53,747 nt of DNA from Candidatus Epulonipiscium sp. (lineage in GTDB: Bacteria; Bacillota; Clostridia; Lachnospirales; Defluviitaleaceae), in contig JAAYML010000111.1 of NCBI GenBank assembly GCA_012521395.1, forward strand, positions 1 to 53,747, in the 5' to 3' direction. Every line of letters starts with the position of its first letter. The stretch's first letter is position 1. Shown one piece after another: positions 1 to 53,747 of the stretch. The position numbers were made by a program, and so were the translations under genes. The notes beneath the pieces were generated by a model. It was not told the DNA's origin. It did no database searches and saw only the letters and a program-made list of their open reading frames with translations.

Positions 1-112
1 CCATAGCGTTAAGCTAGTAAGACCCCAGGGAGACTACCTGGTTGATAGGCCTAAGGTGTAAGCATGGTAACATGTTTAGCTGATAGGTACTAATAGGTCG
101 AGGGCTTGACCT
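1..112 (+). rRNA. 23S ribosomal RNA, 3' end (partial)
   Basis: Characteristic 23S 3'-terminal sequence ...ggtgtaagcatggtaacatgtttagctgataggtactaataggtcgagggcttgacc. Confidence 0.95.
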
Positions 113-140
113 AATATAACAGTGTTTAGTTTTTATATAT

Positions 141-217
141 GGCCCAGTGGCTCAGTTGGTTAGAGTGCCGGCCTGTCACGCCGGAGGTCGAGGGTTCGAG
201 TCCCTTCTGGGTCGCCA
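141..217 (+). tRNA. tRNA-Asp (GTC), CCA encoded
   Basis: Cloverleaf; anticodon loop ctGTCac between ccggc/gccgg; ggttcgagtcc T-arm. Confidence 0.97.
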
Positions 218-295
218 TTTAAATATATATCATTGAAGTAAATCTTGTCATTTGCTAGCTAACATCCAATATCTTATATTCAAAACTTCTATTTT

Positions 296-368
296 GGGCG
301 CATAGCTCAGCTGGGAGAGCACCTGCCTTACAAGCAGGGGGTCATAGGTTCGAGCCCTATTGCGCCCA
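296..368 (+). tRNA. tRNA-Val (TAC)
   Basis: Acceptor gggcgca/tgcgccc; anticodon loop ctTACaa; T-arm aggttcgagccct. Confidence 0.96.
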
Positions 369-402
369 TTTTTATACAATAAAATTTTAATCAATTTAAG
401 GT

Positions 403-475
403 GCCGACGTGGCTCAATTGGCAGAGCAGCTGACTTGTAATCAGCAGGTTATCGGTTCAAGTCCGATCGTCGGCT
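403..475 (+). tRNA. tRNA-Thr (TGT)
   Basis: Acceptor gccgacg/cgtcggc; anticodon loop ctTGTaa. Confidence 0.96.
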
Positions 476-483
476 TATATTAT

Positions 484-565
484 GGAGGGATTCCCGAGTG
501 GCCAAAGGGGGCAGACTGTAAATCTGTTGTCAAAGACTTCGAAGGTTCGAATCCTTCTCCCTCCA
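484..565 (+). tRNA. tRNA-Tyr (GTA)
   Basis: Acceptor ggaggga/tccctcc; long variable arm; anticodon loop ctGTAaa. Confidence 0.95.
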
Positions 566-585
566 TTTTATTTACATATTCTTAT

Positions 586-661
<76 letters not shown>

Positions 662-696
662 GATTTAACAAAAAATTTACATATTTCACTGAGCAT

Positions 697-769
697 GGGC
701 TACTAGCTCAGGCGGTAGAGCACTGGACTTTTAATCCAGGTGTCCCGGGTTCGAGTCCCGGGTAGCTCA
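697..769 (+). tRNA. tRNA-Lys (TTT)
   Basis: Acceptor gggctac/gtagctc; anticodon loop ctTTTaa. Confidence 0.95.
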
Positions 770-879
770 TAATAAAGCATGTATTTCTTTGGAAGTACAT
801 GCTTTTCTTAATTTGGTTTAAATCTATCTTATTTTTTGTTATACTATAAGAACAAAATAATTATAATAGGATTGATTTT

Positions 880-2271
880 ATGGCAGAAGCTCTTTTATAC
901 AATCATTTAATGGATTACGGAGAAAGTGGAATATATCCTTTTCATATGCCCGGGCATAAATTAGGCAAGGGATTGGAATCTTTTCCTTTATTAAAACTGG
1001 ATTTAACTGAAATAAGTGGTATGGATAATTTATACGAAGCTGAAGGCGTCATTGCTAAAGCCCAGGAGTTGGCGGCAGCTACTTTTGCTGCCGATGAAAC
1101 TGTTTTTCTTGTCAATGGTTCTACCACAGGCGTTATTGCTTCAGTACTTGGTGTTTGTAATCCAGGAGACGAATTAATTATAGCAAGAAATAGTCATTGT
1201 TCTGCGTATCATGGGATGATTTTGGGAGATATTATTCCAAGATATATTAATCCTCAAGTCATAAATGAATATGGCTTATTAGGAGGCATATCTACGGAAG
1301 ATGTCCGGGAGGCTGTAAAGTCTTATCCTGATGCAAAAGCTGTATTCATAACAAGTCCGACTTATGAAGGCTTTAGTTCAGATATTAAAAAAATTGCAGA
1401 TCTATGCCATTCTTATGGTAAGTTATTAATTGTGGATGAAGCCCATGGTGCCCATTTTAATTTCCATTCTGCTTTTCCAAAAAGTGCGGTAACCTGTGGG
1501 GCAGATATTGTTATTCAAAGCCTTCATAAAACCCTTCCAGCTTTAACACAAAGTGCGTTATTGCATTTTAAAGGCAATCGGTTGGATAAAAACAGGGTAA
1601 AGCAAATGATCCGGCTGATACAAACCAGCAGCCCTTCCTATATTTTGATGGGTATGATGGATTGGCTGAGAAGCCATTTAGATGAAAGAAAAGATGAAAT
1701 TTTTAATACTTATATTGAAAACTTAATAAATTTTAGAGATGACTTGAAGGATTTAAAGAAGATTAAGTTATTGGAAAAAGAACTAAATCATCGCTATGCC
1801 ATTGAAGAAATTGACATATCCAGATTAGTTTTTTATACTGGAAGAAGTAATAAGTCAGGACTTGAGATAGATAAAATTTTAAGAGACCATTATAAAATTC
1901 AAATGGAGCTCTCCAGTGAAATTCATTTTCTTGGGATTTCAACGATTGTGGATACAAAAGAAGCATTTGATTACCTTGCTGAGGTATTAATTGATCTTGA
2001 TAAAAAATTAATGATTAACGAAGAAAAAACCGATACATATAATGTAATATATCCTATTTCCAATGTTAAAATTTCTCCAAGAGAAGCTTTTTATAGTAAA
2101 AAAGAAAAGATTCCCCTGGAAAAGTCAGAAGGTAAAATATCAGCAGAATTTGTAGTTTTATATCCTCCTGGTATTCCAATATTATCTCCGGGAGAAGAAA
2201 TTACAAGGATTCACATAGAACAAATTATAAAAGGTCTTAAGAAAAAGCAGATTATTGACGTTATCGTATAG
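880..2271 (+). CDS. Orn/Lys/Arg decarboxylase family PLP-dependent protein (YaaO-like)
   Basis: FHMPGHK, PLP-lysine region IVIQSLHKTLPALTQ, VDEAHGAH; upstream of tmk as in B. subtilis yaaO. Confidence 0.9.
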   Translation: MAEALLYNHLMDYGESGIYPFHMPGHKLGKGLESFPLLKLDLTEISGMDNLYEAEGVIAKAQELAAATFAADETVFLVNGSTTGVIASVLGVCNPGDELIIARNSHCSAYHGMILGDIIPRYINPQVINEYGLLGGISTEDVREAVKSYPDAKAVFITSPTYEGFSSDIKKIADLCHSYGKLLIVDEAHGAHFNFHSAFPKSAVTCGADIVIQSLHKTLPALTQSALLHFKGNRLDKNRVKQMIRLIQTSSPSYILMGMMDWLRSHLDERKDEIFNTYIENLINFRDDLKDLKKIKLLEKELNHRYAIEEIDISRLVFYTGRSNKSGLEIDKILRDHYKIQMELSSEIHFLGISTIVDTKEAFDYLAEVLIDLDKKLMINEEKTDTYNVIYPISNVKISPREAFYSKKEKIPLEKSEGKISAEFVVLYPPGIPILSPGEEITRIHIEQIIKGLKKKQIIDVIV

Positions 2272-2283
2272 ACGGGGTGGATT

Positions 2284-2919
2284 ATGAAAGGATTTTTTAT
2301 TACGATGGAAGGTCCTGATGGTTCGGGAAAAAGCACTCAAATTAGTGAGCTAAAAGAGTATTTAAATGATAAAGGTTATGATGTTTTGTTGACCAGGGAA
2401 CCAGGAGGAACAGATATTGGCGAACAAATCCGGAAAATTATTTTGGACGTGAACAACAGTCATTTGTCATATATGGCTGAAACCCTCCTTTATGCAGCTT
2501 CCAGAGCCCAGCATGTGGAAGAAAAAATAAAGCCTGCCCTGGAAGCTGGAAAGGTTGTTATTTGTGACAGGTTTATTGATTCAAGTCTTGTTTATCAAGG
2601 TTATGCAAGAAAACTTGGCATAGAACTTGTAGAATCCATTAATCAGTTTGCGTTAATGGGCATTCAGCCAGATATTACTTTCTTTTTTGATATTAAACCT
2701 GAAGAAGCTATGGATAGGAAACAAAATCAGAAAGCATTAGACCGCCTGGAGAAAGAAAACATTTCATTCCATCATCTTGTTTACGAAGGTTATAAAATTC
2801 TTTTAGATCGTTATCCAAAAAGAATAAGGCGGATTGATGCAAGTCAATCCATAGATGAGGTTAAGAGCCAGATTCTTGGTGAAATAGACCGATTTTTAAA
2901 GGAGGAGGGTTTAAAATGA
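2284..2919 (+). CDS. tmk: dTMP kinase
   Basis: EGPDGSGKSTQ P-loop, TREPGGTDIGEQIR, CDRFIDSSLVYQG. Confidence 0.97.
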   Translation: MKGFFITMEGPDGSGKSTQISELKEYLNDKGYDVLLTREPGGTDIGEQIRKIILDVNNSHLSYMAETLLYAASRAQHVEEKIKPALEAGKVVICDRFIDSSLVYQGYARKLGIELVESINQFALMGIQPDITFFFDIKPEEAMDRKQNQKALDRLEKENISFHHLVYEGYKILLDRYPKRIRRIDASQSIDEVKSQILGEIDRFLKEEGLK

Positions 2920-3245
2920 AGTTAGTAATGGCAATTATTCATGATGATGATGCGCAAAAAGTAATGGATGAACTCAGCAGAAATCAATTTGGGGTTACAA
3001 AGTTAGCAAGTACCGGTGGATTTTTAAAGTCTGGTAATACGACACTGATTATTGGAGCGGGAGAAGAAAAAGTTGATGATGTCATTTCAATTATAGAAAA
3101 CAAATGTAAAAGCAGAAAACAAGTAACAACAGCAAATTTTCCTCTCACCAGTGTAGCCGATGGATATGTACCTTATCCGATAGAAGTAACCGTTGGGGGA
3201 GCAACAATCTTTGTATTGGATGTAGAACAGTTTAAAAAAATTTAG
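2916..3245 (+). CDS. darA: cyclic-di-AMP receptor (YaaQ/DarA, PII-like)
   Basis: MKLVMAIIHDDDAQKVMDELSRNQFGVTKLASTGGFLKSGNTT; tmk-yaaQ-yaaR synteny. Confidence 0.92.
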   Translation: MKLVMAIIHDDDAQKVMDELSRNQFGVTKLASTGGFLKSGNTTLIIGAGEEKVDDVISIIENKCKSRKQVTTANFPLTSVADGYVPYPIEVTVGGATIFVLDVEQFKKI

Positions 3246-3263
3246 TTTAAAGGAGAATTTTTC

Positions 3264-3707
3264 ATGGATATGAAAGTAGGGCCAGTCCAAACAGCCAATA
3301 TTACGGAAGTAAAAACTGTTAAAGAAAAAGTAACAGAAAAAGATTTCGCCTTTACCCTTTTAAGCAAAATTGACGAATCGGAATTACAGGAAAAGCTTGA
3401 AAGAATGATTGAGGAGATTACTGTTCAGGGTAAAAAATTGGCTGAGCATATGGATATTAAAGACTTAAAGAAATACAGGGCAATGGTTGCGGATTTTATG
3501 AATGAGGTTGTGTCCAGGTCTCATAAATTTTCAAGGGAAAATTTTTTAGATAAAAGAGGAAGACACAGAGTCTATGGTATTGTTAAAAAAGTCAATGATA
3601 ATTTAGATGAATTGGCCCAGGAAATTATCAAAAAAGAAAAAGATCATTTGAAAATTTTAGCTAAGGTTGACGAAATAAGAGGCTTATTATTAGATATCAT
3701 TACATAA
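3264..3707 (+). CDS. YaaR family protein (DUF327)
   Basis: YaaR-like [37 protein letters not shown]; synteny. Confidence 0.87.
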
Positions 3708-3753
3708 AAAAGAATTGATAATAATAGATCTTATTTAATATACTATAATAATA

Positions 3754-3789
3754 AAAATACACTGCTGCTTATACAGCGGTATTTTTTTG
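3754..3789 (+). terminator. Rho-independent terminator/hairpin between yaaR and holB
   Basis: aaaatacactgctg...cagcggtattttttt. Confidence 0.7.
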
Positions 3790-3820
3790 AATGAAAATTT
3801 CAAGGAACAGGAGATTATAT

Positions 3821-4816
3821 ATGTATAGCTTTGAAGAAATTGTAGGTCACAAAGAGATTATACAGGGGCTGCAACAAGGAATAAAAAATAACAAAATATC
3901 TCATAGCTATATTTTTGATGGAATAGAAGGAATCGGGAAGAAAACCTTGGCTTATACTTATGCGAAAACCCTCCAATGTCTAAAAGGAGCTGCTAGTCCA
4001 TGTAATGAATGTGCTTCTTGTAAATCTTTTGATTCCGGCAATCATCCGGATGTTTTTTTTATAAAATCAGAAAAAAAGAGTTTAGGGGTAGATGAAATCA
4101 GGGAAGGGATACAAAAAGAAATAGAAATAAAACCTTATAAATACAAATATAAAATTTTTATTGTAGAAAATGCGGACAAGATGACAATTCAGGCTCAAAA
4201 TGCCTTACTTAAGACCATTGAAGAACCTCCTGCTTATGGTATTATCATTCTTATTTCAACGAATTATAAACAATTTCTTCCTACCATCATATCCAGATGT
4301 TCTCTTATAAAGTTTAATTTATTAAAAACAGAAGAAATAAAGCATTATTTTATGAAAAGCAATCCATCCCAGGCAGAGAATATTGACTTATACATTGCTT
4401 TCTCAGAGGGCAGCATTGGCAGGGTTAAAAAAATGATGGAATCAGAATATTTTATGGATATAAGAAAAAAAGTTCTTGAATGGATAGAAAAAGCTAAAAC
4501 CGGGGATTTAATTGCTATATATGACATTGAAAAAGAAATGGAAACTTATAAGGAAGATATAGAACTTATACTCTATTTAATGTATATTTGGTACAGGGAT
4601 ATTTTATTAATCAAGCATATTGGAGATAATCCATATATCATTAATAAAGATAAAATAAATATCTTGTTGAATCAAAGTCTGAACCTGTCTTATAATAATA
4701 TTGACAAAATTTTGGAGACGATAAATAATGCAAGAATCCAAATTAGCAAAAATGCTAATTTAAGGCTTAGTTTAGAACTAATGTTACTACAAATAAAGGA
4801 GAATGCGAATGGCTAA
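3821..4816 (+). CDS. holB: DNA polymerase III subunit delta'
   Basis: MYSFEEIVGHKEIIQGLQQGI...SHSYIFDGIEGIGKKTLA; CNECASCKSF zinc motif; SD caggag before ATG 3821 (ORF track begins at 3791). Confidence 0.93.
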   Translation: MYSFEEIVGHKEIIQGLQQGIKNNKISHSYIFDGIEGIGKKTLAYTYAKTLQCLKGAASPCNECASCKSFDSGNHPDVFFIKSEKKSLGVDEIREGIQKEIEIKPYKYKYKIFIVENADKMTIQAQNALLKTIEEPPAYGIIILISTNYKQFLPTIISRCSLIKFNLLKTEEIKHYFMKSNPSQAENIDLYIAFSEGSIGRVKKMMESEYFMDIRKKVLEWIEKAKTGDLIAIYDIEKEMETYKEDIELILYLMYIWYRDILLIKHIGDNPYIINKDKINILLNQSLNLSYNNIDKILETINNARIQISKNANLRLSLELMLLQIKENANG

Positions 4817-5693
4817 TGTAATCGGAGTACGTTTCAGAAGAGCGGGTAAAATATATTATTTTGATCCTGACGGTTTAGATATAAAAGTTGGTGATCATGT
4901 CATTGTTGAAACCATAAGAGGTATAGAATATGGTACTGTTGTTATTACCAACAGGGAAATCAGTGAAGAAGAATTGGTTGCTCCCTTAAAAAAGGTCATA
5001 AGAATTGCAACCCCGGAAGATGATGAAAAAGAAAAGGAAAATAGGGTAAAAGAAGTAGAGGCCTTTGATATCTGCAAACAAAAAATAAAAGAACATGGTT
5101 TGGAAATGAAGTTAATTGATGTAGAGTTCACTTTTGATAATAAAATCATGTTTTATTTCACTGCAGAAGGCAGAATTGATTTCAGAGAATTGGTTAAAGA
5201 CCTTGCTGCGATTTTTAAGACCAGAATTGAGTTAAGACAAATAGGTGTCAGGGATGAAACAAAGATGATGGGAAGTTTAGGGATATGCGGCAGACCTTTA
5301 TGTTGTTCCAGTTTTTTATGTGAATTTCAGCCTGTTTCCATTAAGATGGCCAAAGATCAAAATTTATCCCTTAACCCCACAAAAATTTCTGGTGTTTGCG
5401 GAAGACTTATGTGTTGTTTAAAATTTGAAGAAGAAACTTATAGAGAAATTAATGACAGATTACCTGATGTAGGACAAGAAGTAATGACGCCTGATGGAAA
5501 GGGAACAGTACTTGATATTAATGTTCTCAGGGAACTGATTAAAGTGGCTATCAATAAAGGTGAAGATGTGACAGAAGTCATCGTTTATCCTGCAAATCTT
5601 GTAACTTTTGATCCTGCATTAAAAAAGAATAAAACAGAAGATATTTTGGATGAAATGGATGAATTAGACGAGGTAGAATTTGAAGATGAGTAA
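4803..5693 (+). CDS. ricT: PSP1-domain regulatory iron-sulfur protein RicT (YaaT)
   Basis: PSP1 domain with CGRPLCCSSFLCEF and CGRLMCCLKFEEETY; follows holB. Confidence 0.93.
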   Translation: MRMANVIGVRFRRAGKIYYFDPDGLDIKVGDHVIVETIRGIEYGTVVITNREISEEELVAPLKKVIRIATPEDDEKEKENRVKEVEAFDICKQKIKEHGLEMKLIDVEFTFDNKIMFYFTAEGRIDFRELVKDLAAIFKTRIELRQIGVRDETKMMGSLGICGRPLCCSSFLCEFQPVSIKMAKDQNLSLNPTKISGVCGRLMCCLKFEEETYREINDRLPDVGQEVMTPDGKGTVLDINVLRELIKVAINKGEDVTEVIVYPANLVTFDPALKKNKTEDILDEMDELDEVEFEDE

Positions 5694-6441
5694 TAAGCCA
5701 GCTTTAAAAGAAGGAGAACGTTTAGATGACCTGAACATAAAAAATTACTTTCTTATTCAAAATCCCAGATTATTTTGTTTTGGGATGGATGCAGTTCTTT
5801 TATCTTCTTTTACGGAGGTAAAAGAGGGAGAAGAAGTCATTGATTTAGGGACGGGTAATGGAATTATTCCAATTTTACTGGAGGCAAAAACAAAAGGAAA
5901 AAGCTTTCTTGGGCTTGAAATACAGGCGGAAAGCGTGGACATGGCCCGACGGAGTGTCCTTTACAATGATTTATCCCATAAAATCAGGATTGATCAGGGC
6001 GATATTAAAAAGGTTGAAGAGTATTATAAAAAAGAGTCTTTTGATGTAGTTACCTCAAATCCTCCTTATATGAATGAAGGGGGAGGCCTAAAAAATCCTT
6101 ATGAGGCTAAGGCTATAGCCAGGCATGAATTATTATGCAAATTGGAAGATGTGATTGCAGCAACAGCTTATTTACTAAAAAATAAAGGACGTTTTTATTT
6201 AATTCATCGTCCTTACAGGCTGGTCGATATTATCTTTTTGCTTAGAAAATACCGGCTGGAACCTAAAAAGATGCAGTTGGTGCAACCTTATGAAGGCAAA
6301 GAACCCAATATGGTTCTTATAGAAGCCATAAAAAATGCAGGAACTTTACTTAAAGTATTACCACCCCTGATTATTTATGATAATCAGGGACAATATACAA
6401 AAGAAGTGAAGCGTTTATATTACGAAGATGATATTATTTAG
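5680..6441 (+). CDS. tRNA1(Val) (adenine-N6)-methyltransferase-like protein (YabB family)
   Basis: SAM motif DLGTGNGIIPILLEAK and N6-methyltransferase motif TSNPPYM; synteny. Confidence 0.9.
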   Translation: MKMSNKPALKEGERLDDLNIKNYFLIQNPRLFCFGMDAVLLSSFTEVKEGEEVIDLGTGNGIIPILLEAKTKGKSFLGLEIQAESVDMARRSVLYNDLSHKIRIDQGDIKKVEEYYKKESFDVVTSNPPYMNEGGGLKNPYEAKAIARHELLCKLEDVIAATAYLLKNKGRFYLIHRPYRLVDIIFLLRKYRLEPKKMQLVQPYEGKEPNMVLIEAIKNAGTLLKVLPPLIIYDNQGQYTKEVKRLYYEDDII

Positions 6442-6499
6442 AAAAAATTTAAATACTATTGTAAAAGAATTTGAGTATATTGATAAAAGAGGGTTTAAG

Positions 6500-7345
6500 A
6501 TGGCCGGAGTTTTATATTTATGTGCAACCCCTATAGGAAATTTAGAAGATATAAGTTACAGAGCAGTAAGAGTTTTAAAAGAAGTGGATTTAATCGGGGC
6601 AGAAGATACAAGGCATACGAAAAAACTACTAAATCATTTAGATATTCATACGCCCTTAACAAGTTATCATGAGCATAATAAAAAGACAAAAGGTCCTTTT
6701 CTTATTGAAAAATTAAAAAATGGCCTGAACATTGCCATTGTAACAGATGCAGGCACTCCTGGAATATCGGATCCTGGTGAAGATTTAGTCCGTCTGGCAT
6801 ATGAAAATAATATAAAGGTAGTTCCAGTACCTGGACCTTCAGCCCTTATCACAGGTCTGATTGTTTCAGGACTTTCAACAAAAAGATTTGTTTTTGAAGG
6901 CTTTCTTCCCACGGATAATAAAGAACGAAAAGAAAGATTAGATAAACTCAAAAAAGAAGACAGAACCATTATACTCTATGAGGCGCCTCACAGGCTTTTA
7001 AATACCCTGAAAAATCTTTATGAAGTTTTAGGTGACAGAAATATTTCTGTTATAAAAGAACTAACAAAAAAATATGAAGAGGTTTATCGTTGTACCATAA
7101 CTGAAGGAATTCATTATTATACAGAAGTGGAGCCAAAAGGTGAATTTGTTTTAGTGATTGAAGCTTTATCAAAAGAAGCATTAGAAGAAATAGAAACAAA
7201 AAAATGGGAAGATATTACTATAGAAGATCATTATCATTTTTATATTCAACAAGGTATAGATAATAAAGAAGCCATAAAACAAGTAGCTAAAGATAGAAAA
7301 ATAAGCAAAAGAGAAGTTTATAAAATCATTCATAAAATAGAGTAA
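6500..7345 (+). CDS. rsmI: 16S rRNA (cytidine(1402)-2'-O)-methyltransferase
   Basis: MAGVLYLCATPIGNLEDISYRAVRVL, AEDTRHTKKLL, VTDAGTPGISDPGEDLVR, PGPSA; Met at 6500 preferred over 6428. Confidence 0.96.
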   Translation: MAGVLYLCATPIGNLEDISYRAVRVLKEVDLIGAEDTRHTKKLLNHLDIHTPLTSYHEHNKKTKGPFLIEKLKNGLNIAIVTDAGTPGISDPGEDLVRLAYENNIKVVPVPGPSALITGLIVSGLSTKRFVFEGFLPTDNKERKERLDKLKKEDRTIILYEAPHRLLNTLKNLYEVLGDRNISVIKELTKKYEEVYRCTITEGIHYYTEVEPKGEFVLVIEALSKEALEEIETKKWEDITIEDHYHFYIQQGIDNKEAIKQVAKDRKISKREVYKIIHKIE

Positions 7346-7350
7346 AAAAT

Positions 7351-7379
7351 AAAAAAGCCAATCAACAATTGGCTTTTTT
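7351..7379. terminator. Bidirectional terminator between rsmI and abrB-like gene
   Basis: aaaaaagccaat-caac-attggctttttt. Confidence 0.85.
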
Positions 7380-7382
7380 ATT

Positions 7383-7649
7383 TTAGTTGTCTTTTAATTC
7401 TAATCCAGCTAATCTTACAAGTTCGATAATTGTTTCTTTAGAAATCTTTTTACCTTTATAATCGATTAAATCATCCATACTTCCAGTGAAAATGTCAGCA
7501 GGTTGATATTTCTTTAAGATGATTTTGTCGTTGTCAACGAAAATTTCTAAAGCGTCTTTTTCATTGATATCAAGATTTCTTCTTAATTCGATAGGTAAAA
7601 CTACCCTTCCTAATTCATCAACTTTTCTTACTACACCTGTAGATTTCAT
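7383..7649 (-). CDS. abrB: AbrB/SpoVT-type transition-state regulator
   Basis: MKSTGVVRKVDELGRVVLPIELRRNLDINEKDALEIFVDNDKIILKKY (AbrB fold); downstream of rsmI as in B. subtilis. Confidence 0.92.
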   Translation of the reverse strand: MKSTGVVRKVDELGRVVLPIELRRNLDINEKDALEIFVDNDKIILKKYQPADIFTGSMDDLIDYKGKKISKETIIELVRLAGLELKDN

Positions 7650-7679
7650 TTTTTATCCTCTCCTCTTTATAAATTATTA

Positions 7680-7686
7680 TTCGACA
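7680..7686 (-). promoter_or_regulatory. Candidate Spo0A (0A) box upstream of abrB
   Basis: Minus strand TGTCGAA, 31 bp before the abrB start codon and just downstream of a sigma-A-like promoter. Confidence 0.6.
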
Positions 7687-7701
7687 TGAAACTACAATGC
7701 T

Positions 7702-7730
7702 AGGATACCATAATTAGAAATAAAAGTCAA
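7702..7730 (-). promoter_or_regulatory. Sigma-A-like promoter for abrB
   Basis: Minus strand TTGACT-N17-TATCCT. Confidence 0.6.
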
Positions 7731-7918
7731 CAGATTTTAAAAAAAAAATGAAATATAAAGAATTATATACATTTTTAGTTATAAAAACTTGACAATATAT
7801 GACTTTCTAAGAAAAAGTTCTGCATTTTATGAGTTTATTTTTCTTTTCATTATAAGAAATGTTACATTTTTTATCAATTCAAACAAAATAAGACTTGGTA
7901 AATATAAAATGATTTATT

Positions 7919-7933
7919 TTCGACAATTCGACA
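7919..7933 (-). promoter_or_regulatory. Two further TGTCGAA (0A-box-like) heptamers in tandem
   Basis: + strand TTCGACA at 7919 and 7927 (8-bp pitch) in the divergent abrB/spmA intergenic region. Confidence 0.45.
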
Positions 7934-7966
7934 AAAATTGAGCTTATCAATTTTTATAAAGCAGTT

Positions 7967-7993
7967 CATATTTTTAAACAAGCAGCATATATA
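7967..7993 (+). promoter_or_regulatory. Sigma-E-like promoter for spmA-spmB
   Basis: tCATATT-N13-CATATATA, near the sigma-E consensus kmATATT/CATACAnT. Confidence 0.4.
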
Positions 7994-8107
7994 TGTGATA
8001 AAAGTACCAGATAAAAAAGCTGGTATATCAGACAAAAGTACTATTTTTCTTTTTCATTTTTTTACTGAAACAGGAAAATAAAATTTGAATTAGAAACAGG
8101 TGAAGAG

Positions 8108-8689
8108 ATGTTAAACTACATATGGGCTTTTATGATTTTATTAGGCATTATTGTAGCAGCTTTTACGGGAAAAATGGGTGAAGTCACTAATACGGCCATA
8201 GCCTCATCAGCAGAAGGGGTAGAAGTTTGTTTTAGATTATTAGGCGTTCTTGCTTTTTGGATGGGCATTATGAAAATTGCAGAAAAATCCGGCCTGATTA
8301 ATTTGTTAACGCTAAAAATCCGTCCCATATTAAGATTTCTTTTTCCTGATATTCCTGATGGTCATGATGCCCAAAAATATATAGCGACCAACATTATTGC
8401 AAATGTATTGGGACTTGGTTGGGGAGCCACACCACCAGGCTTGTTAGCTATGAAAGCTTTACAAGAATTAAATCTTAAAAAGGATGAAGCCAGTAATACT
8501 ATGTGCATGTTTTTAATTGTTAATATTTCTTCTGTCCAGCTTATTTCTGTCAATATCATTGCTTACAGGGCCCAGTATGGTTCAAGAAATCCTTCAGAAG
8601 TAATAGGACCATCTATTCTGGCAACGACCATATCAACAATAGTAGCAATTATATTTGGAAAGCTTATGGAGAGGAGGAATAAAGCTTGA
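8108..8689 (+). CDS. spmA: Spore maturation protein A
   Basis: Membrane protein; GLGWGATPPGLLAMKALQELN and NTMCMFLIVNISSVQLI, SpmA-like; paired with SpmB. Confidence 0.93.
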   Translation: MLNYIWAFMILLGIIVAAFTGKMGEVTNTAIASSAEGVEVCFRLLGVLAFWMGIMKIAEKSGLINLLTLKIRPILRFLFPDIPDGHDAQKYIATNIIANVLGLGWGATPPGLLAMKALQELNLKKDEASNTMCMFLIVNISSVQLISVNIIAYRAQYGSRNPSEVIGPSILATTISTIVAIIFGKLMERRNKA

Positions 8690-9219
8690 AATGGATATTA
8701 TATATATCCGATTTTATGATTCCACTGATTGTCAGTGGGGTTATTATTTATGGTCTATTAAAGGGAATCAATATTTTTGATGTTTTTATAGAAGGAGCTA
8801 AAGAAAGTGTAAAAGTAATTTTAACCATTATGCCCACATTAATTGGTCTGATGATGGCTGTAGGGATTATCAGGGCATCTGGAAGTTTAAATATGTTTGA
8901 ACTTTTATTAAAACCGATAAGCAATTTAATCACTTTTCCGGTTGAATTAATTCCTCTTATTGTACTTAGAACCATTTCTTCTTCAGCCAGTTTAGGCCTG
9001 GTTCTGGATTTATTTAAGCAGTATGGTCCGGACTCTTTTATTGGCAGGTTGGTATCGGTGATGATGGGCTGTACAGAAACTATATTTTATACCATGTCCG
9101 TTTATTTTATGTCCGTTGGTATAAAAAAGACAAGATATACTCTGGCAGGAGCTCTAATAGCCAATCTGGCAGGGATTATCGCTTCTTTTTATATTACTTT
9201 ATTTATTTTTGGAAAATAA
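8686..9219 (+). CDS. spmB: Spore maturation protein B
   Basis: IIYGLLKGINIFDVFIEGAKES, MMGCTETIFYTMSVYFMSVGIKKTRYTLAGAL. Confidence 0.94.
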   Translation: MKWILYISDFMIPLIVSGVIIYGLLKGINIFDVFIEGAKESVKVILTIMPTLIGLMMAVGIIRASGSLNMFELLLKPISNLITFPVELIPLIVLRTISSSASLGLVLDLFKQYGPDSFIGRLVSVMMGCTETIFYTMSVYFMSVGIKKTRYTLAGALIANLAGIIASFYITLFIFGK

Positions 9220-9228
9220 AAGTCTTAA

Positions 9229-9262
9229 CAATAAAAAAGGAGCATATGCTCCTTTTTTATTG
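9229..9262. terminator. Bidirectional terminator between spmB and pckA
   Basis: caataaaaaaggagcatatgctccttttttattg, perfect inverted repeat. Confidence 0.9.
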
Positions 9263-10912
9263 TAATTCGCTGATAACTTTCTTAAGTGCGTCTAATGCTT
9301 CCTGAGGAAGTTTATCGAATCCGCCTTTTTCAGTTTCTCTGGATTCAACAAACTTAATTCTGTCTTCCATTCTCTTCTTTAATTGATCTAAGTATTCAGC
9401 GTCATTTAAGTCAGGAATAAATCCTTCAACTTCATATATTTCTATGTCAGAGAAGTTACCCCAAGGTTTAAATTCAGCAGTTCCTTCAACAATTGCTTCT
9501 AATACACCTAAAGTTACTGATGGAGGAACTTTCTTATCCATGAAAGAACCAGTATTTAAAATGTAGCAATCTACGTTTCTTTCTTGGAATAAAGCTTTAA
9601 ATTTATTGTAGTCATCTGCTAAGGGGTAAGTTCTAAAGGGGTTCGCATAAGGTTCTACAACCAATGCATTAGGATCCACACCTGGTGCTAATCTTTCTGC
9701 AGTTGTTCTTTTTGTTGCTAATGTAGCACCCATTACGGAAGCAAGTTCAGCTCCTTTAATTTTGAGAACAGGAGGAAGGGTTGGGTCTTTCATTAGCCAG
9801 AAGATTGCATTAACAGGCTCATCAAATTTGTCAATACGGTTGGTTGACCATAATTTAGATTTAACCGCACGACCGTTACCATTTCTGATGTCTTCTGTAA
9901 CAACAACGACTTTACCATTTTCATCAAGGGTTGCCCCGTTATTTTGAAGAGTTAATAAGTATTTGTTGTCTTCAGAAGTTAATGGATAGTCTTGAGTTTT
10001 GTCAAAGTAAGCTGGTTCTAATGCAATTGAAGAACCGTCAGTAGTGGAAATAATAAATGCATCATCGTGAAGAACTGTGATATCATATTTGTCATTATGA
10101 CGTGCATGGGTAATGGTGGATTTTCCAGAGCCGGAAAGACCAAACACACCTGCTACGAATTTTCTTCCGGATGGTAAATTATATCTCTTTTGTCCACCGT
10201 GGCAGGAAGCGTAACCATTGCGGTTTGCAATAGCCCATGCAAGTGTTAAGGTACCTTTCTTGTGTTCTCCAAAATATCTCATACCAAGAATGGCTGCACA
10301 GTTATGTTGTGGGTCAAAACAAGTCAGTCCCATTGGATGATCTGGATGAGACCATGTAGGATCGGAGAATACATAGATATCTCCTTCATTTTCTAACTTA
10401 ACAGATTCCTGATACATGTTGAAGTAGTATTCATTGATGTACTGGAAGTTAAGCATCCATGAATACATAATATTTTCCTGACCTTCTGGGATCAAAAGAT
10501 GGGCTTTTACCATAAAGTCTTTGTCAAGTCCTACGTAAACTTCAGCATGATACATTTTTTTGAAGCGGGTTTGATAAACTGCTTCGCTGATTTTAAGTGC
10601 GTATTCATTAGTATTAACGCCAGGTTCACCAATAATTCTTCTTGCTGAAGCTGCACGACCACTTACGGCACCATCGTTAAAAAGAAGTACTTTAGCATCG
10701 GCATCTAATCCAATAGCTTCTGGATTATAAACAGGAATATCGGTTACAATAGTTCCTGGAGAAGCAGCTGCTAATTTATAAGCTTCTTTCAAAGATGTTA
10801 TTTTTATAACATTATTGCCGTAAAAAGGTGTTTCGATAATAGTTCTGATTTGGGAGAATACAGGATTATTTGCTCCTATTTGATTCCTTGGATAACATTG
10901 TTGAGTTGCCAT
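9257..10912 (-). CDS. pckA: Phosphoenolpyruvate carboxykinase (ATP-type family)
   Basis: GVFGLSGSGKST nucleotide-binding loop, HDDAFII, NGNGRAVKSKLWSTNRID; PEPCK length of 551 aa. Confidence 0.85.
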   Translation of the reverse strand: MATQQCYPRNQIGANNPVFSQIRTIIETPFYGNNVIKITSLKEAYKLAAASPGTIVTDIPVYNPEAIGLDADAKVLLFNDGAVSGRAASARRIIGEPGVNTNEYALKISEAVYQTRFKKMYHAEVYVGLDKDFMVKAHLLIPEGQENIMYSWMLNFQYINEYYFNMYQESVKLENEGDIYVFSDPTWSHPDHPMGLTCFDPQHNCAAILGMRYFGEHKKGTLTLAWAIANRNGYASCHGGQKRYNLPSGRKFVAGVFGLSGSGKSTITHARHNDKYDITVLHDDAFIISTTDGSSIALEPAYFDKTQDYPLTSEDNKYLLTLQNNGATLDENGKVVVVTEDIRNGNGRAVKSKLWSTNRIDKFDEPVNAIFWLMKDPTLPPVLKIKGAELASVMGATLATKRTTAERLAPGVDPNALVVEPYANPFRTYPLADDYNKFKALFQERNVDCYILNTGSFMDKKVPPSVTLGVLEAIVEGTAEFKPWGNFSDIEIYEVEGFIPDLNDAEYLDQLKKRMEDRIKFVESRETEKGGFDKLPQEALDALKKVISELQ

Positions 10913-11222
10913 TTAAACCCTCCTTAAATTTTGTAAATATTATATTAAAAATTTATAATATAAAAAAAAGACAAACAAACAAACACAATAATAAAAATCT
11001 TGCCCCAGGTTATAATGATACAGTAACTGCATGAAAAAAGTCAATAGAATTGATAAAAATTCTTAGTTTTAAAACATAATAATAATATATTTTAAAAAAA
11101 ATTATATCATACTTTTGTAAATGATGAATTGTTTTTGCTTTTTTTCTCCATTGGATATATAATATTTTTTAATATATCAATGCATTTTACATACAAATTT
11201 ACAAATAAGGTGGAGGTAAAAG

Positions 11223-13169
11223 ATGAGTAAAAAAACATTTTATATTACTACTCCTATTTATTATCCCAGTGACAAGCTTCATATCGGTCATTCTTATACG
11301 ACGGTTGCTGCAGATGCTATGGCAAGATATAAAAGACTAAGAGGTTATGATGTAAAATTCTTAACCGGGACTGATGAGCACGGACAAAAAATAGAGCGTA
11401 TTGCCAATGAGAAAGGGATTCATCCCAAAGAATATGTAGACAATATTGTAAAATGGATTAAAGAGCTTTGGAAGATTATGGACATCAGTTATGATATATT
11501 TATTCGTACAACCGATGATTATCATGTTAAATCTGTACAAAAAATATTTAAAAAACTATATGACCAGGGGGATATTTATAAGAGTACTTATGAGGGCTGG
11601 TATTGTACCCCTTGCGAAACCTTTTTTACAGAAAGACAATTGGTGGATGGAAAATGCCCGGATTGTGGAAGAGATGTAGAAAGAATAAAAGAAGAAAGCT
11701 ATTTCTTTAAATTGTCAAAATATCAGGACAGATTAATTGAATACATTGAAAATAATCCTGACTTTATCCAACCTCAGGCAAGACAAAATGAAATGATTAA
11801 TAATTTCTTAAAGCCAGGTCTTGAAGATTTATGTGTTTCCAGGACTTCTTTCAAATGGGGAATACCGGTTGAATTTGATCCAGGTCATGTGGTTTATGTA
11901 TGGATTGATGCACTTTCTAATTATGTTACTGCTTTAGGTTATTTCTCAGACAATGATGAAGAATACAAAAAATACTGGCCAGCCGATGTTCATTTGGTTG
12001 GAAAAGAAATTGTTCGTTTCCATACGATTATTTGGCCTGCAATCTTAATGGCTTTAGGCGAACCGTTACCTAAAAAAGTTTTTGGACATGGATGGCTTAT
12101 TATTGATGGAGGTAAAATGTCAAAATCTAAAGGTAATGTTGTTGATCCTAAAGTTCTGGTTGACCGTTATGGATCAGATGCTCTCAGGTACTTTCTTTTA
12201 AGAGAAATTGCTTTTGGACAGGATGGCAATTTTAATAATGAAGCTTTAATTCAAAGAATCAATTCGGATTTAGCAAACGACTTTGGTAATCTTTTATCCA
12301 GGACGATTGCTATGATTCAAAAGTATTTTAATGGACAGTTGCCTGAAGAAAAAGCAGCAACAGCTTTTGACCAGGACCTTAAAAATACTGCAAAAGAAAC
12401 CATAATAAAAATGGAAGAAGCTATGGAAAAACTATTGTTTAGTGATTCCTTAGCGGAAATATGGAATTTAATCAGACGGGCTAATAAATATATTGATGAA
12501 ACCCAGCCATGGGTTTTAGCTAAAGATGAAAGTAATAAGGCACAGCTGGCTGGTGTTTTATATAATTTAGCAGAAGTTTTAAGGATTGTATCTATATTAA
12601 TCCAGCCTTTTATGCCTGCAACAACACCCAAAGTATGGAATCAGCTTGGTATTAGTGAAGGGGAGTTTACAACTTGGGACAGTATCAAAGAGTGGGGTAA
12701 GCTGCCTGATAATATAAAGGTTAATAAGGGAGAAATTCTTTTCCCCAGAATTGATTTAGAAGATGAACTTAAAAAATTAGAAGAAGCCTTAAAGAAAGCA
12801 CAAGAAGAAATGGTTGTAAAAACAGAGGAAAAGAACACGGAACAATATATTTCCATTGATGATTTTAGTAAAGTAGAACTAAAAGTTGGAGAAGTTATTG
12901 AATGTGAAAAGGTTGAAAATGCGGATAAATTATTAAAATCAAAAATAAAAATTGGTGATGAAGTAAGACAAATTGTTTCTGGTATTGCAAAGTATTATTT
13001 TCCTGAAGAAATGATTGGAAAAAAAGTTGTTGTCGTATGTAACTTAAAACCTGTAAAATTAAGAGGTATCCTTTCAGAAGGAATGATTCTGGCAGCTTCT
13101 GATGATAATGGAAAATTGGTTCTTGTTTCTGTAGATAAAGACATTGAAAGCGGAGCGAAGGTGAAATAA
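11223..13169 (+). CDS. metG: Methionyl-tRNA synthetase
   Basis: TTPIYYPSDKLHIGHSYTT, KMSKSKGNVVDP, C-terminal tRNA-binding domain. Confidence 0.98.
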   Translation: MSKKTFYITTPIYYPSDKLHIGHSYTTVAADAMARYKRLRGYDVKFLTGTDEHGQKIERIANEKGIHPKEYVDNIVKWIKELWKIMDISYDIFIRTTDDYHVKSVQKIFKKLYDQGDIYKSTYEGWYCTPCETFFTERQLVDGKCPDCGRDVERIKEESYFFKLSKYQDRLIEYIENNPDFIQPQARQNEMINNFLKPGLEDLCVSRTSFKWGIPVEFDPGHVVYVWIDALSNYVTALGYFSDNDEEYKKYWPADVHLVGKEIVRFHTIIWPAILMALGEPLPKKVFGHGWLIIDGGKMSKSKGNVVDPKVLVDRYGSDALRYFLLREIAFGQDGNFNNEALIQRINSDLANDFGNLLSRTIAMIQKYFNGQLPEEKAATAFDQDLKNTAKETIIKMEEAMEKLLFSDSLAEIWNLIRRANKYIDETQPWVLAKDESNKAQLAGVLYNLAEVLRIVSILIQPFMPATTPKVWNQLGISEGEFTTWDSIKEWGKLPDNIKVNKGEILFPRIDLEDELKKLEEALKKAQEEMVVKTEEKNTEQYISIDDFSKVELKVGEVIECEKVENADKLLKSKIKIGDEVRQIVSGIAKYYFPEEMIGKKVVVVCNLKPVKLRGILSEGMILAASDDNGKLVLVSVDKDIESGAKVK

Positions 13170-13930
13170 TGTTTTTTGAATCTCATGCACATTATGATGA
13201 TGAAGCATTTAATGAAGACAGGGAAGACTTATTGTCTTCCTTTCCTAATGAGGGAATAGATTATGTAATACAGACAGCTGCCGATATTGCTTCATCAAAA
13301 GCAGGGTTAAAACTGGCAAAAGAATATGATTTTATTTACTGCAGCTTAGGGGTTCATCCTCATGAAGTTAAAGAATTAAATGAAGATAATTTTAATGTAT
13401 TAAAAAAATTATCTAAAGAAGATAAGGTTGTTGCTATAGGAGAAATAGGACTGGATTATTATTATGACAATTCACCAAGAGATTTGCAAAGATATTGGTT
13501 TGAAAAGCAAATAGAATGGGCAATCGAAGAAAATCTGCCTATTATTGTACACAGCAGAGAGGCAAGCCAGGAGACTTTTGAGATCATAAAAAAATATGAT
13601 TTTCCTAAAAAAGGGGTTATTCATTGCTATTCGGGCAGTGCCCAGATGGCAGAAGAGTATATAAAAATGGGTTTTTATATTGGAATAGGAGGAACTGTAA
13701 CTTTTAAAAATGCAAAAAAAGTGGTAGAGGTCGTTGAAAAAATCCCCATATCTTCTATTTTGATAGAAACCGATTCCCCTTATCTGAGTCCTGAACCTTA
13801 CAGAGGAAGAAGAAATGATTCCAGAAATCTAAAATATATAGCAGAAAAAATCGCCCAAATTAAGGGCCTTGATTTAGATACGGTTGCCCGCATCACAAAG
13901 GAAAATGGTATAAAATTGTTTGAAATTTGA
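13169..13930 (+). CDS. tatD: TatD family DNase (YabD-like)
   Basis: ESHAHYDDEAF, GEIGLDYYYDNSPRDLQ, ETDSPYLSPEPYRGRRND. Confidence 0.96.
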   Translation: MFFESHAHYDDEAFNEDREDLLSSFPNEGIDYVIQTAADIASSKAGLKLAKEYDFIYCSLGVHPHEVKELNEDNFNVLKKLSKEDKVVAIGEIGLDYYYDNSPRDLQRYWFEKQIEWAIEENLPIIVHSREASQETFEIIKKYDFPKKGVIHCYSGSAQMAEEYIKMGFYIGIGGTVTFKNAKKVVEVVEKIPISSILIETDSPYLSPEPYRGRRNDSRNLKYIAEKIAQIKGLDLDTVARITKENGIKLFEI

Positions 13931-13970
13931 GAAAGATTAAGTTTATATTACAAAGATTTATATTATTTTT

Positions 13971-14023
13971 AAAAAGCCAAAATATGTAAGGTGCCAAAAA
14001 GCCTTATGTATTCTGGCTTTTTT
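13971..14023 (+). terminator. Rho-independent terminator downstream of tatD
   Basis: Imperfect long stem aaaaagccaaaatatgtaaggt...gccttatgtattctggctttttt. Confidence 0.75.
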
Positions 14024-14149
14024 ATATGTTAAGAAATTATAAAAAAGTTTTTACAAAATGTAATATTTTTATGAATAAAATTTAAAAGATGCGTATATAA
14101 TAGTAATATCAAGGCTTCCGTGAATTGTAAAAAATATACATTTAGTTAT

Positions 14150-14178
14150 TTGACAATTCACCCGTTACAAATTATAAT
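14150..14178 (+). promoter_or_regulatory. Consensus sigma-A promoter for the 3D/G5-domain gene
   Basis: TTGACA-N17-TATAAT, all 12 positions matching. Confidence 0.75.
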
Positions 14179-14215
14179 ACCTAAGAATCCAAATTGAAAA
14201 ACAGGAGGTAAAAAA

Positions 14216-15217
14216 ATGGGACACAAAACCAGAACACTGTTTTTCATCATGGTCATGTTCTTGTTGTGCTCCAGCAGTGCAACAGCATATCAATTAATGT
14301 TTAAAGAAGTAATTGTAATTGACAATGATAAAGTTTATTTATATAAAACACCGAAAACTACAGTTGAAACTTTTTTACAAGAACAAAGCATAGTTATTGA
14401 TTCCAAAGACGAGATTAATGTGACCATGAATGATAACATAGTGGAAGGCATGACGATTAAAATCATAAGAGCCGTTCCAATTCAATTAGTTTTGGACGGC
14501 AGGGAAGAAGAAGCTTATACGAAAGCAAAGACAGTAAAAGATTTTCTTAAGGAGAAAAAAATTGACGAGGAGAATCTGGTGAGTATCAGTAGCTCTCTGG
14601 ACGAAATAATTAGTCCTCATATGGAATTAGAGATTAAAACCCGTAAAGTAGAAACGATTACAGAAGAAAGTGTTATTCCATATGAAACAGAGTTACAGGA
14701 AACACCACATCTTCCCGTAGGTGAGAAAAAACTTGTCCAGGAGGGAAAAGACGGGCTAAAGAAAATTAGCTATAGAGTCGAATACATAGGAGGGGAAGAA
14801 GTTAACAGGGAAATAATATCTGAAGTTATCGTAGAAGAAGCTCAAAAGGAAATTATTAAAGTTGGAGCTGAAAACGTCATTGAAGGAAAAGACGGGAAAA
14901 TTTATAAGTACAAGAAAGTTCTTACAATGAGTGCTACTGCCTATACGGCAAGCTATGAAGATACGGGAAAGGCGCCAGGACATCCGGCTTTCGGTATCAC
15001 TTATACGGGTACAAGAGCCAGGGTGGGAACAGTAGCGGTTGATCCCAATGTTATTCCTCTTGGAACAAAACTCTATATTGAAGGTTATGGATATGCTGTT
15101 GCAGAAGATATAGGCGGAGCTATTAAAGGAAACAAAATTGACTTGTATTATAATACTCTTGAAGAGGCAAGAAATTTTGGAAGAAAACAATTAAAAGTAT
15201 ATATTTTAGTTGAATAG
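14216..15217 (+). CDS. Secreted ubiquitin-like/G5/3D domain protein (YabE/Rpf-like)
   Basis: Signal peptide, DUF348-like repeats, G5 region, 3D domain MSATAYTASYEDTGKAPGHPAFGITYTGTRARVGTVAVDPNVIPLGTKLYIEGYG. Confidence 0.92.
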   Translation: MGHKTRTLFFIMVMFLLCSSSATAYQLMFKEVIVIDNDKVYLYKTPKTTVETFLQEQSIVIDSKDEINVTMNDNIVEGMTIKIIRAVPIQLVLDGREEEAYTKAKTVKDFLKEKKIDEENLVSISSSLDEIISPHMELEIKTRKVETITEESVIPYETELQETPHLPVGEKKLVQEGKDGLKKISYRVEYIGGEEVNREIISEVIVEEAQKEIIKVGAENVIEGKDGKIYKYKKVLTMSATAYTASYEDTGKAPGHPAFGITYTGTRARVGTVAVDPNVIPLGTKLYIEGYGYAVAEDIGGAIKGNKIDLYYNTLEEARNFGRKQLKVYILVE

Positions 15218-15244
15218 GAAAAGCCGATATAATCGGCTTTTTTC
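15218..15244 (+). terminator. Rho-independent terminator
   Basis: aaaagccgatataatcggctttttt. Confidence 0.8.
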
Positions 15245-15246
15245 TA

Positions 15247-16125
15247 ATGGAGGATAGGATTATGGAATTAATTGCATCTGCCAGTAAGACAAAAGAAATA
15301 CTCAACAAATATCCTTTTGTTTTTAGAAAAAAATATGGACAAAATTTTTTGATTGATAGCCATGTCTTAAACAAAATCATAGAAGGGGCCGAAATTGGCC
15401 GTGAAGATTTTGTTTTGGAGATAGGTCCTGGGATAGGAAGCCTCACTCAAGTCTTATCAAGAGAGGCTAAAAAAGTGGTGGCTGTAGAAATTGATTCTCA
15501 GTTGATACCTATTTTAGAGGATGTTTTAAAGGAATGTGACAATTTAGAGATTATTCATGGAGATATCTTAAAGACGGACATTAAAAAAATAATCGAAGAA
15601 AAAAATAATAACCAACCCATAAAAGTTGTTGCAAATCTTCCTTATTATATTACGACGCCAATTATTATGATGCTTTTAGAAAATAAGCTGCCTGTTTCAA
15701 GTATTACGGTTATGATTCAAAAAGAAGTAGCAGACAGGTTAATTGCCAGACCAGGGACAAAAGATTATGGAGCGATTACAGTTGCCGTAAATTATTATGC
15801 GGTTCCATATCTTGTTGCGAATGTCCCAAGAAATTGTTTTATTCCAAGACCTAATGTGGATTCTGCTGTAATAAAGTTAGAGTTGCGTTCAGAAGCTGCC
15901 GTAGAAGTCAAAGATGAAGAACTATTTTTTAAAATTGTAAAGGCTGCTTTTTCTCAAAGAAGGAAAAAGCTGATGAATAATTTAATTAGCCAGGAGATAA
16001 CAGATCTTTCTAAAGATGAACTTGCTTTAATATTTAGTCAATTGGCTTTTGATGAAAATATCAGGGGTGAGATGCTTTCGATTGAGGATTTTGCACGATT
16101 AACCAATGCCTTGAAAAAAGAATAA
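15247..16125 (+). CDS. rsmA: 16S rRNA (adenine(1518)-N6/adenine(1519)-N6)-dimethyltransferase
   Basis: KKYGQNFLID, LEIGPGIGSLTQVL, VANLPYYITTPI; start could be 15262. Confidence 0.97.
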   Translation: MEDRIMELIASASKTKEILNKYPFVFRKKYGQNFLIDSHVLNKIIEGAEIGREDFVLEIGPGIGSLTQVLSREAKKVVAVEIDSQLIPILEDVLKECDNLEIIHGDILKTDIKKIIEEKNNNQPIKVVANLPYYITTPIIMMLLENKLPVSSITVMIQKEVADRLIARPGTKDYGAITVAVNYYAVPYLVANVPRNCFIPRPNVDSAVIKLELRSEAAVEVKDEELFFKIVKAAFSQRRKKLMNNLISQEITDLSKDELALIFSQLAFDENIRGEMLSIEDFARLTNALKKE

Positions 16126-16208
16126 ATAGCATATTTTTAACTCTCCATAAATATATTATAAAGACAAGATATGTTAGGAATCTGGACATTAAGAATGGAG
16201 GGTTAGGA

Positions 16209-17474
16209 TTGAGTAATGGGAATTACCGTTCATTTATTATTTTAAGACAAGACTGCAGGGGCTATGCTATATCCAGTAAGGAGCCATTTGGCTACTGTAA
16301 AATAGATGCCTATGGGGATAAAGCAAGATTCCAGCTATATGTACAGGAATTAAAAATTATTCCAAAAGAAAAGGGTTACCGATTTACCTTGCTGGCTAAC
16401 TTACCTGCGGGTCCTAAGCAAATTCCTTTGGATAGCTTTTATGTTGATGAAAAAGGTAAGCGGAATTTTAAAATTGAGATGGACCGAAATAATATAGGCG
16501 GAAGCGGCCTTAAAGTGGAGCAAATTGAAGGGGTAGCAGTCTTAGCTGAAGATTCTTTTTCTAATACAGTGGCTCCTTTAATAGGTTTTAAAAGAGAACC
16601 TTTTGAGTGGAATCCTAAAAAAATGCGAACAAAATTTGAAAAAGAAGAAAAAATGAAAGAAAATAATAAAGAAGAAAAGCAAGCAATAAAAGAAAGAAAA
16701 GAATTAAAAGAAACTACTACAGATGAAAAAGAACGAAAAGAAGAAATCAAGAAAAAAGAAATGGAAAGATCGGATATAGAAAAAGCAACAGAAAAGCTCA
16801 AAGAGATTAAAGGAGAAGATATTTATAAAGAAGAAAAGCAGGAAGAAAGAAAAGAAGAAAATATAATAGAAAAAGCTGTATCAGAAGAAAACGATGAGAC
16901 AAAAGAAATAAGATTATTTGAAAGTGAAAAAGAAAGGAAAGAAGATTTTACTGAAATTTTTGAATTTAAGAATGAAGAGCTAGAAGAAAAAAAGCCAGAT
17001 AAAGAAGAAAGAAAATCAGATCAAGATAAAGAAGAGTCAGCCAAAATTGAAACGGAAGATCAATTTTTTACTGGTCAAACTTATTGGAACTTTTTTGATA
17101 AAAGATCCAAAGAAGAAGATTATATCAATAAAATTATAGAGAGAAGTATTCGGATGAATCCTTTTGAAAAGCCAGGTGAAGATATGGAATGGTATAGAAT
17201 ATCCTATGAAGAACTTCCCCTTATTGTAAATTTCCCCTGGCGCTGGTATTCAAATCCCTTTTTATTGGTTGGGGCTAAAAAATACAATCATATTCTTTTG
17301 GGTAAGAATAAGAAATTAAATACTTATTGTTTAGGAATTCCGGACTTATATTCTCAGTATTCTAAAGAAAGAGCAGAATCTTTTGGCTACAGAACATTTT
17401 TGTGTTGTAGAAATACTCAACCAGTTACAGGAGAATATGGCTATTGGATTATCGATTTAGTCATGAATGTTTAG
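16209..17474 (+). CDS. Uncharacterised protein: two conserved-looking domains joined by a highly charged Glu/Lys linker
   Basis: TTG start with SD ggagg; 421 aa; aromatic-rich C-terminal domain (PWRWYSNPFLLVGAKKYNHILLGK); product not recognised. Confidence 0.8.
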   Translation: MSNGNYRSFIILRQDCRGYAISSKEPFGYCKIDAYGDKARFQLYVQELKIIPKEKGYRFTLLANLPAGPKQIPLDSFYVDEKGKRNFKIEMDRNNIGGSGLKVEQIEGVAVLAEDSFSNTVAPLIGFKREPFEWNPKKMRTKFEKEEKMKENNKEEKQAIKERKELKETTTDEKERKEEIKKKEMERSDIEKATEKLKEIKGEDIYKEEKQEERKEENIIEKAVSEENDETKEIRLFESEKERKEDFTEIFEFKNEELEEKKPDKEERKSDQDKEESAKIETEDQFFTGQTYWNFFDKRSKEEDYINKIIERSIRMNPFEKPGEDMEWYRISYEELPLIVNFPWRWYSNPFLLVGAKKYNHILLGKNKKLNTYCLGIPDLYSQYSKERAESFGYRTFLCCRNTQPVTGEYGYWIIDLVMNV

Positions 17475-17536
17475 TTTTAAAAAAGGTCTGTTGCATTGAC
17501 AGTTAAATCAATTAATGTATTGTTTTACTTTAGTAT

Positions 17537-17585
17537 TAAAAAAGGAGCTGTACGTAAATAAATTTTCGTAACAGCTCCTTTAATT
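17537..17585. terminator. Bidirectional terminator
   Basis: ttaaaaaaggagctgt...acagctcctttaa. Confidence 0.75.
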
Positions 17586-17598
17586 TTAACTTTTATTT

Positions 17599-18393
17599 TT
17601 AATAATGTGTAGCAATATATTCAGCAGCTTCTTTCACCTTATCCTGATGGATTTTTTGTACCACATTGGTACCGTGGGTTCTGCTGTTTAAAAAATGTAT
17701 GTCCACATGACCATCTATGCCATTGTTTTTAACGGCATCTAAATTTTGTCCTCTGCCATATCCTCCACTGCGTTCGTTAACGACTTTTACAGCAGGTTCT
17801 GAATCTACTCCGGCATGAGGCATAGCGGTCATAGAACCAGCAATATAATTACCGTCTACTTCAACAACCACCGCTCTTCTTTCCCAACTAAAACCGCCCC
17901 AGATTTCTTTCATGATTTTTGTATCTTCTTTCGTCAGGGTTTCAACATCGGCATGATTGGTTCCGAAAGTTCTTTTAATCATGAAACTCTTACCTGTTTT
18001 TATATCTGTTACTTTAGCAGTTTTTCCTCTTGGGAATATGTACTGAACTTTGCTAAACCAATCAAGGGCTCCTTTTGAAGGAGTTGATTGAGTTGCTTCA
18101 CTGGATGCATTGCTGCCAAATAACGAATTATATGTCATATTTCCTACAATTCCATCTACAGCTAAACCATGGGCTTTTTGATATTTTTTCACTGCATCTG
18201 CGGTAATGGATCCATAGTAACCTGTAGCTGTGTGATAATTAAAATATCCTAATCTTTTTAACTCCGTCTGAACTTTTTTAACTTCTTCTCCCCTTGAACC
18301 TTGTTTTAAAAGAATGGCAGAGGCCTCCTGGGGAAGTATTAAAATAGATGCTACAAGGCTGCATATAATCCATTGTTTTATTTTTTTACTCAT
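17599..18393 (-). CDS. Secreted protein with N-terminal PG_binding_1 domain and an uncharacterised C-terminal domain
   Basis: Signal peptide; GSRGEEVKKVQTELKRLGYFNYHTATGYYGSITADAVKKYQKAHGLAVDGIVG. Confidence 0.88.
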   Translation of the reverse strand: MSKKIKQWIICSLVASILILPQEASAILLKQGSRGEEVKKVQTELKRLGYFNYHTATGYYGSITADAVKKYQKAHGLAVDGIVGNMTYNSLFGSNASSEATQSTPSKGALDWFSKVQYIFPRGKTAKVTDIKTGKSFMIKRTFGTNHADVETLTKEDTKIMKEIWGGFSWERRAVVVEVDGNYIAGSMTAMPHAGVDSEPAVKVVNERSGGYGRGQNLDAVKNNGIDGHVDIHFLNSRTHGTNVVQKIHQDKVKEAAEYIATHY

Positions 18394-18566
18394 GCTGTCT
18401 CCTCCTTTGATGACTAGATTACATAATTCCTTTACATATGATTATATTACAAAAATGTTAATTTGTAAAGTTGCTTTTAATAATTTTGTAATAAGTTTTA
18501 TAAAATTAACTCTTCCGTGTAAAGGGCATATTATATTATTAAGTAAAGATTAAAAAGGGGAATCCT

Positions 18567-18722
18567 ATGAAATTACATGAAAAAGTAAGGTTCAGGCTCC
18601 GCCAGTATGGCTATGAACATAAGAAAATTAAGAGTTTGTCACGGGAATTTTTTAATAAGATTGAAGAGATCGATAAGTATTTAGAAAAAGAAATGACTAA
18701 GAGCAGAAAAAGAAAAAAATAA
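18567..18722 (+). CDS. Small basic hypothetical protein (51 aa)
   Basis: MKLHEKVRFRLRQYGYEHKKIKSLSREFFNKIEEIDKYLEKEMTKSRKRKK; SD aaaaggggaatcct; followed by a terminator; below the ORF-track size cutoff. Confidence 0.6.
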   Translation: MKLHEKVRFRLRQYGYEHKKIKSLSREFFNKIEEIDKYLEKEMTKSRKRKK

Positions 18723-18748
18723 AGCCAACTAAAGTTGGCTTTATTTTT
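18721..18748. terminator. Rho-independent terminator
   Basis: aaagccaactaaagttggctttattttt. Confidence 0.75.
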
Positions 18749-18777
18749 ACATCAATAATAAAACATGAAATAATGAA

Positions 18778-19806
18778 TTATTCGAAAAGGGCAGTAGCTA
18801 CCATAAAAATAACAAATGCAATAATGGAGAGCCAGACTGGCCAATTGAGTACTTTTATTCTGGAAGGTTCAGCCTCAGTTGTAACAGCAGTTTGTTCTGT
18901 TGGAACAAGACTTTCTGTTTCAGGAAAATCCTTGTTTTGGGTGATTATTGGCTCTTGAATAATCGTATTGTCTTGAAGCAAGATATATTTTTTATAGTTT
19001 TCTTGATGGATGTCATGCATGAAGTATAGGAAAAGACCAGCAACAGGTGTTATCAAAAGGGCTAAAGCAAATGTAACCCCAACAGCTTGAAGTTTTTCTG
19101 TAAAAGAAGCTTCTAAAGCAGTAGTTGCAGCATCTGCATATAAATCCGGATATAATTCCATCATTTTAAAAAGCAGTTTTTGAAATAAAACAGTTGAACC
19201 ATTGATGGTAAAATGCATAATCATTGAAGGAAAAATAGAATTTGTAAGTCTTACGATATAAGCAAAGATTACACCCAGAACAAAGGCATATGAAAATTGA
19301 TGCAGATTTAAGTGGATTATTCCAAAAAAGAGGCCATTTATTAAAATGGCTCTTTTGATATCAATTTGGTCATAGCCGGATAATAAAACACCTCTTAGGG
19401 GTAATTCTTCACAAATGGCCGGGGTAAGAGCAATAACAGCCAGTAATGCTAAAGTTGGGGAAGATATTATTTTTTCCATCACGAAAGGAACATCATTGGT
19501 AACAAACAAATTAGCAAGAGAAGATATAAACATGACTAATGGTAAGATAAAAATGCCAACTAAAAAAGAAAGAATGACAGTCGGTAAACCAGGCCAGTTT
19601 AGTCTAAGCGTTTTTTTAACTGGTGATTTTGTAACGATAAGGTATATTATCGTAGGCAAAACTAAAAATATAATCTCTATCATAACTTGAATGAATAAAA
19701 TAGGCAGTTGCTTTATTCCCGGTATAAAGGATAAAATAATACTACCAATCATAAAAGCAAATAAAATAATGGCAGCAAACAAGTTACTTCTATGAGTTGT
19801 ATTCAT
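18778..19806 (-). CDS. CPBP family intramembrane metalloprotease
   Basis: CEELPLRGVLLSGYDQ (EExxxR), FFGIIHLNLHQF, MIMHFTING; multiple TM helices. Confidence 0.9.
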   Translation of the reverse strand: MNTTHRSNLFAAIILFAFMIGSIILSFIPGIKQLPILFIQVMIEIIFLVLPTIIYLIVTKSPVKKTLRLNWPGLPTVILSFLVGIFILPLVMFISSLANLFVTNDVPFVMEKIISSPTLALLAVIALTPAICEELPLRGVLLSGYDQIDIKRAILINGLFFGIIHLNLHQFSYAFVLGVIFAYIVRLTNSIFPSMIMHFTINGSTVLFQKLLFKMMELYPDLYADAATTALEASFTEKLQAVGVTFALALLITPVAGLFLYFMHDIHQENYKKYILLQDNTIIQEPIITQNKDFPETESLVPTEQTAVTTEAEPSRIKVLNWPVWLSIIAFVIFMVATALFE

Positions 19807-19937
19807 AAAAACACCTCTTTAATATTTTAATAGTATTATAATATATTATCAAAGAAGTTTAATTTTAACAAGTCAATCAAATGATGAGTTACCATTTTTT
19901 TTAATACGCTTTTTAATAATTTTTTTTAAGCTTTTAC

Positions 19938-19966
19938 TTGAAAAAGATTTTTATCCGTGTTATAAT
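19938..19966 (+). promoter_or_regulatory. Sigma-A promoter for the tRNA-Lys/tRNA-Leu operon
   Basis: TTGAAA-N17-TATAAT, 21 bp before the tRNA-Lys. Confidence 0.75.
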
Positions 19967-19986
19967 ACCCTTTGCGTAGAAAGCTT

Positions 19987-20059
19987 GCACCATTAGCTCA
20001 GTTGGTAGAGCACCTGACTCTTAATCAGGGTGTCCGGGGTTCGAGCCCCCGATGGTGTA
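19987..20059 (+). tRNA. tRNA-Lys (CTT)
   Basis: Acceptor gcaccat/atggtgt; anticodon loop ctCTTaa. Confidence 0.95.
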
Positions 20060-20063
20060 TTTT

Positions 20064-20149
20064 GCGATTGTGGCGGAATTGGCATACGCGCTAGACTAAG
20101 GATCTAGTGTCCACTTACGGACTTGGGGGTTCGAGTCCCCCCAATCGCA
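20064..20149 (+). tRNA. tRNA-Leu (AAG)
   Basis: Class II tRNA; acceptor gcgattg/caatcgc; anticodon arm ctaga-ctAAGga-tctag; variable arm gtcc/ggac; A73. Confidence 0.94.
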
Positions 20150-20158
20150 TATGAATAA

Positions 20159-20201
20159 TAAAGGGTGTTTGGTCGAGTCCCAAATACCCTTTGTTTTTTT
20201 G
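20159..20201 (+). terminator. Rho-independent terminator of the tRNA operon
   Basis: aaagggtgtttgg...ccaaataccctttgttttttt. Confidence 0.75.
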
Positions 20202-20333
20202 CCTTGAACAAAGACAAATTGTTCTGGGCTTTTTTTATATAAAGTTAGCTTTGGATACGGAGTAAAATTACAGGAAAAATTCACTGAATGCTATAACTAT
20301 TTCATTCTTCAGGATAGGAATATGATAAAGATG

Positions 20334-20368
20334 ACAAGAAAAGCAGACGCTATAGCGCATTTTCTTGT
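20334..20368 (+). promoter_or_regulatory. Stem-loop in the leader of the DUF1659 gene
   Basis: acaagaaaa...ttttcttgt 9-bp stem enclosing cgctatagcg; no following U-tract. Confidence 0.5.
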
Positions 20369-20392
20369 AATAAAATTATGGGAGGTGAAAGA

Positions 20393-20599
20393 ATGGCATT
20401 AGTGGCAAACGTTGTAGGAACAAAATTAAGTTTAAAGTTTCAGGATGGGGACAAGACGATTTCTAAAACATATGGAAACATTAAAGCAGATGCGACAGAC
20501 CAGGCTGTTTTTGATGTAGCAAGAAATATAGCATATTTGTCTGACAAAACAGTGGAAGTGGTAAAAAAAGTGGTTGAGACAGAATTAGCGGAAGTTTAA
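20393..20599 (+). CDS. DUF1659 family protein
   Basis: MALVANVVGTKLSLKFQDGDKTISKTYGNIKADATDQAVFDVARNIAYL; SD gggaggtg. Confidence 0.82.
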   Translation: MALVANVVGTKLSLKFQDGDKTISKTYGNIKADATDQAVFDVARNIAYLSDKTVEVVKKVVETELAEV

Positions 20600-20626
20600 T
20601 TATAAGTAAGATAAAGGAGGGGTGAA

Positions 20627-20854
20627 TTGATGGATACAAATAAGGTTTTGGAAATGATTTTTTTAGCTGTTGATGGAAGTAAAGTGACGATTGCGGTACC
20701 TTCACCAAAAGATAGTTTAAGCAATAGTGAAGTGGACGGGGTTATGAATGAAATTATTCAGGCCAATATATTTAGTGATAATCATGGAAACTTAGTTAAA
20801 AAATATGGAGCAAGAAAAGTAATCAAAACGGTTGAAGAAATCCCATTAGAATGA
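20627..20854 (+). CDS. DUF2922 family protein
   Basis: TNKVLEMIFLAVDGSKVTIAVPSPKDSLSNSEVDGVMNEIIQANIF; adjacent to DUF1659 gene. Confidence 0.85.
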   Translation: MMDTNKVLEMIFLAVDGSKVTIAVPSPKDSLSNSEVDGVMNEIIQANIFSDNHGNLVKKYGARKVIKTVEEIPLE

Positions 20855-20890
20855 AAAAGGCAGGGCAACCTGCCTTTAATTTTTTTAAAA
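20855..20890 (+). terminator. Rho-independent terminator
   Basis: aaaaaggcagggcaacctgcctttaattttttt. Confidence 0.8.
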
Positions 20891-21051
20891 ATCTAATTTT
20901 ATAATCTAATATAAATGTTTAATATCTTTTAATCATGTAGTATAATTCAAGTAATAGATAATTAATAATATAATAATATTTTCTGCTATTTATCATAATT
21001 TATCATAAAGTCAAATATCAATAAAAATAAGACAAGTATAAGGGTGATACA

Positions 21052-22119
21052 ATGATAGAGTTTTATAAAAAACACAAAGATAGTATTAATAAATTACTGA
21101 CAGCTTTATTCTTAATTTTATGCTTATACTTGTTTTTCCGTTATATTTTTTCGTATGTTGCACCCTTTATTATTGCCTGGCTTTTAGCTTCTGCCATGGA
21201 GCCTTTAGTCAGGTGGTTTCAAAAAAAATGCAAGATGCCCAGAGGGCTTGCAAGTATTTTATCAATCATTATTATTCTTGTTTTTATAGGAACTGTAGTA
21301 ACAGGAATCGTTATGAGAATTATCCAGGAAGCTCAGGCTTTTGCACAGGATTTTCCTGCTTATTATAAAGGATTTATGGAGAGTTTAGAAAGTTTAAGAG
21401 GAAAGACAGAAACCTTTATTTTAGCCTTACCGGATTCTCTTCAGGATTTAATAAGAAATGGTTTTGATGCCATCATGAAAAGTTTAACAGAGGCGGTCGG
21501 ACCAGGTGTTAAAAAAGGTTCTATTGGCTTTGTTGTGGCCCTTCCGAATGCTTTTTTTGTCAGTGTTGTGACCTTGATTGCAACCTTCTTTATGAGTAAA
21601 GATAAGATGAAAATCCAGAACTTTATTGAAAGACAATTGCCAGCCAGTTGGAACAGAAAAATAGATATCGCCAGAAGGGATTTATTTGGGGCTTTATTAG
21701 GATATATAAAAACCCAGCTTATTCTTATGATATTTGTTTCCAGTATATGTATTATAGGTCTTACAATTCTAAGGGTAAAATATTCTTTATTAATAGGATT
21801 TGTTATCGGTATTTTTGATGCTTTCCCCATTTTGGGAAGTGGTGGGATTCTTATTCCCTGGGCCATTTATAATTTTATTACGGGGGATTATTTCAGAGCG
21901 ATAGGTTTTTTAATCATATATGGTGTGGTTATTTTATTCAGACAAATGGTAGAACCTAAAGTTTTAGGAACACAAATAGGGGTTTATCCCCTTGTGACCT
22001 TAATGGCTATGTACATAGGTATTAAGATGTTTGGTGTTATAGGAATTATTGCAGGTCCTATAGTAGTTATTTTTATAAAGACCATGCAGAAAGTTGGAAT
22101 TATTCCTGAGTGGAGATAA
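21052..22119 (+). CDS. ytvI: AI-2E/PerM family membrane protein, YtvI-like
   Basis: PerM topology; DAFPILGSGGILIPWAIYNFITGDYFRAIGFLIIYGVVILFRQMVEPKVLGTQIGV. Confidence 0.85.
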   Translation: MIEFYKKHKDSINKLLTALFLILCLYLFFRYIFSYVAPFIIAWLLASAMEPLVRWFQKKCKMPRGLASILSIIIILVFIGTVVTGIVMRIIQEAQAFAQDFPAYYKGFMESLESLRGKTETFILALPDSLQDLIRNGFDAIMKSLTEAVGPGVKKGSIGFVVALPNAFFVSVVTLIATFFMSKDKMKIQNFIERQLPASWNRKIDIARRDLFGALLGYIKTQLILMIFVSSICIIGLTILRVKYSLLIGFVIGIFDAFPILGSGGILIPWAIYNFITGDYFRAIGFLIIYGVVILFRQMVEPKVLGTQIGVYPLVTLMAMYIGIKMFGVIGIIAGPIVVIFIKTMQKVGIIPEWR

Positions 22120-22330
22120 ATACACGATAAAAAATGAATAAAGTGAATAACTTGTATAATAAATATAATTCATTTATAATGATTTAAAAATAATGTATTT
22201 TCCAAACAGGAAATATCTTTATCTGGCTGCTTCCTGACAGCTCTTAAAATTAAAGTTCCAATGAGCGTAAAATATTTGATTACTATAAAAAATAAGAAAT
22301 TATTAATAAGAGAGTGGGGAGACTTAGACT

Positions 22331-23629
22331 ATGATTTGGAATGAATATAATGAGTGCATGAGCCGGGAAGAAATGATCAAACTCCAAAGTAAAAGACTAT
22401 GTGAGACGGTTGAAAGGGTTTATCATAATGTCCCTTTTTATAGAAAGAAAATGCAGGAAATGGGCATGGAACCAGGAGATATAAGAGGCATTGAAGATTT
22501 AAATAAACTTCCCTTTACAACAAAGCAGGATTTAAGGGATAATTATCCTTTTGGCTTATTTGCTGTACCTATGAGTGAAGTGATGAGACTGCATGCCTCT
22601 TCTGGTACAACGGGAAAGCCGACAGTAGTAGGTTATTCGAGAAAAGATATAACAACCTGGTCTGAAGTGGTTGCCAGGTGTCTTTGTGCTGCTGGCGTCA
22701 GGAAAAATGATGTTATTCAGATAGCTTATGGATATGGTTTGTTTACTGGTGGCTTAGGTTTGCATTATGGTAGTGAAAAGGTTGGAGCAACTGTCATTCC
22801 TATATCCGGCGGAAACACACAAAAGCAAATTCAAATTATGAGAGATTTTAAAAGTACGGTGTTAGCATGTACACCCTCCTATGCTCTTTACCTGGCTGAA
22901 ACGATGGAAGAAATGGGCGTTGATCCTAAAGAACTTTCTTTAAGAGTTGGAATTTTTGGAGCTGAACCCTGGACCGAAGAAATGAGGAAAAAGATTGAAA
23001 GCAAGTTGCATTTAAAGGCGATTGATATATTTGGTTTAAGTGAAATTGTTGGTCCTGGTGTTTCTTGTGAATGTGAAATGCAAAATGGCCTACATATTAA
23101 CGAAGATCATTTTATTCCTGAGACCATTAATCCAGATACCTTAGAAACGGTTTCAGAAGGAGAGGTTGGGGAACTGGTATTTACAACCATTACAAAAGAG
23201 GCGCTTCCACTTCTCAGATACAGGACAAGAGATTTAACCGTTCTTCATTATGATAATTGCCCGTGTGGAAGAACTTTGGTTCGTATGGAAAAATGTAAAG
23301 GCCGAAGTGACGATATGTTAATTATTCGCGGCGTAAACGTATTCCCATCTCAAATAGAAAGTGTATTGTTGAATATGGGAGAAACTAAGCCTCATTATTT
23401 ACTTATTGTTGATAGGATAAATAATCTGGATACTTTAGAAGTATGGGTAGAAGTGGATGAAATCTTCTTCTCGGATGAAATCAGAAATCTTGAATCTTTG
23501 TCAGCAAAAATTAAACATCAGATAGAAAGCACTCTAGGAATTTCTGTAAAAGTTAAACTTGTAGAGCCAAAGACCATCGAAAGAACAGAAGGAAAAAGTA
23601 AAAGGGTTATCGACAGGAGAAAACTTTAA
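22331..23629 (+). CDS. paaK: Phenylacetate-CoA ligase family enzyme
   Basis: [44 protein letters not shown]. Confidence 0.93.
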
Positions 23630-23640
23630 GGAGGGATATA

Positions 23641-24081
23641 ATGCTCATTAAGCAGTTATCGGTTTTCCTGGAAAACAAGTCGGGAAGATTAACGGAAGTA
23701 ACAAAAACTTTAGGGGATTTAGATATTAATATTTCTGCACTCAGCATTGCTGATACGGCAGAATATGGGATTCTCAGAATGATTCTGACAGATCCGGATA
23801 AAGCCTATAAAGCATTAAAAGAAAAGGGTTTTTCCGTAAGATTAACAGATGTATTATGTATTGCAACACCCCATAGACCCGGGGAATTGGCAAAGGCATT
23901 AGATATTCTTTCAAAAAATGGTATCAGTGTAGAATATATGTATGCTTTTGAAGTAGGCGAAAAAGCTTTTATTGTAATTAAAACGGCAGATAATCAAAAG
24001 ACCATTGATACAATAATTGCTCATAAAGATGAAGTAGAACTGATTAATGCCGATGAAATTTGTCAAATACGGGCTAAGTAG
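23641..24081 (+). CDS. Tandem ACT-domain protein
   Basis: MLIKQLSVFLENKSGRLTEVTKTLGDLDINISALSIADT; typical neighbour of paaK. Confidence 0.9.
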   Translation: MLIKQLSVFLENKSGRLTEVTKTLGDLDINISALSIADTAEYGILRMILTDPDKAYKALKEKGFSVRLTDVLCIATPHRPGELAKALDILSKNGISVEYMYAFEVGEKAFIVIKTADNQKTIDTIIAHKDEVELINADEICQIRAK

Positions 24082-24142
24082 CATAAAAAATCTTAAATGC
24101 CTTGACAAGACAGTAAGTTATATTTTATTATTAATCAAAAAA

Positions 24143-24364
24143 ATAGACAAAGACAATGAAGAGGAATAGTAAATACATTTTTTTTCAGAGAGGGAATCGT
24201 TGGTGGGAGATTTCTAAAAAATGTATTTATGACCCGCCTTGGAGTTCTGTATGATGAATACAGCGGTAACGTTGGTTATCGTTAATAAAAATGAGTGATG
24301 CGTATGCATTATTAGGGTGGTACCGCCGAAAACCTCGGTCCCTTTTGGGATGGAGGTTTTTATA
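24143..24364 (+). promoter_or_regulatory. T-box leader upstream of proS; predicted specifier CCC (Pro)
   Basis: gaagaggaatagta stem I, agggtggtaccgcc T-box motif at 24314-24327, terminator aaacctcggtcccttttgggatggaggttttt. Confidence 0.92.
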
Positions 24365-24445
24365 TTATTTTACCTTTTTAGAAAAAACGTTATAATGAAT
24401 AAAGTATATGAAGGACAAAAAGAAAGGAAGAGAAGGGGAATTAAA

Positions 24446-25882
24446 ATGGAGAAAGATAAAAAATTTGTTCAGGAAATCACAGACATGAATGAAGATTTTG
24501 CTCAATGGTATACGGACGTTGTCAAAAAGGCTGAGCTTATTGAATATTCAAGTGTCAGAGGATGTATGATTATTCAGCCATATGGATATGCTATATGGGA
24601 GTTGATTCAAAGTCAATTGGACCAACGTTTTAAAGAAACTGGTCACAAAAACGTTTATATGCCACTTTTTATTCCAGAAAGTTTATTACAAAAAGAAAAG
24701 GACCATGTAGAAGGTTTTGCACCTGAAGTGGCCTGGGTGACGCATGGTGGGAATGAAGCATTAACAGAAAGGCTTTGTGTAAGACCTACTTCAGAAACGC
24801 TCTTTTGTGAATACTATTCTAATGTTATTCAATCTTACAGAGATTTACCTAAATTATATAATCAATGGTGTTCAGTGGTCCGTTGGGAAAAGACCACAAG
24901 ACCTTTCTTACGTACTTTAGAATTTTTATGGCAGGAAGGTCATACAGCCCATGCAACGGCAGAGGAAGCTCAGGAAGAAACTATCCGTATGTTGAATGTA
25001 TATGCTGAATTTTGTGAAAACGTTTTAGCTATTCCAGTGATTAAAGGTAAAAAGACGGAAAAAGAAAAATTTGCCGGGGCTAAGGAAACTTATACCATAG
25101 AAAGCTTAATGCACGATGGTAAAGCGTTGCAGTCAGGTACCAGCCATAACTTTGGGGATGGTTTTGCAAGAGCCTTTGATATTAAATACACAGACAAAAA
25201 CAATGAATTACAATATGTTCATCAAACTTCCTGGGGTGTAACCACCCGCTTAATTGGAGCAGTGATTATGGTTCATGGAGACAACAGTGGTCTGGTACTG
25301 CCTCCCAGAATTGCGCCAATCCAGCTGGTTATTATTCCTATTGCACAGCATAAGGAAGGAGTATTAGAAAAAGCTCATGAAATAAAAGAAAGATTAAGTT
25401 CTATTGTCAGAGTGGAATTGGACGACAGCGATAAAATGCCTGGCTGGAAATTTAGTGAGTATGAGATGAAGGGGGTTCCTTTCCGCTTAGAAATAGGACC
25501 TAAAGACATTGAAAATAATCAAGTGATATTGGTTAGAAGAGATACAAGAGAAAAAATTAAAGTGGCGATGGATGAATTAGAAATCAAAATTCCTGAATTA
25601 ATGGATACCTTACAGAAAGATTTACTTGAAAAAGCACGTCAAATGCGGGACAGTAAAACTTATATTGCAAAAAATATGGACGAATTTAAAGATATTATTA
25701 CAAATACGCCTGGCTTTATAAAAGCAATGTGGTGTGGCGATGAAGCTTGTGAAATTAAAATAAAAGAAGAAACAGGGGCTACAGCAAGATGTATTCCTTT
25801 TGAACAAGAGCATTTATCAGATACCTGTGTTTGTTGTGGAAAGTCTGCAGATAAAATGGTTTATTGGGGTAAAGCATATTAA
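24446..25882 (+). CDS. proS: Prolyl-tRNA synthetase (short type)
   Basis: [69 protein letters not shown]; start set at 24446 because the ORF-track N-terminus lies inside the T-box. Confidence 0.97.
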
Positions 25883-25911
25883 AAACTTCCGTTTCCGGAA
25901 GTTTTTAATAT
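25880..25911. terminator. Terminator between proS and the convergent gene
   Basis: ttaaaaacttccgtttccggaagtttttaa. Confidence 0.8.
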
Positions 25912-26378
25912 GACTCTATTTCATTTCCGCCATATTTTTTGAGGATATTCATCACTTGATTGATATTTTCAGCTTTGACTTTTGTTGTCATAAGAATTTT
26001 GCCTTCTTTTAATCCTTCTTCATAGAGACTGGTTTTCGTTTCGGGTATGCCCAGATCAATTAAACCTCCGACGATTCCTCCAGTGACTGCTCCTGATAAA
26101 AGACCGGCTAAAGGTCCGGCAGCGGTTAACAGGCCAAGACCAGGGATAGCAAAAGTACCAGCGCCAATTAAAAGCCCTGCAATACCACCGAGCACCCCTC
26201 CAGCTGTAATTCCATCGGTAATATCATCATCAACCAATTCTTCTTGTTTTTCATTATTATCCGATTCTTTTACGGCTATAGAAATATTTTCAATGGGAAA
26301 ATTTTGATTTCTAAGTTCATTTGCTGCTTGTTCAGCATCTTCTCTGCGGTTGAAAAGAGCAATGACGGTTTTATCCAT
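25905..26378 (-). CDS. General-stress-protein-like glycine-zipper protein
   Basis: MDKTVIALFNRREDAEQAANELRNQNFPIENISIAVK; central GGVLGGIAGLLIGAGTFAIPGLGLL. Confidence 0.8.
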   Translation of the reverse strand: MDKTVIALFNRREDAEQAANELRNQNFPIENISIAVKESDNNEKQEELVDDDITDGITAGGVLGGIAGLLIGAGTFAIPGLGLLTAAGPLAGLLSGAVTGGIVGGLIDLGIPETKTSLYEEGLKEGKILMTTKVKAENINQVMNILKKYGGNEIESY

Positions 26379-26476
26379 AAAGATACCTCCTTTTCCATAG
26401 TTTAAGTTAAAAAGTCATTTTTATTCATAAAGTTGATTTAATAAAAATAATCGCTTTTGCATTTGGAGGGAAAGAT

Positions 26477-27814
26477 GTGTATAAGGAAAAGATTCCCAAA
26501 GAAGTTGAAGAAATTATTTTAAAACTAAATAAAGAGGGTTTTGAAGCCTATATTGTTGGGGGATGCGTAAGAGACCTTCTGATGGGTAGAATTCCGAATG
26601 ACTGGGATATAACAACTTCTGCAAAACCTGAAGAAGTTAAAAAAATTTTCCCTAAAACGTATGATACGGGTATTGCTCATGGAACAGTTACGGTGATTTT
26701 AAATGGGGCTCATTTTGAAATAACAACTTATAGAATAGAAGGAAAATATGAAGATTACAGAAGACCTAAAGAAGTGACCTTTACAAGAAATTTAGAAGAA
26801 GATTTATCAAGAAGAGACTTTACCATGAATGCCATCGTTTATCATCCTCAGGAAGGTTTTATGGATCCTGTGGAAGGTATTAAAGACATAAAAAATAAGA
26901 TGATCAGATGTGTTGGAGAGCCTTCAAAAAGATTTGAAGAAGATGCCCTTAGAATGCTTAGAGCCATTCGTTTTTCTGCACAACTGGATTTTGAAATAGA
27001 AGAAAAGACCCTTGAAGCGATTAAAGGGCATGCTGCTTTAATTACGCATATTAGTGCAGAAAGAATAAAGGATGAACTGGATAAGATGTTAATGGCGTCT
27101 TATACTGACCGCTTAATCTTATTATATGAAACAGGACTATTAAAATATATTCTTCCTGAACTGGATAAGTGTTTTGCAGTTGAGCAAAATCATCCTCATC
27201 ATGTGGATAATGTGGGGATTCATACTTTAAAATCGGTCGGACTTGTGGATAAAAATTTAAATTTAAGATGGACTATGCTCTTACATGATATCGGAAAAGC
27301 CAATTGTAAAGAAACAGATGAAAAGGGCATTGATCATTTTCATGGTCATGTCAGGGAAAGTGTTCGTTTGACTAAAGATATTGTGAAGAGGTTAAAGTTT
27401 GATAAAAAAAGCAGCAGTCATATTATTAAATTAATAGACTGGCATGATGAAAGAATAAAAAAAGATAAAAGGGCAGTTAAAGAAGTTTTATCACAAATAG
27501 GAGAAGAGGCTTTTTTAGATTTGCTAAAAGTACAATTGGCAGATTCAAGGGCTCAAAATCCTAAATATATAAAAGAAAAAGAAGAACAACTGCAAAGTCT
27601 TTATGAAGTTTATAAAGAGATAAAAGAAAATAATGAATGTTTTTTAATAAAGGATTTAGCTGTCAATGGAGAAGATTTAATTCGTTTGGGGATAAAGGAA
27701 GGAAAAGAAATCGGAGAGCTTTTAAAGCAGTTATTGGAATTGGTGATAGAAAATCCAGATCAAAATAATAAAGAAAGTCTTCTTTTATATGTTAAAGAAA
27801 ACCTTATTCCTTAA
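26477..27814 (+). CDS. cca: CCA tRNA nucleotidyltransferase with HD domain
   Basis: AYIVGGCVRDLLMGRIPNDWDITTSAKPEEV, SRRDFTMNAIVYHP, HDIGKAN; GTG start. Confidence 0.95.
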   Translation: MYKEKIPKEVEEIILKLNKEGFEAYIVGGCVRDLLMGRIPNDWDITTSAKPEEVKKIFPKTYDTGIAHGTVTVILNGAHFEITTYRIEGKYEDYRRPKEVTFTRNLEEDLSRRDFTMNAIVYHPQEGFMDPVEGIKDIKNKMIRCVGEPSKRFEEDALRMLRAIRFSAQLDFEIEEKTLEAIKGHAALITHISAERIKDELDKMLMASYTDRLILLYETGLLKYILPELDKCFAVEQNHPHHVDNVGIHTLKSVGLVDKNLNLRWTMLLHDIGKANCKETDEKGIDHFHGHVRESVRLTKDIVKRLKFDKKSSSHIIKLIDWHDERIKKDKRAVKEVLSQIGEEAFLDLLKVQLADSRAQNPKYIKEKEEQLQSLYEVYKEIKENNECFLIKDLAVNGEDLIRLGIKEGKEIGELLKQLLELVIENPDQNNKESLLLYVKENLIP

Positions 27815-27870
27815 AAAATGCTCCCATTTAGAAAATAAGTTATTTTTTCTAAATAGGAGCTTTTTTATTT
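27814..27870. terminator. Bidirectional terminator
   Basis: aaaaaatgctcc-atttagaaaa...tttctaaataggagctttttt. Confidence 0.8.
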
Positions 27871-27878
27871 CAGGTATC

Positions 27879-28808
27879 TTATTCTTTATTTTTGATGTAA
27901 AAGTTTTCGACGGATAAATCATTTGATAGTAAGGAAGAACTGGAAATCTTATAAATAAATTTTTTATCTCTGCTGGCATAGGTAAAAGTATCTTCTATAT
28001 TTCCAAGATAAAGATTTAAAGTACTGTTATCGCTGTCATATAAATAAATGGTTATGCTGGTTCTGGGGTTTTTGAGGCCGTATTTTTCCAGGTCTTTTTC
28101 ACTGGCATTGTCTTTAACGAATTCAGAAATTTTTCTTGTATTTAATACAGTGATCAGAGATCTGACAGAGGCCTCGTCTAATGTTCTGTCATTACTGTAC
28201 CACTGATCGTCTTTTAATTGGATTTCAAAAGTTTTTCCTTCATTTTCAATCTTAATCTTTTCTATATATTCCTTTTTAAAGGATAGTAGAATCTTATCCC
28301 TGAAAAAGTCCAAGTCAAAAGATAAATCCTCCAATAGTCTTGAGCTTATGGTATAAATACTATTGTTATTTTTATTATAAACATAAATGCCTTTTGATAA
28401 AGGGGCCTCATTTCCTAAAATCAGGGTATTTGAATTTCCTTCATCGTCGGTAAAAGTAATGCTTGTTTTAGATGAATCAACGCCATAATTGGATAAGTGA
28501 CTACTGTTTTCTTCAACAAAAGCTGTTGCCTGTAGAGTATTAAATCTGCCAAGTAAGGTATTTACATTGAAGTCGTCTGCAGGAAATTCTATGGGCTGTG
28601 TAATGTTCCAGCTTTGACCGTCTCTTACTAATTGAATACTTTGATTTTCATGGGTAATATCGATATGGGTAATTTTATTCTTTTCAAGTTGCCATACATA
28701 AATCGTTTCATCTTCAGGGACTTCATATGTTTTTTCATAATAGCAATAGTAAGCATAAGCAGCTAAAAATATAATGACGGCCAATAAGGTTGGAATAATT
28801 TTTTTCAT
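27879..28808 (-). CDS. DUF4340 domain protein
   Basis: TM anchor plus WQLEKNKITHIDITHENQSIQLVRDGQSWNITQPIEFPADDFNVNTLL; end of ABC exporter operon. Confidence 0.88.
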   Translation of the reverse strand: MKKIIPTLLAVIIFLAAYAYYCYYEKTYEVPEDETIYVWQLEKNKITHIDITHENQSIQLVRDGQSWNITQPIEFPADDFNVNTLLGRFNTLQATAFVEENSSHLSNYGVDSSKTSITFTDDEGNSNTLILGNEAPLSKGIYVYNKNNNSIYTISSRLLEDLSFDLDFFRDKILLSFKKEYIEKIKIENEGKTFEIQLKDDQWYSNDRTLDEASVRSLITVLNTRKISEFVKDNASEKDLEKYGLKNPRTSITIYLYDSDNSTLNLYLGNIEDTFTYASRDKKFIYKISSSSLLSNDLSVENFYIKNKE

Positions 28809-30130
28809 AAAGTTCTCCTCCTAAGGTATAACATTAAGCCAAATATGAATACAAAAAGAGGAATAAGAACCACACAAACCAAGAAGATTAACTGGCTTTG
28901 AATACCTACTAAAACGATTGGTTCAGGGGAATAGGTTTTTGGTTTAATATTAACGATGGATTCATCATCTTTAAACCAGGTTAAAGCGCCTAAAACGATA
29001 TCACTGTTTCCGCCTAAGCTAATGGCCTGATCATGCAGGAAAAAGGCATTTCCAATAACCAAAAGCTGTGCCGTTTCATCGTTATCCAGATATTTTTCTG
29101 CGGTTATGGCAATTGCTTCTTCCTGAGAAGTTTCAAGAACAACACGGTTAATGATATCTTCTTTTTTTTCAATAGACAGTTTTCTGGCATTGGGTATGAT
29201 GGTTGCAATATTATCTTCTTCCAGTCTTTGAACAATTTCATGGCTTGTATATACAGGGACCAGGGCTCTTTCATCCTGGGCGTAATGTCTTAAAGAGTCG
29301 CTCAGGGGTATATTTTCTACTTTTATTCCGTAGTTTTGGGCAAAGTTTTTAAGATTGTCCAGATTTTCATTTTCCTGATAATCATTAAAGGCTAAAATTA
29401 CTTTGCCGCCTTTATCCAGAAAATCTTTTAATATTTCAATTTCATTTGGCGTATAGTCATACAGAGGGCCTAATATACAAATGATATCACTGTCTCCGGG
29501 AAGATCTGCTGAAGTGGTGAGGGTAAAAGAATGCACTTTTACTCCTTTTTGTTCCAGAAGATATTTAAAAAGTGTTAAGTTTTCATCCAGACTAAATTCC
29601 CCATGGCCTTCAAGAACATATAATTGAGTTTGTTTATCTGCCGTAACATCTAAAATGGCTTGAATAAGGGCTCCTTCACCGTCAAAAAAGTATTCTCCGG
29701 TTGAATAATCGGTTCTTATAATGTCAAAGCCGTGCACTTGCTTGCTCATTTTTTCAGAAGAAACAACTGCTGAGTATTCAGTAGTAATTTGATATTGGTT
29801 GACTAAGCTGGGATTTTTTAAAGGATCGATGATTTCTAAGGAGATATGATTTGTAACCGTCGCCATATTTTCATATAATTGCTGAATATCTGAAGTTACA
29901 GGATCTGCTGGATTAGCAAAAAATAAGATACTGACATCTTGATCCAGCTTTTTTAAAGCATTGATACCCTCTTCTGAAAGGGTATATATTTTATTGCTGG
30001 TTAAGTCCCATTGTATATGAAAGGAACGGATAATTAAATTAATAATGATAACAATTCCTATGACTGCTGCAGTAAAAATGAATGAATTACTGCTGTATTT
30101 TATATTTCTGCTTAATTTTTTTCTATTCAT
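28805..30130 (-). CDS. GldG-like ABC exporter auxiliary protein
   Basis: NKIYTLSEEGINALKKLDQDVSILFFANP, LYVLEGHGE, C-terminal TM; SD ggggga before ATG 30130. Confidence 0.88.
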   Translation of the reverse strand: MNRKKLSRNIKYSSNSFIFTAAVIGIVIIINLIIRSFHIQWDLTSNKIYTLSEEGINALKKLDQDVSILFFANPADPVTSDIQQLYENMATVTNHISLEIIDPLKNPSLVNQYQITTEYSAVVSSEKMSKQVHGFDIIRTDYSTGEYFFDGEGALIQAILDVTADKQTQLYVLEGHGEFSLDENLTLFKYLLEQKGVKVHSFTLTTSADLPGDSDIICILGPLYDYTPNEIEILKDFLDKGGKVILAFNDYQENENLDNLKNFAQNYGIKVENIPLSDSLRHYAQDERALVPVYTSHEIVQRLEEDNIATIIPNARKLSIEKKEDIINRVVLETSQEEAIAITAEKYLDNDETAQLLVIGNAFFLHDQAISLGGNSDIVLGALTWFKDDESIVNIKPKTYSPEPIVLVGIQSQLIFLVCVVLIPLFVFIFGLMLYLRRRTL

Positions 30131-30144
30131 AATATTTCCCCCTA

Positions 30145-30852
30145 TTATTGTAGCCATCGACTTTTAATAACCCTAACGGTTAAAAATAAGAATATACCTG
30201 TAAAACTGATGTAATAAACGACAGATGACAGAGAAATAAATCCATTTTGAAAACCGGCATAGGGTTCAAAAAGACTAATGATTTGGATGATTTTGTGGGG
30301 TATCCCTGTAAAAATGTCTTGCAGGATATCAATAACCCAAAAGAATATTAAAAGTCCAAAGCTAATAATAGCTGCGATAATTTGATTTTCTGATAATGAA
30401 GAAGCAAAAAGCCCAACAGATAAAAAGCTAAAGCCTAAAAGAATATTACCTATGTAAGCGGTAAAAATGCGTCCCAGATCCGGGTTTCCTATGATAAATA
30501 CAATAATCACATGTGTTAAGGTAAGTATTAATGAAGCAAGATAAACAACACAGACACTAAAAAATTTTCCTAAAACGACTTCTGTAACCGATACTGGTGA
30601 AGAAAAAACCAATTTTTCTGTTCCGTATTTTCTTTCCTCTGTAAAGAGTTTCATGGTCAGTATAGGAGCAATAAAAAGGAAAATCATTGGCCAGCTTGAC
30701 ATGACATATTGGATGCTGGGATATCTTGTATTGATGATATAATCACTAAAGAAAAAACCTGTCAGTAAAATAAAAAATCCCATTAAGATATAAGCTTGTG
30801 GTGAATAAAAATAGCCCCTTAATTCTCTTTTAAAGATTACCCAAGTTTTCAT
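30145..30852 (-). CDS. ABC transporter permease (GldF-like)
   Basis: VIFKRELRGYFYSPQAYILMGFFILLTGFFF; TFTEERKYGTEKLVFSSPVSVTEVVLGKF-type region. Confidence 0.9.
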   Translation of the reverse strand: MKTWVIFKRELRGYFYSPQAYILMGFFILLTGFFFSDYIINTRYPSIQYVMSSWPMIFLFIAPILTMKLFTEERKYGTEKLVFSSPVSVTEVVLGKFFSVCVVYLASLILTLTHVIIVFIIGNPDLGRIFTAYIGNILLGFSFLSVGLFASSLSENQIIAAIISFGLLIFFWVIDILQDIFTGIPHKIIQIISLFEPYAGFQNGFISLSSVVYYISFTGIFLFLTVRVIKSRWLQ

Positions 30853-30857
30853 AAGCC

Positions 30858-31811
30858 TTACTCCTCTCCTTCCCTGAGGTCTTCCTCTAAAGTAATGTGC
30901 AAGAATGCATCTTCCAGGCTCATTTTTTCAACTTCTAATTTAAGTATTGGCATTTTTCCATCTGCCAGGGCATAAAATAAAGAGCGGCGGATATCTTTAT
31001 CTTTTTCTCCTTTAACCACATATCCAAAGATTTTTTCATCAATTTGTTTGACAGCTTCTACTGATAAAATATTATTTAAAGAAGAAATCGTATAAAGGAC
31101 ATCTTCTTTCGGTCCTTCAATTTCCAAATACAAATTGAAGGAGCTTTGAAGAGAATAGGATAAATTGTCAGGTGTATCAATAGCAGCAATTTTTCCTTTA
31201 TTAATAATGACAATCCTGTCACAGAGGGCATTTACCTCAGGAAGAATATGCGAGCTTAAAATGATGGAATGTTTTTTTGAAAGACTTTTAATAACATCCC
31301 GGATTTCTTTTATTTGTTTCGGGTCAAGACCTACAGTTGGTTCATCTAAAATAAGGACCTTAGGATTTCCGATTAAGGCGGTTGCAATGCCAGTTCTTTG
31401 CCTGTACCCTTTGGAAAGGTTTTTTATCAGCCTTGTCTTTACATTATCTATGCCGCATAAACTGATAACCCTTTGACATTCTTCCTGAATATTGCCATTA
31501 TAATCTTTTAGCTGACAACAAAAAGAAAGGAGTTCCATTACGGTCATATCAGGATATAAAGGAGGGATTTCAGGAAGGTACCCTATATGTCGTTTTGCTT
31601 TTTTTGGATTTTCCAATAAGTTAATTCCATTAATTTTAATTTCCCCTTCATCAGGTATCATAAGACCGCAAATCATATTCATGGTCGTTGTTTTTCCAGC
31701 ACCGTTGGGGCCAAGAAAACCTAAAATTTCGCCTTCTTTAAGAGAAAAACTAATATTGTCAACTGCTTTTAGGGAGCCATAGGATTTTGAGAGATTAGAG
31801 ACCTCAATCAT
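30858..31811 (-). CDS. ABC transporter ATP-binding protein (GldA-like)
   Basis: GFLGPNGAGKTTTMNMICG Walker A, LSKGYRQRTGIATAL signature, LILDEPTVGLDPKQ. Confidence 0.95.
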   Translation of the reverse strand: MIEVSNLSKSYGSLKAVDNISFSLKEGEILGFLGPNGAGKTTTMNMICGLMIPDEGEIKINGINLLENPKKAKRHIGYLPEIPPLYPDMTVMELLSFCCQLKDYNGNIQEECQRVISLCGIDNVKTRLIKNLSKGYRQRTGIATALIGNPKVLILDEPTVGLDPKQIKEIRDVIKSLSKKHSIILSSHILPEVNALCDRIVIINKGKIAAIDTPDNLSYSLQSSFNLYLEIEGPKEDVLYTISSLNNILSVEAVKQIDEKIFGYVVKGEKDKDIRRSLFYALADGKMPILKLEVEKMSLEDAFLHITLEEDLREGEE

Positions 31812-32012
31812 GGAAGAACACCTCTTTAACTAATAATTATTTATAGTATAATTTGAGATTATGAACAAATTATGAACAAATTACAAAAAGTAAAAATAGA
31901 TGCCCATCTCTTCATATTTCTCCATAGTTTTTCATAAATATATAGGGAGTCAATTTTTATTGGATTATTTTTATCTAAAGAATTGCTTTTTATATAGAAT
32001 GGTGGTGATAAG

Positions 32013-33002
32013 TTGAAAAGTTTATGTTCTGAAGTCGTAAGGGGATTTGGTTATCAATTAAAATCTTATAATGCTTTTCGTAATTTATATATTTGTACGA
32101 CCGATTCAGGGATAAAAGTTATTAAGTCTGTAGAGAATAAGATTCCAAGTTTACTGTTTCAACATAGTGTAAAAGAACATTTATATCAAAACGGTTTTAA
32201 GTATCTGGACCGTTTTCATCTTTCTTTGGATAAAACACCTTATTATGCTTATCAGGGAAATATTTATGTGATGACTGACTGGCTGGAAGGCAGGGAATGT
32301 GATTTTAATCATCTGGAAGACATTAAAAAGGCTATTTCTACCTTAGCCGATATGCATAAGCTGTCCAAAGGGCTTGTTCCCGTGGAAGGAAGTTTTGCAA
32401 AGCCTTATGATGAAGATTTATCTTTTGTTATTAAAAAAAGAATAAGAGAATTTCATACCATAAAGAAGAAAATTAAAAGACAAAGTCATATGAGTAATTT
32501 TGATTTATTATTTATAAAAAATTATAAGAAATATGAAGAATACAGCCAAAGAGCTTTAGAATGGCTTGAAAAAATGGATTATCATCAGATAAAGGCTAAA
32601 GTAGAAAAGGAGAAATATTTTTATCATAATGATTATACATATCATAATTTAATTTTAGTTCCCGATGGTTCCTTATTTGTTACCCATTTTGAACAATGTA
32701 GATATGGTCTTCCTGTCTATGATTTGATTTATATTTTAAAGAAAATTATGAAAAAGCATAAATGGGATATTAAAATAGCCAGTGAATTGCTTTCCATTTA
32801 TACAAAAAAGATAGATATCAGTGAAATAAAAAATATATTGATTGGTCTTTTAATTTTTCCTGATGACTTTTGGAAACTCTGCAACAGATATTATAACAGC
32901 AGAAAGGTCAGGGCCTTTCAAAATCCGGTTAATAAATTATCTTTTATTGTTAATCAAAAAGAAAATCAGGACAAATTTATAAAATTTATTGAAACTTTAT
33001 AA
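32013..33002 (+). CDS. CotS-family spore coat/kinase-like protein
   Basis: MTDWLEGRECDFN, YFYHNDYTYHNLILVPDGSLFVTHFEQCRYGLPVYDLIY; TTG start. Confidence 0.82.
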   Translation: MKSLCSEVVRGFGYQLKSYNAFRNLYICTTDSGIKVIKSVENKIPSLLFQHSVKEHLYQNGFKYLDRFHLSLDKTPYYAYQGNIYVMTDWLEGRECDFNHLEDIKKAISTLADMHKLSKGLVPVEGSFAKPYDEDLSFVIKKRIREFHTIKKKIKRQSHMSNFDLLFIKNYKKYEEYSQRALEWLEKMDYHQIKAKVEKEKYFYHNDYTYHNLILVPDGSLFVTHFEQCRYGLPVYDLIYILKKIMKKHKWDIKIASELLSIYTKKIDISEIKNILIGLLIFPDDFWKLCNRYYNSRKVRAFQNPVNKLSFIVNQKENQDKFIKFIETL

Positions 33003-33155
33003 GAAATATATAAAATAAGAATAAATCGTTAATGATTTTAAGTTAAGTTTTTGATGGTCTGTTTATGTAAGCTAAAAAAGCTTTCTTTTTTTTATGTCTT
33101 TATTAGTGTATAATATACGGGTAAGAATTTTAAGAACTAAAGTGAGGGATTATTT

Positions 33156-34556
33156 ATGGATAATCGCAAGACAGATAGAAATAACATAAATAAAGATCGT
33201 TTAGATAAGCCAGGGACTTCTAAGAGCAGTAAGTCTTATGCATCTAGGCGTAGTAGTGCCAAATCCCAGTCTGATTTTATTAAATTTATGGTATTAACAG
33301 GTCTGGGAGGCCTATTCGTATTGCTTTTAATGTTTGGAATCTTTTTCTCCATGATGAGTGGTGATGAGAAAAAAGAAAATAAGAATAATTCTAATGTTAG
33401 CCAGGAAGAAAAGAATTTGGAAGATAATTCTTCCAGTGCACCCAGTGGTGAAGTTGAAAAAATCACAGGTGTTGTGTCAAAAGAAGCCCAGGGAAATGTC
33501 ATAGAAATAGTTAATGTCAACACGGGCGAAGGCATTATTCTTAAGATTGATACGGGAACAGAATTAAAAGATGCTTATGGGGAAGCAATGACTTTAAAAG
33601 AATTTAAAATTGGAGATATTATTCAAACGAAATATGATAAAGGCAACCGTGTGGCTGAATATTTCAGGATTAGTGCTGAAGGATGGGAAAAAACAGGTGT
33701 TAAAGATTTTAAAATTGATAAAGAAGCAAAGACTATTGAAGTAGGAAGTAATCTTTATTCTTATACAGATAAAATCATTACAACCAATAAGAATGGCCTT
33801 ATTACCATAAATGATATCAGTTCTAAAGACAGCCTTACTTTAAAAGGTTACCAGGATAAGGTTTGGTATATAAATGTTGAAAAATCCCATGGATTTCTTA
33901 AGATTAATGCTGCTGACGATGAAGAAGGAACAATTGAAATAGGTAATCATATTTCAATGAACTTAAGTGAAGCAAAAAATATTGAATTAGAAGAAGGACG
34001 CCATAAAATTGTCATTAAAAAAGAAGATTATGAACCTTTGGTAAAAAATATTGATATTGAAGCAGGGCAAACTTATGAAATTGACTTAAAAGAAATGAAG
34101 AAGAAGGTAGGAAAGTTACAGGTCATTGCAAAGGGACTTTCTGATTATAAAATTTATATTGATGATATAGAATATCCTGCCAATGAAATTATTTTACTCG
34201 AATATGGTGAATATAATTTAGTTGTTCGGAAAGAAGGTTATAAAGACTGGAGCAGGAAGTTCAAAATCCAACAGGAAATGAACCGGATTGAGCTGGCGCT
34301 TGAAAAAGAACCTGAGGCTGGTTTAGTAAAACTGGTGGTTGATACAGATCCCCAAGGAGCTGAAGTTTATATTGATGGCGAATATATGGGTATTTCTCCA
34401 GTTGAATGTCAACTGCGTTTTGGACAATATAATCTTAGTATCAAGAAAGAGGGTTATAGTCCGATTCATTTTCCAGTCAATTTAGAAGAAGGAAGAAAAG
34501 AAAGACAATTTTTATTTACTCTTCAGGAAGACAATAGTACAATAGTTGAGGATTAA
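33156..34556 (+). CDS. PEGA-domain membrane-anchored protein
   Basis: N-terminal TM; repeats such as VDTDPQGAEVYIDGEYMGISPVECQLRFGQYNLSIKKEGY. Confidence 0.88.
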   Translation: MDNRKTDRNNINKDRLDKPGTSKSSKSYASRRSSAKSQSDFIKFMVLTGLGGLFVLLLMFGIFFSMMSGDEKKENKNNSNVSQEEKNLEDNSSSAPSGEVEKITGVVSKEAQGNVIEIVNVNTGEGIILKIDTGTELKDAYGEAMTLKEFKIGDIIQTKYDKGNRVAEYFRISAEGWEKTGVKDFKIDKEAKTIEVGSNLYSYTDKIITTNKNGLITINDISSKDSLTLKGYQDKVWYINVEKSHGFLKINAADDEEGTIEIGNHISMNLSEAKNIELEEGRHKIVIKKEDYEPLVKNIDIEAGQTYEIDLKEMKKKVGKLQVIAKGLSDYKIYIDDIEYPANEIILLEYGEYNLVVRKEGYKDWSRKFKIQQEMNRIELALEKEPEAGLVKLVVDTDPQGAEVYIDGEYMGISPVECQLRFGQYNLSIKKEGYSPIHFPVNLEEGRKERQFLFTLQEDNSTIVED

Positions 34557-34605
34557 AAATAAAATAATCAGATATTTTTATATTGCTTTTTAGGAGGTAA
34601 TACAG

Positions 34606-36336
34606 TTGAATTACATGGAGCTTTACAATCAATGGTTAGAAGATACTTATTTTGATGAAGAAACAAAAAATGAATTAAGATCTATTGCAGACAATGAAAA
34701 GGAAATTCAAGAAAGATTTTATAAAGAACTTGAATTTGGAACCGGAGGTCTTAGAGGGATTATTGGTGCAGGTACGAACCGGATGAATAAATATACTGTC
34801 AGGAAAGCAACTCAAGGTCTTGCCAATTACATTTTAGCACACAAAGAATACGACAATAAAAAAGGTGTAGCCATTGCGTATGATTCAAGGCGTTTTTCTA
34901 AAGAATTTGCCCAGGAAGCGGCTCTTGTACTAAATGGCAATGGGATTAAAACTTATTTATTTAAAGAACTTGCTCCAACACCTGAATTATCTTTTGCAGT
35001 AAGACATTTAGACTGCATTGCCGGAATTGTGATAACAGCAAGCCACAATCCCCCGGAATATAACGGATATAAGGTATACTGGTCAGACGGGGCGCAAGTT
35101 CCTCCACCTTATGATGAAGAAATCATAAAAGAAGTTCAGAAAGTAACTGATTTTAGTCAAGTTAAGGTAAAAGATAAGTCTGAAGCTGAAAAAGAAGGCT
35201 TATTTAATATTATTGATGAAGAAATTCATGATGCTTATGTGGAAGCCGTAAAAGCTCAAAGTATTAACGGGGATATTATTAAAAAGCTTGCTGATAACTT
35301 TACGATTGTTTATACGCCTTTGCATGGAACAGGTAATAAGCCTGTCAGAAGAGTTTTAAAAGAACTTGGTTTTAAAAATGTTATTGTGGTTCCGGAGCAA
35401 GAAAAGCCCGATCCTGATTTTTCAACGGTATCTTATCCAAATCCGGAAGATCCAAAAGCCTTTGAGTTGGCAATTAAATTAGCAAAAGAAAACAATGCGG
35501 ATATTATCATTGGTACAGACCCGGATGCTGACAGAGTTGGGGTTTTAGTCAGAGATGAAAATGGAGAATATAATGTATTAACTGGAAATATGACAGGTGT
35601 TTTACTGGCAGAGTATTTATTATCAGCAAAAAAATCAAAAGGAACTCTTCCTGATAATGGTATTATCATTAAGACTATTGTTTCGACCAAAATGGCTGAT
35701 GCGGTTGCAAAAGCATATAATGTGGCTTTAATGGAAGTATTAACAGGCTTTAAGTTTATTGGAGAAAAAATAAAAGAATTTGAAAAAACTGGTGAATATG
35801 AATATCTTTTTGGCTTTGAAGAAAGCTATGGTTCTTTGGTGGGAACTTATGCAAGAGATAAAGACGCTGTTGTTGCTTCCATGCTGGCTTGTGAACTGGC
35901 AGCGGTTTATAAGGATAAAGGCATGACTTTATATGAAGGCTTGCAGGAATTATATAAAAAATATGGCTACTATAAAGAAAGCTTAAAATCCATTACCCTT
36001 GAAGGAATAGAAGGACAAGAAAAGATTCAATCCCTGCTGGCTTCTGTCAGAAATAATCCCCCCAGTGAAATAGCGGGTATGAAAGTGCTGGAAATCAGAG
36101 ATTATAAAGAACAAGTTGCCAAAAACCTTTTGACCAGTGAAACAAGAAAAATAGTATTGCCCAAATCAAATATTTTATACTTTGTTTTAGAAAATGAAGC
36201 TTGGTTTTGTATCAGACCTTCTGGAACAGAACCAAAAGTAAAAATTTACTTTGGTGTTAAAGGAAGCAGTGAAGAAGATGCTAATAAGAAGTTAGACCAA
36301 TTAGTAAATGATATCATGAATAATATCATTCAATGA
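34606..36336 (+). CDS. pgcA: Alpha-phosphoglucomutase/phosphomannomutase family
   Basis: TASHNPPEYNGYKVYWSDGAQ, GTDPDADRVG, GFEESYGSLVGTYARDKDAV, RPSGTEPKVK. Confidence 0.95.
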   Translation: MNYMELYNQWLEDTYFDEETKNELRSIADNEKEIQERFYKELEFGTGGLRGIIGAGTNRMNKYTVRKATQGLANYILAHKEYDNKKGVAIAYDSRRFSKEFAQEAALVLNGNGIKTYLFKELAPTPELSFAVRHLDCIAGIVITASHNPPEYNGYKVYWSDGAQVPPPYDEEIIKEVQKVTDFSQVKVKDKSEAEKEGLFNIIDEEIHDAYVEAVKAQSINGDIIKKLADNFTIVYTPLHGTGNKPVRRVLKELGFKNVIVVPEQEKPDPDFSTVSYPNPEDPKAFELAIKLAKENNADIIIGTDPDADRVGVLVRDENGEYNVLTGNMTGVLLAEYLLSAKKSKGTLPDNGIIIKTIVSTKMADAVAKAYNVALMEVLTGFKFIGEKIKEFEKTGEYEYLFGFEESYGSLVGTYARDKDAVVASMLACELAAVYKDKGMTLYEGLQELYKKYGYYKESLKSITLEGIEGQEKIQSLLASVRNNPPSEIAGMKVLEIRDYKEQVAKNLLTSETRKIVLPKSNILYFVLENEAWFCIRPSGTEPKVKIYFGVKGSSEEDANKKLDQLVNDIMNNIIQ

Positions 36337-36361
36337 GCACATTAATGTGCTCATTTTTTTA
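36333..36361 (+). terminator. Rho-independent terminator
   Basis: aatgagcacattaatgtgctcattttttt. Confidence 0.85.
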
Positions 36362-36363
36362 TT

Positions 36364-36391
36364 CACAGAAGCTTTCTGACAACATAATATG
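36364..36391 (+). promoter_or_regulatory. Sigma-K-like promoter for yabG
   Basis: CACA-N15-CATAATATG vs mACm/CATAnnnTA. Confidence 0.35.
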
Positions 36392-36421
36392 AATTATGGA
36401 ACTGTTGAAGGGAGAATTTAT

Positions 36422-37252
36422 ATGTTAAAAGTGGGGGATATAGTTGCCAGAAAGTCCTATGGAAAGGATTTGCTTTTTAGAATTATTGAAATAAACCGCT
36501 ACGGTATTGTCAAACTTGCAGGCTTAAATTATAGGATTTTGGCTGATGCTCCATGGGAAGATTTAGAAAAAGTTTATCCGGACCTTTCATATGCTTATGA
36601 TGAAATCAGTATACAAAAGGTAGAGAAAAATATCCGGAGCATCTTAAAAAAAAGAGAAGAAAAAGACGCCAATAGAAATATGACAAGGAATGCCATATTA
36701 AAAAAACCGGGAAAGGTTCTGCACCTGGACGGGGATTCGGAATATTTAAAGATATGTCTTGAATATTATAATAAATTAAACATACAAGTAATAGGAAAAA
36801 ATATTGAAGAAAAAGAGCATCCAGGCAGGATTTTATTTTTACTGCGGGAATATAAACCAGATATATTGGTCATAACAGGGCATGATTCAATTGTAAAGGG
36901 GACAAAAGACTATAAAGACTTAAGTAATTATAGAAATTCAAAGTATTTTGTTGAAGCCGTAAAAAAGGCAAGAGAATATGAGCCTGATATGGATCAATTG
37001 GTTATCTTTGCAGGAGCCTGTCAATCAAATTATGAAGCTTTAATTGAGGCAGGAGCAAATTTTGCAAGTTCTCCTGAAAGAGTGATGATTCATGCCTTAG
37101 ACCCTGTTTTTATTTGCGAAAAAATTGCTTATTCGTCTGTGCAAAATCTTCTTTCTATAGAGGATATTTTAGAAAATACCATTACTGGGATAAAGGGTAT
37201 AGGTGGTTTTCAAACCAGGGGCAAATATAGGGAAGGGGCCCCGAGCTATTAA
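36422..37252 (+). CDS. yabG: Sporulation-specific protease YabG
   Basis: KVGDIVARKSYGKDLLFRIIEI, VLHLDGDSEYLKICLEYY, VIFAGACQSNYEALIEAGANFASSPERVMIHALDP. Confidence 0.95.
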   Translation: MLKVGDIVARKSYGKDLLFRIIEINRYGIVKLAGLNYRILADAPWEDLEKVYPDLSYAYDEISIQKVEKNIRSILKKREEKDANRNMTRNAILKKPGKVLHLDGDSEYLKICLEYYNKLNIQVIGKNIEEKEHPGRILFLLREYKPDILVITGHDSIVKGTKDYKDLSNYRNSKYFVEAVKKAREYEPDMDQLVIFAGACQSNYEALIEAGANFASSPERVMIHALDPVFICEKIAYSSVQNLLSIEDILENTITGIKGIGGFQTRGKYREGAPSY

Positions 37253-37295
37253 CGATTTTTGAAAATTCTAAGTATAACATAATTACTATTATCTA

Positions 37296-37324
37296 TTGAC
37301 AGTTAATGGAGATTTTGGTATAAT
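37296..37324 (+). promoter_or_regulatory. veg promoter P1, exact sigma-A consensus
   Basis: TTGACA-N17-TATAAT. Confidence 0.75.
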
Positions 37325-37334
37325 CAAAAATTTA

Positions 37335-37363
37335 TTGACATCTCAGCTTATTTATGATACACT
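37335..37363 (+). promoter_or_regulatory. veg promoter P2
   Basis: TTGACA-N17-TACACT, 39 bp downstream of P1. Confidence 0.6.
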
Positions 37364-37394
37364 AATTTAAGTGACATAGGATGAGGTGATGTAA

Positions 37395-37661
37395 ATGTTT
37401 ATAAGGCAAGACCTTTCCCAAATCAGAAAGGACATTCAGGACTGCATTGGTACCAGAGTAAAGCTTAAGACCAATAAAGGAAGACGGAAGACAGTTATCA
37501 ATGAAGGAATACTTGAAGATGCTTATCCTAGTGTTTTTGTTGTAAAGGTAAAAAACTCTTTTGAAAATTCTTTTAGAAGAGTTTCTTATAGTTACACAGA
37601 TATTTTAACACAAACCGTAGAGCTTTCTTTTTATAATGATTCCGAAAACAAAGTCAATTAA
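37395..37661 (+). CDS. veg: Veg protein
   Basis: IRKDIQDCIGTRVKLKTNKGRRKTVINEGILEDAYPSVFVVKV; follows yabG. Confidence 0.95.
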   Translation: MFIRQDLSQIRKDIQDCIGTRVKLKTNKGRRKTVINEGILEDAYPSVFVVKVKNSFENSFRRVSYSYTDILTQTVELSFYNDSENKVN

Positions 37662-37746
37662 TTTGATTTTGTTTTTTTATTTTGTCATAAATTCCTTAGG
37701 ATTAGTCATACATTTATATAGACAAAGGTCCTAAGGAGGGAAATAT

Positions 37747-39318
37747 ATGTCATTGGAGCTAATTAAGGAAACGGTAGAATTTGATCAGATTATAGGAAAA
37801 GAAAGCGTACAGATTATTGTAGAAGGAGATATTATTGTACCTGACATAAAACCAGATATTTTAAAGGTTTTACAAATCGATGGAAAAATAGATATGGGGC
37901 AGCTGGATATTTCGGCAGACAGGCTTAATTATAAAGGTCAGGTTAAAGTCAATATCCTTTATGCAGCGGAAGGGTCAGAAAGATCGATACATACTATGTC
38001 AGCAAGCCTATCTATGGATGATTTTATTAATATGGACGGAATTAAGAAAGATATGTCTTATCAATTGGATTACTTCCTGGAGCATTTGGATTATTCATTA
38101 ATTAATAGCCGGAAACTTAATGTACGTGCTTTAATCACTTTAAATGCCAAGGTTGTCGATAAAAAACAAAATGCTGTGGTGGTTGGTACAGACAGTCGGG
38201 CTCCCATCCAGGTTCAGACCCGGGATTTTAATTATTATAAAACTGTAGGCAGCAAACAAGATAAAATCATCATAAAAGACGAATTGACGGTTCCTGCAGG
38301 CAAGGCAAATATACAAGAAATTTTAAAAAATGATATCAGCCTTTCTAACAAGGAAGTCAGAACAGGTGATGATACGATTACTGTAAAAGGATATTTAAAT
38401 ATAAGAACCCTGTATGCAAGCAGTATGGGAGAAAAAGAAATTGAGTATATGGAACATAGTATTCCTTATAATGGCAGTATCGATTGCCCGGGGGCAGGAA
38501 GCGAAGAAGGTATTTATTGTTATGTAGATATTAAAGTATCGAATTATCATGTGCAAGTTAAACCCGATTTAGATGGAGAAGAAAGAATACTAGATATTGA
38601 AGTAGAACTTCAAGTAAATGTCAGAGTCATTTCTGTTGAAAATTTGAAAATTATTGATGATGCTTACTGTCCCGGAAAAGAAATACTTATCAGAAAGGAA
38701 AAGATTCCTTATCAAAGACTTGTTAATAAGTTAAAAGAAGTCATAACACTCAATGAAGTTATTAATATTGATTCGGATTTACCAGATATCAATTATATAT
38801 ATAATGTCGAAGTCAGGCCAAAGATAGAAGAAATTCAACTTTTTGAAGATAAGATTGCTTTAGAGGGCATGGCAGAAGTAAAAATGATATATATGTCTGA
38901 AGATGAAGAAAAGCCTGTTTGCGTCTATGAAAGTATGTTGCCCTTTAAGAAAAATATTGTTGCAGAAGGGGCTTCTTTAGAAAAGAAGCTGGAAGTTAAA
39001 GTTGATGTAGACGATATCATTTATAGCCGGGAATCTCAGAAAGATTTTCAGGTTAATATTATTCTTAATTTAGATGTAGACATTATTGATGAACAAAAAG
39101 TTGAAATTATTGTCGATATGACAGAGAAAGATCTGGACCCAGATGTTCTTTTAAATATGCCAAGTTTGATTATTTATATGGTGCAATGTGGAGATACCTT
39201 ATGGAAAATAGCAAAAAAATATAATACAACGGTTGAAGAACTGGTAGCCATTAATGATATAGAAAATCCTGATAAGATCTATCCTGGACAAAAATTGCTT
39301 ATTATTAAAAAAATATAA
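37747..39318 (+). CDS. SPOCS (DUF3794) plus LysM domain protein, SipL-like
   Basis: Repeated DUF3794-like segments; C-terminal LysM VQCGDTLWKIAKKYNTTVEELVAINDIENPDKIYPGQKLLI. Confidence 0.93.
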   Translation: MSLELIKETVEFDQIIGKESVQIIVEGDIIVPDIKPDILKVLQIDGKIDMGQLDISADRLNYKGQVKVNILYAAEGSERSIHTMSASLSMDDFINMDGIKKDMSYQLDYFLEHLDYSLINSRKLNVRALITLNAKVVDKKQNAVVVGTDSRAPIQVQTRDFNYYKTVGSKQDKIIIKDELTVPAGKANIQEILKNDISLSNKEVRTGDDTITVKGYLNIRTLYASSMGEKEIEYMEHSIPYNGSIDCPGAGSEEGIYCYVDIKVSNYHVQVKPDLDGEERILDIEVELQVNVRVISVENLKIIDDAYCPGKEILIRKEKIPYQRLVNKLKEVITLNEVINIDSDLPDINYIYNVEVRPKIEEIQLFEDKIALEGMAEVKMIYMSEDEEKPVCVYESMLPFKKNIVAEGASLEKKLEVKVDVDDIIYSRESQKDFQVNIILNLDVDIIDEQKVEIIVDMTEKDLDPDVLLNMPSLIIYMVQCGDTLWKIAKKYNTTVEELVAINDIENPDKIYPGQKLLIIKKI

Positions 39319-39319
39319 A

Positions 39320-39350
39320 AAAAGACGGGGAAACCTGTCTTTATTTTTTT
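39320..39350 (+). terminator. Rho-independent terminator
   Basis: aaaaaagacggggaaacctgtctttattttt. Confidence 0.75.
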
Positions 39351-39422
39351 CTGCTTATTGAAAATCATTTGAAAGTATTGTAACTTCGCTTAAAACATTT
39401 AGTATTGGGAAAATCCTTATAG

Positions 39423-39452
39423 TTGACTTGCAAATCATATGGTGTATATAAT
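39423..39452 (+). promoter_or_regulatory. Sigma-A-like promoter for ispE
   Basis: TTGACT-N18-TATAAT; overlaps the ORF-track start at 39439. Confidence 0.5.
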
Positions 39453-39483
39453 ATTAAGTATACAACCTTGTGGAAATGATGTG

Positions 39484-40362
39484 ATGATGATGCACGAGAT
39501 TGAATTAAAGGCCCGGGCAAAAATCAATTTGGCCCTGGATGTATTAAGCAGGAGAGAAGATGGTTATCATAATGTCAGAATGGTTATGCAAACGGTCGAT
39601 TTATATGATTATATAACAATCAGAAAGACAAAAAGTCCAGGGATAAAATTAAAAAGCGATTATAAATGGCTGCCCGAAGATGAAAGAAACATTGCTTATA
39701 AAGCAGCAAAATTGATGTTTGATAGTTATAGTATAGATGAAGGAATTTTAATAAATATTCATAAAAAGATACCTGTTGCAGCAGGACTTGCAGGAGGAAG
39801 TGCTGATGCAGCAGCAGTTTTGGTTGGACTGAATAAATTATTTGATTTAAAGAAAACGAAAAAAGAATTAATGGATTTAGGATATCAATTAGGTGCTGAT
39901 GTTCCGTTTTGTATTTTAAGGGGGACGGCTTTAGCAGAAGGTATCGGAGAAAAGCTTACCCAATTGCCTTCAATGCCTTTTTGCTATGTTGTCATTGCAA
40001 AACCTTTGTTTAGTGTTTCAACGGCATATGTATACCAAAATCTTGATTTAAATAATTTATCTTATCATCCTGATATAGAAGAAGTGATTAAGGGAATTCA
40101 GATGGGAGATTTAGAGCATATTGCAAAAAATCTTGGTAATGTATTAGAGACGGTAACAATAAAAGAGCATCCTGAAATTAATGACATAAAGAAAAAAATG
40201 ATTGAATTTGGAGCATTGGGTGCTTTAATGAGTGGTAGCGGTCCTTCTGTTTTTGGACTTTATAAAGATAAAAAAGAAGCACAGGCTGCTTATACAGAGC
40301 TTAAGCTTCACAGCCAGGTCAAGGATGTTTTTATCGCTACAATATTTAATAGGGAGAGATAG
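39484..40362 (+). CDS. ispE: 4-diphosphocytidyl-2-C-methyl-D-erythritol kinase
   Basis: ARAKINLALDVLSRREDGYHNVRMVMQTVDLYD, VAAGLAGGSADAAAVL; start is one of three ATGs at 39484/39487/39490. Confidence 0.95.
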   Translation: MMMHEIELKARAKINLALDVLSRREDGYHNVRMVMQTVDLYDYITIRKTKSPGIKLKSDYKWLPEDERNIAYKAAKLMFDSYSIDEGILINIHKKIPVAAGLAGGSADAAAVLVGLNKLFDLKKTKKELMDLGYQLGADVPFCILRGTALAEGIGEKLTQLPSMPFCYVVIAKPLFSVSTAYVYQNLDLNNLSYHPDIEEVIKGIQMGDLEHIAKNLGNVLETVTIKEHPEINDIKKKMIEFGALGALMSGSGPSVFGLYKDKKEAQAAYTELKLHSQVKDVFIATIFNRER

Positions 40363-40364
40363 GA

Positions 40365-41048
40365 ATGGATAAAAACGAATTAGATATTAACTTAAACGAA
40401 TACCTTCCTCTTAGGGATGTTGTATTTAATACACTTAGAAAGGCTATTTTATCTGGAAGTTTAAAGCCCGGAGAAAGACTTATGGAAAAGCAATTGGCAG
40501 AAAAAATGGGTGTAAGCCGGACTCCTGTCAGAGAAGCTATAAGAAAATTAGAATTAGAAGGTTTTGTTGTAATGGTACCCAGGAAAGGAGCTCAGGTTGC
40601 AGAAATAACTGAAAAAGACATCCAGGATGTATTAGAAGTCCGGGGAGCTTTAGAAGCTCTAGCCGTTAAAATTGCCTGTGAAAAAATGAAAAAAGAAGAT
40701 TTAGATCATTTAAAAGAAATTATGAAAGAGTTTAATGAGGCTTCTGAAAAGAAAGATATTGATAAAGTTATTGAAAAAGACGTAGAGTTTCACGATGTCA
40801 TTTATCAGGCAACCAATAATGAAAAGCTTATTCAAATCATTAATAATTTAAGAGAACAAATTCACCGCTACAGGGTGGCTTATTTAAAAAGCTTTGCAGA
40901 TTATAAATTCATTGGTGAAGAACACAAACAAATTATACGTGCCATTGAAAATAAGGATCAGAATTTAGCTGAGCAAATAGCCAATGAGCATATTAAGAAT
41001 CAAGAAAAAACTGTGATTAATTATATAAAGCAAGGGTCAAAGAATTAA
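40365..41048 (+). CDS. GntR family (FCD) transcriptional regulator
   Basis: LRKAILSGSLKPGERLMEKQLAEKMGVSRTPVREAIRKLELEGFV. Confidence 0.95.
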   Translation: MDKNELDINLNEYLPLRDVVFNTLRKAILSGSLKPGERLMEKQLAEKMGVSRTPVREAIRKLELEGFVVMVPRKGAQVAEITEKDIQDVLEVRGALEALAVKIACEKMKKEDLDHLKEIMKEFNEASEKKDIDKVIEKDVEFHDVIYQATNNEKLIQIINNLREQIHRYRVAYLKSFADYKFIGEEHKQIIRAIENKDQNLAEQIANEHIKNQEKTVINYIKQGSKN

Positions 41049-41078
41049 CCTTTAGGAAAAATCCTAAAGGTTTTTTTA
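41048..41078 (+). terminator. Rho-independent terminator
   Basis: cctttaggaaaaatcctaaaggttttttt. Confidence 0.85.
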
Positions 41079-41201
41079 TGGGTAGTTTCAGGGCAGAGGG
41101 GTGAAAGCGATATATGATAATTTTAGCTTTTATGAATAAAATGCAAAGAAAGTACAAAAAATGAAGTAAACAAGATGAAAAGCATTGGGTGGGAATGGAT
41201 T

Positions 41202-41411
41202 ATGGAATGGTTTATTAATAAAATGGTCAGTATTTATTCAATCTGGCCTATGATTTTAACAGTAGGAATAGGTTTTTTTACCCTTTTTAAAGATGCACAA
41301 ATTTTAAAAGACCATAATTGCTTAAGGGAAGCAAAATGGGCAAGGATATTAGGCTATATTTACATATTTGCAGGAAGCGGTTTTTATATATTATTCAAAA
41401 TATTAAGTTAA
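41202..41411 (+). CDS. Small two-TM hypothetical membrane protein
   Basis: MEWFINKMVSIYSIWPMILTVGIGFFTLFKDAQILKDHNCLREAKWARILGYIYIFAGSGFYILFKILS. Confidence 0.6.
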   Translation: MEWFINKMVSIYSIWPMILTVGIGFFTLFKDAQILKDHNCLREAKWARILGYIYIFAGSGFYILFKILS

Positions 41412-41476
41412 AAGAATTATATTTGTTAAATTAAAATAAAAAATTAGCAAAATTTAGTGCTCAATAGGAGGCTAAA

Positions 41477-43069
41477 ATGGGAATTAAAGACTGGTTTAAA
41501 AATAAAACGGAAAGGAAAGAACAATGGGAAGATGCATTCCATGATGAAGATAATAAAATTACCATTCCTCTTTCAAAAAAGTTAGATGAAAATATTAAAA
41601 ACTTAGAGATTTTATTTCAGGATTGCGGTGACTTTGTCAGAAGAAAGTTTCCTGTTGGGGTTAATAAAGAAATTAATGTTTTTATTGCCTATATTGATTT
41701 AATGATAGACAGAAGAATTATTGAAGAATCTTTGCTGGAACAGCTTATTGTTCAAATCCGCAGCGTTCCGCCTCAAATGGACAGGATAAAGACATCTATA
41801 TATGAATTTATCCGGGACGGAGGTTTGGCCACTGCAGATATAAAAGAAGTAGAAAGCCTGGATGAAGCAGTTCTTGCCATATTATCCGGTGATACCATTT
41901 TAATTATTGATGGTTATGCAAAAGTTATAGTGATATCTACGAAAGGCTGGCCTAACCGCGGCATTCAGGAATTGGATTCGGAAGTTGTTATCAGAGGTTC
42001 TAAAGAAGGCTTTACAGAAGCCCTCCGGATGAATACTGTTTTGATTAGAAGAAGAATCCGGGATACAAAACTAAAAGTGAAACAATTACAAATAGGAACC
42101 AGAAGCAGGACGGACATTGCCATTATGTATCTGGATGATATCGTAAGAAAAGATATTCTTGAGGATTTGGAAAAGCGCTTAGACAGTTTTAAGATTGACA
42201 GCATATTAGATAGTTCTTATATTGAGGAACTTATACAACAGGACTGGATGTCTCCTTTTCCGCAAATACAGGCGACACAAAGGCCTGACAAAGCAGCTTC
42301 TGCAATTCTTGAAGGAAGAATTGCCATCGTTGTTGACAATTCTCCTTTTGTGCTTTTAATTCCGTCAACGATTAATAATTTCTTTCAATCCTCTGAAGAT
42401 TATTATGACAGATGGACAATTATGAGTTTTACAAGACTGATCCGTTTTATTGCAGCTTTTTTTTCTGTTGGGATACCTGGCTTTTATATCGCTTTAACGG
42501 ATTATCATCCTTCTATGATTCCGACTCCTCTTACCATGGCTATTGCTGCATCAAGAGAACAAGTGCCTTTTCCAACGGTGGTTGAAGTGGTTTTAATGGA
42601 ATTAGCCTTTGAATTACTAAGAGAAGCGGGAACCCGGCTGCCGGGACCCATAGGAAGCACGATTGGAATTGTTGGCGGTATTATTATCGGACAAGCTGCA
42701 GTTGAAGCAAAAATTGTAAGCCCGGTTGTTGTTATTATCGTAGCAGTTACTGCCATTTCCAGCTTTGCAATTCCTGATAATTCCCTGACAGTAGGCTTTA
42801 GAATTGTAAAGTACTTGATCATTGCTACTTCTGCTATTTTAGGTTTATATGGCTTTTTGCTGGGAATTCTGATTGTTCTTATTCATCTTGTATCCTTAAA
42901 AAGCTTTAATATTCCTTACTTATATCCTTATGTTTCAGCAGGAATAACAGGATATAATGATTTAAAAGATTCGATTTTCAGACTTCCTTTATTTATGATG
43001 TATAAAAGACCTGTTTATTCCAGACATGAGCAAAGAATCCGGTTCAGAATGAAAAAGAAAAATGAGTAG
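41477..43069 (+). CDS. Spore germination protein, GerA family A subunit
   Basis: FVRRKFPVGVNKEINVFIAYIDLMIDRRIIEE; GIPGFYIALTDYHPSMIPTPLTMAIAASREQVPFPTVVEV. Confidence 0.96.
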   Translation: MGIKDWFKNKTERKEQWEDAFHDEDNKITIPLSKKLDENIKNLEILFQDCGDFVRRKFPVGVNKEINVFIAYIDLMIDRRIIEESLLEQLIVQIRSVPPQMDRIKTSIYEFIRDGGLATADIKEVESLDEAVLAILSGDTILIIDGYAKVIVISTKGWPNRGIQELDSEVVIRGSKEGFTEALRMNTVLIRRRIRDTKLKVKQLQIGTRSRTDIAIMYLDDIVRKDILEDLEKRLDSFKIDSILDSSYIEELIQQDWMSPFPQIQATQRPDKAASAILEGRIAIVVDNSPFVLLIPSTINNFFQSSEDYYDRWTIMSFTRLIRFIAAFFSVGIPGFYIALTDYHPSMIPTPLTMAIAASREQVPFPTVVEVVLMELAFELLREAGTRLPGPIGSTIGIVGGIIIGQAAVEAKIVSPVVVIIVAVTAISSFAIPDNSLTVGFRIVKYLIIATSAILGLYGFLLGILIVLIHLVSLKSFNIPYLYPYVSAGITGYNDLKDSIFRLPLFMMYKRPVYSRHEQRIRFRMKKKNE

Positions 43070-43078
43070 GAGGATATT

Positions 43079-44179
43079 ATGTTTTCAAAAAATGAAAAGA
43101 TCTGTATCAGACAACTCGAAAGCCTGCTCATTCTGGATTTATACAGCAGAGGTGTATTGTTTTTACCAAGACTTGCTGTAGAAGCTGCCAATCAGGACGG
43201 TTGGATTTGCCTTATAGGAGCAACTATTTTAGCAGCATTTTATGGTTTTATTATTACAAGGCTGGTAAGGCGTTTTCCTAATGATACTTTTGTAGAATTT
43301 TCTGCAAAAATATTGTCCAAGCCTGTAGGAATGGTTTTAAGCCTCCTCTTTTTTGTTAAATTAATAATATTTGCTGCTTTTGAATTAAGAATATTTGGAG
43401 AAGTGGTTAAACAAATCCTATTGCCTCAGACGCCTATAGAAGTTATTATTGCTTCTATGCTTCTTATAGCTTCTTACTTGGTTAGAAAAGGCTTTGAGGC
43501 AAGGGCAAGATTAGGGGAAATTCTTTTTTTTATTGTTTTTATACCGCTTATTTCTGTGTTAATTTTTGTTCTTCCAGATGCTGATTTTGGTAATTTACAA
43601 CCCTTTTTAACGACTTCTTTTACTCATTTTTTAAAGAGTAGTTATGATTTGAGCCTTACTTATATTGCCATAGAATTACTTTTATTAGTAGGACCTTTTA
43701 TAAATGATTATAGAAAATTAGAAAAGGCTTCTGTTATTTCCATTTTTTTTGTAGGTATTTTAAATGTGATTTCAGCAATTATAGTTTTGGCTGTCTTTGG
43801 AGTAGTGCAAACCAAGAGGCAATTATTGCCTTTTATGGTTTTAATGGGAATAGTAGAAATTCCGGGAGCCTTTATTGAAAGGCAAGAAATTTTAATGATA
43901 ATTTTTTGGATTTTATCTGATTTTTCTTTTATAAATGCTAGTCTTTATTTTTCGAGCCTTATTATAAAAAGAGTGTCAAAAATAGAGGATCAGGGCTTTT
44001 TAGTACTTCCCCTGGTACCTATTGTATATTTAATTTCTCTATTTCCGGATAATATCGTACAGACAACCGACTGGATTTTGGTGTTAAGAAGTTTTAGAAT
44101 TCTATTTATGTTTTTTATTCCTCTTGTTCTTTTATTGGTTGCGAGATTAAGGAAGTTGGGTGAGACTGTTGAAAAATAA
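43079..44179 (+). CDS. Spore germination permease, GerB family B subunit
   Basis: Multiple TM helices; second in gerA-type operon. Confidence 0.93.
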   Translation: MFSKNEKICIRQLESLLILDLYSRGVLFLPRLAVEAANQDGWICLIGATILAAFYGFIITRLVRRFPNDTFVEFSAKILSKPVGMVLSLLFFVKLIIFAAFELRIFGEVVKQILLPQTPIEVIIASMLLIASYLVRKGFEARARLGEILFFIVFIPLISVLIFVLPDADFGNLQPFLTTSFTHFLKSSYDLSLTYIAIELLLLVGPFINDYRKLEKASVISIFFVGILNVISAIIVLAVFGVVQTKRQLLPFMVLMGIVEIPGAFIERQEILMIIFWILSDFSFINASLYFSSLIIKRVSKIEDQGFLVLPLVPIVYLISLFPDNIVQTTDWILVLRSFRILFMFFIPLVLLLVARLRKLGETVEK

Positions 44180-45320
44180 GCTGTTGATTATATTTTTAGT
44201 GATTTCTCTATTCCTGACAGGTTGCTGGGATAATATAAACATTAATAGAAGAGCCTTTGTGATTAGTATGGGTATTGATAAATTTGTTTTTGATGAAGAA
44301 AAAGACGATCCCAAATTAAACAATGATTTGTCACGGTACAGAATTGCTTTTTCCATTCCTAATCTTCCTAAATTCGTAGGACAGCAAGGAGTCAGTGATG
44401 AGCCTAAATATACAAGGGTCAGTGTGGGAACAACGATTACTAATGCTTATAAATCCCTTGAAAGCCGTATTAATAAATCGATTTATTTTGGTCATACGAA
44501 GTCCCTATTATTTGGAGAAGAACTTCTAAAAGATAAAGTGCTTTTAAAACAAACCATGGACGTCCTTCAAAGAAATTCTGATTTTGGGAAAAGTATTCCT
44601 GTTGTTGCTGTAGAAGGCTCTGTGGTAGATGCCTTAGAAGTTTTGCCAGATACCCAGCCTATGGTAGGAATATATATTATGGAGTTATTTGAAAATAATA
44701 AAGAACGGAGAAGTTTTATTGAAGAAAAAGAATTAGGAAATCTTCTGCAAGATTTTGAAGAAAATAAAACTGGGCTGATTCCCAGGCTGATTGTAGGGGA
44801 AAAAGACTTAAAACTTGAAGGAGCTGCCATTATTAAAGATTATGAATTGCAGGGCTGGCTGGATGAAAAATATTTAAAAGGTATTTTATGGCTTTTAAAA
44901 AAATCATACCGCTTAGAAATAAGTGTTCCTTATCATGATTATTATATTGCCTATGATGTATCAGACTCAGAAACTAAAATTGAATTTTCAGGAGATAGTC
45001 AGGACTTATCCTGTAAAATTTCGATTGAGACTGAAGGCAGTATTGATGAATATATTTTGGATGAAGAAATGTTTCAAGCAGAAGAAATAAGAAATCTGGA
45101 AAAGGCAGTTGAAAAAGAAATTGAAAAAGAAGTTCTTGATTCAATTGAAATTCTCCAAAAAAAATATAAAACAGATGTCATAGAAATAGGTAAAAGATTA
45201 GAAAGACAAAAGCCGGAGATTTGGAAAGAAATAAAAGACAACTGGGATGAAGTTTTTGAAAATATGGACTTTACAGTTGATGTAAAAGTTTATGCTCGTC
45301 GGGTTGGACAAATAAAATAA
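44160..45320 (+). CDS. Ger(x)C family spore germination lipoprotein
   Basis: Lipobox LFLTGCWDNININRRAFVISMGIDK; third in ger operon, overlaps gerB by 20 bp. Confidence 0.95.
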   Translation: MRLLKNKLLIIFLVISLFLTGCWDNININRRAFVISMGIDKFVFDEEKDDPKLNNDLSRYRIAFSIPNLPKFVGQQGVSDEPKYTRVSVGTTITNAYKSLESRINKSIYFGHTKSLLFGEELLKDKVLLKQTMDVLQRNSDFGKSIPVVAVEGSVVDALEVLPDTQPMVGIYIMELFENNKERRSFIEEKELGNLLQDFEENKTGLIPRLIVGEKDLKLEGAAIIKDYELQGWLDEKYLKGILWLLKKSYRLEISVPYHDYYIAYDVSDSETKIEFSGDSQDLSCKISIETEGSIDEYILDEEMFQAEEIRNLEKAVEKEIEKEVLDSIEILQKKYKTDVIEIGKRLERQKPEIWKEIKDNWDEVFENMDFTVDVKVYARRVGQIK

Positions 45321-45328
45321 GCTCCTTT

Positions 45329-45357
45329 GTATACCAATAATAGAAATGGGAATAATA
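45329..45357 (+). promoter_or_regulatory. Sigma-F-like promoter for spoIIR
   Basis: GTATA-N14-GGGAATAATA vs GywTA/GGnrAnAnTw. Confidence 0.55.
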
Positions 45358-45384
45358 ATAACAAAATACAAAGGGGGAAATAAA

Positions 45385-46089
45385 ATGAAAAAGATAAATG
45401 TTATTCATTGGTTTAGTAAAGAAAAAACAATTCTTTTATTGTCATTAATATGCGGTTTTCTTATAACAGCTTTTATTCTTCATGCATCTAAGGAATATTC
45501 AGAAACTATACAAAGTGGTTTAGCCGCTAATGTAATCCGTTTTCATGTTATTGCTAATAGTGACTCAAAAGAAGATCAGGAAATAAAGGAAAAAGTAAGG
45601 GATGCTATTTTAAATGAAATGGCTCCAGTTCTTTCAGATTCTGATTCAATTGAAGAAACCAGAAATCTAATTCTTGATAATAGAGATAAAATAAAAAAGA
45701 TAGCAGAAGAAGTTATTCATAAGAATGGAAAATCTTATCCGGTTGAAGTGACTCTAGGTCCTGCTGTATTTCCTACTAAACAGTATGGGGATATTGTACT
45801 GCCCACAGGGGAATATGAGGCACTTAGAGTATCTATCGGCAAGGCCCAGGGGAAAAACTGGTGGTGTGTAATGTTTCCTCCTCTTTGCTTTGTTGATGTA
45901 ACCCATGGTGTTGTGCCTGAGGAGTCAAAAACAGATTTAAGAAAAGTTCTTACGGATGAAGAATATAAAATCATTACACAAGTCACAAACGAGGAAGAGA
46001 TTCCAGTTAAGATAAAATTTAAAATCGTAAAATGGTGGCAAGAGAGGAAGTTAAGTAAAGGACACCATTTTGCCCAAAAAAGATTTTAA
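45385..46089 (+). CDS. spoIIR: Stage II sporulation protein R
   Basis: NVIRFHVIANSDSKEDQEIKEKVRDAIL, GKNWWCVMFPPLCFVD; start 45385 follows SD aaaggggg (ORF-track start 45346 lies in the promoter). Confidence 0.95.
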   Translation: MKKINVIHWFSKEKTILLLSLICGFLITAFILHASKEYSETIQSGLAANVIRFHVIANSDSKEDQEIKEKVRDAILNEMAPVLSDSDSIEETRNLILDNRDKIKKIAEEVIHKNGKSYPVEVTLGPAVFPTKQYGDIVLPTGEYEALRVSIGKAQGKNWWCVMFPPLCFVDVTHGVVPEESKTDLRKVLTDEEYKIITQVTNEEEIPVKIKFKIVKWWQERKLSKGHHFAQKRF

Positions 46090-46120
46090 AAAATTTGGAA
46101 ATCGTATATATGTATGGAAA

Positions 46121-46148
46121 GAGTCCGCTATTAAGGCGGATTTTTTCA
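46121..46148 (+). terminator. Rho-independent terminator after spoIIR
   Basis: gagtccgctattaaggcggatttttt. Confidence 0.75.
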
Positions 46149-46317
46149 TGAATAAGTTTAAATATAATAAAGACAATTTATTTATTTTGACCTGTCTTTT
46201 TAAAATTTTTTATTTAAAGTTTTTCTATATTTTTGTTCTTTTGTTAATTGAATCGGATAAAAATTTATCTCTTTACAAATACTACTATCAACACAAGTTT
46301 GTGATGGGAGGATTTCA

Positions 46318-47229
46318 ATGAAGATAAGTAAAGTTGCCACAGGTCTGCTGATTTTTTTAATGATCGTTAGTACAAGCCTGGCTGTTTTTACTTCTTATAT
46401 AACTCCTGAGTCTGTGGAAGCAGCTACTTATACCTGGGGCTCTGAAGGGGCTACTGTCAGGGAAATACAAACAAAGTTAAAACAATGGGGATACTACAAT
46501 GGCAATATAGATGGCAAATATGGTTATAATACCTGGATGGCCGTAAGAAAGTTTCAAGCCAAAAACGGATTAAAGGTGGATGGAATAGCCGGCCCTGAAA
46601 CTTTAAGAAAAATAGGTATTAATGTTCCATCAGGAGGCGGGGGCAGTTCGGGAAAAGTATATTCCTGGGGAGCCAGAGGAGAAACCGTAAGAGAAATTCA
46701 AAGAAGATTAAAAAACTGGGGCTATTATAATGGCAGCGTGGATGGGATTTATGGCTATGGAACCTGGTCGGCTGTAAAAAAATTTCAGCAAAAAAACGGT
46801 CTTAAGGCAGACGGGGTAACAGGTGCTGCAACCCTTCAAGCTCTGGGTATTCCAACGGGTCAAAGTCAGACTTCATGGGAAAGAAACCTCTATCTTCTGG
46901 CAGCAGCTATTCATGGGGAAGCCAGAGGAGAACCTTATGAAGGGAAAGTCGCAGTAGGAGCAGTTATTATGAACCGGGTAAGGCATAGTTCCTTCCCCAA
47001 TACCATAGCAGGAGTTATTTATCAGCCGGGAGCTTTTGATGCTGTGGCAGACGGACAAATAAATCTGACTCCGGATGACAGTGCTTTTAAAGCGGCCAGA
47101 GATGCTTTAAATGGCTGGGATCCAACAGGAGGCGCCATTTATTATTGGAATCCTGCAACGGCGACAAGCAGCTGGGTTTGGTCAAGACCTATTATTAAAC
47201 AAATTGGAAAACATGTCTTTGCAAAATAA
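46318..47229 (+). CDS. sleB: SleB-like spore cortex-lytic enzyme, two PG_binding_1 domains plus Hydrolase_2
   Basis: Two WG..G..V.EIQ.KL..WGYYNG..DG.YG repeats; [47 protein letters not shown]. Confidence 0.95.
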   Translation: MKISKVATGLLIFLMIVSTSLAVFTSYITPESVEAATYTWGSEGATVREIQTKLKQWGYYNGNIDGKYGYNTWMAVRKFQAKNGLKVDGIAGPETLRKIGINVPSGGGGSSGKVYSWGARGETVREIQRRLKNWGYYNGSVDGIYGYGTWSAVKKFQQKNGLKADGVTGAATLQALGIPTGQSQTSWERNLYLLAAAIHGEARGEPYEGKVAVGAVIMNRVRHSSFPNTIAGVIYQPGAFDAVADGQINLTPDDSAFKAARDALNGWDPTGGAIYYWNPATATSSWVWSRPIIKQIGKHVFAK

Positions 47230-47288
47230 AACTTTCTATATAAAAAATTAGACAGTTTTTATGTGCTTTAAAGAACAGGAGGGAAAAG

Positions 47289-47993
47289 ATGAAGGCTAAA
47301 AAAATTATACTACTTATGGTTAACTTAATCATGTTTTTAAATTTAGCCTATTCTTTTTGGATTTATAAAGTAACACCAAAGGCTGTAGACACCATCACTT
47401 ATACATGGGGTTCAGAAGGAGACGTGGTAAGGCAAATCCAGCAAAAGTTAAAACAGTGGGGTTATTACGAAGGTAATGTAGATGGTAAATATGGTTATAA
47501 AACCTGGGAAGCGGTAAAGGCTTTTCAAAGCAAGAATGGACTAAAAGCAGATGGAATAGCAGGAAAGCAGACTTTAGAGAAAATGGGAATTCAAGTGAAG
47601 GATAGTTCCAGAAAACAAGGAGGGGATAACGTAGCAAGTAATAAAGATCTTATGCTTATGGCAGCAGCTATTCACGGGGAAGGAAGAGGAGAACCTTACG
47701 AAGGTCAGGTGGCGATAGGAGCCGTGATATTAAACCGGGTAAGGCATAGTTCTTTCCCCAATACCATAGCAGGGGTCATTTATCAGCCCGGGGCTTTTGA
47801 TGCCGTGGCAGACGGACAAATTAACTTGGAACCAGGAGACAGTGCAATCAAAGCAGCCAGGGATGCTTTAAATGGCTGGGATCCAACAGGAGGTGCCATT
47901 TATTACTGGAATCCTGCAACGGCTAAGAGTAAATGGATTTGGTCTGTGCCCATTACAAAGCGGATTGGCAAACATGTATTTGGCAAAAAATAA
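47289..47993 (+). CDS. Second SleB-like cell wall hydrolase, one PG_binding_1 domain
   Basis: [47 protein letters not shown]; near-copy of the preceding gene. Confidence 0.95.
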
Positions 47994-48012
47994 TGCTTAA
48001 GGGGTGAATACT

Positions 48013-49410
48013 ATGGAAGAAAAAGATAATAGATTATCCCAGTGGAAACGCTTATCGGGCGGCAGTTTTTTAATTGCTTTGGGGTTGTTGTTAGGCTTTG
48101 GTATTTATCAGTATAAGCAAAAGCTTAATTACAGGCAGTACTTACAAAACCGTTTTCAGGAATCCTTTTATGAGGCAACGACTTATGTGGACAATATGGA
48201 AAATCTTTTTACAAAAGTAAGATTAACAAAAAGTCCGGATCAGAGTGCCCCTCTGTTTGCCCAAATTTGGCGAGAAGCTTCTTCAGCTCAGGATAATTTG
48301 GCGGAATTACCTTATGACCATAATACAATTTCAAAAGCTTTAAAATTTTTATCCCAGGCCAGTGATTTTTCCTTTTCTATGACCAATAAAGCCATTGAAG
48401 GTTTTGAACTGGATGAGGAAGACTGGAAAAAGGTAGACCAGTTAAAAAAATATGCTAAAATCCTTTCTGATGAGTTAAATAAAATTAAACAAGAGGTTAA
48501 TGATGGCAAGCGTATTGACTGGGAAGAAATAGAAAGTGAAGGAGAAAAAAGGTTAGCCAAAGGAAATACAAAAGCAATTACAGGTTCCTTTTCAGAAATC
48601 AGCAAGCAGTTTGAAGATATTCCTACTTTAATTTATGACGGACCTTTTTCAGATCATATTGAAAGAATGGAACCCAGAATGACCAGAAATAAAAAGAAAA
48701 TTTCTAAAGAAGAAGGGAAAAAGGTTGTAGAAGAATTTATTGGGAAAGATAAAGTTAAAAGTATTAAGCAAACAGGAGAAACGGATACAAAAGTGGAACA
48801 TACGATTCCTGTATATAGCTATCAGGTTGTTTTAAGAGATCAGGATGAGCCGACGATTTCAATCGATGTGACACAACACGGCGGACTGGTATTATGGATG
48901 CTTAATTATACTGAAAAAGAGTCCACGGAAGAAAAGCTCAGCTTAGAAGAAGCCAGAAAGAAAGCAGAAAAATTTTTAGAAGAAAGAAATTATCCCAATA
49001 TGAAAGCAAGTTATTATGAAAAGGTAGATGGGACCGTAGTTATTAATTTTGCCCCTTATGAAAATAAGGTGATTATGTATCCTGATTTAATAAAGGTTAA
49101 GGTGGCTATGGATGATGGAGAAATCATTGGCTTTGAGTCCCTGGGTTATATTATGATGCATCATGACAGGAAACTGCCGGAAATTAAAATTACAGAAGAA
49201 GAAGCAAGGGATAAAATTACGAAAGATTTTAAAGTCCAGCAAGTTAATATGGCAGTTATTCCTTTAGAATCTAAAAGAGAGGTTTTATGCTATGAATTTA
49301 AGGGCGAATTTGATAATCAACTCTTTTTAATTTATATTAATGCCGAAAGCGGAAAACAAGAAAAAATCCTTCAAATCTTGCAGAGTAAAAATGCAGTATT
49401 GACTAAATAA
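48013..49410 (+). CDS. ypeB: Germination protein YpeB
   Basis: N-terminal TM, PepSY-like C-terminal repeats, FIGKDKVKSIKQTGETD; follows sleB genes. Confidence 0.93.
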   Translation: MEEKDNRLSQWKRLSGGSFLIALGLLLGFGIYQYKQKLNYRQYLQNRFQESFYEATTYVDNMENLFTKVRLTKSPDQSAPLFAQIWREASSAQDNLAELPYDHNTISKALKFLSQASDFSFSMTNKAIEGFELDEEDWKKVDQLKKYAKILSDELNKIKQEVNDGKRIDWEEIESEGEKRLAKGNTKAITGSFSEISKQFEDIPTLIYDGPFSDHIERMEPRMTRNKKKISKEEGKKVVEEFIGKDKVKSIKQTGETDTKVEHTIPVYSYQVVLRDQDEPTISIDVTQHGGLVLWMLNYTEKESTEEKLSLEEARKKAEKFLEERNYPNMKASYYEKVDGTVVINFAPYENKVIMYPDLIKVKVAMDDGEIIGFESLGYIMMHHDRKLPEIKITEEEARDKITKDFKVQQVNMAVIPLESKREVLCYEFKGEFDNQLFLIYINAESGKQEKILQILQSKNAVLTK

Positions 49411-49435
49411 GGATGCTTATGGCATCCTTATTTAT
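49410..49435 (+). terminator. Rho-independent terminator
   Basis: aaggatgcttatggcatccttattta. Confidence 0.7.
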
Positions 49436-49541
49436 ATCAGGAAAAACATTATCTTTTGATATTATCTTGATAAAGCATAGTTTCAATAAGGTTTGCAAAC
49501 AAAATAGAGACAAGCTTTATGATAAAAATATAATTATATCC

Positions 49542-49566
49542 TTGCAACCATTCGTTATGATTGCAA
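49542..49566. repeat. Inverted repeat upstream of the accessory membrane gene
   Basis: TTGCAACCAT-tcgtt-ATGATTGCAA, 9/10 paired. Confidence 0.5.
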
Positions 49567-49623
49567 GAGAAAGATTTAGTTCAGAAGGAAGGTTGAGGGA
49601 GGTATCCGGGGAAGGGGCACTTT

Positions 49624-50342
49624 ATGGCATTTGAAAACGGATTATTTAGCTTTTTGCTTATAATGATTATATCATTTATTTTAACAGTCATAGGCATTAT
49701 ACTTCTTGTAATATTTAAGAATAAAACTAATGGCTTAAGGTTTATTGACTTTTTATTAATCTCAATAGCGATGATAATGATATTATTTTCAAAAAAGCTT
49801 TGTCTTGATACAGTCAGGGTAAAAGAAACAGTGGATGTTGCACCAATGACAGAACTCAAATTTTCTTCAATATTAAAAGTGTTAAAGAGATTATGGAAAG
49901 CATCGAATCATTTGACGAATTGGAAGTGAATACGATTGATGGCGTAAATATTGCAATGCCAGTAAGAACAACTGATGGAATTGTTGAAATGTTAACTGGG
50001 GTTGACCCAAAAGGAGCTTATTTAATGGTTAATATATATGTATATGGTAGTGTGAAAGGTGCCAATGAATCATATGAACACAACTACAAAAATCTTGGAA
50101 AAGATTATGGAATTATGACTAGTGGTGGAAGCAATAGTGACAGGTATTTTGTTACATATAAAAATCAGTTGCGTTTAAGTGGAGACGCTCTGTATTTGCT
50201 AACAGACCAATATGTTACATATGTTTATTTTCAGAAGCGAAACATGATTATCAAATTAATGGAAACAAAAAGGGACGATACGGACAGCAAAATAAATGAC
50301 TATATAAAATTGCTCTCAGATAAGTTATCAGAATTGGAATAG
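49624..50342 (+). pseudogene. Membrane-anchored hypothetical protein, probably split by a one-base frameshift near 49868-49874
   Basis: ORF 49624-49929 (two TM) and ORF 49893-50342 are in adjacent frames; the downstream frame is open upstream of its ATG and joins naturally as FSS/NIKSVKEIMESIESFDELEV. Confidence 0.6.
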
Positions 50343-50389
50343 ATTGAGCATGCATTTTTTATGAAAATTATTTGTCTGAAACAATTTAA

Positions 50390-50418
50390 GGGGCTGGAAT
50401 TTGCCAGCCCATTTTTAA
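50390..50418 (+). terminator. Rho-independent terminator
   Basis: ggggctggaatttgccagcccattttt. Confidence 0.8.
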
Positions 50419-50564
50419 TGGTTTCTCTTGTATTTATAAAATGACTTGAATTCATACATATAAAACATTAAAATGGTATGGAAATAAAAACAAATATTTG
50501 TTGAATATGATGAGCCTAAATCATAGAATAGTAATATCGATAATTTGGAAAGAGGGATTTAATC

Positions 50565-51635
50565 ATGAATAGTAAAAAAACAGTTGTTGTGTTATTTGGG
50601 GGACAATCTTCAGAACATGATGTTTCACGGATATCTGCTTCCACAATTATAAAGAATATGGATCCTAATAAATATTTTGTTTTAACTGTGGGGATTACTA
50701 AAGAAGGAAAATGGATGTTATATAATGGTCCGGTTAATCATATTGAAACAGGAGAATGGGAAAAGTTTGCTACACCTGCTTTTATTAGTCCTGATGCCAC
50801 ACAAAAAGCTTTAATTAAATTTGCGGGAGACAGGTATAAAACGATACCTATAGATGTGGTTTTTCCTGTACTTCATGGTTTGTATGGTGAAGATGGAACG
50901 GTTCAGGGACTTTTAGAAATGGCCCAAATTCCTTATGTGGGCTGTGGTGTCCTGGCCTCCAGTGTTTCTATGGATAAGGTATATACCAAGATGATTGTTG
51001 AAAAAGAAAATATCGCTCAGGCTAAATATCTTGTAATTTATAAAGAAGATTTGAATGACATAGAGCCTATTGTATCAAAGGTTAATGAAAAGATAGGTTA
51101 TCCTTGTTTTATTAAGCCATCTAATGCAGGTTCTTCCATAGGAATTACAAAGGCGCATAATCAGGAAGAACTGATTAATGGTCTTCATATAGCGGCAAAG
51201 CATGACAGAAAGATTTTAGTAGAAGAAGCTATTGTAGGCCGGGAAGTCGAATGTGCGGTTTTAGGCAATCTGGAAGTTAAGGCTTCGTCTGTGGGAGAAA
51301 TTATTGCAGCTGCTGAATTTTATGATTATGATGCAAAATATAATAATAGTGAATCAAAAACCATCATTAATCCGGATATTCCTACAGAAATCGCAGAAGA
51401 AATAAGAGAAAAATCGGTTAGAATTTTTAAAGCAGTTGACGGTTCTGGTCTTTCAAGAGTGGACTTTTTTATTGAAAAAGATACGAACAGGGTTATTTTT
51501 AATGAAATTAATACGATGCCAGGCTTTACTTCAATCAGCATGTATCCAATGCTTTGGGAAAATGCTGGCATACCAATAGGCAAGCTAATTGATACTTTAA
51601 TTGAATTAGCTATAGAAAGAGTGCAAAACAAATGA
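50565..51635 (+). CDS. ddl: D-alanine--D-alanine ligase
   Basis: VVVLFGGQSSEHDVSRISASTI, HGLYGEDGTVQGLLEMAQIPYVGCGVLAS, NEINTMPGFTSISMYP. Confidence 0.97.
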   Translation: MNSKKTVVVLFGGQSSEHDVSRISASTIIKNMDPNKYFVLTVGITKEGKWMLYNGPVNHIETGEWEKFATPAFISPDATQKALIKFAGDRYKTIPIDVVFPVLHGLYGEDGTVQGLLEMAQIPYVGCGVLASSVSMDKVYTKMIVEKENIAQAKYLVIYKEDLNDIEPIVSKVNEKIGYPCFIKPSNAGSSIGITKAHNQEELINGLHIAAKHDRKILVEEAIVGREVECAVLGNLEVKASSVGEIIAAAEFYDYDAKYNNSESKTIINPDIPTEIAEEIREKSVRIFKAVDGSGLSRVDFFIEKDTNRVIFNEINTMPGFTSISMYPMLWENAGIPIGKLIDTLIELAIERVQNK

Positions 51636-51649
51636 GAAGAGGTGTATAG

Positions 51650-52456
51650 ATGGATTCCCGTCCGATAGGGGTATTTGATTCCGGGGTCGGAGGACTTACA
51701 GTGGTTCAGGAAATTATGAATCAACTGCCCAATGAAGAAATCATTTATTTTGGAGATACCGCCAGGGTTCCTTATGGAAGCAAGTCCAAAGAAACTGTTA
51801 CAAAATATTCAAAGCAGATCATTCGATTTTTACTGACCAAAAATATTAAGGCAATTATTATTGCTTGCAATACAGCAAGTTCCAATAGTTTAGAGGAAGT
51901 CAGGAAAACTTTTGATATTCCTATTATAGGTGTTGTAAAGCCAGGGGCAGTAATGGCTTATAAAACAACAAAAAATAAGCGGATTGGAATTATTGGAACG
52001 GAAGCGACCATCCGTTCAGAAAGTTATAGTAAAGAAATAAAAAAGCATGATAAAGAAATAGAGACCTTTTCTGTTCCATGCCCTCTTTTTGTGCCTTTGG
52101 CTGAAGAGGGCTGGACGGATAATGAAATTAGTTATTTAGTGGCAAAAAAATATTTAGAGCCTTTTGCGGATTTAGAAATTGACACTTTAGTTCTTGGCTG
52201 TACCCATTATCCCTTGTTAAAGGATGTTATACAAAATGTGGTAGGCAATAAGGTACAGTTAATTAATCCAGCTCTTGAAACGGCAAAAGATTTAAAAGAA
52301 TTATTAAGTGCAGGCAATGCTTTACGAGAAGATAAAACTGCTCCTAATCATTCTTTTTATGTGAGTGACAATACCAGTAAATTTGAACAAATAGCAGCCA
52401 TTGCTCTAAAAAAATCTATTCCTCCGGTAGAAATTATAGATATAGAGCAATATTAA
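51650..52456 (+). CDS. murI: Glutamate racemase
   Basis: IGVFDSGVGGLTVVQEI, YFGDTARVPYGSKS, ACNTASS, LGCTHYPLL. Confidence 0.97.
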   Translation: MDSRPIGVFDSGVGGLTVVQEIMNQLPNEEIIYFGDTARVPYGSKSKETVTKYSKQIIRFLLTKNIKAIIIACNTASSNSLEEVRKTFDIPIIGVVKPGAVMAYKTTKNKRIGIIGTEATIRSESYSKEIKKHDKEIETFSVPCPLFVPLAEEGWTDNEISYLVAKKYLEPFADLEIDTLVLGCTHYPLLKDVIQNVVGNKVQLINPALETAKDLKELLSAGNALREDKTAPNHSFYVSDNTSKFEQIAAIALKKSIPPVEIIDIEQY

Positions 52457-52479
52457 AAAATAATCTTAGCTTTCTTTCC

Positions 52480-52508
52480 TTGTAAATTGCCTTTTTTATC
52501 GGTATAAT
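52480..52508 (+). promoter_or_regulatory. Sigma-A-like promoter for the DUF1934 gene
   Basis: TTGTAA-N17-TATAAT. Confidence 0.55.
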
Positions 52509-52537
52509 GACACTAGGATTTAACAAGGAGTGAATAT

Positions 52538-53056
52538 ATGGAGAATAACCAGACAAGACAGAAAGTCATCTTATCGATTACGGGAATTCAAAAGTATGAT
52601 GACTTTGACAATTCAATTGAAGTTGTTGCGCCGGGGAAATATTATGTAAAAGACAATAAACAATATCTTGCCTATAAAGAAAGAAATGAAGGTGCTTCTC
52701 AAGATATTTTAACGACGGTTAAAATAGAGCATGACAAGATATCCGTAATGAGATTTGGTGGAATTAACACCAATATGACTTTTGAATTGAATAAAAAGCA
52801 TACTACTTTTTATGATACAGAACACGGGGCTTTAACGGTTTCGGTAACCGCAAAGAAAATCCGTGTGGAGTTAGATGAAGAAGAAGCCAAAGGAGAAATA
52901 GAGGTTGTTTATGAATTTGAAATAGATCACATGCTTATAGGAATCAATATTCTTTACATAAAAATGCATCCAACCAGTGAAAATGAAAACAATGCTTCCT
53001 GTGAGGACCTCAGTTTGGATGATGCTTTTTTAAATGATTATCTTCAGGAAAAGTAA
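52538..53056 (+). CDS. DUF1934 family protein (YwiB-like)
   Basis: Lipocalin-like YwiB fold features: YYVKDNKQYLAYKERNEG, KIEHDKISVMRFGGINTNMTFE, YDTEHGALTVSVTAKKI. Confidence 0.88.
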   Translation: MENNQTRQKVILSITGIQKYDDFDNSIEVVAPGKYYVKDNKQYLAYKERNEGASQDILTTVKIEHDKISVMRFGGINTNMTFELNKKHTTFYDTEHGALTVSVTAKKIRVELDEEEAKGEIEVVYEFEIDHMLIGINILYIKMHPTSENENNASCEDLSLDDAFLNDYLQEK

Positions 53057-53086
53057 ATATAAATACATCATATAGGAGCTGAGACA

Positions 53087-53747
53087 ATGAAAATTAGAAA
53101 AGCAATTATACCTGCAGCAGGTCTCGGAACAAGATTTTTGCCTGCGACCAAAGCACAACCCAAAGAAATGCTTCCCATTGTAGATAAGCCAACAATTCAA
53201 TTTATTGTAGAAGAGGCTGTAGAATCCGGAATTGAAGATATTATTATCGTAACAGGTAGAAGTAAAAGATCGATTGAAGACCATTTTGATAAATCCATAG
53301 AACTGGAATTAGAATTGCAAAAAAAAGGTAAAGAAGATCTACTGGAATTAACCAGAAGCGTTTCAGATTTAGCGAATATTCACTATATCCGCCAAAAAGA
53401 GCCCAAAGGCTTAGGACATGCTATTTTAACCGCAAGAAATTTTATAGGGAATGAACCTTTTGCTGTTTTATTAGGAGATGACATTATTGTTTCTGAAAAA
53501 CCTTGTTTAAAGCAGATGATAGAAGTATTTAATGAATATAATACTTCTATTTTAGGTGTACAGCAAGTTCCTTATGAAGATGTAATAAAATATGGTATTA
53601 TAAAGGGTAAAAATATTCGGGACAGAATTTATGAAGTAAGTGACATGGTAGAAAAGCCGAAAAGGGAAGAAGCACCTTCCAATGTTGCTATTCTTGGCAG
53701 ATATATTATTACACCTACGATTTTTGATTTTCTTGAAAAGCAAGAAG
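53087..53747 (+). CDS. galU: UTP--glucose-1-phosphate uridylyltransferase, truncated by the window end
   Basis: [58 protein letters not shown]...; SD aggagct; absent from ORF track because it runs off the end. Confidence 0.97.

Follow-up and report, generated by a model that had tools for sequence, protein, structure and literature searches.

A34 leucine tRNA as the probable CUU/CUC reader in a Candidatus Epulonipiscium genome and across its clostridial order

Known A34 leucine tRNAs and the host locus

In most bacteria, the leucine codons CUU and CUC are read by tRNA-Leu(GAG). Exceptions are known already, as tRNA-Leu(AAG) with inosine at position 34 (I34) occurs in Oenococcus oeni, Streptococcus pyogenes, and Streptococcus mutans, and AAG stands in for GAG in Lactobacillales. 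I34 in tRNA-Leu(AAG) was first found in O. oeni (PMC8072771), complete editing of this tRNA by TadA was demonstrated in vivo and in vitro for S. pyogenes, an activity that E. coli TadA lacks (PMC11472039), and an I34 signature was detected by tRNA-seq in S. mutans and also in oral streptococci (PMC13249217). The last study placed nearly all bacterial tRNA-Leu(AAG) genes in the class Bacilli, asked whether the trait extends further, and reported UUA-to-CUU/CUC recoding together with tRNA-Leu(AAG) in Lactobacillales.

A gene of this kind was identified in a contig of Candidatus Epulonipiscium sp. (Defluviitaleaceae), within the 53,747-nucleotide stretch analysed here as a whole (the window). The class II tRNA-Leu(AAG), with A73 and no encoded CCA, lies at 20064..20149 on the + strand, as supported by ARAGORN, Rfam RF00005, and the sequence itself: ARAGORN typed 20063-20150 as tRNA-Leu(aag), and the RF00005 match over 20064-20149 scored 55.8 bits (gathering score 29; E 2e-9). 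The 86-nt gene comprises a 7-bp acceptor stem (GCGATTG/CAATCGC), an anticodon stem (CTAGA/TCTAG), and a long variable arm (GTCC..GGAC). Its anticodon loop CTAAGGA provides C32, U33, A34, A35, G36, and G37, with U33 and G37 flanking the anticodon at 20098-20100 (+; A34 = 20098). The agreement of all three lines of evidence bears out the original prediction of a well-formed tRNA-Leu(AAG) with a class II arm, A73, U33, and G37.

Compared with the Lactobacillales tRNA-Leu(IAG) of Streptococcaceae and Lactobacillaceae (PMC13249217, PMC11472039), the host shares the replacement of GAG by A34, the two never occurring together, as well as TadA, tRNA-Arg(ACG), a low-GC Firmicutes background, and high UUA use. 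The differences are that the host belongs to the class Clostridia (Defluviitaleaceae, along with its whole order) and that I34 was shown there and is deduced here. Similarly, O. oeni represents a Firmicute with an A34 tRNA-Leu in which I34 was shown, and it also carries A34 tRNA-Thr and tRNA-Ser (cited in PMC8072771, PMC8266599), whereas the host had none among its 54 typed tRNAs. The general bacterial TadA/tRNA-Arg(ACG) system is also present in the host, and the two anticodon loops share U33, A34, and G36; unlike tRNA-Arg(ACG), tRNA-Leu(AAG) has A35 instead of C35, and E. coli TadA refuses such a tRNA (PMC11472039).

The gene is the second of a two-tRNA unit, following tRNA-Lys(CTT) at 19986..20060 (+; ARAGORN, Rfam 68.4 bits) after a gap of 4 nt. 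The pair is flanked by one promoter-like site upstream and one terminator-like hairpin downstream: a predicted sigma-A-type promoter, TTGAAA-17-TATAAT with a TG extension, at 19938..19966 (+; 11/12 in the consensus scan), and a predicted intrinsic-terminator-like hairpin of 16 pairs with a loop of 7, followed by a T run, at 20157..20195 (+). In 8/8 family genomes aligned, both the Lys(CTT)-Leu(AAG) pair and the -10 element TATAAT were retained, which is consistent with the proposal that a common promoter probably serves both genes. Elsewhere in the window, an ordinary T-box leader (24147-24346; Rfam RF00230, 107.9 bits) lies directly upstream of a prolyl-tRNA synthetase-like ORF, and the window opens (positions 1-770) with 113 bases that match the 23S rRNA 3' end, directly followed by a six-tRNA cluster, with no 5S rRNA match reported between the two.

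Leucine tRNA set and decoding at position 34

The host genome is a draft (2.22 Mb, 130 contigs, 85% complete) with 54 tRNAs detected by Rfam. ARAGORN typed its leucine tRNAs as UAA (two copies), CAG, UAG, CAA, and AAG and also found tRNA-Arg(ACG), and tRNA-Leu(GAG) was not found among the 54 tRNAs. In a relative of the same family (G004), assembled as a single 3.01-Mb contig that is 99% complete with 74 tRNAs, typing covered each of the 14 class II genes; its leucine tRNAs were UAA (two copies), CAG, UAG, CAA (two copies), and AAG, again with no tRNA-Leu(GAG) among the 14. The search for a GAG gene called for by the original prediction thus returned none in either genome, and by standard pairing rules neither genome has a tRNA cognate for CUU/CUC apart from tRNA-Leu(AAG). 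These codons are in regular use: across 46 window genes, leucine was encoded by UUA (45.5%), CUU (22.9%), UUG (12.7%), CUG (11.0%), CUA (4.5%), and CUC (3.5%), making CUU the second-commonest leucine codon, with CUC also in use. As a separate observation, tRNA-Arg(TCG) accompanies tRNA-Arg(ACG) both in the host (G000:C18:6120-6193) and in G004 (locus L298), although I34 in tRNA-Arg(ACG) is expected to read CGA already.

The incomplete state of the host draft, with its 130 contigs at 85% completeness, might be taken to mean that tRNA-Leu(AAG) is redundant or silent, or that AAG reflects a sequencing or assembly error. This is exceedingly improbable, as the 86-nt gene is identical, and likewise adjoins tRNA-Lys(CTT), in the isolate Defluviitalea phaphyphila Alg1 (L104; equated with family member G002 on the basis of identical match coordinates), and the pair, the tRNA, and the promoter -10 are conserved in 8/8 family members. 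A sequencing slip is therefore refuted by independent genomes, and family-wide conservation rules out an assembly error or a pseudogene. The match to Alg1 also places the window in an anaerobe related to Defluviitalea. Redundancy, raised in the original prediction as a possible objection, is contradicted by the lack of any other CUU/CUC-cognate tRNA in the host or in the single-contig G004.

With regard to the enzyme, the TadA gene lies elsewhere in the host genome than the window (G000:C18, locus L046), and its product scored 172.7 bits against NF008113 (curated cut-off 150), confirming a standard, intact TadA gene in the host. This TadA would already turn A34 of tRNA-Arg(ACG) into inosine, the same enzyme would also deaminate A34 of tRNA-Leu(AAG), and I34 would let a single tRNA-Leu read CUU, CUC, and CUA. 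In the best reading, which we consider correct with a probability of roughly 0.87, tRNA-Leu(AAG) is an ordinary, essential-type CUU/CUC reader that has replaced tRNA-Leu(GAG) and acts as the sole dedicated reader of these codons, with I34 made by TadA. We infer I34 because editing is published in S. pyogenes and Lactobacillales, because CUC codons need a reader, and because TadA is intact.

The original prediction had posed inosine made by an extended-specificity TadA and an unmodified A34 as alternatives, and the evidence favours the former over the latter; its description of position 34 as an unmodified A went too far, as DNA gives only the encoded base and a modified state is likelier. Were A34 unmodified, tRNA-Leu(AAG) would be confined to CUU, or would read CUC weakly besides CUU, with wobble by tRNA-Leu(UAG) taking the few CUC codons. 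The low CUC share in the host (3.5% of leucine codons) would fit this, as would the A34 tRNAs without detected I34 in O. oeni described in PMC8072771. Nevertheless, this alternative is improbable: the published A34 tRNA-Leu of Firmicutes are edited (PMC11472039, PMC13249217), the host encodes TadA, and CUC is abundant in some genomes in which AAG is present and GAG was not found, reaching 23% of leucine codons in the GC-rich G011 of the same order and 27% in the class member G244 (20-kb samples). The 23% in G011 counts for I34, since an A34 limited to U-ending codons would not serve CUC.

TadA residues and leucine codon use

According to a structure-based review, C35 is held loosely in Staphylococcus aureus TadA, and the pocket for this base is thought to be narrowed in E. 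coli TadA by the side chains of R26 and R152 (PMC10586758). By alignment, the host TadA has D and M at the positions of E. coli R26 and R152, respectively, and retains the G36-reading R153, which is in line with I34. Loss of R26 and R152 alone is no proof of extended specificity, because S. aureus-type TadA also does without both arginines. In an alignment of TadA from 29 AAG and 28 GAG genomes (the G173 row, taken from a wrong frame, left out), L at E. coli position 55, D at 72, and N at 108 were enriched in the window's clade, an enrichment not independent of phylogeny. L at position 55 was present in 18/29 AAG rows versus 1/28 GAG rows, a contrast that is striking without the tree but comes down to a single supported independent case on it.

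Position 108 was also considered as a specificity switch. It carries N in 9/10 and S in 1/10 of the TadAs of the window's order (host L046, relatives L200-L209), N in the S. pyogenes TadA 2NX8, and D in E. coli and S. aureus. D108 of E. coli is the position altered in the base-editor change D108N and contacts the ribose of U33. The remaining AAG lineages have D or E here and some GAG lineages have N, so position 108 was not retained as a switch. Mapped onto the TadA tree, the AAG/GAG label requires 8 changes (bootstrap range 6-9), of which well-supported branches force one, and no TadA residue followed the label in independent contrasts among the 29 AAG and 28 GAG genomes.

Leucine codon use was compared between 21 AAG and 20 GAG Clostridia genomes, mostly as 20-kb samples, with synonymous GC as a covariate. 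The Lactobacillales-type recoding, in which CUU/CUC rise and UUA falls, was not reproduced. The AAG genomes showed no fall in UUA (effect 0.015 ± 0.032, t = 0.5; 21 vs 20, phylogeny not corrected) and no rise in CUC (21 AAG vs 20 GAG, phylogeny not corrected), while the CUU share of CUU+CUC was higher in AAG genomes (0.083 ± 0.030, t = 2.8; phylogeny not corrected). The Clostridia sample thus departs from Lactobacillales in lacking UUA recoding, a negative that is weak given the small samples and the uncorrected phylogeny.

Taxonomic range and origin

In an order scan of 116 genomes with a leucine-specific D-arm/anticodon pattern allowing one mismatch, AAG was found in 60/66 genomes of the window's order (probably Lachnospirales) and GAG in 0/66, both among the matches listed, and a separate search of 57 relatives agreed. 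A class scan of 245 genomes yielded matches in 96, with AAG in 25, GAG in 71, and both in 0. Because both scans are pattern-based, GAG genes of divergent sequence may have escaped them. In a further scan of named genomes, the 33-base D-arm/anticodon-arm string AATTGGYATACGCGCTAGACTAAGGATCTAGTG matched at least 118 stretches; among the matches listed, ARAGORN typed 79/80 loci as Leu(AAG), the remaining 1/80 being cut by a contig end. Most matches listed were from Clostridia, and the arm is present in Niameybacter (equated with G349 on match coordinates), Anaerocolumna, Vallitalea, and Lachnospiraceae, the named matches from which the order is read as Lachnospirales.

Matches to AATTGGYATACGCGCTAGACTAAGGATCTAGTG also occurred in metagenome-assembled genomes (MAGs) labelled Acidimicrobiia, Candidatus Microthrix, Actinomycetota, Myxococcales, and Zixibacteria. 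The actinobacterial MAGs (L085, L094, L102, L127, L132, L138, L144, L160) share an acceptor stem of their own, encode CCA, and have 51-60% GC, and GAG was not found in them at up to one mismatch. MAG labels are fallible, as two MAGs named Bifidobacterium breve have the Acidimicrobiia-type acceptor stem and an Anaerolineaceae MAG looks clostridial. The arm string also lies in the tRNA-Leu(AAG) of L125 (Myxococcales MAG, 70% GC) and L103 (Zixibacteria MAG), which would add two further phyla, although these labels may likewise be wrong. Judging from these sequence matches, AAG appears to be the standard state across the window's clostridial order and to be present in actinobacterial MAGs as well. 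The suggestion that A34 tRNA-Leu is a lineage trait of Firmicutes thus held in the family and the order, with a range wider than supposed.

Regarding origin, the AAG and UAG genes of the host have an identical anticodon arm bar base 34, CTAGACT[A/T]AGGATCTAG, whereas in several other families of Clostridia the AAG genes correspond to GAG genes with base 34 changed, GCACGTTT[A/G]AGGGGCGTG. At the level of gene sequence, this suggests more than one route to, and more than one origin of, clostridial AAG. The A34 tRNA-Leu of the window's order could accordingly stem from a transferred gene or from a tRNA-Leu(UAG) copy whose anticodon changed, instead of from an in-place G34-to-A34 change. The matching AAG and UAG arms of the host are in line with this, as is the recurrence of the order's arm string in actinobacterial MAGs; the resemblance of other clostridial AAG genes to one-base-changed GAG genes was also listed in its favour. 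Conversely, tRNAs are short and common leucine identity elements make arms converge, and the TadA tree needs about 8 AAG/GAG changes, of which well-supported branches force one. Such an origin is therefore possible but rather doubtful.

A broader account, to which we give slightly less than even odds, holds that the substitution of A34 (presumably inosine) for GAG is not confined to Bacilli. On this view it would be fixed throughout one large clostridial order, would have several origins within Clostridia along two routes (an in-place change of GAG and a change in a copied UAG gene), and would extend to Actinobacteria, among them Acidimicrobiia, with each TadA adapted to A35. What may be new is the taxonomic range, of which no description was found in the literature, though the earliest survey of bacterial A34 may list part of it. 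The range of AAG exceeds the statement that almost all such genes are in Bacilli (PMC13249217), and the many AAG/GAG contrasts provide material to study how a TadA comes to accept another tRNA and whether leucine codon use shifts with inosine.
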